Of a stretch of DNA of 64,000 bases, positions 1-64,000 are shown one piece after another. The stretch's first letter is position 1. Every line of letters begins with the position of its first letter. The notes beneath the pieces are model-generated. The model was not told the origin of the DNA. It worked only from the letters and a program-made list of their open reading frames with translations, and searched no databases. The DNA is taken from positions 44,775,001 to 44,839,000 of the forward strand of contig CP142451.1 of assembly GCA_038049695.1 (NCBI GenBank). Direction: 5' to 3'. This DNA is from Cinnamomum chago (taxonomy: Eukaryota; Streptophyta; Magnoliopsida; Laurales; Lauraceae). The translations under genes and the position numbers were made by a program.

Positions 1-99
1 TAAAACATGTTTTAAAGCTTGATTTAATGGCCCAAAAAGTTCCACCAAGAAAAACTTTGAATTATGCAAAAGTTGGAATTTTTGGTCCCAGCAGTGTGG

Positions 100-230
100 C
101 CGGTCGACCGGCCCAGGGGTCCCGGTCGACCGGGAACACTGCAGGAAGAATTTGCCCTGGTGCCCCAACGGTCATATTTCTGACCGTTGTGTGTTCCGGG
201 TCGACCGAGACCTGTTTCCAGGTCGACCGG
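100..230. repeat. GGTCGACC palindrome cluster, left LTR of L
   Basis: Four copies of a GC-rich palindrome with core GGTCGACC lie at 101-110, 123-132, 198-207 and 221-230, in two pairs 22-23 bp apart. Between the first two is a CCC/GGG-rich spacer (CCCAGGGGTC). The cluster sits 26-155 bp upstream of the TATA box, in otherwise AT-rich DNA, so it occupies the proximal U3 promoter. Function is unknown. Confidence 0.9.
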
Positions 231-255
231 GGACTAGCCGTTGGGCACTTTTTGC

Positions 256-263
256 TATAAATA
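256..263 (+). promoter_or_regulatory. TATA box, left LTR of L
   Basis: TATAAATA follows the palindrome cluster directly and is conserved in the right LTR (5535-5542). It is the best candidate for the start of element transcription, which would place the R region shortly after it. Confidence 0.65.
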
Positions 264-1923
264 TGAGTTCTTTCCTTTGCCAAAAGTTGGGAATTTTAAG
301 GCCCTCCTTGAGGGGTTTTGAGGCATATCAAAGGGAAATGAACTAAGGGATGAAGGGGATCATTAGGAAAGCTAAAGCTTGGATTAATGAAGTTAAATCA
401 CCAAGTAGGCTCTACTTTCCTTAATCATATGTTTTTCATGCTTTGTTTTATTTTTGGTAAATCATTTGTAGCATGATAAACTATGTTTGTGTTGTGTCCT
501 TAACATGTTTTATGTTTTGAATTGACTTATTGTTTTGGATACATCACCATTGATTCAATCCAAGTAGTACTTCATCTTTGGTAAATCTAAGTAGATCATG
601 TTAAGGGAAACATCTTTGAAATTAGATGTAACATGATCCATATACTTGGTTGAATCTTTGGTTGTTGTTTTCCATCATAAGAAAATCACTTTCAAAACTA
701 TCTTATGTTTTGGATTCAACTTCTTTACAAATCATATGTTTTCATGTTTTGTTTTATCTTTGATAAATCTTTAGTAGCATGTTAACCTATGATGTGTTGT
801 ATCCTTAGCATGTTTTATATTTTGAATGATCTATTGTTTTGGATGCATCACCATTGATTCAATCCAAGTAGTACTTTATTTGGGAAATTTAAGTAGATCA
901 TGTTAATGAAATTATATGTAACATGATTCATATACTTGGTTGAATCTTTGGGTGTCGTTTTTCATCATAAGAAAATCGCTTTCAAAATATATCTTATGTT
1001 GTGGATTCAACATCTTTACAAATCATATGTGAATTTGTTTTAAAGTTTCACAACTTGCTTTGCATTGATTGGTATATCCTATTCAAGTTGTATTTATAAT
1101 CACATATGATTTGTCCCCTATTTTCAATCAAATCTAATTTTATGTTTTATGAGCTACATGTTGATTTGATTGACATCCCTATGCTTCACATGTTTCGGTC
1201 TTTGAATTTTCACAACTTGTTTAGGATACAAATGTATAACTTTTACAAGCTAGTTTTAACATGTGATTAGCATTTCCTCAGTCATAAATGTTTTATGAGC
1301 TAAAACTTTCAAAAGCCTTAGGCATACATTTATGAGCTTTCATTTTCAAAATGATTGAGGACATCACACAAACACACATCATATACTTTCATCTTTTCAT
1401 TCATAGTGTGTGTGTGTATTAGATTATCATTTTCATGTCCGCCTATATTAGAGGCAAATGTAATGAGCTTAATTGAATCTCCATCAAGTGTATGTTAGAC
1501 ACTAATTTAGTGAGATAACCAACCTATGGTTGAAGAGGTTATTGCTTAGCCTATAAAAGCATAGTGGATAGGTTGATGTTGAGCCTTGAAAAACATCATT
1601 GTAAAGGTTATTGCTAAGCCTTGAAAAGCATATTGTAAAGGTTATTGCTTAGCCTATTGAAAAGCATAAATAGTGGAAATCCGGTGGGGTGTTGGATCAC
1701 AAGCCGGTAGTGGATGTAGGCATTGAGGCCGAACCACTATAAATCCTTGTGTGATGGTGCTCGCTTTGTGGTGATTGTTTTTATTAAGCTTCCGCATTTT
1801 GTTTGATAATCATCACTTGTGACTAGTTTGTTTTAAAGAAGTTAAATTTGATTAAAATTGGTCATAATTGGAGCTCACCCTATTCACCCCCCCTCTAGAG
1901 TTCGGATCCTCAGGACTTACAAT

Positions 1924-1935
1924 TGGTATCAGAGC
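1924..1935 (+). promoter_or_regulatory. Primer-binding site of L
   Basis: TGGTATCAGAGC lies two bases inside the 5' LTR end and is the standard plant initiator-Met tRNA primer-binding site. It proves the strand of the element and the LTR boundary. Confidence 0.95.
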
Positions 1936-4560
1936 GGGTTACTCCATTTTAGGGCTTAACAACCCGGAGTTGATCCTTGCTAGATTTGAACTCTAGTGTT
2001 GTGATTTATTGCATATCTTTTTAAAGATTTTCACTATGTTTGAAAATGGTTTTTTCCCCTAGCTTCATTGCACCACTCTAAGACTTTTTCAAGTTATATC
2101 TTCAAGAGTTGGTGAGTCCTCAAGTGAACTCTCAAGGACATCCTTTTCAAGACCTTAGGTGAATCTTCATTGGTACACATTTAGACTAACCTTAAGGCCT
2201 TGATCCCCCTAGACCAACCTATTCTTTTTAGTTATATCTATTTGTTGGTCATAGTACATTTGCATTTTGTTTCTTTATAGTCACATCTTTTAAAATGCAA
2301 TGTTTCTTTGTGATCATTTGATTTTGTCTTCATGAACTTTTAAGTTGTATCTCATGGTTTTCAAAATCCTTTGATTGCAATTCTTTCATGATGGATTTGC
2401 ATTTTGTTCATATAGTTATATCTCTTGTAGTGCTTATCTATTCATGATCAATTGATTGTGATTACAAATGCTTTCATAGCTAAATTTTTCATGATCAATT
2501 GATGTTGGGAAATCATTTGATGGATGTCATAGTTAGATTTTTTTTTTTTTTGTAAATCAAATGATTTGAAGCAATTTAAGTTTTCCATTGATTTTCAAGT
2601 TATATCTCTTGGTATGGAAAATTTGTGAGTGTCTATTGTTTTACAAATTGAGAATTTACAATAGTACACTTCTTGTTTTTCAAATTCACATGCTCTTAAT
2701 TCTATAAATGATTCCTTGTTGGAATTTCAAATATTGAAGTGATTTGAGAAACTTTGGAAAATGTTCTAAGCTTTATTGGTTGTATTTATAGAAGCATTTT
2801 CCTTGAATTTATTTCCTTGTGCTTAATTATGATTATATCTTTTGGAAGGAAATAGTTTTTACAAACAATTTGCATCTTTGCTCATTTAGTTACATTCTTT
2901 ATGCAAATTGATTTTGATGTCTTACATTGCTTGGTTGGATATGGTGTCATTGATTTGCATGTTTGTGCCTAACTTGGTATATTTTTTTTCATTAATGCAA
3001 ATTGATGATTGTTTATGTGCTTTATAGTAAAATCTTGTTTTTGAGCTTTTTAAGTACATATGTGATTTTATGTGCTAAGTTCATTTGGTTTAAACCTCAT
3101 ATCCATTTTCTATTGCATTGTAAGCTTAGTACATTTGTTAAGAGTGGAGATGTTGCATGATAGATTGATACCTTTAACTTCATACCCTCTTGTGCTTAAA
3201 TAGTTATATTCCTTTTTGATGATTGGTATGAGTTAGATCTTGAGTGTTGATTGATCATCTCTATGCAAATGTCAAATCGTTCTATGTATTGTCGTGTTAT
3301 TCATTATATTTGTAGAAACCATACTAGAACTAAAATCCATCCTCTATGCTTTCTAGTCATATTCTTTTTGGATGGTTATGATGTTGATTCATGTATTTTC
3401 TCTAAGTGATATCATTCTTATACATGTTTCAACTTCATAGTAGTGTTCTTGATCATATGAAACTCTTTGAAATCTATTCCTCATATTTCCATATGTTTGA
3501 TGGATATCTTAGATGTTGAATTCATATGATTTTGACACTTTGGAAATTGCATGAATTTCAAAGTTATATCCTTTTGCATTGCAATTTACCTTGTTCATCA
3601 CTATGCTCATTAGTCATATCATTATAAGTGATGAATATCCATTTATGTTGCTTGATGGATTTTGTGTTTGTCACATCCTTGCTATTAATCATGTTGTCAA
3701 ATTCAATTGGTTTCTTTTGGTATAATTTTCGATTGATTTGACTTCTTGTGTATGTGAGACCTTGTGTACATTGGATTGAACTTGATAGTAATATGTTTAC
3801 ATTCCATGTCACATTCCATTAGCATCATAATTTTCATGTTTGCCACCTCTCTTGCTCATATAGGTAAATCTCATGACCACCATGCTTATGTTTTCATTAT
3901 CTTGGTTGGTTATTAGTTGAGGTTGGCTTCATGCTTGAATTTCATTTCACTCATCTTGCACATGATAGTCATACTTTTTGATTGAATGAAATGATTTCAA
4001 AACTTACATAGCATATGATTTTCATAGTTAAATTATTTAATGCTATGTTTAGTAAACCCCATTGCATCATGGATAACTCTAATTTGGATTTTTCCTAATA
4101 GTTATATTTCTAAATCCATTTTAGAGTGATTGTGTTTAATAGACTTATCTTTAAATCTCAATTGGTATTCTTTGTTTTTCCAATTGGTATCCATGATTGC
4201 TTTTCTCTTTGACCTTGCTCTCTTTTGGTAATTTGATCAAATTGAGCCTTATAGTTAAATGAATCTAATCCTTTCCTTGAAGTTGACCCTCATTTGGTTT
4301 AACCATCTTCTTCTTGCATCTAATAGTTAAATCTTTGTCAAAAGTTTGACAAAAGGAGAGAATGGATTGAGGGGGAGTGTAAACCTTCATAGGAAGTATT
4401 AGTTTTGATCAAATTGACCCTTGGATTGCTTTTGAGCCCTTAGAGATAACTTCCATACATGATAGCCTGTTATGAATTTCATTTTCGATTTCATTTGTTA
4501 ACAGGTGCTACTAAAGGTATTTTCCTTATTTCATGTGTGTAGGTACCTTTGCAATTTAAT
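1936..4560 (+). repeat. Interior of L: array of stem-loops with a constant loop motif
   Basis: This non-coding stretch is not random AT-rich DNA. A motif close to TAGTTATATCTTTT recurs about every 50-110 bp, always on the + strand, from about 2085 to 4320. It is flanked each time by a different inverted repeat. Clear arm pairs are 2212-2218/2244-2250, 2260-2268/2292-2300, 2447-2456/2494-2503, 2510-2521/2556-2567, 2581-2588/2614-2621, 2811-2818/2846-2853, 2866-2875/2901-2910, 3544-3551/3580-3587, 3594-3601/3628-3635, 4006-4014/4040-4048 and 4076-4091/4112-4127 (two mismatches). Others have a bulge or mismatch (2320/2362, 3176/3225, 3383/3421, 3696/3732, 3939/3983). The loop motif is kept while the stems differ. 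No protein-coding signal is seen. Confidence 0.85.
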
Positions 4561-4998
4561 GTCAAAGGGGGAGAGAGAGCATTCAAGTACTCAAAGATCT
4601 CCTACTCTTCAAAGGGGGAGAGAGCATTCAAGTTCTCAAAAGGGTGAAGAGAATGTCCAAGTTTCTTAAGGAGAGTTGTGTATGATCTTCTACAATGGGA
4701 GAGAATGCATATCTAGCCAAAGGGAGAGAGAGGCATGGTCTAAGGGGGAGAGCAAATAGAAGAAAGAAAGCTTCGAGCTAAAGAAGATGCTTGGCCATAG
4801 AGAGGAAGATGAAAAGAAAGCTTGAAGAATGATCAAGCTCCAAGCATCAAGAAGATTGAAGAAAAGAGCCTAAGAGCCCAAGCTAAGAGGAGGAGCATCC
4901 AAGAAGATTTCAAGACTTGTCCAGCTGAGGGGGAGCTGAAGACTTGGTGTGTAAATTCAGTGGTGAGTGTGTTGCCATCAAATTGCAAAGGGGGAGAT
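4561..4998 (+). promoter_or_regulatory. Purine-rich 3' part of L with repeated PPT-like tracts; true PPT at 4987-4997
   Basis: AAAGGGGGAGA at 4987-4997 directly precedes the 3' LTR and is the polypurine tract that primes plus-strand DNA. Very similar tracts occur upstream at about 4563, 4611, 4741 and 4929, within an AG-rich, gene-free stretch. Only the last is next to an LTR. The others may be relics of repeated duplication or secondary priming sites. Confidence 0.75.
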
Positions 4999-7184
4999 TG
5001 TTAGGGATTTTTGTAGATTGCAATTTGATGGATGCATAATCATTCAAGCATCATTTGATTCACACACTTGCATTGTTTTAGATAAACTTGAAATCTTGTT
5101 TTATTCATGCATTGTTTTTAAGATTTGTAAAAGTTCCAATTTATGCATGATTTGCTTTTAAAACTTGGATGCATTTGTTTTTTAAAAGAGTTTTAGAAAT
5201 CAAGCTAGCCTTTGGTTTTAAAGTTTTGAATCATTTTAGGCTTTGTGTGTTTCATGTTTTTAAACCTCTTAAAATGATTTAAAACATGTTTTAAAGCTTG
5301 ATTTAATGGCCCAAAAAGTTCCACCAAGAAAAACTTTGAATCATGCAAAAGTTGGAATTTTTGGTCCCAGCAGTGTGGCCGGTCGACCGGCCCAGGGGTC
5401 CCGGTCGACCGGGAACACTGCAGGAAGAATTTGCCCTGGTGCCCCAACGGTCATATTTCTGACCGTTGTGTGTTCCGGGTCGACCGAGACCTGTTTCCAG
5501 GTCGACCGGGGACTAGCCGTTGGGCACTTTTTGCTATAAATATGAGTTTTTTCCTTTGCCAAAAGTTGGGAATTTTAAGGCCCTCCTTGAGGGGTTTTGA
5601 GGCATATCAAAGGGAAATGAACTAAGGGATGAATGGGATCATTAGGAAAGCTAAAGCTTGGATTAATGAAGTTAAATCACCAAGTAGGCTCTACTTTCCT
5701 TAATCATATGTTTTTCATGCTTTGTTTTATTTTTGGTAAATCATTTGTAGCATGATAAACTATGTTTGTGTTGTGTCCTTAACATGTTTTATGTTTTGAA
5801 TTGACTTATTGTTTTGGATACATCACCATTGATTCAATCCAAGTAGTACTTCATCTTTGGTAAATCTAAGTAGATCATGTTAAGGGAAACATCTTTGAAA
5901 TTAGATGTAACATGATCCATATACTTGGTTGAATCTTTGGTTGTTGTTTTCCATCATAAGAAAATCACTTTCAAAACTATCTTATGTTTTGGATTCAACT
6001 TCTTTACAAATCATATGTTTTCATGTTTTGTTTTATCTTTGATAAATCTTTAGTAGCATGTTAACCTATGATGTGTTGTATCCTTAGCATGTTTTATATT
6101 TTGAATGATCTATTGTTTTGGATGCATCACCATTGATTCAATCCATGTAGTACTTTATTTGGGAAATTTAAGTAGATCATGTTAATGAAATTATATGTAA
6201 CATGATTCATATACTTGGTTGAATCTTTGGGTGTCGTTTTTCAAAATATATCTTATGTTGTGGATTCAACATCTTTACAAATCATATGTGAATTTGTTTT
6301 AAAGTTTCACAACTTGCTTTACATTGATTGGTATATCCTATTCAAGTTGTATTTATAATCACATATGATTTGTCCCCTATTTTCAATCAAATCTAATTTT
6401 ATGTTTTATGAGCTACATGTTGATTTGATTGACATCCCTATGCTTCACATGTTTTGGTCTTTGAATTTTCACAACTTGTTTAGGATACAAATGTATATCT
6501 TTTATAAGCTAGTTTTAACATGTGATTAGCATTTCCTCAATCATAAATGTTTTATGAGCTAAAACTTTCAAAAGCCTTAGGCATACATTTATGAGCTTTC
6601 ATTTTCAAAATGATTGAGGACATCACACACACACACATCATATACTTTCATCTTTGCATTCATAGTGTGTGTGTGTGTGTATTAGATTATCATTTTCATG
6701 TCCGCCTATATTAGAGGCAAATGTAATGAGCTTAATTGAATCTCCATCAAGTGTATGTTAGACACTAATTTAGTGAGATAACCAACCTATGGTTGAAGAG
6801 GTTATTGCTTAGCCTATAAAAGCATAGTGGATAGGTTGATGTTGAGCCTTGAAAAACATCATTGTAAAGGTTATTGCTAAGCCTTGAAAAGCATATTGTA
6901 AAGGTTATTGCTTAGCCTATTGAAAAGCATAAATAGTGGAAATCCGGTGGGGTGTTGGATCACAAGCCGGTAGTGGATGTAGGCATTGAGGCCGAACCAC
7001 TATAAATCCTTGTGTGATGGTGCTTGCTTTGTGGTGATTGTTTTTATTAAGCTTCCGCATTTTATTTGATAATCATCACTTGTGACTAGTTTGTTTTAAA
7101 GAAGTTAAATTTGATTAAAATTGGTCATAATTGGAGCTCACCCTATTCACCCCCCCTCTAGGGTTCGGATCCTCAGGACTTACA
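4999..7184 (+). repeat. 3' LTR of element L (complete, 2186 bp)
   Basis: It starts TGTTAGGG immediately after the polypurine tract and ends ACTTACA. Compared with the left copy it lacks about 18 bp near 6240 and has a longer (GT)n run near 6665. Palindromes GGTCGACC are at 5380-5389, 5402-5411, 5477-5486 and 5500-5509, with the TATA box at 5535-5542. The LTR is unusually long for an element with no coding capacity. Confidence 0.93.
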
Positions 7185-7625
7185 ATCACTGCCATAAATC
7201 AACATGTAATATGTAGTCATTCTCAAGTATTTGAGAGTACACTTTACAACAGTCCAATGTTAAGGTCTTGGGTTAGATTGATATCTGCTGACTAGGCCCA
7301 CTGCATGACAGATATCCGGTCTAGTACGTAGCATAGCATACATGAGGCTACCAACAACCGAAGCGTATGGTATCAACCTCATCTGCTCCTTTTCCTCAGG
7401 TGTCTTAGGACACTGGTCTTTGGAAAGGTGCACTCCATGGCTGAAGGGTGTAATGCCCTTCTTGGAGTCTTGCATAGCGAACCGTACCAGTACCTTATCT
7501 ATGTATTCAACTTGGGATAAGCCAATCATCCTATTTTGCCGGTCTCGATGGAGTTTGATCCCTAGGATGTAGCTAGCTTATCCCAAGTCCTTTATATCAA
7601 AAGTCTTGGCTAACCAAACTTTCAC
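7185..7625 (-). pseudogene. Ty1/copia pol fragment (end of RT, start of RNase H)
   Basis: On the - strand the translation shows copia reverse-transcriptase C-terminal motifs (FDIKDLG, then YILGIKLHRDR) followed by the RT-RNase H connection (YASVVGSLMYAM, RPDICHAVGLVSRYQSNP). An in-frame stop follows the DLG motif. The fragment is cut on its left by element L and on its right is joined to gypsy element A. The rest of the copia element is not in the window. The first five bases may be L's target duplication. Confidence 0.85.
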
Positions 7626-8529
7626 CTTAAAATCTAGCACACAGGCACGTAGCATGTCTTCAAGATCTGTATTGTCCGTTCTGACTGACTGTCTGTCTGT
7701 GGATGATAGGCTGTGCTGAATTGGAGTTTGGTACCCATGGACTCAAGATGAGTTTTACAAAACCTTGAAACAAATCTGCTATCTCCGTCTGAAGTGATGG
7801 AGATGGGCTGACCATGCTTACTAACAATCTTATTGACAAACAAATTTGTAAGTGGTGCCATATGCATCATATTCCCTATCCTCATTGGAATGAAATGAAC
7901 AGACTTCGTGAGACGATCTACAACAATCTAGATTACATTATTCCCCTTCTTTGTATTTGTTAAACCGAAGACGAAATCCATAGTGATGTACTCCCATTTC
8001 CACTCCGAAATCTCCAACGGTTGTAGCAAACCTGGGGGTTTCTGATGTTCTGCCTGAATCAACTGATAAGTCAGATAACGAGACACAAAAGCTACTATCG
8101 CTCTTTTCATGTTGTTCCACCAAAACCTATTCTTTAAATTATGGTACATCTTTGTGCTACCCGGATGCGTGGAGTATCTTGTACTGTGACCTTCAGTCAT
8201 TATCTCACTCTTTAAATCATCCACATTAGGCACACACAACCGATCACGAAAATACAATATCCTGTTTACCATTTTGAAGTCTGGACGCTTTGCGATATGC
8301 TCTACAATCTTTGCTAAATCTGGGCTTGCAACTGACTGTCCTTGATCTTCTGGATGAAGGTAGGTTCAAATACTGTCATATTTGCTAACATCACACCCTG
8401 ACTTAGAGGTTGTACTTCCACACCAAACTTTTCAAATTGCGGGAAAACACTGACTCCTCTTAGACTGGCCATGATTACTGATTTTCTGCTCAAAGGATTA
8501 GCTACTACGTTCACTTTGCCCCGAATGAT
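7626..8529 (-). pseudogene. Element A integrase (truncated)
   Basis: The core carries TSDGDSRFVSRF and, 36 residues after the first Asp of that motif, the Glu of SQSERT, so the D(35)E part of the DDE site survives (7634-7885). The upstream zinc-binding region reads HPGSTKMYHNL..RFWWNN but its two cysteines are both tyrosine (SRYLTYQLI, where relative D has SRCMTCQLI), which would abolish zinc binding. Stops and frameshifts separate the pieces. The C-terminal part is missing at the copia junction. Non-functional. Confidence 0.85.
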
Positions 8530-9660
8530 ACTTGATTGGGAAGTTATAGTCCTTGATGTATTCCATCCATCGTCTCTGCCTCATATTCAAATCTTTCTGC
8601 GAGAACAAGTATTGCAAACTTAGGTGGTCTGAATGAACTTTAAATTTCTCTCCGCAGAGGTTGTGTCTCCACATTTTCCAAATAAAACTGCTGCCAATTC
8701 CAAGTCATGAGTTGCATAGTTCCTCTCATGATCCTTCAACTGTCTTGAGTCATAAGCAATCACTTTTCCATCTTGCATCAATACACAGCCCAGTCCCACA
8801 TTCGAAGCATCTATATAAACAATAAATCCATCGCTGCCCGATGGTAATGTGAGGATTGGAGCTGTGGTTAATCTTCTTTTCAGCTCTTGGACACTTGTTT
8901 CACACTGCTCAGTCCAAACAAATGGAACACTCTTCCGGGTCAATTTTGTCAAAGGTGTTACAATGGACGAAAAACCTTGGACAAATCTTTGATAGTAGCC
9001 TGCTAACCCCCAGAAGCTTCTGATTTCCGTCACACTGTTAGGACTCTTCCAATTTACAACTGCTTCTATCTTGGATGGATCAACTGCTAAACCTTCTCTC
9101 GAGATGATGTGGCCTAGAAAAGCAACCTACTCTAAGCAGAATTCACACTTGCTGAGCTTTACATAAAGCTGGTTGTCCCTCAAAAGCTGCAATGATGTCC
9201 TCAAGTGTTCTTTATGATCCTCCTTACTCTTGGAATACACGAGAACGTCATCGATGAATATGACCGTTGAGTGATCCAAGTACTATGCAGAGACTCTGTT
9301 CATGAGGGCCATAAATACTGCAGGTGCATTTGTTAAGCCGAAGAGCATCACTAGAAACTCATAATGCCCATATCTTGTTCGAAAAGATGTTTTCTACACA
9401 TCCGAGTCTCTAACTCTCAACTGATGATACCCGGACTTCAAGTCTATCTTGGAAAAATAAGCTACTCCCTGCAATTGGTCAAACAATTCATTTATCCTTG
9501 GAAACGGGTACTTGATTTTGATGGTCACATGGTTCAATCTTTTGTAGTCAATGCACATCCTCAAGCTTACATCTTTCTTTTTCACAAAAAGAACTGGCGC
9601 TCCCCAAGGTAAAACACTTGGCCAAATGAAGCCTTTACTCAACAATTCTTGCAACTAAAG
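8530..9660 (-). pseudogene. Element A reverse transcriptase and RNase H
   Basis: RT begins near 9654 with [18 protein letters not shown] and [10 protein letters not shown]; the catalytic FIDD is encoded at 9247-9258. The later RT and RNase H part (8620-9033) includes [17 protein letters not shown] and the RNase H region [17 protein letters not shown]. Frameshifts and stops break it into at least three frames. It is collinear with the same region of D (about 70-80% similar by eye). Confidence 0.85.
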
Positions 9661-10230
9661 TTTTAATTCACTTAATTCTGCTAGAGCCATTCTATATGGT
9701 GTAATGGAGATCGGAGCTGTCCCTGGAAGAAGCTCAATTGTGAACTCAACTTCTTTAATTGGTGGCAATCCCGGGATTTCTTCAGGAAAAACATCCAGAA
9801 ATTCGCATATAATGGGGATTTCCTCCACCCCTTGGGATTGTTTATCTCCGTGATAAATGCAATAAATGTTTCACATCCTCTTTGTGTTAATCTGCTCGCC
9901 TTCAAACGCTGAAATAAATCCTTTTTGAGTTTTCTTCTTCTTTCCTTGAATCATCAATTCTGCTTGTGCTCCTTGTAATCTGAATGTTATGGTTTTGCTA
10001 AAACAGTCCACGGTAGCATGATATGTTTCTAACCAATCCACGCCTAAAATGATATCAAAATCATGCATATCCATAACAATAAGGTTGGTTGGTAAATTAA
10101 CATCTCCTAACAAAACTGAACAGCTATGGTAATAGGTTCTACACACAACCCGTTTACCTACCGGTGTGATGATAGTCAAAATATAATCCAATTTACTAAG
10201 TGGTGATCAATCATCTTGGCAAATATAGGA
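9661..10230 (-). pseudogene. Element A protease and linker to RT
   Basis: The reading frame at 9871-10191 contains the conserved retropepsin C-terminal half (LIVMDMHDFDIILGVDWL) found in the same place in B and D. The catalytic Asp motif lies just upstream of the open part and is disturbed. The linker (9681-9905) has the family's SGCE..FI signature as [10 protein letters not shown]. Degenerate. Confidence 0.75.
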
Positions 10231-11576
10231 GATAAAAACAAATGTGTGGATCCAGGATCAAATTAAATCTGTGCTTCTACTCCACAAACAAGAAGTTTAC
10301 CTTCTACCACGTCTCTTGTAGCTTTAGCATCCACTCAATTGAGATAATATGCACGTCCATACAGCTGTGGCCTTTTTTGTGCCTGATTCTGCCTCCCTTG
10401 TGCATTTCTGCTCTGATGTGGAGGACGAGCATTCTGATTTTGTACTTGTGGTTTGCCTTGCTACTGTTGCTACTACTGAGGTGGTGTAACTTGATTTTGA
10501 ACTGGTGCCTAATTTTGAGGAGCTTCTTGTCTCTGCTGCCTTGATTATGAAGTTGTGGGCAATTCTTGATTGCATGATTCATGGCCCCACACTTGAAACA
10601 AGCACCTATGACCTTACGACATTTATTAGTTCTATGGTCCTTGCCACAGTGGCCACAACCCTGCCTCACTTGGTTTTGATCTTGCCTTGGTTTTTTGTTA
10701 TGCCGTGGTTTCTGATTCTGCTGCTGGTAGTGTTGCTTCCTGTCCTGGATGATCTAGTTATTAAAATCTTCTAACTTATATGCCTGCTTGACAACTTCAT
10801 CAAAGGTGGCTAGTGGAACTACCCCCGTGGCATCTCTCATGATGATTGGATTCAGCCCTTCTAAGAATTTGGTTATCTTCTTCTGCTCGGTGTCATTTAG
10901 CTCAGTAGCATCTCTAGCCAGCCTTTCAAACTTGGTGACATATTCCAGTACTGTAATGGTGCCTTGCTTGAGCTGCTGGAACTCAATAGCTTTCTGTCTC
11001 TTGACGTGGGAAGGTGCATACTTGTCAGTAAACTGAGTCTTGAACGCTGCCCATGCGTCATCATTAGCCATTGCTAGATACGAGTCCTTGACTATCTGCC
11101 ACCATTGGTCTGCAAGCCCGTATAACAACGAAGGTATAAGATTTGCCTTCTATCTTCCTGTGCATGTGAAGACATCAAAGATTTTCTCAGTGTTTGCCAA
11201 TCAATCATTTGTAACTAACGGGTCTTCTCGGCCTGAGAATTCCTTGGGTGCCCTTTTCCTGAACCTTTCAAAACAACACATTAGGGTCATGGTCCCTATT
11301 GTTGATGACAATATTCGGGCCTGGAGGTTGCATAGGTGGAGCTTGAGGCATGTTCTGCAGGACATCCAAGTGTTGCCTCTGTACTTGAGCCATTTCCTCA
11401 TCCTTCTTAGCCATTTGTTCTTGAAATATTGCTTCAGTTTCATTTGCTTCTCTTTGTTATTCTAACATACCCTGTATGAGTTCTTGGAAATAAGTAGCTG
11501 TAGGTGTATTAGCCGGGTCTGTTTCATTCGGAATACTACCCGAAGCATTATGATTTGGAGCTTTTCTTGGAGGCAT
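10231..11576 (-). pseudogene. Element A gag
   Basis: The start MPPRKAPNH at 11576 (CAT on the + strand at 11574-11576) matches gag of element F. The capsid-like retrotransposon gag domain lies at 10754-11128 (ADQWW, KYAPSHVKRQKAIEFQQL). Zinc knuckles CGHCGKDHRTNKC and CFKCGAMNHAIKNC are in 10304-10669, followed by a Gln/Asn-rich tail. At least two frame breaks separate the N-terminus, capsid and knuckles. Confidence 0.85.
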
Positions 11577-11720
11577 GATGCTGTAAAACAAAGCGTTAGT
11601 ACACAATAAATAGGGTTTGATGGTTTCCTAGGTCCCAAACTAAAGAATCTAACGAACTAACAAATCCTCTCCACGTTCCTAGGATTTTCTAGTTTCTTTT
11701 AAGTGCTTGAAACAAGTTCT

Positions 11721-11732
11721 GTTCTGATACCA
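11721..11732 (-). promoter_or_regulatory. Primer-binding site of element A
   Basis: On the - strand it reads TGGTATCAGAAC, one change from the initiator-Met tRNA site. It is separated from the LTR by GGAC, as in B and F. Confidence 0.88.
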
Positions 11733-11736
11733 GTCC

Positions 11737-13985
11737 TGTCTCGACCCCGAGCAGAGGCCCGGGCCCGCAATGCATCAATTTATTTCCCACAGTTCCCGCG
11801 GTGAGGATCCTGAGACGCGGGAATTAACTCACACGATCAAGTTTACGGAAGTGTGTAGCAAATCACATCAAGACAATACATGAACATTTTCAAGAGCATG
11901 AGTAAAATAGATCCTCAAGACATAATATTAGAATGAGAGGTGTAACATAACATTCCCAACATAGTTCCAGTTTCAAAGTGAACCGAAAAGTAAATTAAGT
12001 TTTGTTACAACCCATAATAGGCCAACAAAGGCCAATACATCTCCAAAGTTCAAAAGAACATCCAAGAAGAAATGAAATGAATCTCATGACCCCGCCCGAC
12101 GTCTAGTTAACGTCATCGGGCAACCACTCTCGAGCTAGGGGTGGCTCAACAGACTCCTCTTGAAGCTCATACTCAAAGGCAACGTCACCTGCACCTGGGC
12201 ACCAAAATAATAAGCATCAAACATGACAGTTTGGCAGGTAATCAATTTAGGCATGAGCATGGAACAATAGATGTTTGACAAAACAAAACTAAAATAGTTT
12301 ACTGAATTTAAAACGAATACATGACTGAGATACATTTCGAAGATACAAAACAAAACTAGCATGAATACATATAATATCATGAATAGTTTTCCAAATTAAG
12401 CCCATCCTTTCTCCATCATACATGATGATAAGAGTAAGCACGCATGACAAGCATGGCATGCAAAACATGATTCCCACGCCACACAAGGTAGACGGGGAGG
12501 TCGGCCGCGGAAATTGAGCACGACACGATGTGTAATATAATACACGACCAATTTGCAGATAGTCCACTTGTTTAAGGACCCCAGACAATGGATCAGACTG
12601 AAGGGGCAGTCTAAGCTCAATGGTGTTCACTTGAATTTATGAATGCACAAAATACATGATACACGCTCTAAGGGGGAATATCACTTGTCGAAACAAGGCA
12701 AGACACGGCTAGCACAAACGCATAAATTATATTCATATCGAACTTAGGAAGTGACCCCCTTTTTATTCTTGAAACAAATCTTCAAATGAGCTTATACTTG
12801 TAACTCAAAATGAGTACACGATGATATTTGTTGTATTAAAACCGAAGTTGAAACACGAAGTCCATCAAGCATATGCTAAGACCATTCATTGACCTTTGTG
12901 TAATTCAAAGCCAAATGTCGGAAAATAAAATGAATTGGTGACCCCGAAGTTAGAATACATTTCGGATTTCCAATTGCATAATGTCGATTTAAAACCTCAT
13001 CATAGTCTAGTTTTTTTTTTCCATCCCTAAGATCCACGAACGAAATACAAACTAGTCCTGGAATTCTGCCCAAGCTGGCCGCTCGGGCGGACATGACACA
13101 GAGGCTTGCCACTCGAGCAGACCCCAAGGGTCGCTCGAGCAGACAGGTCTGGCCTGTCTCGCTCCAGGCAGTGGCCTGGCCGCTCGAGCAGACCCTGTGG
13201 TCGCTCGAGCGAACAGGCTTCTGCCTGTGTCCGCTAAGTGCAGAAATGCACTTCCTTGTGTAATTTTTCTGAAACTTCCCTTCCCTTTGTCTCATTTCTG
13301 AGCCAACCTGCACATCCCTGAGCCTCCATGCTCTCCAAGGGTTCATTCAAACATTTTAAGCCATTCACATCAACAACTAAACCATCCAACTCTATTCAAT
13401 TCATCAAATCAAATTCCAGAATTTATAGGCAAGGCACATGCTTACAATTCGAAACAGAAATTTAGAAGTTTAGAAAGTGATTAACATGAATGCATGAAGA
13501 TTAATGAAACCCATGATCGATGAGTCTAAAACAACTTAATTAGAAGCTTAGTAACATAAATAAAAGTACTTTTAAAAGAACAGATGAAATTCATATCAAA
13601 CATGCAACCACAATCCTATAAAAATTACTTGCCTTTGCCCAAAATGTCAATACAAGCACTCCTCACGAATCCTACCCAAGAGCCTAGCCAAACTCTATAA
13701 AAACCCCATGAAAAAGCATTCAAAATGCCACAAATTTGAAAAACAAGAACCCATTTCCACAATAGGTTTGCATGCATGAAAAACAAGATATTTGTGAGCT
13801 AAAAGAACTCCATTATGAACATGGAAGAGAGTCATTTCCTGAAGCTAGCCAAACAAGAAGTGAACACGTGGATGGAGATGAAAAACTTGCAGGATTTTGC
13901 ATAAAAAGAGTCCAGTTGAAGGTTGAAAGGAGTGGAAGAAGATGATGGTCGCAGATTTGCAATCCAAGGTCCCTAGCTATGGCAT
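11737..13985 (-). repeat. 5' LTR of element A (cut by element B)
   Basis: It begins (in + strand terms) TGTCTCGACC next to the primer-binding site and is related along its length to the LTR of F: blocks around 12396-12640 match 62590-62840 in reverse complement. It contains a palindrome cluster at 13079-13211. The other end is missing because element B starts at 13986. No gene is present. Confidence 0.85.
13079..13211. repeat. GCTCGAGC palindrome cluster in LTR of A
   Basis: Copies with core CTCGAG or CTCGGG lie at about 13081, 13111, 13132, 13181 and 13202, spaced 21-48 bp. Pairs are separated by spacers such as AGACCCCAAGGGTC and AGACCCTGTGGTC. The cluster is about 1.3-1.5 kb from the LTR's 3' end, the same place as the different palindromes of B and F. 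Confidence 0.85.
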
Positions 13986-15334
13986 TGTAAGACCCCGATC
14001 CAGGTTTGCTTTCTTTAGCGTCGTTTAAGCCGAGTTTAGATCTTAAGTGCGATTAGATGACGTTTAGCTTAGATTGTGAGCTCGATAGATTTTCCATACT
14101 TTGGGAATTTTTGAGAGCCGTTGAATTTAGCTTGGCACGGGTCGGGGGTGGCCTGTGGGACCGTGTCAATGTGGGGAGAATTGATTCTTGATATTTGAAA
14201 AAATCTGATTTTTTTAATTCCTTTGATTTTAAAAATTAGCATTTACAACTTTTATGTTCTCTCTGTTCGTTTTTGAAACGCTGAAATCTCATTTTTCAAC
14301 AAAAAGGGCAAACAGATTTTTCACCTCGAAATCTTTGCATGAGTTTCAATGTTTGGAAAATCATGTGAAAATTATATTTTTGGAAACTAGATATTTCAAC
14401 GATCAATTTACTCTCTTTCGTCAATCTCATTCAGGACCCGCATGATGGGTTTCCAAGCCCTTGAAGTGATTTGGCCTGGTGGGGCCCACACCCCACCCAA
14501 CTCAAAACTCACCCACGTGTGTGTCTTCTCCATTGTTCACTTGCATGTTTTTCCAATCAGCTAAGTTCCAACAGGGAGAGAACCATCCCATTCTTCCTTC
14601 CTTCTCTCCTTTGCATGTGGGATTTCTTTTGACAAAGATGAAGATTTGAGGGCATTTTCTTCTCCTCCATCACCCAAGCTTTCTATTGGTACCATTTTCA
14701 AGAGACTTCAACTAGGATCATCTTCCTCTTGAGGCATCTCTCCATTGTTAGAGCTTCTAAAGGTAAGCAATGGTTTCCATCTTCCATCCATGGCCTTTTG
14801 GAGTCCATTAGAGCTCCATTATCATACATGCAAGGCTTCCTAAGGAGGAACCCTTTCTCTTTCAAAAATTTCTTGATTTTGAGCTCTTTTCATGGGGCTT
14901 CTTGTAGATTGGAGTTCAGTTGTAGAGAGGAGTGTTGGGGGATCACCTTTGAGTGCATTTTGAGCCAAGGCAAGTGAATGAATGAAATATGAATGTGCAT
15001 GTGTTGATTTATGGATTTTCCTCTTGATTTCTTATTTTTGAACTAACTATGTTTAATCTTGCCTTGTTTTGAAGTTTAGTTTACTAAACATATGTTTTAA
15101 TGTTCATGTGCTTTGTTTCATTTCATTGGAATCTATTTTGATAAATGTTTCATCTAAAGTGGTACTTTTATGCTTGGATTGTTGGAAAATTGAAGTGATT
15201 GAAGGAGGTTTGGTTGGTTAGATTTAAAGTGATGAAATGGAGGAGCTTTTGAGCTTAGTTTATTGCAGGGAACTGATGTGTTGAATAGAGAAACGTTTTG
15301 GAGAAAAAAGGGGCTGAAAACAGTTCAAAAATGA

Positions 15335-15480
15335 ACTGCCCGCTAACTGGGCAGTCACCATATATATTAGTAAAGGGATTTGCAGAATTCTGATGGGGCG
15401 GCGAGTTGTCGAATACCAGTTGGCTAGCCGATCGGGTCCCAACTGCCTGCCAGCCGACAGGTGACTAACCTCCCAACAAT
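15335..15480. repeat. Palindrome/hairpin cluster in LTR of B
   Basis: It contains CTGCCC..GGGCAG (around 15338-15356) and a GGCTAGCCGA copy followed by TCGGGTCCCAACTG and GCCAGCCGAC. It is shorter and more decayed than the clusters in A and F but lies at the equivalent LTR position, about 1.35-1.5 kb from the 3' end after subtracting the nested insert. Confidence 0.65.
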
Positions 15481-16657
15481 TTTGGGAATTGAAGAGGATT
15501 GGAGGGGTTTTCTATTCCAATCACTTGTGGACCCTACTTGGTCGGTGTGTACACCTTGATATCCTTAATGTCATTTAAAATTGGGCATCATCTAAACGAA
15601 TGATTGACATGATATTTCAAAGTATATACGATTCGATGGTTACAATCTCAAGGTATTGATGAGGTTATTGATGTGGAATTATGATTTATAAACCAAATTC
15701 TTGTTTTGCGATTCGTATAGTCTTGAAAAGAAGGTTTCCAAGGTTTTGATTTAAAACCCGTTTGGGGATCATTGCATGAATCGTGTTTTTATACACATCG
15801 TGTCAGGACTACTATTTCGTAAACTTCATGAACAAGCGTGTGTGTACTTGATAGAGTGAGTAGTTCCCGAATTTTGAAGTGTCAAACATTGTTTTGAAAG
15901 TGTGTGTATTTTGTATCGGCTCCACTAAGCTTGGACTACCATTGTCGGTCTGATCCGTCGTCTTGGGTCCTTGAATCTTGTCGAACATTAGTTTGGAAAA
16001 TACGTACATGGTTGCTTGCTTGTTTAGCCCGTTCCGTGGCGGGACTCATGTGTGGTGCCTAGTTTTTCTAGGCTACTACGATTATGATAGTGTTTCCCTT
16101 CACCTTGTGTGACGGAGAATTTATGTCGTGAGTGCTCTCGTCACTTCATGTGACAGAGAATATAGCTACATGTGGTTGGTTGCCAAGGAATTGTTTTGAA
16201 TGGTCATCTTGATTTATCATGGGATCTTATAAATGCTATTGTCATTGATTTGCTTTGTTTTATTCAGCTTTTCTTTATCGTACCTGCTGCTTTATAAATT
16301 CTCAAACTACTGTATTATAGCATGATTGTATTTCATTCTTTTACCTGCCAGACCGTCGTGTTTGACCCTTTCATTTTGGTGCTCAGATCCAAGTTTGGTT
16401 GCCCTTGAGGAGGAGCATGAGGAGGCGGCTGTAGAGCAACCTGTTGAGCTAGAATGGCAGCCCAACGATGTCAACTAGACGTCGGGTTGGGGCTTGAGAT
16501 GCGAAACACCTTGGGGATTTGACCATCTAACTTTTAGGGACTTGTTATTAGCCTTTGTTGGCTATCTTTTGAGAAATGTAAAGGTTAACTTTATGTTTTG
16601 TGTGATGCACAACTTTAAACATAAACTTATGGGCATGCTAGTTATGTTTCTCCCTCT

Positions 16658-17910
16658 TATTGGAAATTTATACTAAAAACATACTTTATGTATTTGTCTT
16701 TGACTTATTCATTTTTTGTATATTTTATCTTCTCATCTAACTGAGATTTTGTATAGGAAAATGGTTGCATTATTAATTATTATGCATGTGAGTGTCTTTT
16801 ATTCTATAAAGTAGACAAGTTGGTGTGTAGAGTTCTACTTATACACAGAAAACTTGTTTGTCGGTTCTTATAGAATATAAGTTGTTGTTCACAATCTAGA
16901 TGGATTTGGACACACCATTGGTACGATTATAGCATGATGTTTCAGCAGGCTTGTCTTGATTGCGGGAAACGGTATAGTCTTGACTGATTATGCTAGTACG
17001 TTTTGTGTGTATTGAACATGACTGTTTTTTGGGTTTATTGTCTTCATATTGACTATATAAGATGATTAATATCCAAATGGTTATTATGAATGCTTGTACT
17101 CTTAATCCCGACATAAATAATAGACACATACATTTAGTGTTTGGCATTTTGATTTACGAAGGAGTGAGATCTTTTATGAGTCAACAATATCAGTGAATTG
17201 AATGACTACACTAGGTGTATGGTAGATATTAGTTTATTGACGGAATCCATGTCCCGTAATAGGGATTGATGATATCCCTTTGATGAAGCTTTTAAGTTTT
17301 GATTATGTCAAACCTGAAGGTGGACTTTGTGTCCGACATATCAAATAAGTTAAGTGTAAGGTCAAGGAATTATAAAGATATCGATTAAACATAGATGTCA
17401 TTAATTATTTAATCGATGGATATATGAAATCTTAACGTGGGGAGATTAATAAGCATTTAATAACAAGAAGCCCGAAATATTATTTTGAGAATAAGGACAG
17501 GGTGTAATTACAATTCTTTAGTGGACTGAATTGTAATTTATGGAACTAGGATTCTAATTTGGGTCAAATTAGGGTTTCCTGTTTCCATAAGAAACCTGTC
17601 CTTATTTCCTTCCTAAGGTCCTTATTGTAGCTTATAAATATGCGCTATTGCTAGGTTAACAACTAATAAGAAGAGAGAAATCTCATTTTTGGAAAGTAAA
17701 AGAGAATTCGTAGAAGAGGCCCACTCCCTAGTACGAGTTCGAGCATATAGGAATACAATAGAAGATCGTGAGATTTTCGGGTTGCTATAAGAACGAGATC
17801 AAATCAGAGAGATCTCGTAGGTATGGTTTTTAATCATATTCATCCATAGTTATTTTCGCAGTGATTTGTACGCAATATCTAGAGATCCTGGTTTCTACTC
17901 TTTTCTAACA
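16658..17910 (+). repeat. Solo LTR inside the LTR of B
   Basis: The 1253-bp insert is flanked by the 5-bp duplication CCTCT (16653-16657 and 17911-17915). Aligning B's LTR with F's shows the host sequence resumes exactly there. It starts TATTGG, probably a mutated TGTTGG, and ends TCTAACA. A TATA-like TTATAAATA near 17632-17640 suggests + orientation. The superfamily is not certain, but the ends and length suit Ty1/copia. A solo LTR results from recombination between the two LTRs of an element. Confidence 0.85.
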
Positions 17911-18108
17911 CCTCTGACATGAGTTCTTTTATACTCCACTTATGCGTGATGTTAATTGTGTTCTTGCCACGTGCTTCTACAAATAAATCTTAATGTGTGT
18001 GATAGTGATTTGATTCTAAAGATGCATGGAATCCTCACGCGAGAACCTGTGGAAAACGTCACGGCGCCGGATTAGGGCCTCGGCCCCGGTTTGGGGTCGT
18101 GACAGGAC

Positions 18109-18120
18109 TGGTATCAAAGC
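18109..18120 (+). promoter_or_regulatory. Primer-binding site of element B
   Basis: TGGTATCAAAGC has one mismatch to the initiator-Met tRNA site and lies four bases (GGAC) after the LTR end. Confidence 0.9.
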
Positions 18121-18267
18121 GGGACACATTTCAGGCAATTAAAACCAACTAGAAATGTAGAGACGTGGCGGGGATTCGCTAGATTTTCGTTAGTTAGTAT
18201 CGAGTAGGATTATGGATACGCTTTCTTCGATATATTTTATTGTACTAACAAGTGGTTTTGCAGCACA

Positions 18268-19174
18268 ATGCCTCCACACAGATACCCGACCAATGCAGTT
18301 CCTTCTGACAGTAACAGTGATGGTGCAGGTTCGTCAGGGGGCACCCAGCTTCAACAACTTATGCGAATGATGGTAGACCAATAATAGAAAGCCAATGAGA
18401 ATCAGGGCAGATTATAAGAACAAATGGCTAAGAAAGATGAGGAGCTAGCTCAAGTGGAGAGGCAGTTGGTAGAGATGTTAGAAGAAGACCAGAACCGGTA
18501 CAGGCTCAAAATATGGGGCCTCAGTCCTACCAGCCACATTCCAAGAAGCAGTCAAGAGGGCCTACAAGTTTGAAAATATCAATAACAAGATCATTCAAGA
18601 TGCTCAGAGAAAACATAATCAAGCATCTTAGAAGAATCAGCAAAATCAAAGATAGCAGCAGAACAAGAGGACAAGACAAGATCAAATTGCTCAGGCACCA
18701 GGACAGTGTGTTCATTGTGGCAAAAATCATAACTCTAATGAATGCCGTAAGAATACAGGAGCATGTTTCAAGTGTGGATCTTTTAACCACTTGCTCTGTG
18801 ATTGTCCATGGTTTAACAACCCAGGCAACAGGCCTCAGCAGTATCAACAACAACAAGCACCATAGCAGAACCAACAAGCAGTTCAGAACCAAGCTAGAGC
18901 ACCTCAGCAACAACAACAACATCAAGCGAGGCAGCAACCTCAGAATCAGCATCCCCGTCCTCCTTAGCAAAACAGAAATGCACAAGGAAGACAATAAATG
19001 CACAGCAAGGAAGACAGAACCAAGGACATAATAGACAGCAACGACAACATGGACTTGCTTTCCATCTGAACCAAGTGGACGCAGATGCATCAGGCAATGT
19101 GGTTGAAGGTAAACTTCTCGTCTGTCGAGTAAAAGCTAAGATATTATTTGATCCTGGATCCACTCATTCTTTTA
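18268..19174 (+). pseudogene. Element B gag, capsid region deleted
   Basis: It starts MPPHRYPTN at 18268. The N-terminus runs directly (near 18530) into the end of the gag domain (FQEAVKRAYKFEN), so most of the capsid-coding part present in A and D (about 170 residues) is missing. Two zinc knuckles follow (CVHCGKNHNSNEC, CFKCGSFNHLLCDC), then a Gln-rich tail with several stops and the start of the protease region (DPGSTHSF). A solo LTR interrupts it at 19180. Confidence 0.85.
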
Positions 19175-19873
19175 TATCTTGTCACGACCTGGTCCCGAGA
19201 TTCGATTAATCCGGACGAACCCCGAGTCGCGCTGTCCATACTTACTCCTGTAAACTCCGATTAACCGAAGTTAAAACGAAATCCACAAGGGATAACAATC
19301 ATTAACACCTGTCAAATGTACAAATTTCGCGAAAATATATACATTGACGAAACTAATTACACAAGTCCTTTACATATAAGTAAGGTTCATTTCATACATA
19401 ACGTTTCGTTTCATCTCCCTATTTGGTCATACTTTGCATCTTCAAAATACAATGCAAAAGGACATTAGTTACATCTCAAAATGAATACATAAAAGTTCTC
19501 TTAAAACTTATTTCCAAAATGTTCCAACTCAATTCGCACTTGGACTCACGTCCATTCAATCAATGCTCCTGGAGGAATCTGATTGGCCTCCTCCATAGGC
19601 GGCATGACTTCTGCATGACCGGCACCGGCAACTGGGCCTGTAATGTCATCAATAACACTGTAAACACGACGATTCAACAATGTATACACAGATCTATGAT
19701 AGTACATGCTTATAAATATATAAAATCCATCCGATCTAATAATTAACAATTCTACAATCAATATTCAATTCTAACAATTCTACTCAATTTGTACAATGAC
19801 AATAACATGAGTATTTAGAGTCAAGTAACGAACAATTACTAACTTGGCAACCGCCATAGCACTCATTTCACAT

Positions 19874-20071
19874 CTTCCTAAACGGAAGGAATTATTCATT
19901 TCACATCTTCCAAAAAGGAAGGAGTTATTCAATATCATCTTCCAAAAAGGAAGGAATCATTCAATTCATCTTCCTAAAAAGGAAGGAATCATTCAGTATG
20001 GTGGGATCTACCAGAGTATCATCTTCCAAAAAGGAAGGAATCATTTAGTTCATCTTCCTAAAAAGGAAGGA
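19874..20071. repeat. CTTCC..GGAAG hairpin array
   Basis: Six hairpins with arms CTTCC and GGAAG around an A-rich loop start at 19874, 19907, 19939, 19970, 20023 and 20054, a period of 31-33 bp with one 53-bp gap. Flanking AT-rich sequence is also partly repeated. Here the arms are constant, unlike the other arrays in this window. Confidence 0.85.
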
Positions 20072-20649
20072 ATCATTTAGTACTGTGGGATCTACCAGTG
20101 CCCGAGCCAGGGACATCTGGCAGTACCACGGAGCTCCAGAACACTCCAATCCATCTACTACAGTAGGATTAACCATTATTCATTGTTACATTTAGTAACT
20201 ATTCATTTATTCATTCATTCGTTCATTTCATTGTTCATTTCAGCTTGATAACAAGCTTGAGAAACTACTCTGTAGTGTCAGACTCGGGAATCAATCAAAT
20301 CAATAAATTCTATTCAAAACTCTAATCAAATTTCTAAACCAAATAATTGAGTGAAGCGTTTGTTATCTAATGTACGTGTTATTCTAGATGAACATCACTT
20401 TAGATTGTTATTTGTACATTATGATAACCTTAGCTAACACCTATGAAGGCTTAGGTACAATTCTTATTCAATTCGTCATTCATGTCGGTCAATTCAAGGC
20501 TTACATTTGTCTCGAATCAAATCCAATTATGACCTTTGAGTTCACTCAATTAGTCTCAAAACTATCTATTTAATAGCCATAAAGAACCCCCAATTCAATA
20601 GGCTCAATTATTGAAAATTCAGATTTTTCAGCATAAAAATTCCTGTGAG

Positions 20650-21060
20650 CTCAGCCACCTTTTTGGCTAGCCGACCTGCAAACCTCAGCTAGCTGAATAA
20701 ATTCAGTCACTTGTTCGGCTGGCCGACCTGTAAAGCTCGGCTAGCGGAACAATTTCGGTCAGCACTCGGTTAGCTTTCCAAAACCTCACATTTTCTGAAA
20801 ATTCCCTATGAGTACGTTTGGTCACTTATTCGGCTGGCCATCCTGGAAAGCTCAGCTAGCCGAACGATTTCAATCAGTTCAGTTTTTCTAGGAAAAATGA
20901 CTAACACAGGGGCACTCAGCCACCTCTTCGGCCAGCAGTTCGACTGGCCAAACTGGCTCTTTCGATTCGGTCAGCACTTGGTCAGCTTTCCAGCAGCTGA
21001 CTTTCTGCTAAAATCCGAGCAGGGGCATTCGGTCACCTTTCAATTGGCCGAACAAAGCCC
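20650..21060. repeat. GGCTAGCCGA-type palindrome cluster in solo LTR
   Basis: Many variants of CGGCTAGCCGA and CGGCTGGCCGA lie about every 35-50 bp, mixed with TCGGTCAGC and TCGGTTAGC half-sites. They lie roughly 1.5-1.9 kb from the LTR 3' end, matching the position of the clusters in A, B and F. Confidence 0.75.
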
Positions 21061-21987
21061 TAAAGATCGAAAAATTTGTGGACAAAATTTCTTGTTTGAA
21101 CTCTTTGAGTTCTTACTTTCATCTTAGCATCCTAAGTCACAAGAAATGTACATACTTACCTTTGTTTGAGATGAATTGGCAAAACCCCTTTGCTTATCTT
21201 GAATTTGAGATGGAAACTTCTCCCCTTGAAGCCCTCTCTTCAACCTAAACCATATCATTCAAAAATAGGTTTTCCTATGAGTTGGTTGTGCTAGAACCCA
21301 TGTTTAAGCACTCAATCAAACTTGAAAAACTCTAAAAGAGACAAACTACTCACTTGTAGTCTTTGTCGAGAGAAATTTGAACTTTCTCTAGAACCCTAAC
21401 TTCAAGCAATTGGAGGAGAAGATGGAGTGGATGAAATCCTTTTCAAAACCACACTCAAATCCTCAATCTTGACGGTTGATGGAGAGAAAACGGAAGAAAG
21501 AAAAAGAAAAGGGAGAAAAAGGTTGCCTAGGGTTTGAAATAAGTGAATGAGCTCATTGAAGCTCATCTTGAGCTTATATAAGCCCAATTTTTGCATTCAA
21601 GTCCACTACCTCCCCTCATTTAAGATTTGAGTTAGATGAAGCATCATTTGATCTGATTCTCACCAAAAGACTTTGAGTCTATTGCGAAAGTTAACGTACT
21701 CTTCGAGATACGCATGTTGGTATCAAGAGTTTCCGTATTTAACAAAAACACGTGAAGATTCGTATTTACAAAAACGTCATTGGTTAAGTCTAAAATCCAT
21801 TCAATTCATTCAATCTCCTTCTGTATCATTCATTATCATTTTATTAAGCCTAAATCATTCATTTTAGGCTAATCCCATTCCATTTGGTCATAAACCACCA
21901 TTAGCCTAATTATACACAATTAATTAGCTTAATTTCCAATCAATTAGAGTTAATCTCGATAAACTTGGGACGGGGTCTAACATATCT

Positions 21988-22730
21988 CTTATATTTGCTA
22001 CGTTGTTTACTATTCCTATTAGCGAACTTGCATATGTTTTGTTTGTCACCACTCCAGTAGGTAAACAAATTGCTTGTAGAGACTACTATCCCAATTGTGC
22101 AATTAAGATAAGAGAAGTTGATTTGCCAGCAAACCTTATCGTGTTGGACATGCACGATTTTGACGTTATCTTGGGAATTGATTGGTTAGCGGGACACCAT
22201 GTAACCATGGATTGCTTCAACAAGACTATTACTTTTAGATTGGATGCTATTCCTATGGGGATTAAATTTCAAGGAGATAGGAAAACACCACAAGGAAAAC
22301 TAATTTCAGCTTTGAAAGCTTCCAAACTTCTGAGAAGTGGCTGTCAGGGATATATAGCGTTTATCACGAAGGATAAACAGTCCCAAGGGGTGGAGGGAAT
22401 CCCCATTGTATGTGAATTTTTAGATGTCTTTTCAGAAGAGATTCCAGGTTTGCCACCGATTCAAGAGATTGACTTCACAATTGAACTATTGCCAGGGACT
22501 GCTCCAATTTCTATTGCACCTTATAGGATGACTCCGACTGAATTGGGTGAATTGAAGGTACAGTTGCAAGAATTGCTAGAGAAAGGTTTTGTTAGACCAA
22601 GCATGTCACCATGGAGAGCTCCAGTCTTGTTTGTTAAGAAGAAAGATGACAGCTTGAGAATATGTATTGATTACAGAAGGTTGAACCAGGTCACCATAAA
22701 AAAAATCCATTGCCAAGTATAGATGAGCTA
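21988..22730 (+). pseudogene. Element B protease (C-terminal half) and RT N-terminus
   Basis: Open from about 22003. It has [19 protein letters not shown] (retropepsin C-terminal half), a linker with [10 protein letters not shown], then RT entry motifs [19 protein letters not shown] and [16 protein letters not shown]. The protease active-site DPGST is upstream of the solo LTR at about 19150-19160, so the insertion splits the protease. A short indel at about 22700 shifts the frame into the next piece. Confidence 0.88.
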
Positions 22731-23306
22731 TTTGATCAGTTGCAAGGAGCAGCGTACTTTTCGAAGATTGACTTACGGTCAAGCTATCATCGGTTGAGAG
22801 TCAGAGAATCAGATGTGCCAAAGACAATTTTTAGGACCAGATATGGGCATTATGAGTTCTTAGTGATGCCCTTTGCACTGACAAATGCACCGGCAGTATT
22901 CATGGGTCTAATGAACAAGATCTTTGCACCACACTTAGGTCAATTCACAATTGTATTCATCGATGACATTTTGGTGTACTCTAAGTCCAAGGAAGAACAT
23001 GAACAACTTTTAAGAACATCACTGCAACTTCTGAGGGATAATCGGCTTTATGCGAAGCTCGAGAAGTGTGAATTTTGGCTAGAGCAAGTTGTTTTTCTAG
23101 GCCATGTCATCTCCAAAGAAGGTTTACCAGTTGATCCAACCAAGATAGAGGTAGTTATCAGTTGGGAAAGGCCGAAGAATGTGACAAAAATAAGAACTTT
23201 TATGGGTTTAACAGGTTATTACAGAAGGTTTGTGCAGGGATTTTCATCTATTGCAGCACCTTTGACCAAAACTAACCCAGAAAAATGTACCATTTGTTTG
23301 GAATGA
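22700..23306 (+). pseudogene. Element B reverse transcriptase core
   Basis: It includes [40 protein letters not shown] (usual G changed to A in PFG) and the catalytic FIDD near 22956-22967 ([16 protein letters not shown]), then [14 protein letters not shown] and [15 protein letters not shown]. The frame ends at 23306 because of a shift in the PLTK linker. Apart from the frame breaks it is well preserved. Confidence 0.9.
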
Positions 23307-23573
23307 GCAGTGTGAAGCTAGCTTTGAAGAGTTTTAAAAGAGCTTGACCACAGCACCTATCCTCACATTACCATCGGGCTGCGGTGGATTCTTGGTGTAT
23401 ACAGATGCTTCAAATGTAGGACTCGGTTGTGTACAGATGCAAGATGGCAAGGTTATTGCATATGGCTCTAGACAGTTGAAGGATCACGAGAAAAGCTATG
23501 CAACCCATGACCTAGAGTTGGCAGCAGTCGTCTTTGCATTGAAGATGTGGAGACATTATCTCTATGGAGACAA
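23307..23573 (+). pseudogene. Element B RNase H (partial)
   Basis: It has [21 protein letters not shown] and [21 protein letters not shown], the Ty3 RNase H domain. Coding stops matching the family right after LYG, where element C begins (about 23574). Confidence 0.9.
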
Positions 23574-23825
23574 TGATGGACCCGATGTTTTTCTTTCCTC
23601 CTCTCTCCCATCCGCCCCCGGGGTCGCCGAGAGGAATCGAATGGAGGGAGGAAAGGGGGAGAAAAAAGGGCATCTATATTTTTGTACGGGTATGCCAGAT
23701 TTTCTATTCTACTTGGAATTTAGAAACGGTGATCCGGAGATCTGCCTTCGCAAGTAGAAAGGAAATCAACCTTTTTCTAACTTTCCATTGCACACATATT
23801 TAACAAAAAAGACAGTTTTTTGAAT

Positions 23826-23882
23826 GCCGTGAGAGGCGATTTTGTTTGCCGTAAAAGGCGATTTTGTGCCGTGAAAGGCGAT
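23826..23882. repeat. Three GCCGTGAAAGGC hairpins
   Basis: GCCGTGAGAGGC, GCCGTAAAAGGC and GCCGTGAAAGGC are each followed by GATTT(TG). The arms GCC/GGC are the reverse of the GGC/GCC arms in the 34195-34800 array, while the GTGAAA loop and GATTTT flank are shared. Confidence 0.8.
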
Positions 23883-25312
23883 TTACAAATCTTATCAAAA
23901 TGAAAGACAAGAATTGTGATTTTTTTGTCTCTTAAAGAAAATACAAAGTTCAATAGAAAAGTAAAAAAGGGAATCCGACTTCTCAGGAGATTGTGGGGAC
24001 CAGTTCAGATCAACGGTCGCAAGTCATGTATGGACTTCGCCATCATCCTTCAGATGAGAACGCTTGATGCTTTGATTCTTCGGCTTGGCTTGGACTTCAG
24101 TTTTTTAGAGGATAAGGACCAAGAGAAGGTTCTATACCCAATAAAAAATGAAGAGACGGGCTGAAGAGCCGCGTCTTGGCCATGTTGAGTAGGAAAAGAG
24201 AAGACTTTTTTTTGGAGAAAGGGGGGTGGGCCCCCCAAGGGACTTTGATCTCCTTTTGGTGTTTGTTGCAGTAGAGTCTTTTCTAGTTTCCTCAGAGTAG
24301 CAGGGCTTTTGGATCTTGAGTTCGGAATTCAGGGATTTCGTTGTTGTCCCCTAGCTTCTTGGAGTCACGTCCTTTTATAGGCATTTGGTAGCCTTTAGGT
24401 GACTTTATGTGCTTTAATGCATTAAAACCACATAATGGGAGGAATTACAGGTTTTAATTCCTTTATTTTGTAACTCCTTTTTCTTGGCTTCTGATTGGCC
24501 GGTGGAGATAATGGGCATTTAATCGCCTTTAATCTCCATGATGAGAGGAGTTTCATAACTTTAATGTCATGATGACTTGGACTTGTAACTCCCGTTTCCT
24601 TGCTTCTGATTGGGCTGTCCAAAATAATGAGTTAATGACTGCATTTAGTTGGGTCAATTAACATCATTAAGTGGTCGCCGAGGAGTTGAAGAGTCGCAGG
24701 CCATACCGCATCTTTTGGAATTCTTCTTGCGATGATCGATAATGGATCTTCACATTGATCAATGTCGGATGATCACGCAACTTCGGACATTGGTTGATAT
24801 CAACAGGCCGGTGACATCTGTCTTGTCGATTTCTCGATCGGTCGGACAGAAAGTGCACTTTCTTAGTCAGCTGGTTGACGATCTTGGAGCGATCGATGAC
24901 AATTTCATGCTCTTAACAGTGGATCCGTGATGTTGACGAAGATCAGTCGTTTTCGAGCATCAAAAATTAGATTTTCAGGAAATCACAGGGGCTAGAACTT
25001 CCGAAACGTGAAAAAGGACGGAAAACGAGTCACCCGACGACGAATCCGGTGACCCGGATTTCCATGGTCGCCGGCGGTGACCATGGGATTGGTTCCCTTT
25101 TGGTCGTCGTTTCTCGGTGGTTCTTTGGTTTTTTTCGCCGCCGTTTTCTCCTGGATTATTTATTGACATTTCTCCTCATTTATTGGCTCAATTCTCCTGA
25201 AGAAAGCCTGATGAGAAGCTGTGCAAATCGGCGCGCAAAGTTTCCTATTTTTTGGAAAGAGCAGAAGACTTTGTGGCGCAGAGTTGCCGATTTTTGTCAA
25301 GAGTTGAAACTA

Positions 25313-26000
25313 GGTCAAACGATGTCGGAATGTCCTGAAATTTGACGTGGAACTTCCCGAGTAGTAGATAGAACCAACCATGGGCTTTTACTTGAGTCTT
25401 GAAGCCGTTTGGGACCCCGTTACTGCTAGGCTTGATTTCGCCGTGAGGAAGATGTCGCGCTTAAATGTGCGGTCAACCGATGTCCGATTGACCTGAAATT
25501 TGACAGGGAGCCTATTGGAGTCATTTTAAAATGATCCATTAGCTCCGATTTGGATGTCATGGTCCCGGGGTGCCCCGCCGCCAGTAGCCTTGATTTTCTT
25601 TTGGAGCATCAAAGTCGGGTCAAACGTTGTCGGAATGACCTGAAATTTGACGTGCAACCCTTTTGAAGCATGTTGAAGCCGCCCATGTGCTCCATTTGAT
25701 GAGTAATGGTCCCGGCGGTTTTTGCCGCCGAGAGACTTGATTTTCTTTCGGAGTGTCGAAGTCGGGTCAAACATTGTCGGAATTACCTGAAATTTGACGT
25801 GGAGCCTTTTAGAGGTATTTTGAGACCATTCGTAGGCTCTGATTGAAGTTTTGATGTCTTCGCCACCGCCGCCGCCAGGAGCGCCAGTTTGGCTGTCAGA
25901 GGAGTGAAGTTAGGCCAAATGATGTCAGAACGGCCCGAAACTTCATGTGAACTCCTCTTTTGGCTGTCTTGAAGGGTCTATTAGTTTTCAAGTGATTCTG
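25313..26000. repeat. Diverged tandem repeat, period about 147-158 bp
   Basis: Units marked by GGTCAAAC.ATGTCGGAAT..CCTGAAATTTGACGTG begin at about 25313, 25471, 25618, 25765 and 25913, that is spacings of 158, 147, 147 and 148 bp. The rest of each unit is similar but diverged. Confidence 0.8.
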
Positions 26001-26340
26001 ACAAGATCTAGTGCTTGAAGCGGCATTGCCCATTTGTAGTAGGATGCGGCTTCATGTAGCTTCTTGATGCCAAGAAGAGGTAAAGTGACATTTTTGGTGT
26101 CAACAAATGCCCCATTGAGGTACAGTGACGAGTAGCTTTTGGAGTCGGTGTGCCTTGAAGAGAACTTGAAGGAGAGCTTTCGACTTGACCAAGAGTCTTG
26201 AAGCATTTTTTTAATAGCCTTTTGAGTTTTCAAGGGGATTTTATGGTAGTGAGAGGGATCACGTACCGTCTCAAGGCAAAGTTTTGAAAATGACATGAGG
26301 GAGTTGGATTTGGGTTTTGGATTTTTGGTTTTCCTTTTGA

Positions 26341-26625
26341 CCTTGTGAACCTAAGGGCGATGTGTGGCGCATCAGGCGATCAAGAAGGATTTTTGGTTTT
26401 TGACCTTGTGACCTAACAAGCTGTATGTGGCAGGTTAGGGGGTCAGGGTTTGATTTTTTTGATTTTGACCTTGTGACCCAACAAGCTATATGTGGCAAAT
26501 TGGGGGGGTCAGATTTGGTTTTGACCTTGTGACCCAGCAAGCTCTATGTGGTAAGCTAGGGGGTCAGGATTTTTGTTTTGGCCTTGTGTCCTAACAAGCT
26601 TTATGTGGCAAGTTAGGGGACCAGA
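26341..26625. repeat. Hairpin array with constant loop AAGCTnTATGTGGCA
   Basis: Five units of about 57-65 bp. Arm pairs are TGACCTAAC (26409-26417) with GTTAGGGGGTCA (26434-26445), TGACCCAAC (26474-26482) with ATTGGGGGGGTCA (26499-26511), TGACCCAGC (26530-26538) with GCTAGGGGGTCA (26555-26566) and TGTCCTAAC (26587-26595) with GTTAGGGGACCA (26612-26623). Where the left arm changes, the right arm usually changes to match. A first, poorer unit lies at 26341-26390. Confidence 0.85.
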
Positions 26626-26899
26626 GTGTGGTTTTTTTGCGGGTTGTCAATTTCAAGATTTTGGCTTAATTTGGTTCATGAGGTTGGATGGTTTGGTTTT
26701 TTTGGTAACTCATGAGGCTTTCTCTTTTTTTTTTTTTTTGAATGGTTCAATCGACTCAAAAGAGGTATGGAACTATTTTGTATGCTCTTGGTAAGCGGAA
26801 TTTTTTTGAAAGGAAGCCCCTTTTAGTGCCTAGGTGGTCAAACCTTACTCATGTGGGCTAGCCGATGGGACCTTAAGCTTTAAAAGATGGCTTAGATCT

Positions 26900-27125
26900 C
26901 ACATGGTGTCATTTTTTAAAGAATATCTAAAAATATCTCTTTTGGATAGAGAATATCTAAAAATATTCTTACTTGGAGAGAATCTCTCAAGTTTCCTTTC
27001 TTTTGGGAGAGATTTTCTCAAAGTATCTCTCTTTGAGAGAGAATATTTCTCATTCCCTTTCTTTTTGGAGAAAATTTCTCAAAGAATCTTCTCTTTGGGA
27101 GAGAATATCTCAAATTTCCTTTTTT
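26900..27125. repeat. GAGAGAATnTCTC hairpin array
   Basis: Repeated words of the type GAGAATATCT, GAGAGAATCTCTC and TTTGAGAGAGAATATTTCTC recur every 25-60 bp, making overlapping self-complementary segments just upstream of the antisense-gene TATA box. Confidence 0.65.
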
Positions 27126-27200
27126 TTTGGGAAGGTTGCTAATTTTTAGCACTTACCTCATTTCTTTTCTCCTTGTTTTCTCTTTTGGTTTGCTATCTTC

Positions 27201-27207
27201 TATAAAA
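27201..27207 (+). promoter_or_regulatory. TATA box of the antisense gene in C
   Basis: TATAAAA lies about 127 bp upstream of the ATG of exon 1, in a C/T-rich leader typical of plant promoters. It supports transcription of the + strand gene independently of element C's own - strand transcript. Confidence 0.6.
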
Positions 27208-27343
27208 GTAAGATGAGATTGGATCTTTGCTTCTTTGCTTTCTTTCTTTGCAAGAGTCTTCAAGAGTGCTCCAAGATCAAGAACTCTCCTTCTTCTTCAA
27301 AGATCTTCAAGCTTTTCTTCTTCTTCTCCATCAATGGCTTCAA

Positions 27344-28278
27344 GTAAGTTTTCTTCCTCCACAAGAAATTTCCTTTGTAGAAGTAGATTTTCTTTTTCTT
27401 TTCTTCTCTTTTTTTTCCTTTCTCCTTTTTTTTCTCTTTTTCTCCACGTGTTTTCTTTCTCTTTTTTTTTCACGTGCTAGTTTTTTTTTGGACGTTTTTT
27501 TTTCTTTTTTTATTGGCTGTATGGACAGGTCCGTACTGCCACGAGGCAATGGCCCACGGCTTGCTGCCCAATTTTTTTTTTTTTGAAACTTCTCTCTTTT
27601 TCTTTTTGCTTTTCCTTTTTTTTTCTGCTCACTATGATATTAAGGTTTATGCACCATGATGATGAGATTTTATGCATTTCAAGATGTTCATGCATATATT
27701 TTTTCTTTCTCTTTTTTTTTTTGATGTATCAAGATAAGAGGCTAGAATCTCTAGGTCAAGTCAACATGAATTTTGACTTTTACAAAGTTTGATTGGTTTT
27801 GACCAAATTGGGTTGGAATTGGTCAAACTTTTGTCAAGGGTTTCCTAGCATCTAATGCATGATGATTATTTGGATACATGCTTTTTAGTAAATTGATTGG
27901 GAGCATGATGATGCATATTTGGAAATCTTTTGCAAGTTTAGGGATTTGGAGCTCGCAACAATGTTGAGCCCTTTCCTGATCTTGCTGGATTTTTGAAGAG
28001 CTTTGCAAGTTTCGAAGTTTGGAGCTCGCAACAATGTTGAGCCCTTCTTCAAGCTTTGTGGAGATTTGATGAGATTGGTTTGATCTCGCAGCGTTGTTTG
28101 AGTTCAAACCTTCTTTGAGGATACTTTGTTGAGCTCATCTTCAAGCTTCCTATCTTTTTCGGGATGTCTTCCTTTTCTTCGGAATTTTCCTGAAATCATG
28201 CCAAAATTTCACTAGAATTTCTCTTTAGCAAAATCCTGTCACTTTGATGATTGATTTTTCTTTTCCATCCTTTTGCAG
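27344..28278 (+). other. Intron 1 of the antisense gene
   Basis: GTAAGT donor and TTTTGCAG acceptor; 935 bp, very T-rich, with poly-T and C/T tracts. A two-copy repeat of about 98 bp (around 27930-28060, GGAGCTCGCAACAATGTTGAGCCC-like) lies inside. The phase fits: A from exon 1 joins GT of exon 2 to make a Ser codon. Confidence 0.7.
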
Positions 28279-29874
28279 GTAGTTCCTCCAGAATGAACAA
28301 GAGCAAAGAGCCTGCTACTGATGCACCTTGTCGGTTTACCAGGTCTTCTAATGTGGCTGTACAGCAGGTCTGGGAGAAGGTCCAGTTTGTGGAGAAGAAC
28401 TTGGAAGAATGTGACTCCCCTCAACCGCCACGAGATGAGACAGCGATTGATCGCTCTCAAGGATGAGGAGTTCTATAGGATTGTGGTAAGCAACCGTCCT
28501 TGGGTCATGGACGATCAGAGCGTTGTGCCCAAGCCTACCTTCTTCTTTGGCGATGCAGTCCCTGACGACTTGACATACCAAAAAAGGTGTTTTCAGTTCT
28601 CTTACACAGCTGATGGTGAGGAGAGAACTATCTCTACCCGGTAGACTTTTGATCGGACTATGTCGATCATGAGTCTTTCTCCCACGTGTCCCAAGAGGGA
28701 GGATCCTCTAAGCTGGGTGAAGAGGACCAATGTGATAAAGACCGGGGTTTTTGTTGGCGGTCCTTCCGGATATGCGGAGAAATTGCCTGTCCATATGGAC
28801 ATGCTGATGCCCTCCAGTGGCTACCAAGGTTCTGACCATCCGGCGGTCAGTTTGAGACCGGTTGGCCTTGGCATTTTTCGGGGCGACAGCAGCAGTTGGG
28901 TAAAGCCTTTTCGACTTCGTGGCCGTTTCAGTGCTGATTCGAGCTGGGAATCATGGACTGATCACACCCTGCAGGTTGGTGGAGCCATTTTAAAGGAGGC
29001 CGGGATCTTCGACGCGGTTCGCGCTTTTCGAAAGACCGTGGTTTTCTCCGATGAGGCCTTCATGGCCATGCTAGAGTCGTTCCTTCCACAAACCAACACC
29101 TTCATTGTGACGAACGATGAGATTGGTTTTACTCTGAAGGAATTAAGCGTCATCACCGGGCTGCCTATCCTTGGCAAACTCTATGAGGAGTTTATGCCTA
29201 TCGACAACGTTCTTGAGGAGCAGTCTGAGGGGTTCAGGTTCCTGTTCTTTCAGGTCGTCGCCTTCTATGATTTTTTTAAGGAGAATGAGGGCTTGAAAGT
29301 CCGGTGTAGCAGTTACAAAAATTGCAGCTCCAACTTCTTTGACGGCGGAGAGTCTTCTGAAAGTATGGCCCAAGATGCTAGGGCCAAGAACCCATGTTCG
29401 AAGAAGATCTCCGTTATGCGAGATGACTTGAAGAAGTTCTTCGAGAATACAGACACCAGTTGTCCTGACATTGCACTGCAAAGAGATCTCGCTGTTTACC
29501 TCACTTATTGGTTGGGTGAGGCTGTTTTCGCTGGAGGGGATGGAACACACATCAGGCCGCATTGTATTTTTTCGGCTTATCAGATGGTGTTCGGAGAGCG
29601 GTTGGCTTTGGTGCCAGCTCTTTACTCCTACTTGTGTACCGAACTGCAGGCTGCTGCTTTCTTGGTTCGGCTTGGGCTCCCCATGAACAGGGTATTTTCA
29701 GCCCATATTTTCTATTCGTGGTATGTTTACCACTATCCCAGCTTCCATCATTTAGGAGTTGCACAAGATGATGACCCTTTCATGATTCGGATGGCTAGAG
29801 GGATGGCCGTTTCTGAATCTCTTTTGTTTGCCCGTTTGAGGATCCGACGGTTCAGGGACGTCGAGATCAGGTAA
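28279..29874 (+). pseudogene. Antisense gene exon 2: PMD-like core
   Basis: The longest intact stretch runs from 28660 to 29874 (404 codons). It has a Trp-rich start (EDPLSWVKRTNV, SSSWVKPFRLRG), the ITGLPILGK motif and a C-terminal YVYHYPSFHHLGVAQDDDPFM. The upstream 28279-28659 part is the same protein: one reading frame covers the first 45 codons, another continues from about 28420 to a TAG at 28642, after which the same frame goes on. A possible splice donor CAG/GTAATC sits at 29870. Confidence 0.75.
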
Positions 29875-30775
29875 TCTTCAGTAAAGCTTTCTCCGGGTTT
29901 GCGGAAGAAGGCTTTTGACTTCGGAGCCTCCTGTGATTCCACCCGGGCGGGGCCGGGAAGACATTACTCCTTGACCAATGCAGAAAAGGGATGACTTTTT
30001 AACATACGTGTTGGTACGATGGTGTACCGGAGACATCTTTTTATTGATATCCAGCCGTATGTTCCCTCGCGTTTCACGTTGCAGTTGGGCTTCTCTTAAG
30101 GCGTTGTTGGAGAGCCTTCGAGCATGGTGAAGCGCTTTGGAGCTTACAGGATGGAAGGAATGCATGGACCTTTACAGTGCGGAGGACAGTACTGCCATGA
30201 TTCCATATCCTGAGTTGCCCACCTTCCGGACTGCTGGCTTCACGAAATGGTTTGTGGAAAGCTTTTCTGTGTACCGGGGGCTTTCCAAGAAGGAGCTTGA
30301 TGTCAACCAATATCCTGGGAAGGGTCTTGGCAGATCAAATGGAGTCCGGCGAGAGGAAGTTCTGGCTTTCCTTTCCGGAGAGAAGCACAAGATCGACTTT
30401 CTCAATGAGCAGGACATCATCAGACCAGGAGCTGTACAAGAGATACCTAGTGAGGTCTTCGAACAACTCGAAGAGGAGGAAGCCCAGATCGACGCTTGGA
30501 TGCAAGCGGAACTGAAGAAGACTTCCATGGAGTCCACTGGAAAGAGTAGACCATCCGGTGAGGAATTAAGTGAAGCTCCTGACTTTGACAGTGGGGTGGG
30601 TACTTCAAGTAAATCCACCCACTGAAGCAAGAGGAAGAGAGTGCAGCGCCGCAATAAGAGACGACACGATGACTCTCTTGATTTAGAAGTCCCTCTCACC
30701 ACCGCTGAAGAGATGTCAAGGGATGCTGATGAGCCTCTGGAAAGAGGAGCCAAGAAGAAGAGACCGTTGGTGAAG
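29875..30775 (+). pseudogene. Antisense gene, C-terminal PMD region and basic/acidic tail
   Basis: Between 29875 and 30137 the homologous peptide (RKKAFDFGAS, then PYVPSRFTLQLGFS) is spread over two frames with stops, so it is decayed coding sequence rather than intron. From 30137 a frame of 162 codons runs to TGA at 30623-30625 with a Glu-rich region (EQLEEEEAQIDAW). Beyond the TGA the same frame continues with the basic clusters to the donor at 30776. Confidence 0.65.
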
Positions 30776-31237
30776 GTATGATTCATCTTCTTTCCCTTTC
30801 CATTTCTTTCTTTGGGATTTTCTTGTTTTGATTTGCCTCCCCTCCCTTTTTCAGTGGAAGATGAGGACTTGATGATGCCTGAGGTTCCAGCCGATGAGGC
30901 AATGACTGATCCGGCAACAGCATCCGAAGAAGAATTGAGGGACTCTGGAGTGATTCCAGAATCTTCACTTGGTATGACTTCTTTATATTTTCTTTCTTTT
31001 GTCAGTGCTATCATATGCTAACATGTTGCTTGTTTTCTTGTCAGCTGACTTGCCACAGGATTCAGACGATTTCGAGCCATCCATGGACGTGACCTTTGAC
31101 GACGCTTTAGATGAACTCATGGAGGCAGAAAGTATTCCGCCGATCGTCAAAGAAGGTATTTGTAGTAATAACCCTGATGATATTGATTTTTTCAACAGGA
31201 TCATATTCATACCTTTTCTGTTTTGTTTTGTTGGCAG
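30776..31237 (+). other. Three small introns of the antisense gene with intervening acidic exons
   Basis: Introns 30776-30855 (GTATGA..TTTTTCAG), 30972-31044 (GTATGA..TTGTCAG) and 31156-31237 (GTATTT..TTGGCAG) are 80, 73 and 82 bp, T-rich, with correct ends. The last two join their exons exactly in phase (GCT-Ala and GAC-Asp codons are completed across the junction). The first is off by one base, consistent with a nearby indel. The exons encode acidic, Ser/Pro-rich peptide (PASVE-like, disordered). Confidence 0.72.
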
Positions 31238-31603
31238 ACTGTGAGGCGACAGAAGAAGTTCCTCCGTCTTTCTCAGTGCCAGAGCAGGGGATGCCTGCGG
31301 TTGAACCAGAAGCAGGGACTTCTTCTTCCAATTTTAATGCAGCAGAGATGAAATCGTCTGAGCAGACTCCTTCGCCAGTGTCTCCGGTTAGAAAGAGCTT
31401 AATGATCACTCCTCCAGCAGGACATGACACGGGCAGTCGACCAATGGAGAGGGGCGAGCCTTCGTCCGGGCTATCTCTTGAATATGTGAAGAAAGTGCTG
31501 AAGAGCGTTTTGAGCTCATGGATCGAAACTCTTTCTTCTGGCCATTTGGAAGCTGGCTTTAGCATGGTTAAGCATGTACAGGACATCCTTGCTGATAGTG
31601 AAG
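31238..31603 (+). pseudogene. Antisense gene exon, left of solo LTR
   Basis: Encodes CEATEEVPPSFSVPEQG to VKHVQDILADSE. It is broken at 31604 by a solo LTR; the reading frame resumes in phase at 33393 after the 5-bp duplication at 33388-33392. Ser/Pro-rich, then the start of a helical region. Confidence 0.75.
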
Positions 31604-33387
31604 TGTTAGTTTTATGGTCTCAATACTAGTATATGATGAATAAATTGATTAATTTCTTTATTTATCAATATATATTATTGCTTTCCTTTCATGAGATGAA
31701 TGGTGTTTTATTACTTGTTTGCACATAACTAATACGAATGACGTAATGGTTCATGAGATGAACCGGAGTCCACAAGTATACTCGATGTAATACATGTGTG
31801 TAGATGAGATCCACATACATGAGACATGTATTGCAAATCTTATACTTAAATATCTTCACAACCAGTGATGAGATTGGGCATCTTATCTGACAAGGTTGCA
31901 GCACTTTGGTGACTATGAGATAGTGTGATTTGTCTCGATTATCGAAATGTAAGATTCTGGATCATGGTGCTGGTACATTGGATGTATTGAAGGACCATGA
32001 GAAACACCTTATATGCACTGTCTTTACTTTAAGGTCTACTCTCATAATTCCCTGGCAATAGGCTCATAATCCTGAGACATTAATGAACTCAAGTTTCTAT
32101 CTATACATTTACTTTGAGTCACCAATGAGTGAGGCCAATTGTAGGTCAACACCTCGGTGATTTGGGTATGTGCTAGTAGAGTTGTGGGAACATTCAATTG
32201 TCAAGATGGAATCTATCTTTAATATCCCCTTGTGCCAATTAATGGATTTATCATTGGTAAGTGCGCACCCATTCCAATTAAGAGTTAATTGGATCGGTAC
32301 CAAATGATTATTATAATTGATTGGGGCTCAAGGATAATAAGATATGGATCTAATTTGGTGGACAGGTCCAATTGACCCATGGATATAGATGGAGGGGCCT
32401 ACTTGTGGTACTGAGGAAGTTTAGGGGTCTTCATTGTAATTTATTCCTAAGACTGGAGTGCAATTGCATTTATATAGTGGAGTTATTTGCAATTAACTGT
32501 AGGCCCAGATTGCACATGAGATGTGGGGTCGCGTGTCCCAATTGGAGCCAGCTTTCTAAGGAATCCCTAGTGGTCCCCACGCTAGCCCAAGTTATTAGAA
32601 ATATACTAATTCTACTTGAACTCTAATAGGAATGTTACTATTTCTATTTGAAGTGAGACTTCTAATAGTGGTAATAGTAAGTTACTAATTAATAATGGAA
32701 GTAGGACTTCTATTTTAATTAGAAAGGAGAAAGCTACTAATTGTTGTGGAAGTAAGACTTCTATGGCAACTAGCAAGGGAGAAGGTTACTATTATATAAT
32801 GGGAGTTAAACTTCTATTTCAAATAGGAAAAGAGGTGGGCTTGAGGGCTATATAAAGAGGAATTAAACCCTCTTGGACGTGCTCCATGCTATTCTATTTA
32901 GGGATTCACGCCCAGCCCCTTATTTGAGTGCAAGTGTTGCATCTCTTCCTCCCTTCACTCTTCTAGTTCTCATCTCTTTCTCCTCTAGTTCCTTGGAGTT
33001 ACTAGTTAGGTTTTCTCTTGGAGATTCCACCATCTTCTTGAGAAAAGAGAATCTAATACGGGTCATAGCGTGGAAGATCAAAAGGTGCTGGAGATTCTGA
33101 TTTGATTAGTGAAGGTGTTCATCATCAAAGAAAGAACTCAAATTCTCCATTAGAGCACTACAAAGCTCCAAAGGTATAATCTACATCCTTGTATGTTGTA
33201 GATTTCGTGGTTGCATGTTTAGGTGATGTTTTCTATCTTCTAGATAGTATAGATTGTTGTACATGATTTATGAGTTTGAGGGATTGCATCTTGGATTTGG
33301 TTTGTTGCCTTCTAGATAATTGATCCCTCCATCAAGTGGACCAAAAGTTTTTGAAACCTATCTGAAAGGCCCACCTATTTTCCAACA
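31604..33387 (+). repeat. Solo LTR in the last exon of the antisense gene
   Basis: 1784 bp with TGTTAG..TTCCAACA ends. Flanks are TGAAG (31599-31603) and CGAAG (33388-33392), a 5-bp duplication with one mismatch. The protein reads across in frame when the insert and one duplication copy are ignored. It contains 3-4 tandem units of about 65 bp (32640-32830; GGAAGT..ACTTCTAT), a TATA-like CTATATAAAG at 32848-32857 and a U5 block shared with E (32903-32917). Probably Ty1/copia. Confidence 0.9.
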
Positions 33388-33958
33388 CGAAGAAGTCAAC
33401 CTGGACATTGCAGATGAGAAGGCTTTTGTTGATGAAGTCATAGCTCTAGGGAACAAGTGGAATGAAACCAAGAGCTTCCAAAGTGGTGACTTCTTCAATG
33501 AGATGTTTTTGAAGCCTTCTGGCAAGGTCAAGTCTGAGCTGGACGAAATCTCACGGACTCGGAAGCAATTCATTCGAGAGAGGAATGTTGCCGAGTTGGC
33601 TATCATCGGGCTGATAGAGGATCTGTGCCGTATTGATAGGGAGGTCGTTGAGACCAGGCAGCGTCTTGAGCTATTGGAAGAACAAGCTGCCGCGAAATGG
33701 AATGCCATTGTGGAAGCTCGTGCCAAAGAAGGGACTCTGATTCGCCAAGTCGAGGAGACTGAAAGCAATCTCCGAAGGAAAACTCAAGAATACGAGCAAT
33801 GGCAGATTCTTTCGGAAGAGCTTCCCCGTGCTGCAGACGGATCGCGACGTTCTGCCGCATTCTATGGGAAGATCTTGAAGAAGTGTGGCCTGGAAGCTTT
33901 AGAGGGTAAGGCCAAGAGTCTGCTTGAGGAGTCGAGTCTTTGGCTGAAGACCATGTGA
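33388..33958 (+). pseudogene. Antisense gene, final exon: coiled-coil C-terminus
   Basis: About 190 codons from the solo LTR edge to TGA at 33956-33958. The peptide is rich in E, K, R, Q and L with heptad-like spacing (RKQFIRERNVAELAIIGLIE, RQRLELLEEQAAAKW, RQVEETESNLRRKTQEYEQW), indicating a long coiled coil. No stop interrupts this part. Confidence 0.78.
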
Positions 33959-34194
33959 GATTGAGCTCCTGACTTTTGTAACAAACCTTTTTTTTCTTTT
34001 TTTTTTGGTACCCGTGTATACACACACATTTTTTTTGGTACTCTTTCTTCTGTAGTGCTTGTGGACATTTTTTTTAGCACTTCTCTCTTTTGTATTCCCT
34101 CCTTTCACTCAAATTCTTTTGTGATAAATTCAAGCAATAGTTAAATGGGAATATTTGTTTGGAAATTTGATCAAAAGTTTGTCATTTTGTGAAA
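33959..34194. other. Non-coding gap after the antisense gene
   Basis: T-rich sequence with poly-T tracts. It would be the 3' UTR of the antisense gene. I see no further feature. Confidence 0.5.
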
Positions 34195-34800
34195 AAACTT
34201 TTGTCAAATGGTTTTTTTGGCGTGAAAGCCGAATTTTGAGATGGCATGAAAGCCAAAACTTGAGATGGCATGGAAGCCGGAATTTTGAGACGTAAAAGCC
34301 AAAATTTGGGATGGCATAAAAGCCGATTTTGTTTGTGGCATGGGAGCCGATGTTTGAAATGGCGTGTGAGCCAATTTTTGAAACGGCATGAGAGCCAAGT
34401 TTTGTTTATGGCATGGGAGCCAAAATTTTGAGATGGCGTGAAAGCCAATTTTGAAATGGCATGAGAGCCGAATTTTGTGGCGTAGGAACCGAAGTTTGGG
34501 ATGGAATGGAAGCAGGTTTTGTTTGTGGCATGGGAGACAAATTTTTTTATTTGTGGCATTGATAGCCGGGATTTGTTTTTTGTTGGCATAGAAGCCGAAA
34601 TTTGTTTTTGGCATGGAAGCCGAAATTTTGTGGCGTTTATAGCCGATTTTTTTTTTAAAACCAAATTTTGTTTTGTTGGCGTGAAAGCCAGGTTTTGTGG
34701 CATTTATAACCGATTTTTGGCGTGAGACCTAGGCTTTTAGCATTTATAGCCGATTTTTTACGTGAGAGCCGGGTTTTTGGCATTTACAGTCGATTTTTGG
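34195..34800. repeat. GGC-GTGAAA-GCC minisatellite in the 3' region of C
   Basis: About 20 or more units of 22-40 bp built from GGC(A/G)TG(R)RAGCC followed by GAATTTTGAGAT or GATTTTGTTTGT. GGC and GCC can pair around the hexanucleotide. The frame is open on the - strand only because the unit lacks stops; it is a low-complexity repeat, not a gene. Confidence 0.88.
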
Positions 34801-36049
34801 TTTTCAAAAATGCAAGTATCTGTTAGTTTTATGGTCTCAATACCAGTATATGATGAATAGATTGATTAATTTCTTTATTTATCAATATAATCATGTTTTC
34901 CTTTCATGAGATGAATGGTGATTTATTACTTAATGCACATGACCAATATTTATGACATAATGGTTCATGAGATGAACCGGGTCCCATTAGTATATTAGAT
35001 GTGATATATGTATATGGATGAGATCCACATACGGGAGATATGTGTCACAAATCTTATACTTAAAATATCTTCACAACCAGTGATGAGATTGGGCATCTCA
35101 TCTGACAAGGTTGCATCACTTGGATCACTATGAGATAGTGTGATTTGTCTCGATCATCAGAATGTAAGATTCTGAATCATAGTGCTGGTACATTGGATGT
35201 ATGAAGGACCATGAGAAGCACCTTATCAAATACTGTCTCGATTTAAGGAATGCTCTCATAATTCCCTATCAATAGGCTCTCAATCCTGAGACATTGATGA
35301 ACTCAAGTTTCTGTCCATTCATTTGCTTTGAGTCACCTGTCACGCCCCCCTTACCAGAACCTCGGGGGCGGGAATGGGATTAAGCATAAATATATTTTAC
35401 TTCTCCCAGGATCCGCGTGTGTGAAGACAACACATTCTGAATATTTGCGGAAGCTTTTGTGGCGTTGCGACCTGGAGTCCGTGGCCATCGGATTCCGTAT
35501 CGCACTCAACCATTAGCATATAGCTATCATATCAAGAATCATATCAGACTGGAGTAAACCATCACAATAAATTACAGAGCTGACAGTAACAGGATGATAC
35601 ATTCCCAAATACATTCAAGTTACAAATTATCAATGTACATTAATTAAGAATCCCCAAGAAAAGGCTAATAAAAGCCATACAACCACAAGCTATAACCACT
35701 ACCCATATATGACGTAGCTCCGATGTCAAGCCCAATGTCTACATGACATAGCCGACAAAACAACCTGCAAAACATGGCTCTACAACCAACTCAAGCACTC
35801 CTCTCGGGACGAAGGAATCTGAACCTGAGTACCAAAAGTAGTGGGTCAGACACGACGGTCTGGCAGGTGGATGAAAAGATAACAAATATACTGCAGAATA
35901 AAACATATGATAAATCATGCTCTTCGATCAAATGCTGCATATAATTAAACGAGTGAAAAATCGTGGATCTTGGGCAAAACATGTATTCGTTTCCAGCATG
36001 GGTAAAACATGAAGATCAACTAAAACACGTGTTCATTTACATCATCTAT

Positions 36050-36530
36050 AAACATAGATATTTGACAATCGGGTGTTCGTCTAAAACATGTATAAATATA
36101 GTAGTTTGACCAAACAAACGATCATTTGAGACTTAGGTAAAAACATAAGTATACAACAAATCAGGTATTCATAGGAGTCTGGCAAAACCAATGTCCATTT
36201 GAAACATATGTGAAAATACGGATATTTAACAAACCGGGTGTTCATTTAAAACAGGTGTAATCAAAGAAATCTGACCAAAACTAATGTTCATTTATCCATA
36301 ATTCAAAGCATGGGTATTCAACAAATCGGGCATCATTTAAAAACAGGTATAAACATAGGAATCTCACACCAAATGTCATTTAAAACAAAGCACGGATATT
36401 TAACAATTCGGGTATTCATTTAAAGCATGTGTAATCACATAAATCTAGTAAAACCATCGATCGTGTGAAACATATGTAAAAGCATGGGTATTCGCCCAAC
36501 CGGCCTTCATTTAAAACATGTGCGGGTACA
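36050..36530. repeat. Diverged tandem repeat in solo LTR, period roughly 75-95 bp
   Basis: Units of the type TTCAACAAATCGGGTATTCA-TTTAAAACATGTGTAA-(A)AATCTGACCAAAACC recur about six times. They are AT-rich with a conserved (A/T)CGGGT core. Confidence 0.7.
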
Positions 36531-37399
36531 AAGAACAGAAGGCAATATAATAATAACTGAATTTACATTGGAGAATATTAACACTTGTTTAAATAACAAC
36601 TTTCATAAAGGAAACGAATCACTTATCGGAAAGCAAGTAAGCAATATAAAACATGTCGGGTATCCAAGGAATCCGGAACTGGCAAGATGGCAATCACAAG
36701 AAGCTAAGTCCTCTATGACCGAAGTGACAAGAGTATAACGGGACGTTGGTCTCAGTCACACAAGGTAAGGAGACTCAACGTAAATCATATATACAATATA
36801 AATATACGGGAACGGGACCACGGTAGCGAACCGGGTATCGGGACGGGACCACGGCAATAACCGGGTATCGGGATCCAAACTGCAGCTGGCGGGACGGGAG
36901 AGGGATTTCCAAGTCGGTGGATCAAACTGACAAGGTATCCAAGCTTAGTGATGCCGACTCATAGGTCAAAACCAATCGAGACATATGCAAGTAAATCAAG
37001 TACAGTAAATAAACGGGCAAAACGGGGGTGCTCAAGGGCACACTGTCATTTCATATCGGGCAACGCATCTCGGGATCAATAACTGTTACTAATGTAACTT
37101 CAATGCTTTCGGGAAAACAAGTCATGTAATGCAAATCTCGGGAAAAGAGGTGAGACAATGAACTATAACAATTTCGGGAAAAATAATAATTTCAAGATCT
37201 ATTTAAGTGAATAGGGGTCCCGTATGTCGATTATAATAATTTACTTGGTACTCCTTGAGTTTGAAGACATTCCGGGCTCCTTATGCACTTTGGATTTTCA
37301 ACACTTCGAATGACATTCTCGTGATATGGTTTCTTTCTCGGATGGCCTCATGCAATGCCTAGTGAATCTCCTTTGATCGACAAAGCTCAACGCTCGAAC

Positions 37400-37690
37400 G
37401 AACCGGGCGGTCAGCTGGCGGTTAGCCGCCGCTGGCTGACCGCACAGCTGACCGCGGCTGGGCTGCAGAAATGCAGCTTATTGGAAAGCTGACCGCCAAA
37501 TGCGGTTAGCTGGCGGTTAGCCGCCGATGGGGTCCGCGGTTAGCCGCTGGCTAACCGTGAGGCTGACCATGTTTTCAGGTGGAAAATGATGCTCTCTGGA
37601 AAAGGAACCGTGACCTTTCGGCTCCCTGGCGGTTAGCCGCCAGTCACCAGGAGGCTAGCCGCCGGGTGACCGCAGGCTGACCGCCAGTGC
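37400..37690. repeat. GCGGTTAGCCGC palindrome cluster in solo LTR
   Basis: Multiple GCGGTTAGCCGCC, GCTGACCGC and GCGGTTAGC words, related to the cluster in F (61748-62170) on the opposite strand. GC-rich, in AT-rich surroundings. Confidence 0.85.
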
Positions 37691-40674
37691 GGGAATCACC
37701 CACTGTGTTCATATTTGAGTCATTTTCCTCCTCAAAACCATCCTCCTCACTTCCACTTAATCCTTGCCACATAACTGAGCTGAAAGCTCCTTCAATGCAA
37801 CTATTTACACTTCTCCAAAAACCCAACTTGTGATCATTCATCACTTCATTCCTCCACATCCCATCCATACCAAGAAGGAATGAAACCATTTCACAAGCAT
37901 TCATTTAGGATATAACCAAAGGACAATACATGCTAAACCAACATGTTTACAAAACATTAAATGACTTAGCCAACCACATTCCTCATGAAAACTCCAATGA
38001 AAAAGTAAAACTAAACATCTCCTTTCTTCTCACTTAAAACCAAACCAAAGGGAAGAATCCCCATTGTATACAAGGGTCCATTCGCCATAATCAAGGGGTA
38101 ATTAAAAACCATTGATCCCATTTCCAAGACAATAGATTAGTTGGCCAAACTCTTTAAATGAGCTTCTATTTCAAATCCATACAAGCTAGTAAACATAAAC
38201 ATGGGTGGGGAAACCAACCCCATTCATTTCAAGACCATGTGAGCAACTTTGACAATTTGAAAGCATATCTTTCCAAGAAATTAACAAGAGAGAAACAACC
38301 ATTGATATGCAATTTCGAAATCAATATATATATGGCAAGAAGCATATGTGAAAACATGTATCCAATGATCAAGGACAAGTAATAAAATTTAGGATTTTCT
38401 CATAAACCTTTGATAACATTCAAACCATCCATTCATCCACTTGCCTTGGGTCCCAAGCTAGCAAATCAAGCCTCTAATCACCTCTCAAGCTCAAGATCAA
38501 CAATCTCTACAAAAGCCCCCAAAACAAACCCTAAAATGGGTTAAACAAAGGAAGACAATGAATGGGCTCATACCAAGCTAGGAAATAGAACTTAAGGGGA
38601 AGCCATTGCACAAAAAGGGAAAATGGGAAGGAGTCTTTACCTCTAGAGTCATGAATCAACAAGAAGAAGCTTGCAATAGGGGCTGCCCACCTTGGTTTCC
38701 CACAAAAATGGTGTCAAACAAGAGAGGAGATGAAGGAGAGGAAGTTGCCGGAGTTTCCTCGTCGGATTGGTGGCTTGGAGGCTCCATAAGAGTAAGAGAA
38801 ATGGAAGAAATGGAGAAGAAGGGCTGCTGGCACTGTAGCTGGGAGGTTTCAGTCGATGGAATGGAGAAAATGAGGGAGAAAGAGAGAGTGGAGTCACTTA
38901 TATAATGGGTGGGTGTGGGCCCCACTACACTCAAAGCTTGCCAAGGGTAAAACATCTATTTGTGGGCCTCGGATGCGATCGACGAAGAAGAGAAAAATGT
39001 TTCTCATAAAATCTAGTTTTCAAAAAGTATAACTTTGGCATGGTTCTGGGATCTCGAAATTTGGGTCCAGATTTGGTGTGAAAAGATTGTTTTGCCCTCC
39101 GGGCTGGAAAAACTGATTTTCGGAACTTCGAATGGGCACGAAGTGAACACGAAAGTTGTAGAGAATAACAAAATAAGTCAAATGAGGCTAAAACAAGAAT
39201 TATCAGGAATTTCAAATAATCTCCCAATCTCGCGCAAAGTCACTAAAAGAACCCCCAAAGGGTCCCACTAATCACAAAGGCCCTCAAAATTCCCCAAAAC
39301 TAGAGAAAACCATTCTAGCTCTCAAACTCAACCCAACAAATACTAAACCCACTAAAAGAAACTAATCCACCACAAAACAACACTAATCCAGGAAATTAGG
39401 GGTTGGGTTCTCACATCACCAATGAGTGAGGCCAACTGTAGGTCAACACCTCGGTGTCTTGGGTACATGGTAGTAGGACTGTGGGAACATGCAATGATCA
39501 AGATGGAATCTATCTACATTATCCCCTTGTGCCAATTGATGGATTTATCATTGGTAAGTGCGCACCCATTCCGATTAAGAGTTAATTGGATCGGTACCAA
39601 ATGATTACTATAATTAATTGGGGCTCAAGGATAATAAGATGTGGATCTAATATTGGATGAGACAGATTTATTCCAATTGATCCATGGATAATGATGGAGG
39701 GGCCTACTTGTGGTACTGTGGAAGTTTAGGGTCTTCATTGTAATTTATTCCTAGGACCGGAGTGCAATTGCATTTATATAGTGGTGTTATTTGCAATTAA
39801 CTGTGGGCCCGGATTGCACATGAGATGTGGGGTCGCGTGTCCCAGTTGGAGCCAACTTTCTAAGGAATCCCTAGTGGTCCCCACGCTAGCCCAAATTATT
39901 TGAAAGATACTAATTCTACTTGAACTCTAAAAGGAAGGTTACTATTTCTATTTGAAGTGAGACTTCTAATAGTGGTAATGGTAAGCTACTAATTATTAAT
40001 GGAAGTAGGACTTCTATTTTAATTAGAAAGGAGAAAGTTACTAATAGTTGTGGAAGTGAGACTTCTATGGCAATTAGTAAGGGAGATGTTTACTAATTTG
40101 TAATGGGAGTTAAACTTCTATTTCAAATAGGAAAACAAGAGTTATGGAGGGCTATAAATAGAGGAATAATCCTCTCAAATTCGTGCATAATCAATAGAGC
40201 ACTTTCAGCCCCTTGTGCAAGAGTTGTACAAGTCATCTTCCTCTCAAAGTTCGCCTCTCTTTCACCTTTGGTTCCTTAGAATTACTAGTAGGGTTTTCTC
40301 TTGAGGATTCCGCCATCTTCTTGAGAAAAAGAGATCTAATACGGGACATAGCGTGGAAGATCAAAAGGAGTTGAAGATTCTGATTTGGATTGTGAAGTTG
40401 TTCATCACCAAAGTAAAGAAATCAAATCCTCCATTAGAGCACAACAAAGCTCCAAAGGTATAACTACATCCTTGTATGTTGTGGATTTCGTGGTAGCATG
40501 TTTATGTGCTGTTCTCTATCTTATAGATAGTATATGTTGCCGTACATGGCTATGAGATTGAGGGAATTGCATCATGGATTGGGTTTGTTGCATTCTAGAC
40601 AATTGATCCCTGCATCAAGTGGGTCAAAAGTTTTGAAACCTGTTTGGAAGGCCCACCTATATTCCAACAGTATC

Positions 40675-41100
40675 GACTAAAAGTCGCCTCCCTACTGAAT
40701 GGTCTTGCAAGTATTGATGGAATGTCACCTCCTTACTCATTCGGTTGCGAGTATCGATGGAATGTCGCCTTCTCGCGGATTTGGGCGCAAGTATCGACTA
40801 AGTGTCGCTTCCTTGCTTTTTCAAAATTTTGGTTTTGTGGGTATCGATGGAATGTCTCTTCCCCACGGATTTGAAATTTTGAGGTCCTTTTTTTTTTTGA
40901 ACCTCGGTTTTTTGTTTGAGTTTTGGGTTTGTGGATATCAACTTGAATGTTGCGTCTCCACGGTTTTTGAAATTTTGCAAGTATCGACAAAGTGTTGCTT
41001 CCTTGCGATTTTGAAATTTTGGAAGTATCGAATGGGGTTCGCATCCTTCCGATTTTTGGGTCTTGCGAGTATCAACTGAGCGTCGTTTCCCCGCGGTTTT
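40675..41100. repeat. Hairpin array with loop TATCGA..TGTCGC and covarying 5-bp stems
   Basis: Units of about 40-95 bp. Perfect stems are GCGAG/CTCGC (40747-40751, 40772-40776), GCAAG/CTTGC (40787-40791, 40812-40816), GTGGG/CCCAC (40837-40841, 40862-40866), GTGGA/TCCAC (40931-40935, 40957-40961), GCAAG/CTTGC (40977-40981, 41002-41006) and GGAAG/CTTCC (41021-41025, 41046-41050). Two further units (40707, 41065) have one mismatch. The loop stays close to TATCGAC.AAGTGTCGCTTC at 20-21 nt. Confidence 0.88.
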
Positions 41101-41456
41101 TAACAAATACCTTTTTTTGTTTAAAGACACGAGGGTCGTAAATTTTGACTTAAAATAGTTTTTGGATGTAAAAGTCAGGGTGGACTAGGGTGGAAATTCC
41201 TAAGTCCTGATTTTGTTTCAAACCATGAATTTTGGGTTCAAGGGTTGAAAATTTGGTCAAGTCCGAGAAGAGGCTCCTAAACTTGGATTTTTGGATTTTT
41301 TTTAACAATGAAACTATGACAGTAAGCATTGTTTTGAATTTTTCTAGAAATCTCAACATAAGGATGAAAAATCTAAAAGAGGCGGGTTTGACGGGCGAGT
41401 ACTTGAGAATAGGCTTTGGTAGTGTAGGCACTGCTCTGACCCAGTGGTGTAAGTCT
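41101..41456. other. Spacer between array and integrase of C
   Basis: AT-rich with no recognisable feature. It is downstream of the element C polyprotein stop on the - strand. Confidence 0.5.
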
Positions 41457-42779
41457 TCAAGGATAGTACCGCTTCAAGAACTTGCCGTTGATGGGCAACA
41501 TACATCTGTCACCTTCCATGTTCAGAAGTGCGTATGCGCCGTTGGAGAAGACTTTGTCAATGACGAAGGGTCGCTCCCATTTTGATTCGAGTTTGCCTTT
41601 GGATTTGTGGGCGAAGACCATTGGCCTTTTTACTGCAAGAACCAAGTCACCCTTTTTGTAGGTGCATTGCCGGACCCTCTTGTCGAAAGATCCTGCCATG
41701 CGTGCTTGGTACAACTCAATGCTTTGTAAGGCTTCGAGCCGTCTTTTGTCGAGATTGTCCAATTCTTGGGGTCTCAGTTTGACATTGCTGTCTTGCGTCA
41801 TGTCATTTTGTAAAGATACCCTTAAGGAAGGAATTTGTACTTCCAAAGGGACAACAGCTCCGCATCCATAGACAAGAGAGAATGGTGTGCTATGGGTTGG
41901 CCCTCGAACGGTGGTTCGATAAGCCCACAAAGCTTCAGGTAATTTGTAGCCCCGGTCTCTTTTGTGGGTAGAGACCATCTTCTTGAGAATTTTGCAGAGT
42001 GTCTTGTTGAAGGCTTTTGCTAGTCCGTTTGCTACCGGATTGTACGGAGTTGAAGGACAACGTTGGATTTTGTATTTGTCGCAAAACCTGTAGAATCGGT
42101 GATCCTGGAATTGCGGTCCGTTATCATTAACGAATCTTTTAGGTATGCTGAAGCGGCAAATAATGTTGATGCGCAAGAGTTGAAGGACTGATGAAGTCTT
42201 CATTTCACTGAGCGCAAACGCTTCTGACCACTTGGAGAAATAATCTGTAGCGACGAAGATGAAGCGATGGCCTTTGCTCGACGGGGGAGAGATAGGACCT
42301 ATGATGTCTATACCCAAGGCTTCGAAAGGCCATGAGATTGATGTAGGATGTAGCCATTCTGGAGGCATATGGACATAGTCTCCATGAACTTGGCATTGGC
42401 GGCAGCGTTTAGCAAATTGCATGGCAAATTGCATGGCGTCAGCTACGATGGTAGGCCAATAATATCCCAATCTTTTTATCTGATTGTAGAGCTTGGGCCC
42501 AGCCTGATGGGCTCCACAAAGACCAGCATGAACTTCTTTGAGCGTTTCCTCAGCCTCTTGTTGTGACAAGTAGCGCAGAAGTACTCCGTCGAAGGATTTT
42601 ATGTAAAGCATTTTTGAAGGTATATCCAAATGAAAGTTTGGGGCTCGTCTTTTGATGCTTACCCGTTCTTTTGGATCTTTAGGGAGGATTCCGAACTTGA
42701 TGTGATCAATGAACAGATCTCTCCAGTCGCCGATCGGAGTTTGAGGATGGAGATCCGACTTTCTGCCAATTTGTGGCAT
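41457..42779 (-). pseudogene. Element C integrase
   Basis: A long open frame ending at 41457. The zinc-binding region has VHAGLCGAHQAG and CRQCQVHG (HHCC). Core: ALGIDIIGPI (first Asp), FVNDNGPQF (second Asp) and, exactly 36 residues later, Lys in NGLAKAFNK where the catalytic Glu should be (codon at 42015-42017, AAA). The C-terminal region has YKKGDLVLAVKRP and WERPFVIDKVF. With Glu changed to Lys the enzyme would be inactive although the frame is open. The domain continues upstream into 42780-43004 in a shifted frame (MAIQEGENMQI). Confidence 0.9.
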
Positions 42780-43937
42780 TCAGCAACTGCTTGGTGTGTG
42801 TTAAGAGGAGGGAGAATCCTTCTTTGACACACTGTAATTTGCATGTTTTCCCCTTCCTGGATCGCCATGGATGCGACAAGTCCGGCCAGGGCATCTGCAC
42901 GGATGTTTTCACCTCTGAGGACGTGGGTGGTGTGATAGATGTCAAACCTTTGACGAAGTGATTATGCCTTGTTGTAGTAAGGCAACAAACCATACTTCCT
43001 GACTTCAAATTTTTGATTCATCTGGTTGACGATCAGTTGAGAGTCCAAAGACTTCCAGGATGGTGATGCCGGATTCAATGGCTAGTTCCAATCCTACAAT
43101 CAGGGCTTGGTACTCAGCTGCATTGTTTGAGCATGGTTTCAGTAGCGAAAAAGCATGTGGAATCATGTGCTTATCGGGGCTAACAAAGAGGATGCCAACT
43201 CCTGAGATTACCTTTCTTTTTTCATTTGTCCTGGTTGCACCATCAAAGTACATGTCCCAGGAGGCATTTGGTGAGAAAGTCTCCACGTTGTAGACAGGTT
43301 CGTCTGGGAGATCATCTCTGAGTGGGGAATCTTTAGGCAACGGATGCTCTACGAGGAGATCTACTAGAGCTTGGCCTTTGATTGCCTTTTGTGGTACATA
43401 CCTGATATCAAATTGTGATAGGAGGATGGACCATTTTGCTAGTCGGGCATTAGAGAGAACATGTTTTGTGACGAGGACCTTTAAGAGGTTGATCCTCAAA
43501 ATCAGGTAGACTGTGATCGAAAGAAGGTAATGACGTAGCTTTTGTACGGTGAACATCACCGCAAGGCATTCTTTCTCGACTGGAGAGTAGCGATGCTCCA
43601 CACCTACCAGCATACGACTGAGGTAGTATATCACAACTTCTTTTCCTTCGTCATTCTCTTGTGCGAGCAGGGCGCCCAAGGAATGGTCGAGAGCTCTTGT
43701 GTACAAGCTGAATGGTTTTCCAATGGTAGGGGCAGCCAGCACTGGAGGTTTAGTTAGATACGTCTTGATGTCTTGAAATGTTGCTTGACATTCAGCATCC
43801 CAAACAAAGTTCACACCTTTCTTCATTAGGCGGGAAAAGGGACGGCATTTCCCCGAGAGATTGGAGATGAACCGTCTAATGTATGCTAACCTCCATTGAT
43901 GCCCTTTTAGTTCTCTTAGGGTTCTTGGAGAAGGCAT
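42780..43937 (-). pseudogene. Element C RNase H plus second archaeal-type RNase H
   Basis: RNase H 1 starts after RRFISNLSGKCRPFSRLMKK with FVWDAECQATF and SRMLVGVEHRYSPVEKECLA. The second domain has WDMYFDGATRT (FDGA near 43237-43248), GVGILFVSPDKHMIPHAFSL and NNAAEYQALIVGLELAIESG, the archaeal-type RNase H that plant Tat elements acquired in addition to their own. Its last part (DSQLIVNQ, then ALAGLVASMAI) is frame-shifted near 43010. Confidence 0.88.
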
Positions 43938-44958
43938 TTCTAGAATAGCTTTGACTTTGATGGGGTCAAGTTATATTCCAGCTTTCCAGACTTTGAATCC
44001 AAAAAACTTACCCGATGAGACGCCGAAGAAGCATTTCAGGGGATTCATTAGCAGTTTGTGTTTGCGAAGTTGGAGGAAGACTTCCCGAAGGTCTTTCAGA
44101 TGGTCTTTTTTTCTTTTGCTTTTGACAGAGAGGTCATCAACGTAACATTCAACCGTCTTGTGCTGCATATCTTGGAATATCTTCATCATAGCCCTCTGAC
44201 ATGTGGCACCAACATTTTTCAGACCAAATGGCATGACAGTGTAGCAATACACACCAAATGGGGTCCGAAATGATGTGTGTTTTTTTATCTTCAGGACGCA
44301 TCTTTATTTGATTGTAGCCAGAGAATCCATCCATGAATGTCATTCGCTCAAACCCACAGGTGTTGTCAATCATCACCTCTGGTATGGGGAGCGGGAACTC
44401 ATCTTTGGGGCAAGCGCCATTTAGGTCTCTATAATCAATACAGACCCTGATTTGCCCCTTTTTTTTGTCACGGGGACGATGTTGGCCAACCATTCAGGAT
44501 GTTGTTCCTCGCGGATGAAGCTGACGCTTTTGAGTTTTTGAACATCCTGTTCAATTTTTTCCATTACATCGGGTCAGAATCTTCTTTGGCCTTGTTTGAC
44601 AAGCTTGATATCTTTTTTACAGATAGAGTTTGCGGACTGCTATTTTGGGGTCTAAACCAGGCATTTCAGTATAAGACCATGCAAAACAATCAACAAACTC
44701 ACGAAGAAAAGAGATATACTCGGGTAACTCATCATCCTTTATATTCTTGCTTATGAATAGAGGATGTGGCTCATCTAGTGTTCCCAAGTCTACCTTTTGA
44801 ACAGGATCTTTTGTTGGAAGGTTCGAAGGTGGTTCCTCCACAATATTTTCGGAGGCTTCCAACTCAACGAAACCTTCTGGAGTTTCAAGGGCATTTTTAG
44901 GCCAAGGCTTTGTTTTTTCCCATGAGTCTTCAGGATCGGTGATCTTTTCAAGGCTTGC
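43938..44958 (-). pseudogene. Element C reverse transcriptase (left of D)
   Basis: From 44958 leftward: LEKITDPEDSWEKTKPWPK, a linker with EFVDCFAWSYTEMPGLDP, then RT motifs IRVCIDYRDLNGACPKDEFPLP, GFSGYNQIKMRPEDKKT and the catalytic YVDD (44132-44143, in VECYVDDLSVKSKRKKDHL). Frame breaks occur near 44617, 44490 and 44250. It is interrupted upstream by element D at 44959; the peptide continues in phase at 50553. Confidence 0.88.
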
Positions 44959-45296
44959 TGTCACGACCCCGGACCGGGAATCCCAATCCGGGATCGGGAC
45001 TAATGGTGAATGATGATTGATGATGATTATCTACATCCACAATATACAATTTATTTAATTTCCCACAGGTGTCCGCGGTGAGGATATCACAACAAATCGG
45101 GAAAATCTCGCAAGAAAATGCAAAGCCGAAAAGGGAACCCCCAAAGGGCCCCACTAGCCAACAAAACACTCAAAGTAGCCCAAAGCTAAAATCAAGGTTA
45201 TTCTAAACCCAACTTAACCAAAAACACTAATCAAGCTTAGCACTAACACGCAACTTAATTAGCACTAATCGGGTTCACTCGGGTCGGGGTCTTACA
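44959..45296 (-). repeat. 3' LTR of element D
   Basis: TGTCACGACC..GGTCTTACA on the + strand; 338 bp. It shares termini with the 3-kb LTRs of A, B and F but lacks their middle, including the palindrome cluster. Confidence 0.95.
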
Positions 45297-45309
45297 TCCT
45301 CCACCCCTT
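45297..45309 (-). promoter_or_regulatory. Polypurine tract of element D
   Basis: On the - strand AAGGGGTGGAGGA abuts the 3' LTR. It overlaps the polyprotein stop codon (45308-45310). Confidence 0.8.
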
Positions 45310-46720
45310 AGGGCATTTGGTCCTCCAAATGAAACATAAGACTCACCTCTGGTAGAAGATGTGGGTACTTCTTCTGCACTTGATCTCGTAATTCCCATGT
45401 GGCCTATTCCGGTCCATGATTCTCCCACAATACCTTTACCCACTGAATAGTCCGAGTCCTCAACTCTTGTTCCTTTGTGTCGATGATCTCAACGGGCTTC
45501 TCTACATAGGTAGCATCCTCTCTGATCTCTAATGGTTCATGCCGGAGTACATGCGAAGGATCGGGAACATATTTCTTCAACATAGACACATGGAAGACGT
45601 TGTGTACACCAGATAGCTCAGGTGGTAAGGCCAATCTATAGGCCACGTCACCGATCTTGCTCACAATGTCATAGGGTCCAATGTATCTCCTTGATAGCTT
45701 GCCATTCTATCCAAATCTCAATGTTCCCCTTGTAGGTGACACTTTCAAGAAAACCTTATCTCCTTCCTTGAACTGTAAATCTCTGCGATGGGAGTCTGCA
45801 TAGCTCTTCTGTCTACTCCGGGATACTTTCAAACGCTCTTGAATCAACTTGATCTTGTCGCTGGTCTCACTAACCATAGTCGGTCCATGGAAACTGCGAG
45901 TGCCGACCTCTTCCCAACAAACAGGTGTCCTACACCTTCTGCCATACAAAGCCTCAAAAGGAGCCATCCCAATGCTCGAGTGGTAGCTGTTGTTGTACGC
46001 GAACTCACACAATGGTAGAGTCTCATCCCACTGAGTCTTGAAGTCCAACACACAAGCACGGAGCATGTCCTCTAAAGTCTGAATCGTCCTTTCTGACTGG
46101 CCATCTGTCTGGGGGTGATACGCTGTGCTGAACTGTAATCTCGTGCCCATAGACTCATGCAATGTCTTCCAGAACCTCGAAACGAATCTGCTGTCTCTGT
46201 CAGAAGTGAACGAAACTGGTTGCCCATGTCGACTGACTATCTCGCTGACAAACAACTCTGCCAAAGGTAGCATGTGCATCTTCTTCCCAGTCTTCATAGC
46301 AAGGAAATGCGCTGACTTGGTGAGACGGTCCACAATGACCCATATCGCGTCGTTGCCTCTGCTAGTCCTCGGTAATCCGGAAATAAAATCCATGGTAATG
46401 TGCTCCCACTTTCATTCCGGAATTTCTAATGGCTGTAACAACCCTGGAGGCCTCTGATGCTCTGCCTTAATCAACTGACAGGTCATGCAACGGGAGACAA
46501 ACGCTGCAATCTCTCTCTTCATATTGTTCCACCAAAATCTACCCTTCAAGTTCTGATACATCTTTGTACTGCCTGGATGCATAGAGTACTTCGTGCTATG
46601 AGCCTCAGTCATGATGTTGTTCCTCAAATCTTCAAGATTAGGCACACACAGACGGTCACGGTAGTACAAAACTCCATCCACAAAACGAAAGTCAGGACGT
46701 TCTGCTATATGCTCTGAGAT
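45308..46720 (-). pseudogene. Element D integrase and C-terminal tail
   Basis: The zinc-binding region is HPGSTKMYQNLKGRFWWNN..SRCMTCQLI (intact). Core: MDFISGLP, TSDRDSRFVSRFW and Glu of DGQSERT at the correct 36-residue spacing. The tail has LSGVHNVFHVSMLKKYVPDP and a chromodomain-like end ATWELRDQVQKKYPHLLP, supporting a chromovirus. In-frame stops: TGA at the PE/KWEH step (near 46412), TAG near 45707 and TAG near 45404. A frameshift at about 46720 separates it from RNase H. Confidence 0.9.
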
Positions 46721-48930
46721 CTCAACTCTGGATCTTGCAACTGACTGTCCTTGATCTTCTGAATGAAGGAAGGTTCTAACACCGTCATGTTAGCTAATAA
46801 TACACCCTTCCTCAGTGGCTGAAGATCTAAACTCAACTCTTCAAACTGTTCAAAAATACAAGTGCCACTTAGGTTTGCCAAGCCAACCGATTTCCTACTC
46901 AAGGCATCTGTAACTACATTAGCCTTCCCCGGGTGGTACTTGATTGGAAAATCATAGTCCTTAATATATTCCATCCATCTTCTCTGCCTCATGTTCAAAT
47001 CCTTCTATGAAAACAAGTACTGTAAAATGCGGTGGTCGGAGTGGACTTCGAACTACTCTCCATAGAGGTAATGTCTCCACATCTTCAATGCGAACACAAC
47101 CGCTGCTAACTCCAAGTCATGGGTGGCATAGTTCTTCTCGTGCTCTTTCAACTGCCGAGATCCATAAGCAATCACTTTTCCCTCTTGCATCAACACACAA
47201 CCAAGTCCAACATTAGAAGCATCGGTAAAAATGGTGAAACCGCCGCTTCCGGATGGCAAAGTAAGGACTGGTGCGGTAGTCAATCTCTTCTTTAGCTCTT
47301 GGAAACTCTCTTCACACTGCTCTGTCCACACGTATGGTGCATTTTTCCTTGTCAACTTCGTCAAGGGTGACGCAATCGACGAAAAACCTTGCACAAACCT
47401 CCGATAATAACCTGCCAATCCCAGAAAACTCCTGATTTCTGCCACATTCTTCGGTCTCTCCCAATTCATTACTGCTTCAATCTTGGACGGATCCACTGAC
47501 AAACCTTCTCTTGAGATAATGTGCCCCAAAAATGCTACTTGGTCTAGCAAAAATTCACACTTGTTAAGCTTTGCATACAGCTGATTCTCTCTCAAGAGTT
47601 GCAATGCAATCCTCAAATACTCTTCATGCTCTTCCTTGGTCTTGGAGTACACCAAAATGTCATCTATGAATACCACTACAAACTGATCTAGATACTCTGC
47701 AAATATCTTGTTCATCAACGCCATGAACACTGCCGGTGCATTAGTCAACCCAAATGGCATCACTAGGAACTCATAGTGGCCATATCTTGTCCGGAAAGCT
47801 GTTTTCAACACATCTGCTTCTCTAACTCTCAACTGATGGTAACCGGATCTCAAGTCAATCTTCGAAAAGTATGATGCACCTTGCAACTGATCAAACAATT
47901 CATCTATTCTTGGTAAAGGGTATTTGTTCTTGATGGTCACTTGATTCAATCTTCTGTAATCAATACACATCCTCATCGAACCATCCTTCTTCTTAACAAA
48001 CAACACTGGAGCTCCCCATGGTGAAACACTCGGTCTCACAAAACCTTTGTCCAACAACTCTTGCAACTGGGTCTTCAATTCTCCCAACTCCGCTGGAGCC
48101 AGTCTATATGGTGCAATAGATATCGGGGCGGTCCCTGGTAACAACTCGATAGTGAAATCAATCTCTCTCATGGGTGGCAAACCTGGAATCTCCCCCGGAA
48201 AAACATACGGGAATTCCCAAACAATTGGGATCTCCTCCACCCCTTGGGACCGTTTATCCTCCATGATAAACGCTAAATAAGCTTCACAACCACTTCTCAA
48301 AAGTCTATCAGCCTTCAACGCTGAAACAAACCCTGCACGAGGATTCCTCCTCTCTCCCTGAAACGACACTCCTGCTGGTGTCTCAACCAACTTGAAAGTA
48401 AGGGTCTTATGGAAACAATCCATTGTGGCATGGTACCCTGCCAGCCAATCCATCCCTAGGATGACATCATAATCATACATCTCCAAAGAAATGAGATCTG
48501 CGGTTAAAACCACTTCTCCTATCTGGACTGTGCAACTAGGATAAAAGGTTCTACAAACAACTTGTTTACCTACTGGGGTTGCCACAGTCAAAATGAACTC
48601 CAGTTCTATAGCATGCATATCAATCAACCTAGCAAACTTATGGGACACGAAAGAATGTGTAGAGCCAGGGTCAAACAAAATCATAGCTTTAATCCCACAA
48701 ACAAGGAGTGTACCTTCTACAACATTACCCGCTGCCTCTGCATCCACTCTGTTGACTCCGTAGATTTGGCCTCGCTGTTGGGGCCTATTATGTGCCTGCT
48801 GTGGCCTGCCTTGGGGTGCATTCTTGTTCTGCTGCGGTGGAGGCTGCTGTCCCTGCTGATGACGGGCCTGCTGCTGTTGCTGCTGTGGTGCTTGCTGCTG
48901 AAGTGGCCTAGGCTGGTTTTGGACAACCAA
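46705..48930 (-). pseudogene. Element D protease, RT and RNase H
   Basis: Protease active site DPGST (Asp codon at 48670-48672; [17 protein letters not shown]). [38 protein letters not shown] and FIDD (47659-47670). RNase [19 protein letters not shown]. The frame is open for 625 codons from 48930 to a TAG at 47053, then continues in phase past a second TAG (FS.KDLNM) to 46705. Well preserved compared with A and B. Confidence 0.93.
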
Positions 48931-50049
48931 TGCATGTTGTGGTGGTGGTGGACGTTGTGGCCCTTGTTGCTGCTGCTATCTATTTGGCCTAGGGCAATCC
49001 CTCATCCTATGGTCCATCGAACCACACCTGAAGCACGCTCCTGTAATAGTACGACACTCAGCACTAGCATGGTTCTTCCCACAGTGGATACAAACCACTG
49101 GATTCTGCACATTAGGCCCTATCCTCTGCCTCTTATTTTGATGATTCCTTTGATGCTGATAGTTCTGCTGCTGCTGGGCTGGACTCTTGCCTTGCACTTT
49201 GAGGATTTTGTTGTGGAAGTTCTCAAATTTGTAGGCTCTCTTCACAGCTTCATCAAAAGTTACCGGTGGTACCACTCCAGTGGCATCTCTCTTAATGAAG
49301 GGATTAAGCCCCTCAAAGAATTTAGCAATCTTCTTCTCCACCGTATCTATTAACTCCGGGGCATACCTGGACAACCTCTCAAATTTAGTGAGGTACTCTA
49401 AGACTGTCATGCTTCCTTGCACCAACTGTTGAAACTCTATAGCCTTTTGCTTCTTGACGTGGGCGGGTACATATTTGTCATGAAACTGCCTCTTGAAGTT
49501 TGCCCACACTTCTGCATCAGCCATTGTTCTATATTCTTCTCTCACTGTCTTCCACCATCTATCTGCCGTGCCAACAAAAAGGGATGATGCTAGTTTAACT
49601 CTATCACTTCCCGTACACTGAAAGATCTCAAAGATGTTCTCGGTGTGTTCCAACCAGTCATCTGCAGCTAATGGGTCCTCTTCCCCAAGGAATTCCTTCG
49701 GAGCTCTTTTCCTGAACCGTTCAAACAAGGCATTTGGATCATGTTGCCTTTAGTTTATGACTATAGCTGGTTGGGGTTGAACCGGATCTAGTCTTCTTTG
49801 CAAGACCTCAAGCAATTGCCTCTGCATTTCTGTCATCTCTCTAGCGTGGTCTTCTTCCCTTTTGAGCATCTGCTCTTGCAATCTGGCCTGGTTCTCATTA
49901 GCTTGACGTTGCTGGTCAAGCATGGCTTGCATCATTTCCTGAAATTGATTAGGTGGATTGTTCTCCACTATATCCTCTTCTAGATGCCCTGTATGATCAC
50001 TATTGCTTGTAGTAGGGTTGCCATTCAACGGTCTCTTACGTGGAGGCAT
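48931..50049 (-). pseudogene. Element D gag
   Basis: Start MPPRKRPLNG at 50049 (CAT at 50047-50049). Coiled-coil-like N-terminus (QRQANENQARLQEQMLKREED), capsid domain ALFERFRKRAPKEF to KRAYKFENFHN, and zinc knuckles CIHCGKNHASAEC and CFRCGSMDHRMRDC. Two in-frame stops, TAA at 49750 and TAG at 48973-48975, both look like CAA or CAG changed by C-to-T. The frame is otherwise continuous into the Gln-rich linker and protease, so gag-pol is a single ORF. Confidence 0.92.
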
Positions 50050-50195
50050 GATGCTGCAAAACAAATGGTTAGCACATAATAACCCAATAAAAGCGTCACA
50101 CATTGCTCACACGATACTAGCTAACGAAAGATCTAACGGATCCTCGCCACGTCCTTAGGATTTCTAGTTTCTTTTAATTGCTTGAAACACGTCTC

Positions 50196-50207
50196 GCTCT
50201 GATACCA
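50196..50207 (-). promoter_or_regulatory. Primer-binding site of element D
   Basis: On the - strand TGGTATCAGAGC, perfect, separated from the 5' LTR by three bases. Confidence 0.95.
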
Positions 50208-50210
50208 GTC

Positions 50211-50552
50211 TGTCGCGACCCCGGACCGGGAATCCCAATCCGGGATCGGGACTAATGGTGAATGATGATTGATGATGATTATCTACATCCACAATATACA
50301 ATTTATTTAATTTCCCACAGGTGTCCGTGGTGAGGATATCACAACAAATCGGGAAAATCTCGCAAGAAAATGCAAAGCCGAAAAGGGAACCCCCAAAGGG
50401 CCCCACTAGCCAACAAAACACTCAAAGTAGCCCAAAGCTAAAATCAAGGTTATTCTAAACCCAACTTAACCAAAAACACTAATCAAGCTTAGCACTAACA
50501 CGCAACTTAATTAGCACTAATCGGGTTCATTCGGGTCGGGGTCGGTCTTACA
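50211..50552 (-). repeat. 5' LTR of element D
   Basis: 342 bp; differs from the other LTR by G/A at base 5, CCGTGG for CCGCGG, CATTCG for CACTCG and an extra GGTC near the end. Confidence 0.95.
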
Positions 50553-51423
50553 CTTGCTATGAGATGCTCCCAATTGCCTGTTGAAACTGGGTCGAAGTAA
50601 GGTACTTCTTTTGGAGACAATGGTTCTTCTGGGTCAGAACGCCACATGTCTTTATCACCGAACGATTCCTCTTCATCATCAGAGAAGTCGTACCAATTGG
50701 TAGAGCTTCCTGGATCCTTGATGGGTGACTCTTCAAAGAGATATCCAGGGAGATCGATGTCTTCAAGGACATGAGATATTGAGGCTGGGTCGGCAAATCG
50801 ACTCCTCGGCATTTGTGTCAATTGCCTCATGGGAGCGTTAGGATCATACCCCAACCCATGTGAAGATCTTTCTAAATGACCGTAGAGTCTCCAATCTTCT
50901 AGTTGACTTTTGGTCAAGGTGGGCTCCAATGGTGTGAGAATACCGCGACCTTGCCCCAGACTGATTGGGTTTTGAGTGTATAACTCATTTTCTTCATAAT
51001 AACTTGTGCCATAGGACTATATAGAAATAGCTGAGGCATACCTTCATTTTGAAAAGGTTCAAGCATGGAATTTGATGAGGAAGCTTCTGCTATGTGGAAG
51101 AAGATTGGCTTCTCTTCTGCCGAAGTTACCGGAACAACAAAGAAAGCAGACGTAGGATCTTCTACGTTGGCAGGTGTCTCTATTGGAGGTAGAGCAGACT
51201 GAACTTGTTGAGTGTCAGCTTGGCTTGACGGTGTGTCGTCTTCTGGCTCTGACTCTGAATCCGTGTCTTGCTTGATAGACAAGAAGGAGACAACAAGCTT
51301 GCCCCTAGACTTTTGCTTTGTCTTCTTTGCTTTGGTTGTTATGACCAAAGGCTTTGAAGATTTGAGGGAGACAACGAAGGGAGATGGATCTCTCTCTTCA
51401 GGTTTACCAAAAGATTTGTTTTC
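50553..51423 (-). pseudogene. Element C linker between protease and RT
   Basis: Acidic, Ser/Pro-rich region: SFLSIKQDTDSESEPEDD, then LYGHLERSSHGLGYDPNAP and PGYLFEESPIKDPGSS with a run of Asp/Glu. It ends GNWEHLIAS, which continues in phase on the far side of D. No enzymatic motif; long disordered linkers are usual at this place in Tat polyproteins. One frame change near 50920. Confidence 0.75.
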
Positions 51424-51942
51424 TTACGATGATCGCTGAGAAGCCTTGCCTTTATCTTTCCGGAGATTTTCGACAAATGGTGTTATTTCTTCCTCCTTTT
51501 CTTCTTTTTCATCTTTGTACATCTGAGCATCTGCAAAATGGACTTCTTTGCCTATGAAGGGCTTCTTGTCTGCAAACACTCGATGTATCAAGCCGTCGTT
51601 GCCAACGAACTTGATGCATTGATGTAGGGTTGAAGGAACAATACCATTCTCGTGTATCCAGGGGCGTTTGAGGAGGATGTTGTAGCATGAGGGGGTTCTT
51701 ATTGCATACACGATGACTTCAGAGATAAGATCACCGATTTGGAACTTGAACCTGATTTTGCCGATAGGCCTTTGAGCGCTCCCATCGTACCCAAAGATGG
51801 ATACAGACGTGTGACTCAGCTTGCTAGGTGGGATGCCCAGCTCTTTAAGTGCCAAAGTAGAGATGAGGTTGAGTGCAGAACCTGGGTCGATCTGGACTCT
51901 ATGTATCTGCATTTCTTTGATGTACCCTATGAAGTACAGGGG
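51424..51942 (-). pseudogene. Element C aspartic protease
   Basis: Retropepsin with VQIDPGSALNLIS (active-site Asp), LKELGIPPSKL, SVSIFGYDGSAQRPIGKI and SCYNILLKRPWIHENGIVPSTLHQ, as in Tat/Athila-type proteases. Frame open from 51912 to 51424. The preceding stop at about 51943 (TGA) is in the same frame as upstream coding, so it is a nonsense change. Confidence 0.88.
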
Positions 51943-53817
51943 TCAGTTGTGCTTTGTCTCACCTAGCAAGAGGTCATCCTTACTGAAGGCGATGGTTGCA
52001 CTTGCTGCTTCCTGTACCGAGAGACATTCGGTGCCTGATCCCTCGATTTTCTTCTTTTCTCCCTTTGAGGGAGTACTTGATTTTTTGACCCTATAGTCCA
52101 TTTCAATTTGTAGGACTTGTGGGGCATGTTTGTTGACATCCGCATTCAACCTTTGTAATTCTGAAATGAGACTATCACGAGTTTGTGGAGACATTCTAAT
52201 AGGACAAGGATGTGCAATTGTGCAGGCATGTGCTTGAAGTGCTTAATCAAGTCGTACTTGAAAGCCTCCTTCGGGCCTGCGTGTTCATTATTGTTGCCAC
52301 TTGGGGCATTTACATTTTGTGTTCCCGAAGGATTTACATAAGAAGAAGAAGAAGAAGAAGAAAAAGATTCGTTGTAATTTTTGTGGTAATCCCGGCCAGA
52401 GCGGGTGCCTCTACCAACTTCGAAAGCTTCTTGAGAAGGGTCTTCATTTGGAAGATCGTCCTTGGAATCTAGGGGTTGATCCTTCTTGTTTACTGAAGAT
52501 ATGTCTGCAGTAGAGTCACCATCCTCAGTGATTGCGTTACATGGAGCATTTTCCGGGAAGAAGTCCTGAACAACATCCAGCAACTTTTCTCCTTCATTGA
52601 GCAATTTGTCAGTCCAGACATCTCCTATGAGGTCAGGTATCTGGGACCAACTGACCAGGTCTCCATCGGCCGATGTTTATTCAGGATGATCGGTCAAAAA
52701 GGATGTGAGTTGCGACGTCATGGTTTCAGGGGACAAAGGCTAAGAAGATGTTATCTCAGTGGAAGTCACCTGAGAAAATGTAGCTCCGGAAGATATAATA
52801 TCAGGCGTAGCTGGAGAGTACGTGTCTTCAGTAGATGATGCTTCAGAGCCACTATCATCCTAAGTTATCGCATTGCAAGTTGCCCTAATGGGAGATTCCC
52901 CCAGAGTGGACTGTTGGGAGCCGGACTCATCATCAGATGAGAAAGGATCATCTACCCAGCAGTTTGCTCCATTTTCAGGAGTTGAAGGAGGAGGTACTTG
53001 TTGATTTTCAGGAACTTCCAGTTCCGGATGTTGATCACGAAGATCTTGCTCTTGTTCTAAGGCAAGGCACTATAAGATCCTTGCATACTCTTCAGGATCA
53101 GGCATGGGAGCCAAATCTTCTTCTTCATCTGCCCCTTGTGGTTCAACACAACCGGGTTCCGCTGGAGCATTGAAGGGTGCTGAGTCAACATGATTCTCTT
53201 GAACATGCTCTTGGTCTCCTTCATCATCGGATCAAGATCCTTGTTGCTGATATGGGTTATACCAGATTACCAGCATAAGGTGAGATTCGGGAACCCATTC
53301 TTCATCGGAGAGATATTCTCCTGTTTCAAGGGATTCCTCCCACTCGTCGGTGTCACTGGCGGTGTCACTGGACTCATATCCATCCATGGAGAATCCAATC
53401 ACCGAATTGCAAGAGTATGATGCCCCTTGCGCAGTTTCATTTCTGAATTAAGGTGGCATGAAATCACTAAGGGTGAATTTTCTTTCCACCTTTGAAGCCT
53501 TGGATTCTTCCGTTGCCCCCACCGAAGCAGTGGAAGAGGTCTCTGCCTTTTCCAGGATTTCTTGCTTTGATTGAGCTTTCTCCTGCTGCTTGGGCTTACG
53601 GAGTTGTCTCTTGGCTTGCCTTCGCTATTGAGCGGTAGGCTTTGTTTTGACGACCTCCCAATTTTCATCTTCAAGGAGATCGAGATGCACCCATATAGGT
53701 TGTCCGTCAGGTGTTGGATAAGGGACCAACTCTTGGGACGTCTGGGTCATTTTTATCACCTTGAAGGAAGTAGTGGTCTTCTCCTTTGGTGATTTTAAAG
53801 TTTTTTCAAACGACACC
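51943..53817 (-). pseudogene. Element C gag 3' part and hinge
   Basis: Pieces in several frames: PDGQPIWVHLDLLEDENWEV (53640-53740), long acidic Ser/Glu-rich segments with five or more stops (52620-53570), RSGRDYHKNYNES and a poly-Ser run encoded by a (GAA)n-complement repeat at 52335-52365, then the family block AFKYDLIKHFKHMPAQLHIL and MSPQTRDSLISELQRLN before protease. The zinc knuckle and capsid are not seen; the coding sequence is cut at 53817 by copia E. Decayed. Confidence 0.7.
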
Positions 53818-55836
53818 TGTTGGGATTGGTGTATGCCCTAAAGCCCACTGACTGCACTCACATCTCTGTTACTGGATATTTATTGGTTATTTAATGGAAT
53901 GACTTCTTTCTCTTTATACTTGTGTATATGTATGGTTGTGTAAGGCCCATTGTTTTCTAGTAATGACTTAGGTGTGTAGTGGCTACACACAGTTAGGTCT
54001 GAGTCATGGACACTTGAAACAATAAACTTGTTCATAACTGAGAGATGGAGTTGGGCACTTCATCTTGGTATAAGTTATAATGAGATACTCTCCTGTATTC
54101 AGGATGACTTACCTTAGTCACGAAGGTCTTTCCGGATTTATCTCATTAGTGCTTGTGTCATGCATTGAACAGGACCACTTGAAGGTGTGATCTCTAAAAT
54201 AATACTATCACAGAGAGAGATCAACTCACCTCTTGCTACTAAGTGACCAGTGCTCTTAATCTTGAGCATTTGTGGATGAACTGACGAAGTCGAGTTCTTG
54301 TACTTTAATTCACTATGGGTGAGATCCTGTTCATGGGTCAACAGCTCTGTGTTTTGGGTACTCGGGCTTGATTAGTTGGGACGTGCAAATGCAATATGGA
54401 ATCTATGCCATCGTGTGATGGAATGATCGTCCCCTTAGAATTATCCGATTAATCATCAGAATCTAAGATCTTAGTATATGGATGTTCCATATGGATATTG
54501 AACTTGTGGGTCGCTCCCTGGATCAAGAGAATGATATCCGGATGATGATTAAGTCAAGGGTATGAAATTCTAAGGATGAGATGTAATCAAGAAGGTAGAT
54601 AGTACATCGGTTAACCTACTTGATTATGGATGTTACATAGAGGGGCATTATGGTCATTGTACTTGGTAGGTCAAAGACAATCGTCTATTTATGATGAGCT
54701 TTATTTGTAATTTAATATTTGTCCCTGGAGTGCAACCATAACTCTCTAGTGGAATGAGTTAGGGTTAAAATGATCTTAATGTTGCTATGGGGTTAGCATG
54801 GACATTTTGGTCATTTTGGGAGCCAAGGGCAAATATGTCTTTTGGTCCCTCTTCTAGCCACTTTCCTATATTGGCATGGTTTCCTAATTTAATTAGATGA
54901 TATGTGGTTGAATTATTTTGTGGAAGAATAACTTTGAGTTTAAATTCTAATAGGCTCTTGATGGCATACATGAATTTAACTCTAGCTAAATTATTGACTA
55001 GTGGGCCATGGTGTGTTTAGCTATCTTGTGGGCCAGCCATAAGTGGAGCCACTTGTGTGAGGTTTCCAAGTATGACCAGGTTTCTTTACTTGGAAGGAAC
55101 AACTCCTTTTTAGGAAAGGATTCTTATAATTAAAGTTACTAAATTTTAGTATCTTTAATTAGAAAGGGTTGCACAACTTATTATGGCTGGTTGCTTTATT
55201 TATGTGATTGACATTCCTATTAGAGATGACTCTTAAAGGAATGTGTATTCTATATATAATCAGCACCATCCCTTGGGCGTGCAACATGAAAAGGAGGATA
55301 ACCTAGGAATGCAACTCTTGCTCCATTGGCTGCCCTAGAAAAGATAGAGTGATTCACGCCCAGCCTGGTTCTCTTTGAGAGATTCACGCCCAGCCATCTC
55401 ATTCTTTGATTGAAGAGTGGAGATAAGGTGCTGGCCTCTCTTTTCCACAGGATATAGATTCTGAAAACCCTTCTTAGGATTCCATAGTGTGATCCCACCA
55501 TCAAGACCAATTAGATTGGGGAGTGGAATAGGAGAGAAGATCAAAGGAGAGAAAATTCTGCAACAAATTCCTGCAACATACATTGCTGATTGCAGGCTGT
55601 TTTCAGATCTTTGAAGTCTTTCTTTTCAGAGTTTTGAGGCACTCATATCATCAAGGTAATAGTCCTCTATCATCTCCTTTATTTAGACACATGTTGATAA
55701 TGATTTCATGGAGTTATATGCATGTTTTCATGGCTGGAATCAGATCTGAATTCTAGTTTTTTAAAACTTGAAAATCAAAATCAGCCATGGACGTCCTCTT
55801 GAGTATGAGTTCAGATCAGTAATGCATTTTCTTTCA
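53818..55836 (+). repeat. 5' LTR of element E (2019 bp)
   Basis: TGTTGGGATT..TTTCA, directly followed by the primer site. TATATATAA near 55251-55259 is a candidate TATA box. The putative U5 carries two copies of GATTCACGCCCAGCC (55351-55365, 55381-55395), also found in the solo LTR at 32903. No gene. Confidence 0.9.
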
Positions 55837-55837
55837 A

Positions 55838-55849
55838 TGGTATCAGAGC
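55838..55849 (+). promoter_or_regulatory. Primer-binding site of element E
   Basis: TGGTATCAGAGC, perfect initiator-Met tRNA site, one base after the LTR. Confidence 0.95.
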
Positions 55850-57775
55850 CACTCCATGTGAAATCATGATCCCATGTTGTGTGGTTTTCAATCCTAGATT
55901 AATTAAGGGCATGGTGGCGCCCTTTAGATTGTTGTTTACTGCATATATAGTGTGCAGAAATTATTCCAGGCTGCTGGAATTTGCCCAGAGCACAGCTGAT
56001 TGCATGTTAGGGGTGCAGAAATTTTTTCCATGCTGCTGGAACAATTTCAGATTGGTGTTTACTGCATATATAGTGTGCAGAAATTTTTCCAGGCTGCTGG
56101 AATTTTTTTCAGAACTCAGTTTACTGCAGTTAAGGAGTGCAGGAATATTTTCCAGCCAGCTGGAATAATTTCAGGATGATGAAAGTGCTGTACATAGCAC
56201 TTTGAATGCATTAACCTCTTTGTTTGCAGCCATAAAATTGCATCCTTGATGGTTCGCATGTATGTGTGTGGATTTGGATGTTTTTAATTAGTTGAAAAGT
56301 GTACGATTGCGCGGTTAGCAATCATAGGAATTTGTAATTATTTCCTTTTTTATATTTCAACTAGTCTTGATGTAAGCTTTCTTGAAAAGCATAGGTATCT
56401 CCAATGTAATTTTGGGTTTTTGTTTTTCATGGGTTTGCTTGTATAAATTTGATTTATTGTAACAAGCAAGAAAAGGAAAGTTTCAAGCGAGGAAGGTTGC
56501 AACAAACCGGGTCCCATGGTGACGGAGGCAACGGAGGTTTCCTAGCGCAAGAAGGACTCTTAACCAAGTTTCCTAATTGGAAAAGGATTTGAAGTCCAAA
56601 ATAGCAGGGAGCCATCAAGGATTGCATTCTTTAATTTGCTTTTATATATGGAATGCATGGTTGAATGCTTTATATAATTGCTATGTTTATCACCTAGTAA
56701 CATGGCCACCACTAGGTTCTTAAAATTGGCATCTTTCTATATTGGATTGTTTTTGTTTGGCAAATTGTTTTAAACGGATCTTAGACCAGCACCTTCTATT
56801 TGTCTAAGGTTTAAAATTGGATAGGGTTTAGTTTATCTTGGTACCCTAAGTTTCCAAGAGAGGCCAAACTAAAATCTAATATGTTGCTACCCTAGTGGGC
56901 CCATAACCCTCAGGTCCCAAGACCTTTACTCAATATGTTTTAAAGCAAAGGTTATTTATTTTTTGAGATGACTTAAGCAATTGAGTCATGAAAATTGTTA
57001 ACTAAGTTTGCTAGATTTAAACAAGATTTGAGTAACGATGCAAAGGTCAAAAAGAGTTTTTTCAAAACCCTAGTGTTAAATAATCAAGTGGGAGAGGGGT
57101 TTGGAAAAACCCCACGGCCTTCCATTTTAGGTTCATGCTATCTCATTAGAGTGTTAGTGGGAGCGGCCATCCCTTCGGTGGAGTTCTTTACTAAAGATCG
57201 CTTCGATGGGTTAGTGGGTGAACTAATGTGAATATTCGTAATGAGGTGTTAGTGGGAGCGGCCATCCTTTCGGTGGAGTTCTTTACTAAAGATCACTTCT
57301 ATAGAATGTCAATGAAGTGTTGGTGGGAGCGGCCATCCCTTCGGTGGAGCTCTTTACTAAGGTTCACTTCAAGGGTTGATTGGAGTCGCTTCCCTTCGGA
57401 GGACTTAAGTCATAGACATTCTGGGAACATTCATAAAAGATGGTAATACACTTGACATAAGACGGTAATGACCTCTCCCTAGGAGTTAGAGTTGTTTGTC
57501 ATATGAGGCCAAACAAATCAGTGATTGGACTATCACTGGATATGCGTATCCAGACAGTGATGATCCAAATAAGCAGACCTTAACTCAACGTGACTGTAGG
57601 CTCGGCCATCCCTTCGATGGAGGGTCTATGAGGAGGTTGAGACACTGATACATTATTATTAGGGTTAAATAATGTAAAAAGTCTTGTGCATGTTTTTCCT
57701 TTTATTACAAGCACAATATACATGTTACATATATACTGCTTGTCTAATTATAACCTGTTATATATATCCAGAGAG
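55850..57775 (+). repeat. 1.9-kb leader of E with two tandem arrays
   Basis: Untranslated region before gag. At 55940-56180 four units share ACTGCATATATAGTGTGCAG and a hairpin-forming CCAGGCTGCTGG (variants CCATGCTGCTGG, CCAGCCAGCTGG). At 57151, 57246 and 57317 begin three units of about 71-95 bp with GTGTTAGTGGGAGCGGCCAT and TTCTTTACTAAAGATC; a partial copy is near 57601. In between nothing further is recognisable. Confidence 0.75.
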
Positions 57776-58044
57776 ATGGGGAAGGATTCCTTTAGCCCGT
57801 TGATGAGTATTCTGCGTGAGAACAAATTGACTGCCCAAATTACGTAGACTGGAAAAGAAACCTTAACATAGCACTCACCGCTGAGGAGTACAAGTATGTT
57901 TTGTCGGAACCCTGTCCTACCATTGATGATTATTCTACAGATGACCAGCTAGAGGCTGAAAAGAAATGGAAAAAGGCGAATAGCATGGCCAAATGCTACA
58001 TGCTTGCTTCCATGTCCAATGTGTTGTAAACGCAGCATGAGCAA
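57776..58044 (+). pseudogene. Element E gag N-terminus (frameshift and stop)
   Basis: ATG at 57776 gives MGKDSFSPLMSILRENKLT. A one-base loss near 57832 shifts the frame, after which RNLNIALTAEEYKYVLSEPC follows in another frame to a TAA at 58028-58030, probably CAA originally. The downstream long frame then continues. Confidence 0.85.
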
Positions 58045-60534
58045 ATGGACACAGCTTCAGATATCATGTTGTCCTTGTCTGAGATGTTCGCAGACAGAAG
58101 CAGGCCAGCTAGGCAAGCTGCTTTAAGGACAATCATGAATTCTAGGATGGCTGAGGGAACACCTGTCAGAGAGCACATGCTCAAAATGATGGATTGTTTC
58201 AATGAAGCTGAGATCCTAGGGGCTGAGATTGATGCAGGGAGTCAGACTGATATGATTCTCGAAACTCTGTCGGGGTCTTTCATCCAGTTCAAGCTCAACT
58301 TCAACATGAGCAAGATGGACATGACTCTCTCTGAGTTAATGAAAGAACTCCAGGCGGCAGAGGCCATCATGAAGCCTAAAGGCCAACTTCACTTTTCCCA
58401 GTTTTCCTCTAAACTCAACCCGAAAGGGAAAAAGTTCAAGAAGAAGCAGGGTAAGGGAAAAGGACAGAAAAAGGGCAATGCTGGGAAGAAGGACAAAGGC
58501 ACAGGTGAAAAGCCCAAAGGGAAATGCTTTAAGTGCGGCCTCAAAGGTCACTGGAAGAAAGATTGTCCCAAGCTCCTAGGCTCAGATAAGAAAGGTATAT
58601 CTCTTTCCTACTACATTGAAACCTGTCATGTGGTTGATTCTACTGATTCCTGGATAGTAGACTCTGGAGCCACTAATCATATCTGCAATTCATTGCAGGG
58701 GTTTCAGATAATGAAAAAGCTTGAGAAAGGGGAGTTTGACCTTAGAGTTGGAAATGGAGCAAAGATATGGGCTGTTGCAGTGGGAGCTGTTACCTTACAT
58801 TTTCCGCATGATAGGATATTAGTTTTAAACAATGTTATCTATGTTCCAGACATAAGGAAGAATTTAATTTCAGTTTCCAGACTCATTGAATTTAATTATT
58901 CAGTTTCTTTCCATTCTGGTGTTGATATCAGTAGAGATGGAAATATTATATGTTCCGGTAGAATGCATGATAACTTATTTTATATATATCCTATTGCTCC
59001 CTCACTGCATAATGTACAACTAGAAAGCTCATCTTCCCTTAAGAGGAAGGTATCTTCGACCAATGACACTTATCTTTGGCACTTACGTTTGGGTCATATT
59101 AACCTAAAACGGATTCAGAGGTTGGTAGAGGATGGGCTTCTGAGCTCATTAGATCTCGAACCTTTTCCTCAGTGTGAATCTTGTCTCATGGGAAAGATGA
59201 CAAAAGGGTCATTCTCTGGAAAGGGACTGAGGTCAAAGGAGTTGTTAGAATTGGTTCACACTGATGTGTGTGGTCCTATGAACAAACTAGCTAGAGGAGG
59301 TTATGAGTATTTTATCACCTTCACTGATGATTACTCTAGGTATGGATATGTGTACCTAATGCGACGCAAGTCTGAAGCGTTTGATAAGTTCAAACAATTC
59401 AAGGCTGAGGCTGAGCTACAACTAGGGAAACATATCAAAGCTCTTCGATCTGATCGAGGTGGCGAATACCTCCTGGGTGAGTTCAAGGAGTACCTCACAC
59501 AACATGGGATTGTGTCTCAGTTGTCTGCACCAGGTGCACCCCAGCAAAATGGTGTAGCAGAGAGAAGAAACCGGACCCTTCTTGATATGGTAAGGTCCAT
59601 GATGAGTCATGCAACCCTACCCATATCTTTTTGGGGATATGCCCTAGAAGCAGCAGCATACATTTTGAATCTGGTACCTTCTAAATCAGTACCTAGGACA
59701 CCTCAAGAAATGTGGACAGGTCGAAAACCCAGTTTAAAACATATCCACATTTGGGGTTGTCCAGCTTATGTACTGAATGATAAAGCTACCAAGCTAGAAC
59801 CCAGATCGGAAATGTGCTACTTCATTGGGTATCCTAAGGGAACGAGAGGAGGCATCTTTTATCATCCAAAGGAGCAAAAGGTGCTTATCAGCACTCATGC
59901 TAGATACTTGGAGGATGATTGCATGATGCACCAAGAGCTTGGTTGTAAAGAAACACTTGAGGAGATTCTTTCAGAAACTCCTGCAACATCTGTGCCAGAT
60001 CCTGAGATTGTAGAAAATCAAGACATTCCTTTTAACACTCCGGAGCCTCGTCGTAGTGGGAGAATTTCTAGACCACCAGATAGATACCTGGGAGTGTCTT
60101 TCATGACAGACTCCGAGGATCTGGTTGAGGATCCTACTAGTTACGATGAAGCAGTAACGGACATAGATGCTGACATGTGGCAGCAAGCAATGAAATCTGA
60201 ATTGGATTCTCTGTATTCCAATCAAGTCTGGGAACTTGTGGATGCACCTGAAGGGATCAAACCCATAGGGTGCAAGTGGATCTACAAGAGAAAGAGAGGA
60301 GTGGATGGGAAGGTTGAAACCTTCAAAGCAAGACTGGTGGCGAAAGGATATACTCAGAAAGAGGGTATCGATTATGAGGAAACTTTTTCGCCAGTAGCCA
60401 TGCTCAAGTCCATAAGGATTCTCTTAGCCATCGCATGTCATTATGACTACGAGATATGGCAAATGGATGTCAAGACAGCTTTTCTAAATGGAAGTCTTGA
60501 CGAATGCATCTATATGATGCAACCAGAGGGATTC
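58045..60534 (+). pseudogene. Element E gag-pol: gag, protease, integrase, start of RT
   Basis: Open for 831 codons. Gag runs to about residue 150, zinc knuckle CFKCGLKGHWKKDC at 161-174, protease WIVDSGATNHI (Asp near 206), GAG-pre-integrase LWHLRLGHINLKRIQRLVED with CESCLMGK, integrase Asp near 406 (TDVCGP), Asp near 469 (RSDRGGEY) and Glu 36 residues later (NGVAERRN). RT begins with VWELVDAPEGIKPIGCKWIYK and ends DVKTAFLNGSLDECIYM, before the YVDD motif, because gypsy F starts at 60535. The last codon or two before the stop come from F. Integrase active site intact. Confidence 0.93.
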
Positions 60535-63513
60535 TGTTAGACCCCGACCCAGACCAGTTTGATTAGTGTGCGATTAGTATGTGTTTAGTCTTAAGTGGGT
60601 TTAGTTGTGGTTGGGTTAGAAGTGATTAGCTTTAGTCCTGGACATAGCTTTGGGAATTTTGAGAACGTTTAGTATTGGTTAGACACACTCAAGAAGGCTT
60701 GAGTGCACGTGTAAGCTTGGGAAGATCGTATCGTTTTCCGTGTGAGTGTGGTTTTGATTTCATTTGAATGATCTTTTTATGTGTTACAACTTTCGTTTTA
60801 AGACCATTCATGTTTGAAGCCCAAAAACCCATGTTTTGGCCCAAGGAGGGTAAAATTGTCTTTCTTGCACAAATCTGGACACAATTTTCGAGATCTCAAA
60901 ACCATGTCAAAAATATACTTTTTGGAAACTAGATATTTCGACGATCATTTTATCCTTCTTCGTCGAAGTCATCCGAGGCCCACAAGACCATGTTTTAGTC
61001 ACTTCAAGTTCAAGCCAAATGGGGCCCATGAGTCATCACTTAATCCCCTTTCCCCTCCCTTTTCATTCATTTCCCAATCTCTGCAACTTTTGAGTCTAGG
61101 GCAAGAGAGAAAACCTCTTTTCTCCTTCATCTTCCTCACTTGGTTTGATCTAGCTAGAGAGCTCCAAAGGAAATTCTAAGACTACCATTTTCTTCATCTC
61201 CTTGCAAGCTCTCCATTGATACAAGTTTCTTGAGTTTTCAAGTTGGGCAAGAGCTCCTTTTTCTTCCCTCTCTCTTGTTTGACCTTCTCTAGGTAAGAGC
61301 TTCAACCCATATTTTTTTCATGGAGTCATTTTAGTTCCTTAAGATCATGTTTTTCATGTTTTCAAACCCTATTTGGAAAATGGGTTCCTCGTTTCCATTT
61401 TGAGTGAGTTTTGTGTGTCTTCTTGTTTTTGCTTGTAGTGTGAGATTAGCTTGTGTGAAGAGCTTGGAGGAGAGTGTTTAGCATTTGGGCAAGGCAAGTA
61501 ATCTCTATAGGATCATTGTGCATGTTTATTTTAAGCTACATTGTTGTTTGAGAAGTTTTGTACATGAATATGTCTACAAGTTTCATACTCATGATTTCCT
61601 TTGTGTTGGATGTTTAAAGTTTGGAAAAATATATGTTTTGTCCCTTGGAGAGTATGTAGACTCAGGGAATATAAGTGGAATGAGAATGAATGGAAGGGAA
61701 GAAGAGAAATGTGAAAAATCTGTGCTGAAACGCATTCCCGTGCACTGGCGGTCAGCACAGCGGTCAGCTCGCGGCTAGCCGCCTGTGCCCACTGCGGCTA
61801 ACCGCAGGCTGACCGAACCCAGCGGTTCCTTTTCCAGAAGCTAGCATTTTCACCTGGGTTCAGCGGTCAGCTCCGCGGTCAGCCCACGGCTAACCGCCAG
61901 TCCCACTTGCGGTTAACCGCAGGCCAACCGAGGATTTCGGTTCCTTTTCCAGAAGCTGACATTTCGACCATGTTTCACGGTCAGCTCCACGGTTAGCTAG
62001 CGGCTAGCCGCCTCATCCCATCACGGCTAACCGCTGGCCAACCGCGCATGCGGTTCCTTTTCCCGAGAGCTAAACACAGAATTTCATTCCAGCGGTCAGC
62101 CTGGCGGTCACCTTGCGGCTAGCCGCCAGACCCCAGTTCGGCTAGCCGACACCTGACCGCGAGGTGACCGAATTTGACAAGTTTCCTATTTTGAAGAGTT
62201 TTGCAAGAAGGAAAAACTAGAACATGTTAAGTGACCTCTAGCCTGATTTTGTGCACTCGAAACCCAAAATTTCTTTGAACTTCTGGGGCACCAATCCTTT
62301 CCTAAAATTCTACTATTTGGGTCTCAATTGCACAAAGATAAATCAAAGGTCCTTGCTTGTGCTTGATAGGCCTTGTGTTCGTGCTTTGGTTTTTGATATG
62401 ATGAATATCATCGTGAACTTGTTTTGAAGTGTTAGTACAAGCTTGTTTTGAAGTTTTGTTAAGAAAAAGGGGATCACTTCCTAAGCGTGTTTTGCATAAA
62501 TATTATGCCTCGTGCTAGTCGTGCTCGTCGTGTTGTGATAAGTGATTTCCCCCTTTTTATCTCGACGTGTTTGATCGTGCTTCGCGTGTTTTGTGCATTC
62601 ATGAATTAAGTAAACACCACTGAGCTTAGACTGCCCTTTCGGTTTGATCCACTGTCTGGGGGTCTTTAAACATGTGGACTGTCTGCAGACTGGTCGTGTA
62701 TTTATTACACATCGTGCGTGTCCGGTTCCGCTGCCGGAAGTCCCGTCTTTGTGGGAAATCGTGTCGTGCTTATATTATGTATATCGTGCTTGTCGTGCGT
62801 GCTTGCTCTTTTCATTATATAAATGATAGAGAAAGGATGGGCTCTTTGTGGATTGTAACTTTTCATGATATATTTAGTACTCATGCTAGTTTGTTTTGAT
62901 ACCTCAGCTATTGTGACAGTTCAAATCAAGTATTCGATTTCAAGTGTTTTTCCAAAGTATTATTATCATGTTCATGCCTATATTGATTACCTGCCAAACC
63001 GTCTGTTTGACCCTTGCTTGTTGGTGCCCAGGTGCAGGAGACGTTGCCTTTGAGGAGGAGCGTCAGGAGGAGGCTTGTGAGCCAACTCCCGTGAGAGAGT
63101 GGCAGCCCGACGATGTCATTTAGATGTCGGACTGGTCCTCGAGTTTCGTCACCATTTTGTCTTAGGGTTCTTTTGTTTATGTTGGAGATGTGTATTGGCC
63201 TCTCTTGGGAATTGTAACAAAACTTAATTTACTTTCTTGTTAGACTTGTAACTTGAACAATGTTGGGAATGCCATGTTAACTTATTCCTTTGATACTTTG
63301 TCTTGTATATTATTGTGATAGCACCTAAATATTTTACTGATGCTTATCTAGTTGTGTTTTGCTACACGCTTCCGCAATCGTGTACGTGTGAGTCAGATCC
63401 CGTGTCTTTGGGAATCCTCACCGCGGGAACCTGTGGGAAAACAAAATGATCAAATAAGAATAATCACAATCAACACCGTCGCGGGGCCTGGGATCCGTTC
63501 CGGGGTCGCGACA
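60535..63513 (+). repeat. 5' LTR of element F (2979 bp)
   Basis: Ends GGTCGCGACA, followed by GGAC and the primer site. It is related to the LTRs of A and B. A four-unit, 115-bp repeat carrying GCGGCTAGCCGC palindromes lies at 61748-62170. ORFs such as 60814-61179 are chance. Confidence 0.93.
61748..62170. repeat. Four-unit 115-bp palindrome array in LTR of F
   Basis: Units start at 61748, 61863, 61977 and 62092 (spacings 115, 114, 115). Each has two GCGGTCAGC half-sites, a GCGGCTAGCCGCC palindrome, a short C-rich spacer, a second palindrome (GCGGCTAACCGC type) and GGCTGACCG on the other side. Between units is the constant CGGTTCCTTTTCCAGAAGCT. Confidence 0.9.
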
Positions 63514-63517
63514 GGAC

Positions 63518-63529
63518 TGGTATCAGAGC
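63518..63529 (+). promoter_or_regulatory. Primer-binding site of element F
   Basis: TGGTATCAGAGC, perfect, four bases after the LTR end. Confidence 0.95.
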
Positions 63530-63674
63530 GAGACATGTTTCAGGCACTTAAAAGAAACTAGAAAGGTCTTAGGAACGTGGCGAGGATTCGTGAGTTCGAT
63601 AGATTCGTTCGTATAGGATCTTAGAAACCCTTGTACCATGATTTTTGTGTTCTAACTCTTTGTTCTACAGCAAT

Positions 63675-64000
63675 ATGCCTCCAAGAAAAGCTCCAAATCA
63701 TCATGCTTTAGGCAGTAACCAGAATGAGTCAGATGCATCTGAGACACCGACAGCCACACAGTTTCAGGAACTTATGCAAGCCATGATAGCACAGCAAAGG
63801 CAGGCTAATGAGAACCAAGCAAGGTTTCAAGAGCAGTTGGCTAAGAAGGATGATGAGATGGCACAAGTTCAAAGGCAGTTATTGGAAGTCCTTCAGAACA
63901 GGAATGTAGCACCACTCGCAGGTCCACAGATTGTTATTCAGAATAGGGATCCTGACCCTAATGCTCTATTTGAGAAGTTTAGGAAGAGAGCACCCAAAGA
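63675..64000 (+). CDS. Element F gag (N-terminus, runs off window)
   Basis: ATG at 63675; MPPRKAPNHHALGSN, a Gln-rich helical stretch (QRQANENQARFQEQLAKKDD, QRQLLEVLQNRN) and then NALFEKFRKRAP at the start of the capsid domain. Open without a break to the window end, 108 codons. It is the only gag in the window without a visible lesion, but most of it is unseen. Confidence 0.88.
   Translation, partial: MPPRKAPNHHALGSNQNESDASETPTATQFQELMQAMIAQQRQANENQARFQEQLAKKDDEMAQVQRQLLEVLQNRNVAPLAGPQIVIQNRDPDPNALFEKFRKRAPK

Follow-up and report, generated by a model that had tools for sequence, protein, structure and literature searches.

How the proteins of one element recognise LTR retrotransposons that are themselves non-coding is poorly understood. 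In the 64,000-nucleotide stretch of Cinnamomum chago DNA analysed here (the window), a sequence-only reading had noticed an element, L, whose internal region appeared to hold a series of hairpins with a constant loop and different stems. We asked whether this array exceeds chance, whether it is preserved as RNA structure and what might read it.

Element L belongs to the non-autonomous, LARD-like LTR retrotransposons

Element L is truncated by the window start, and its internal region of ~3 kb lies between two LTRs:

1..1922, + strand: 5' LTR of element L, truncated by the window start, 3' boundary approximate
1924..1935, + strand: primer-binding site (PBS) TGGTATCAGAGC, exact match
4987..4997, + strand: polypurine tract (PPT) sequence AAAGGGGGAGA, adjoining the 3' LTR on its 5' side
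4998..7187, + strand: 3' LTR of element L, pair partner of the 5' LTR

The 5' LTR is 98.0% identical to positions 5280–7186 (1927 columns), and insertion of L was therefore probably fairly recent. With up to one mismatch allowed, the PBS TGGTATCAGAGC is matched six times in the window (0.22 expected); we take it to be of the initiator tRNA type. An internal region that lacks coding capacity, framed by two LTRs, a PBS and a PPT, makes up a LARD-type layout: the longest open reading frame (ORF) overlapping 1924–4997 is 82 aa long and lies on the opposite strand, and no Gag frame, as a TR-GAG element would have, is present among the ORFs that overlap this region. LARDs such as Sukkula are described in the part of PMC7215508 that we cite as having an internal domain without protein products and a well-conserved RNA structure. 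L resembles them in the former respect, but the same part of that description mentions no array of hairpins with a repeated loop motif, and we liken L to Sukkula by layout, not by homology.

A search of the genome (1.06 Gb, 14 contigs) with 2070–4130 yielded 6408 candidates at first look, and each of the 40 that were scored was a match, with 91–100% identity. L has thousands of candidate copies in the genome. Viral and prokaryote collections searched for element L gave nothing useful, with one 17-mer match. Tandem arrays of the L type were seen at C2:14580083-14639537 (period 5218 bp), C5:42003574-42016225 and C1:77052547-77070538.

The hairpin array exceeds chance expectation

The array and its hairpins, including two that do not enter the pair counts, are as follows:

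2071..4371, + strand: hairpin array of L; 18 non-overlapping scored hairpins make up 44% of the span
2071..2114, + strand: hairpin, motif at 2091, loop 25 nt
2209..2254, + strand: hairpin, motif at 2229, loop 25 nt; in the Gag-bearing relative L049, C-G is replaced by a T-G wobble
2256..2303, + strand: hairpin, motif at 2278, loop 21 nt; homologues with changed outer arms in L072 and L077
2308..2380, + strand: hairpin, motif at 2342, loop 35 nt; compensatory G-C to A-T and two wobble-to-Watson-Crick changes in L049
2386..2447, + strand: weaker hairpin, motif at 2413, score 20; excluded for overlap
2447..2503, + strand: hairpin, motif at 2477, loop 27 nt, 15 pairs
2510..2567, + strand: hairpin with a 12-bp perfect stem; its loop T run has a 6-base gap in 21 of 23 other copies
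2577..2625, + strand: hairpin, motif at 2597, loop 25 nt; C-G to T-G wobble in L049
2805..2859, + strand: hairpin, motif at 2830, score 21; excluded from pair counts (base 2859 common to the next hairpin)
2859..2917, + strand: hairpin, motif at 2887, loop 25 nt
2946..3009, + strand: hairpin, motif at 2974, loop 34 nt
3173..3237, + strand: hairpin, motif at 3201, loop 38 nt
3375..3441, + strand: hairpin, motif at 3404, 19 pairs, loop 23 nt
3544..3587, + strand: hairpin, motif at 3561; arms alike and loops different in L052, L072 and L077
3592..3637, + strand: hairpin, motif at 3611, loop 24 nt; same arms in L052, L072 and L077
3763..3813, + strand: weaker hairpin, motif at 3786, loop 15 nt
3935..4000, + strand: hairpin, motif at 3966, loop 29 nt
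4006..4048, + strand: hairpin, motif at 4025, loop 25 nt; the outermost pair, A-T, reads T-A in 15 of 23 copies, A-T in four, T-T in three and a gap in one
4072..4131, + strand: hairpin, motif at 4099, 17 pairs, loop 20 nt
4298..4371, + strand: hairpin, motif at 4324, loop 37 nt; lowest mean predicted pairing probability (0.15)

The sequence-only reading had placed about 15 hairpins at 2070..4130; the array is real, but it has more than 15 units and ends near 4371. All five stems that had been named were recovered (2510–2521/2556–2567, 2866–2875/2901–2910, 2260–2268/2292–2300, 4006–4014/4040–4048 and 4076–4091/4112–4127), the second of them nested in a longer imperfect stem, 2859–2875/2901–2917. 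Over 2050–4400, 29 motif sites lie on the + strand and two on the − strand. In 200 dinucleotide shuffles the + strand count averaged 3.3 and never exceeded 8, although the position matrix was trained on this same stretch, which biases the count of 29 in its favour. The stem score was at least 17 at 23 of the 29 sites, and exclusion of five stems overlapping a better one left 18 stems with 243 pairs.

A fairer test than the motif count is arm exchange, in which the stems of L scored 20.24 with their own arms and 15.39 (sd 0.61) with swapped ones, none of 20,000 permutations being as high. The comparison with shuffled controls that the sequence-only reading had called for came out in the same direction: inverted repeats that match exactly over 7 bp or more and enclose 20–40-nt loops number 25, versus 5.06 in 100 shuffles (sd 2.14, maximum 10), and those of 8 bp or more 13 versus 1.5. 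Spacers of inverted repeats in L peak at 25–39 nt; no such peak was seen in the remaining 56.8 kb of the window. Stems of the roughly twenty hairpins are AU-rich and of 8–19 pairs each; the 18 retained have a median loop length of 25 nt, with the motif beginning a median of 9.5 nt past the 5' arm.

Could the array still be due to chance, or be an ordinary diverged tandem repeat? The units have a motif in common, as old repeats do, and since Tandem Repeats Finder reported nothing for 2070–4130, any repeat would be old. As a full account this reading is refuted by arm exchange (0 of 20,000 in L and in the Gag-bearing family described below), by the shuffles and by the between-family selection tests, and we find it scarcely credible.

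Local folding gave a mean pairing probability of 0.69 for stem pairs and 0.66 on the opposite strand, and folding-energy z-scores were alike on both strands, with the + strand not favoured. The predicted unpairedness of the loop core was only slightly above that of other sites (0.43 versus 0.36). Rfam models run on window positions 1–7300 gave ten matches at E ≤ 5, none of which reached its gathering score. Among the literature matches listed, judged by titles and the beginnings of abstracts, no such hairpin array appears.

Relatives of L carry a Gag-like frame upstream of the array

A search of the genome with a motif-pair pattern led to L046–L050, two of which, L049 and L050, contain the first part of the array in a 75% similar version. 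On the upstream side of this version are an LTR 78–80% similar to that of L, a PBS and a reading frame that includes a CCHC knuckle and terminates directly ahead of the hairpins. Since relatives with 75–88% similar arrays and 78–88% similar LTR parts carry this Gag-like frame, the group of L departs from a strict LARD definition, in which no group member has gag or pol.

The order read in L051/L049 is LTR, PBS, Gag-like frame (with one internal stop), array and 3' LTR. This one element, with a single Gag-like frame and without pol, is like TR-GAG elements, which are so defined in the available text of PMC8704663, where a Gag-only TR-GAG is stated to transpose; by comparison it has a further module, the array that follows its Gag-like frame, and L itself differs in having no Gag frame. 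The match of the frame to Pfam is weak (zf-CCHC, E = 0.014, below its cut-off), and by inspection of its sequence without a tool it may be read as containing a coiled coil. No other frame of at least 80 aa lies on the element strand of L049, and the RT/RNase H matches in L051 are on the opposite strand and outside the element.

A genome search with a piece of the L049 array gave 3759 candidates, of which 40 were scored and 40 matched. Gag-like frames of this kind are numerous: a protein search that took a 57%-identical homologue as query gave 6608 candidates and 142 scored matches, many with open frames of 460–490 aa. Downstream of six further Gag-like frames, the array was clear in two (L072 and L077), partial in two and absent in two (L073 and L074). 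Arm exchange was as high as observed in 14 of 10,000 permutations for L072 and in none of 10,000 for L077. In the second family (19 copies, L052 as reference), own arms scored 19.45 and swapped arms 15.09 (0 of 20,000).

Three side observations concern this family. It too forms a tandem array, at C12:58356973-58426550 with a period of about 5731 bp; the L-type and Gag-bearing tandem arrays look as if neighbours shared LTRs, and Cassandra arrays are similar in the cited part of PMC7215508. L053 is 95% identical to L049 over the query and 79% to other copies over a longer stretch, and its array is possibly recombinant. Proteins filed under Streptomyces and Cysteiniphilum (P0003, P0005, P0006 and P0010) match the Gag-like frame at 66–81% and are probably plant contamination.

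Base pairing is preserved between families and, more weakly, among L copies

We aligned 23 other copies of L with the window copy, excluding L008 (the tandem twin of L007) and leaving out L046–L050. These copies are best matches only, from one genome and one tool, and are mutually related, so that the counts do not represent independent events. Relative to the window copy, arms diverged by 3.5% on average, the stretches between hairpins by 5.8%, the 11-base motif by 6.2% and the remaining loop by 9.0%. The formula of a constant loop with different stems holds only between units; when copies of a single unit are compared, the arms are conserved most and the non-motif loop least; 'constant loop' is too strong, much of the loop outside the core evolving fast.

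Against expectations derived from the control substitution spectrum, pair-breaking arm changes among the 23 copies were depleted (singletons, 44 versus 81.3; shared by at least three copies, 20 versus 47.4), whereas pair-keeping changes were not (25 versus 23.9 and 10 versus 12.1). Post-insertion drift does not predict the depletion in singletons. Inverted repeats of L with 60–200-nt loops gave, over all variants, 0.68 of expectation for keeping, 0.65 for A-C and 0.77 for other changes.

Tree-based counts, made with random ties and forward changes only, gave ratios of 0.51 for keeping, 0.26 for A-C and 0.29 for other changes in exact near stems (7-bp), with p = 0.005 for kept versus broken and p = 0.016 for GU versus AC. 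The corresponding ratios in off-arm distant repeats were 0.57, 0.45 and 0.83. Near stems differed from distant repeats in kept versus broken changes (Fisher p = 0.002), but not in GU versus AC (p = 0.17). For the 18-stem set in L the tree-based test was not significant (kept versus broken, p = 0.11; GU versus AC, p = 0.088). Three double changes within L preserve pairing, two of them singletons, and alignments of 12 hairpins across copies show mostly point changes and small gaps. Very small GU-over-AC p-values from earlier tree counts were rejected, distant inverted repeats being equally skewed and alphabetical tie-breaking being suspected. As evidence for the + strand, the GU-specific counts are suggestive rather than conclusive.

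Comparison with the Gag-bearing family gave a stronger signal. In eight stems chosen by hand for L versus L049, with the stem at 2413 omitted, 69 of 81 pairs were the same, seven were kept through single and two through double changes, and three were broken, where 24.3 broken pairs were expected and the minimum in 5000 simulations was nine. The two double compensatory changes (G-C to A-T and T-A to A-T) are accompanied by several wobble changes. Global alignment with L049 over 2079–2640 (75 pairs) gave 8 kept versus 5.5 expected and 6 broken versus 22.4. Over 3262–4400 (112 pairs) the counts were 4 kept versus 4.2 and 6 broken versus 14.0; the distant-repeat control for this region showed 7 kept versus 3.2, above expectation, and 16 broken versus 12.4.

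Extending the comparison to 19 second-family copies, we found 149 of 160 pairs of the 18 stems to be the same, 7 kept versus 7.4 expected and 4 broken versus 23.3; none of 3000 simulations had so few broken pairs, and A-C differences numbered 0 versus 5.5. Off-arm inverted repeats with 60–400-nt loops, at 11 broken versus 14.7 and 0 kept versus 4.1, had no comparable bias. Most stems lie at homologous positions despite a control divergence of about 10–20%. The weak stem at 2413 is not conserved, five of its 16 pairs being broken both in L049 and in the second family (ten same and one kept in the latter), and the principal counts are unaffected by it; of the other overlap-excluded stems, that at 3354 is unchanged in 12 of 12 pairs and three fall in regions unalignable between families. 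Since L and the second family align poorly over 2640–3260, and a second-family motif hairpin at 605 of L052 has its own arms, there seems to be turnover of units.

Within the second family (19 copies, reference L052; L053 was excluded as only ~79% like the other 19), shared arm changes numbered 17 versus 53.6 expected, and those in off-arm distant repeats 53 versus 78.2. GU-making and AC-making changes were equally rare (2 versus 14.3 and 1 versus 9.9). GU-making changes being depleted like the others, arm sequence, besides pairing, therefore seems to be held.

The selection on RNA structure that the sequence-only reading had suggested is supported in that breaking differences from the Gag-bearing family are strongly depleted and compatible ones are not; the same trend is weaker among L copies. 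The mutational process that it had offered instead, rewriting both arms together, is disfavoured as the main cause, given that the arms, at homologous positions, are retained from family to family, as are a few bases of the loop. Hairpins can be created and mended by template switching, as the cited portion of PMC8794818 describes, and such switching in quasi-palindromes could write and correct both arms without any function. The depletion of breaking changes even in singletons, the likeness of fold z-scores on both strands and the GU-making changes of the second family, no commoner than AC-making ones, all fit this account. However, it gives no reason for four loop positions to be conserved in variants that have propagated, and it is also opposed by stems that are homologous across families with wobble-compatible changes and no A-C differences (1 versus 4.7 in the global alignment), and by the absence of the spacer peak from the rest of the window. 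We consider it quite improbable.

Four loop positions are constrained

Many loops contain the core A-G-N-N-A-N-A within UAGUUAUAUCU, and four loop positions of the latter, A2, G3, A6 and A8, are clearly constrained. At 19 strong sites in L, shared variants at these positions numbered 5 versus 15.0 expected (p = 0.003), and singletons 18 versus 16.7; other loop positions had 89 shared variants versus 62.5. Because the core positions were chosen after inspection of the matrix and the L variant data, their repeat in the second family carries more weight: shared variants there were 0 versus 9.6 (p = 7e-5) and singletons 6 versus 8.2, with 64 versus 36.6 shared variants in the rest of the loop. Shared non-core loop changes occur at 1.4–1.75 times the control rate in both families. 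G3 is the least certain of the four bases, since a tree-based count put position 3 at a ratio of 1.16.

This pattern bears on two further explanations. The hairpins could be precursors of small RNAs or silencing decoys, as self-complementary RNA from a high-copy element might suggest; however, the loop core is constrained as well as the arms, and no Rfam family reached its gathering score. Stems of 8–19 imperfect pairs are, moreover, short compared with those of plant microRNA precursors, and we regard a small-RNA role as very improbable. Alternatively, the array could shape the RNA for reverse transcription, through pausing, compaction or genome spacing, without any sequence-specific protein. 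Its long tandem local structure would suit such a role, as would its position in the Gag-bearing relative described above, which is that expected for pol; but this does not predict four conserved loop bases beside a fast-changing rest of the loop, and we think it improbable.

A putative docking array for a partner protein

Our data support the conclusion that the hairpins exist beyond chance and that pairing and the four core loop bases are preserved beyond chance; they indicate that a 'non-coding' element can be under RNA-structure selection. A hairpin on which a protein docks would be expected to keep its pairing and a few of its loop bases and to vary freely elsewhere, as these do. The repetition of hairpins suggests many protein copies, as in capsid assembly, and the occurrence of the array in elements with and without Gag points to Gag, or a protein serving both, as a possible reader.

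We tentatively propose, with a little less than even confidence, that the array consists of dispersed, redundant protein-docking (packaging or assembly) hairpins common to Gag-coding and Gag-less elements, with a putative partner protein. The RNA of element L would carry a string of about twenty hairpins, many of whose loops would present the core A-G-N-N-A-N-A; the core bases would be read by a protein, for which the Gag of a partner element is the likeliest candidate; and the array may provide redundant packaging or assembly sites that let Gag-less copies ride along. A docking protein other than Gag fits equally well. The more specific picture, in which a single Gag would use some twenty loop-tagged hairpins, common to Gag-only donors and Gag-less parasites, to assemble on non-coding element RNAs in their thousands, is conceivable from the sequences, yet we hold it to be doubtful.

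The strongest rival is that a host RNA-binding protein reads the same selected loops for nuclear export, stability or localisation of the element RNA, for which constitutive-transport-element-like systems are the comparison. The evidence for structure and selection suits any loop-reading protein, the array downstream of the frame in the Gag-bearing relative resembles a 3' untranslated region, and nothing specific speaks against this explanation, which we rate as unlikely overall.

Docking of a partner protein for packaging has parallels. Dispersed packaging stem-loops with a common loop motif are described for ssRNA viruses in the cited part of PMC6281560, and multiple stem-loops with a common loop motif are what the L array contains. 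It is like the packaging signals of MS2, STNV, HBV and enterovirus-E in combining many stem-loops with a common short recognition motif, but differs from them in its large loops (~25 nt) and in belonging to an LTR retrotransposon, and coat/Gag binding is putative here. If true, our proposal would extend the idea of dispersed packaging signals from RNA viruses to cellular retrotransposons.

Among retrotransposons, the Gag-less BARE2 is packaged into BARE1 particles according to the available passages of PMC3735527, which also mention conserved dimerization and packaging signals. This pair resembles the arrangement proposed here, with a Gag-less member in the particles of a Gag-coding one, packaging of L being only presumed; unlike in L, no dispersed hairpin array figures in those passages. 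Ty1 and Ty3 are likewise LTR retrotransposons with cis elements (putative in L): their cis encapsidation elements, with scattered additional sites suspected, are treated in the cited part of PMC4974528. The Ty1 packaging sequences are placed at the 5' terminus in the excerpted text of PMC5454406, whereas the array of L fills the internal region. The array is a concrete, testable candidate, with a repeated loop core, differing stems and natural families that differ in single units.

Further observations on the LTRs and the window

Inverted repeats with 25–34-nt spacers also occur inside the 3' LTR. Selection tests on the LTR inverted repeats were mixed, the 307-bp LTR duplicate giving only P = 0.017 and 0.041, and selection on these repeats, being without clear evidence, is not claimed. 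The LTR contains a near-tandem duplicate of ~300 bp (423–739 and 730–1030, 86% identical) with a long nested stem and strong z-scores, and 20 bases of the 5' LTR (960–979) are absent from the 3' LTR (after 6238). Elsewhere in the window, a Copia-type Gag-Pol frame of 831 aa occupies 58045–60540 on the + strand, and the PBS at 55838 may belong to the same element. A 404-aa frame at 28660–29874 contains a plant mobile domain (PF10536).
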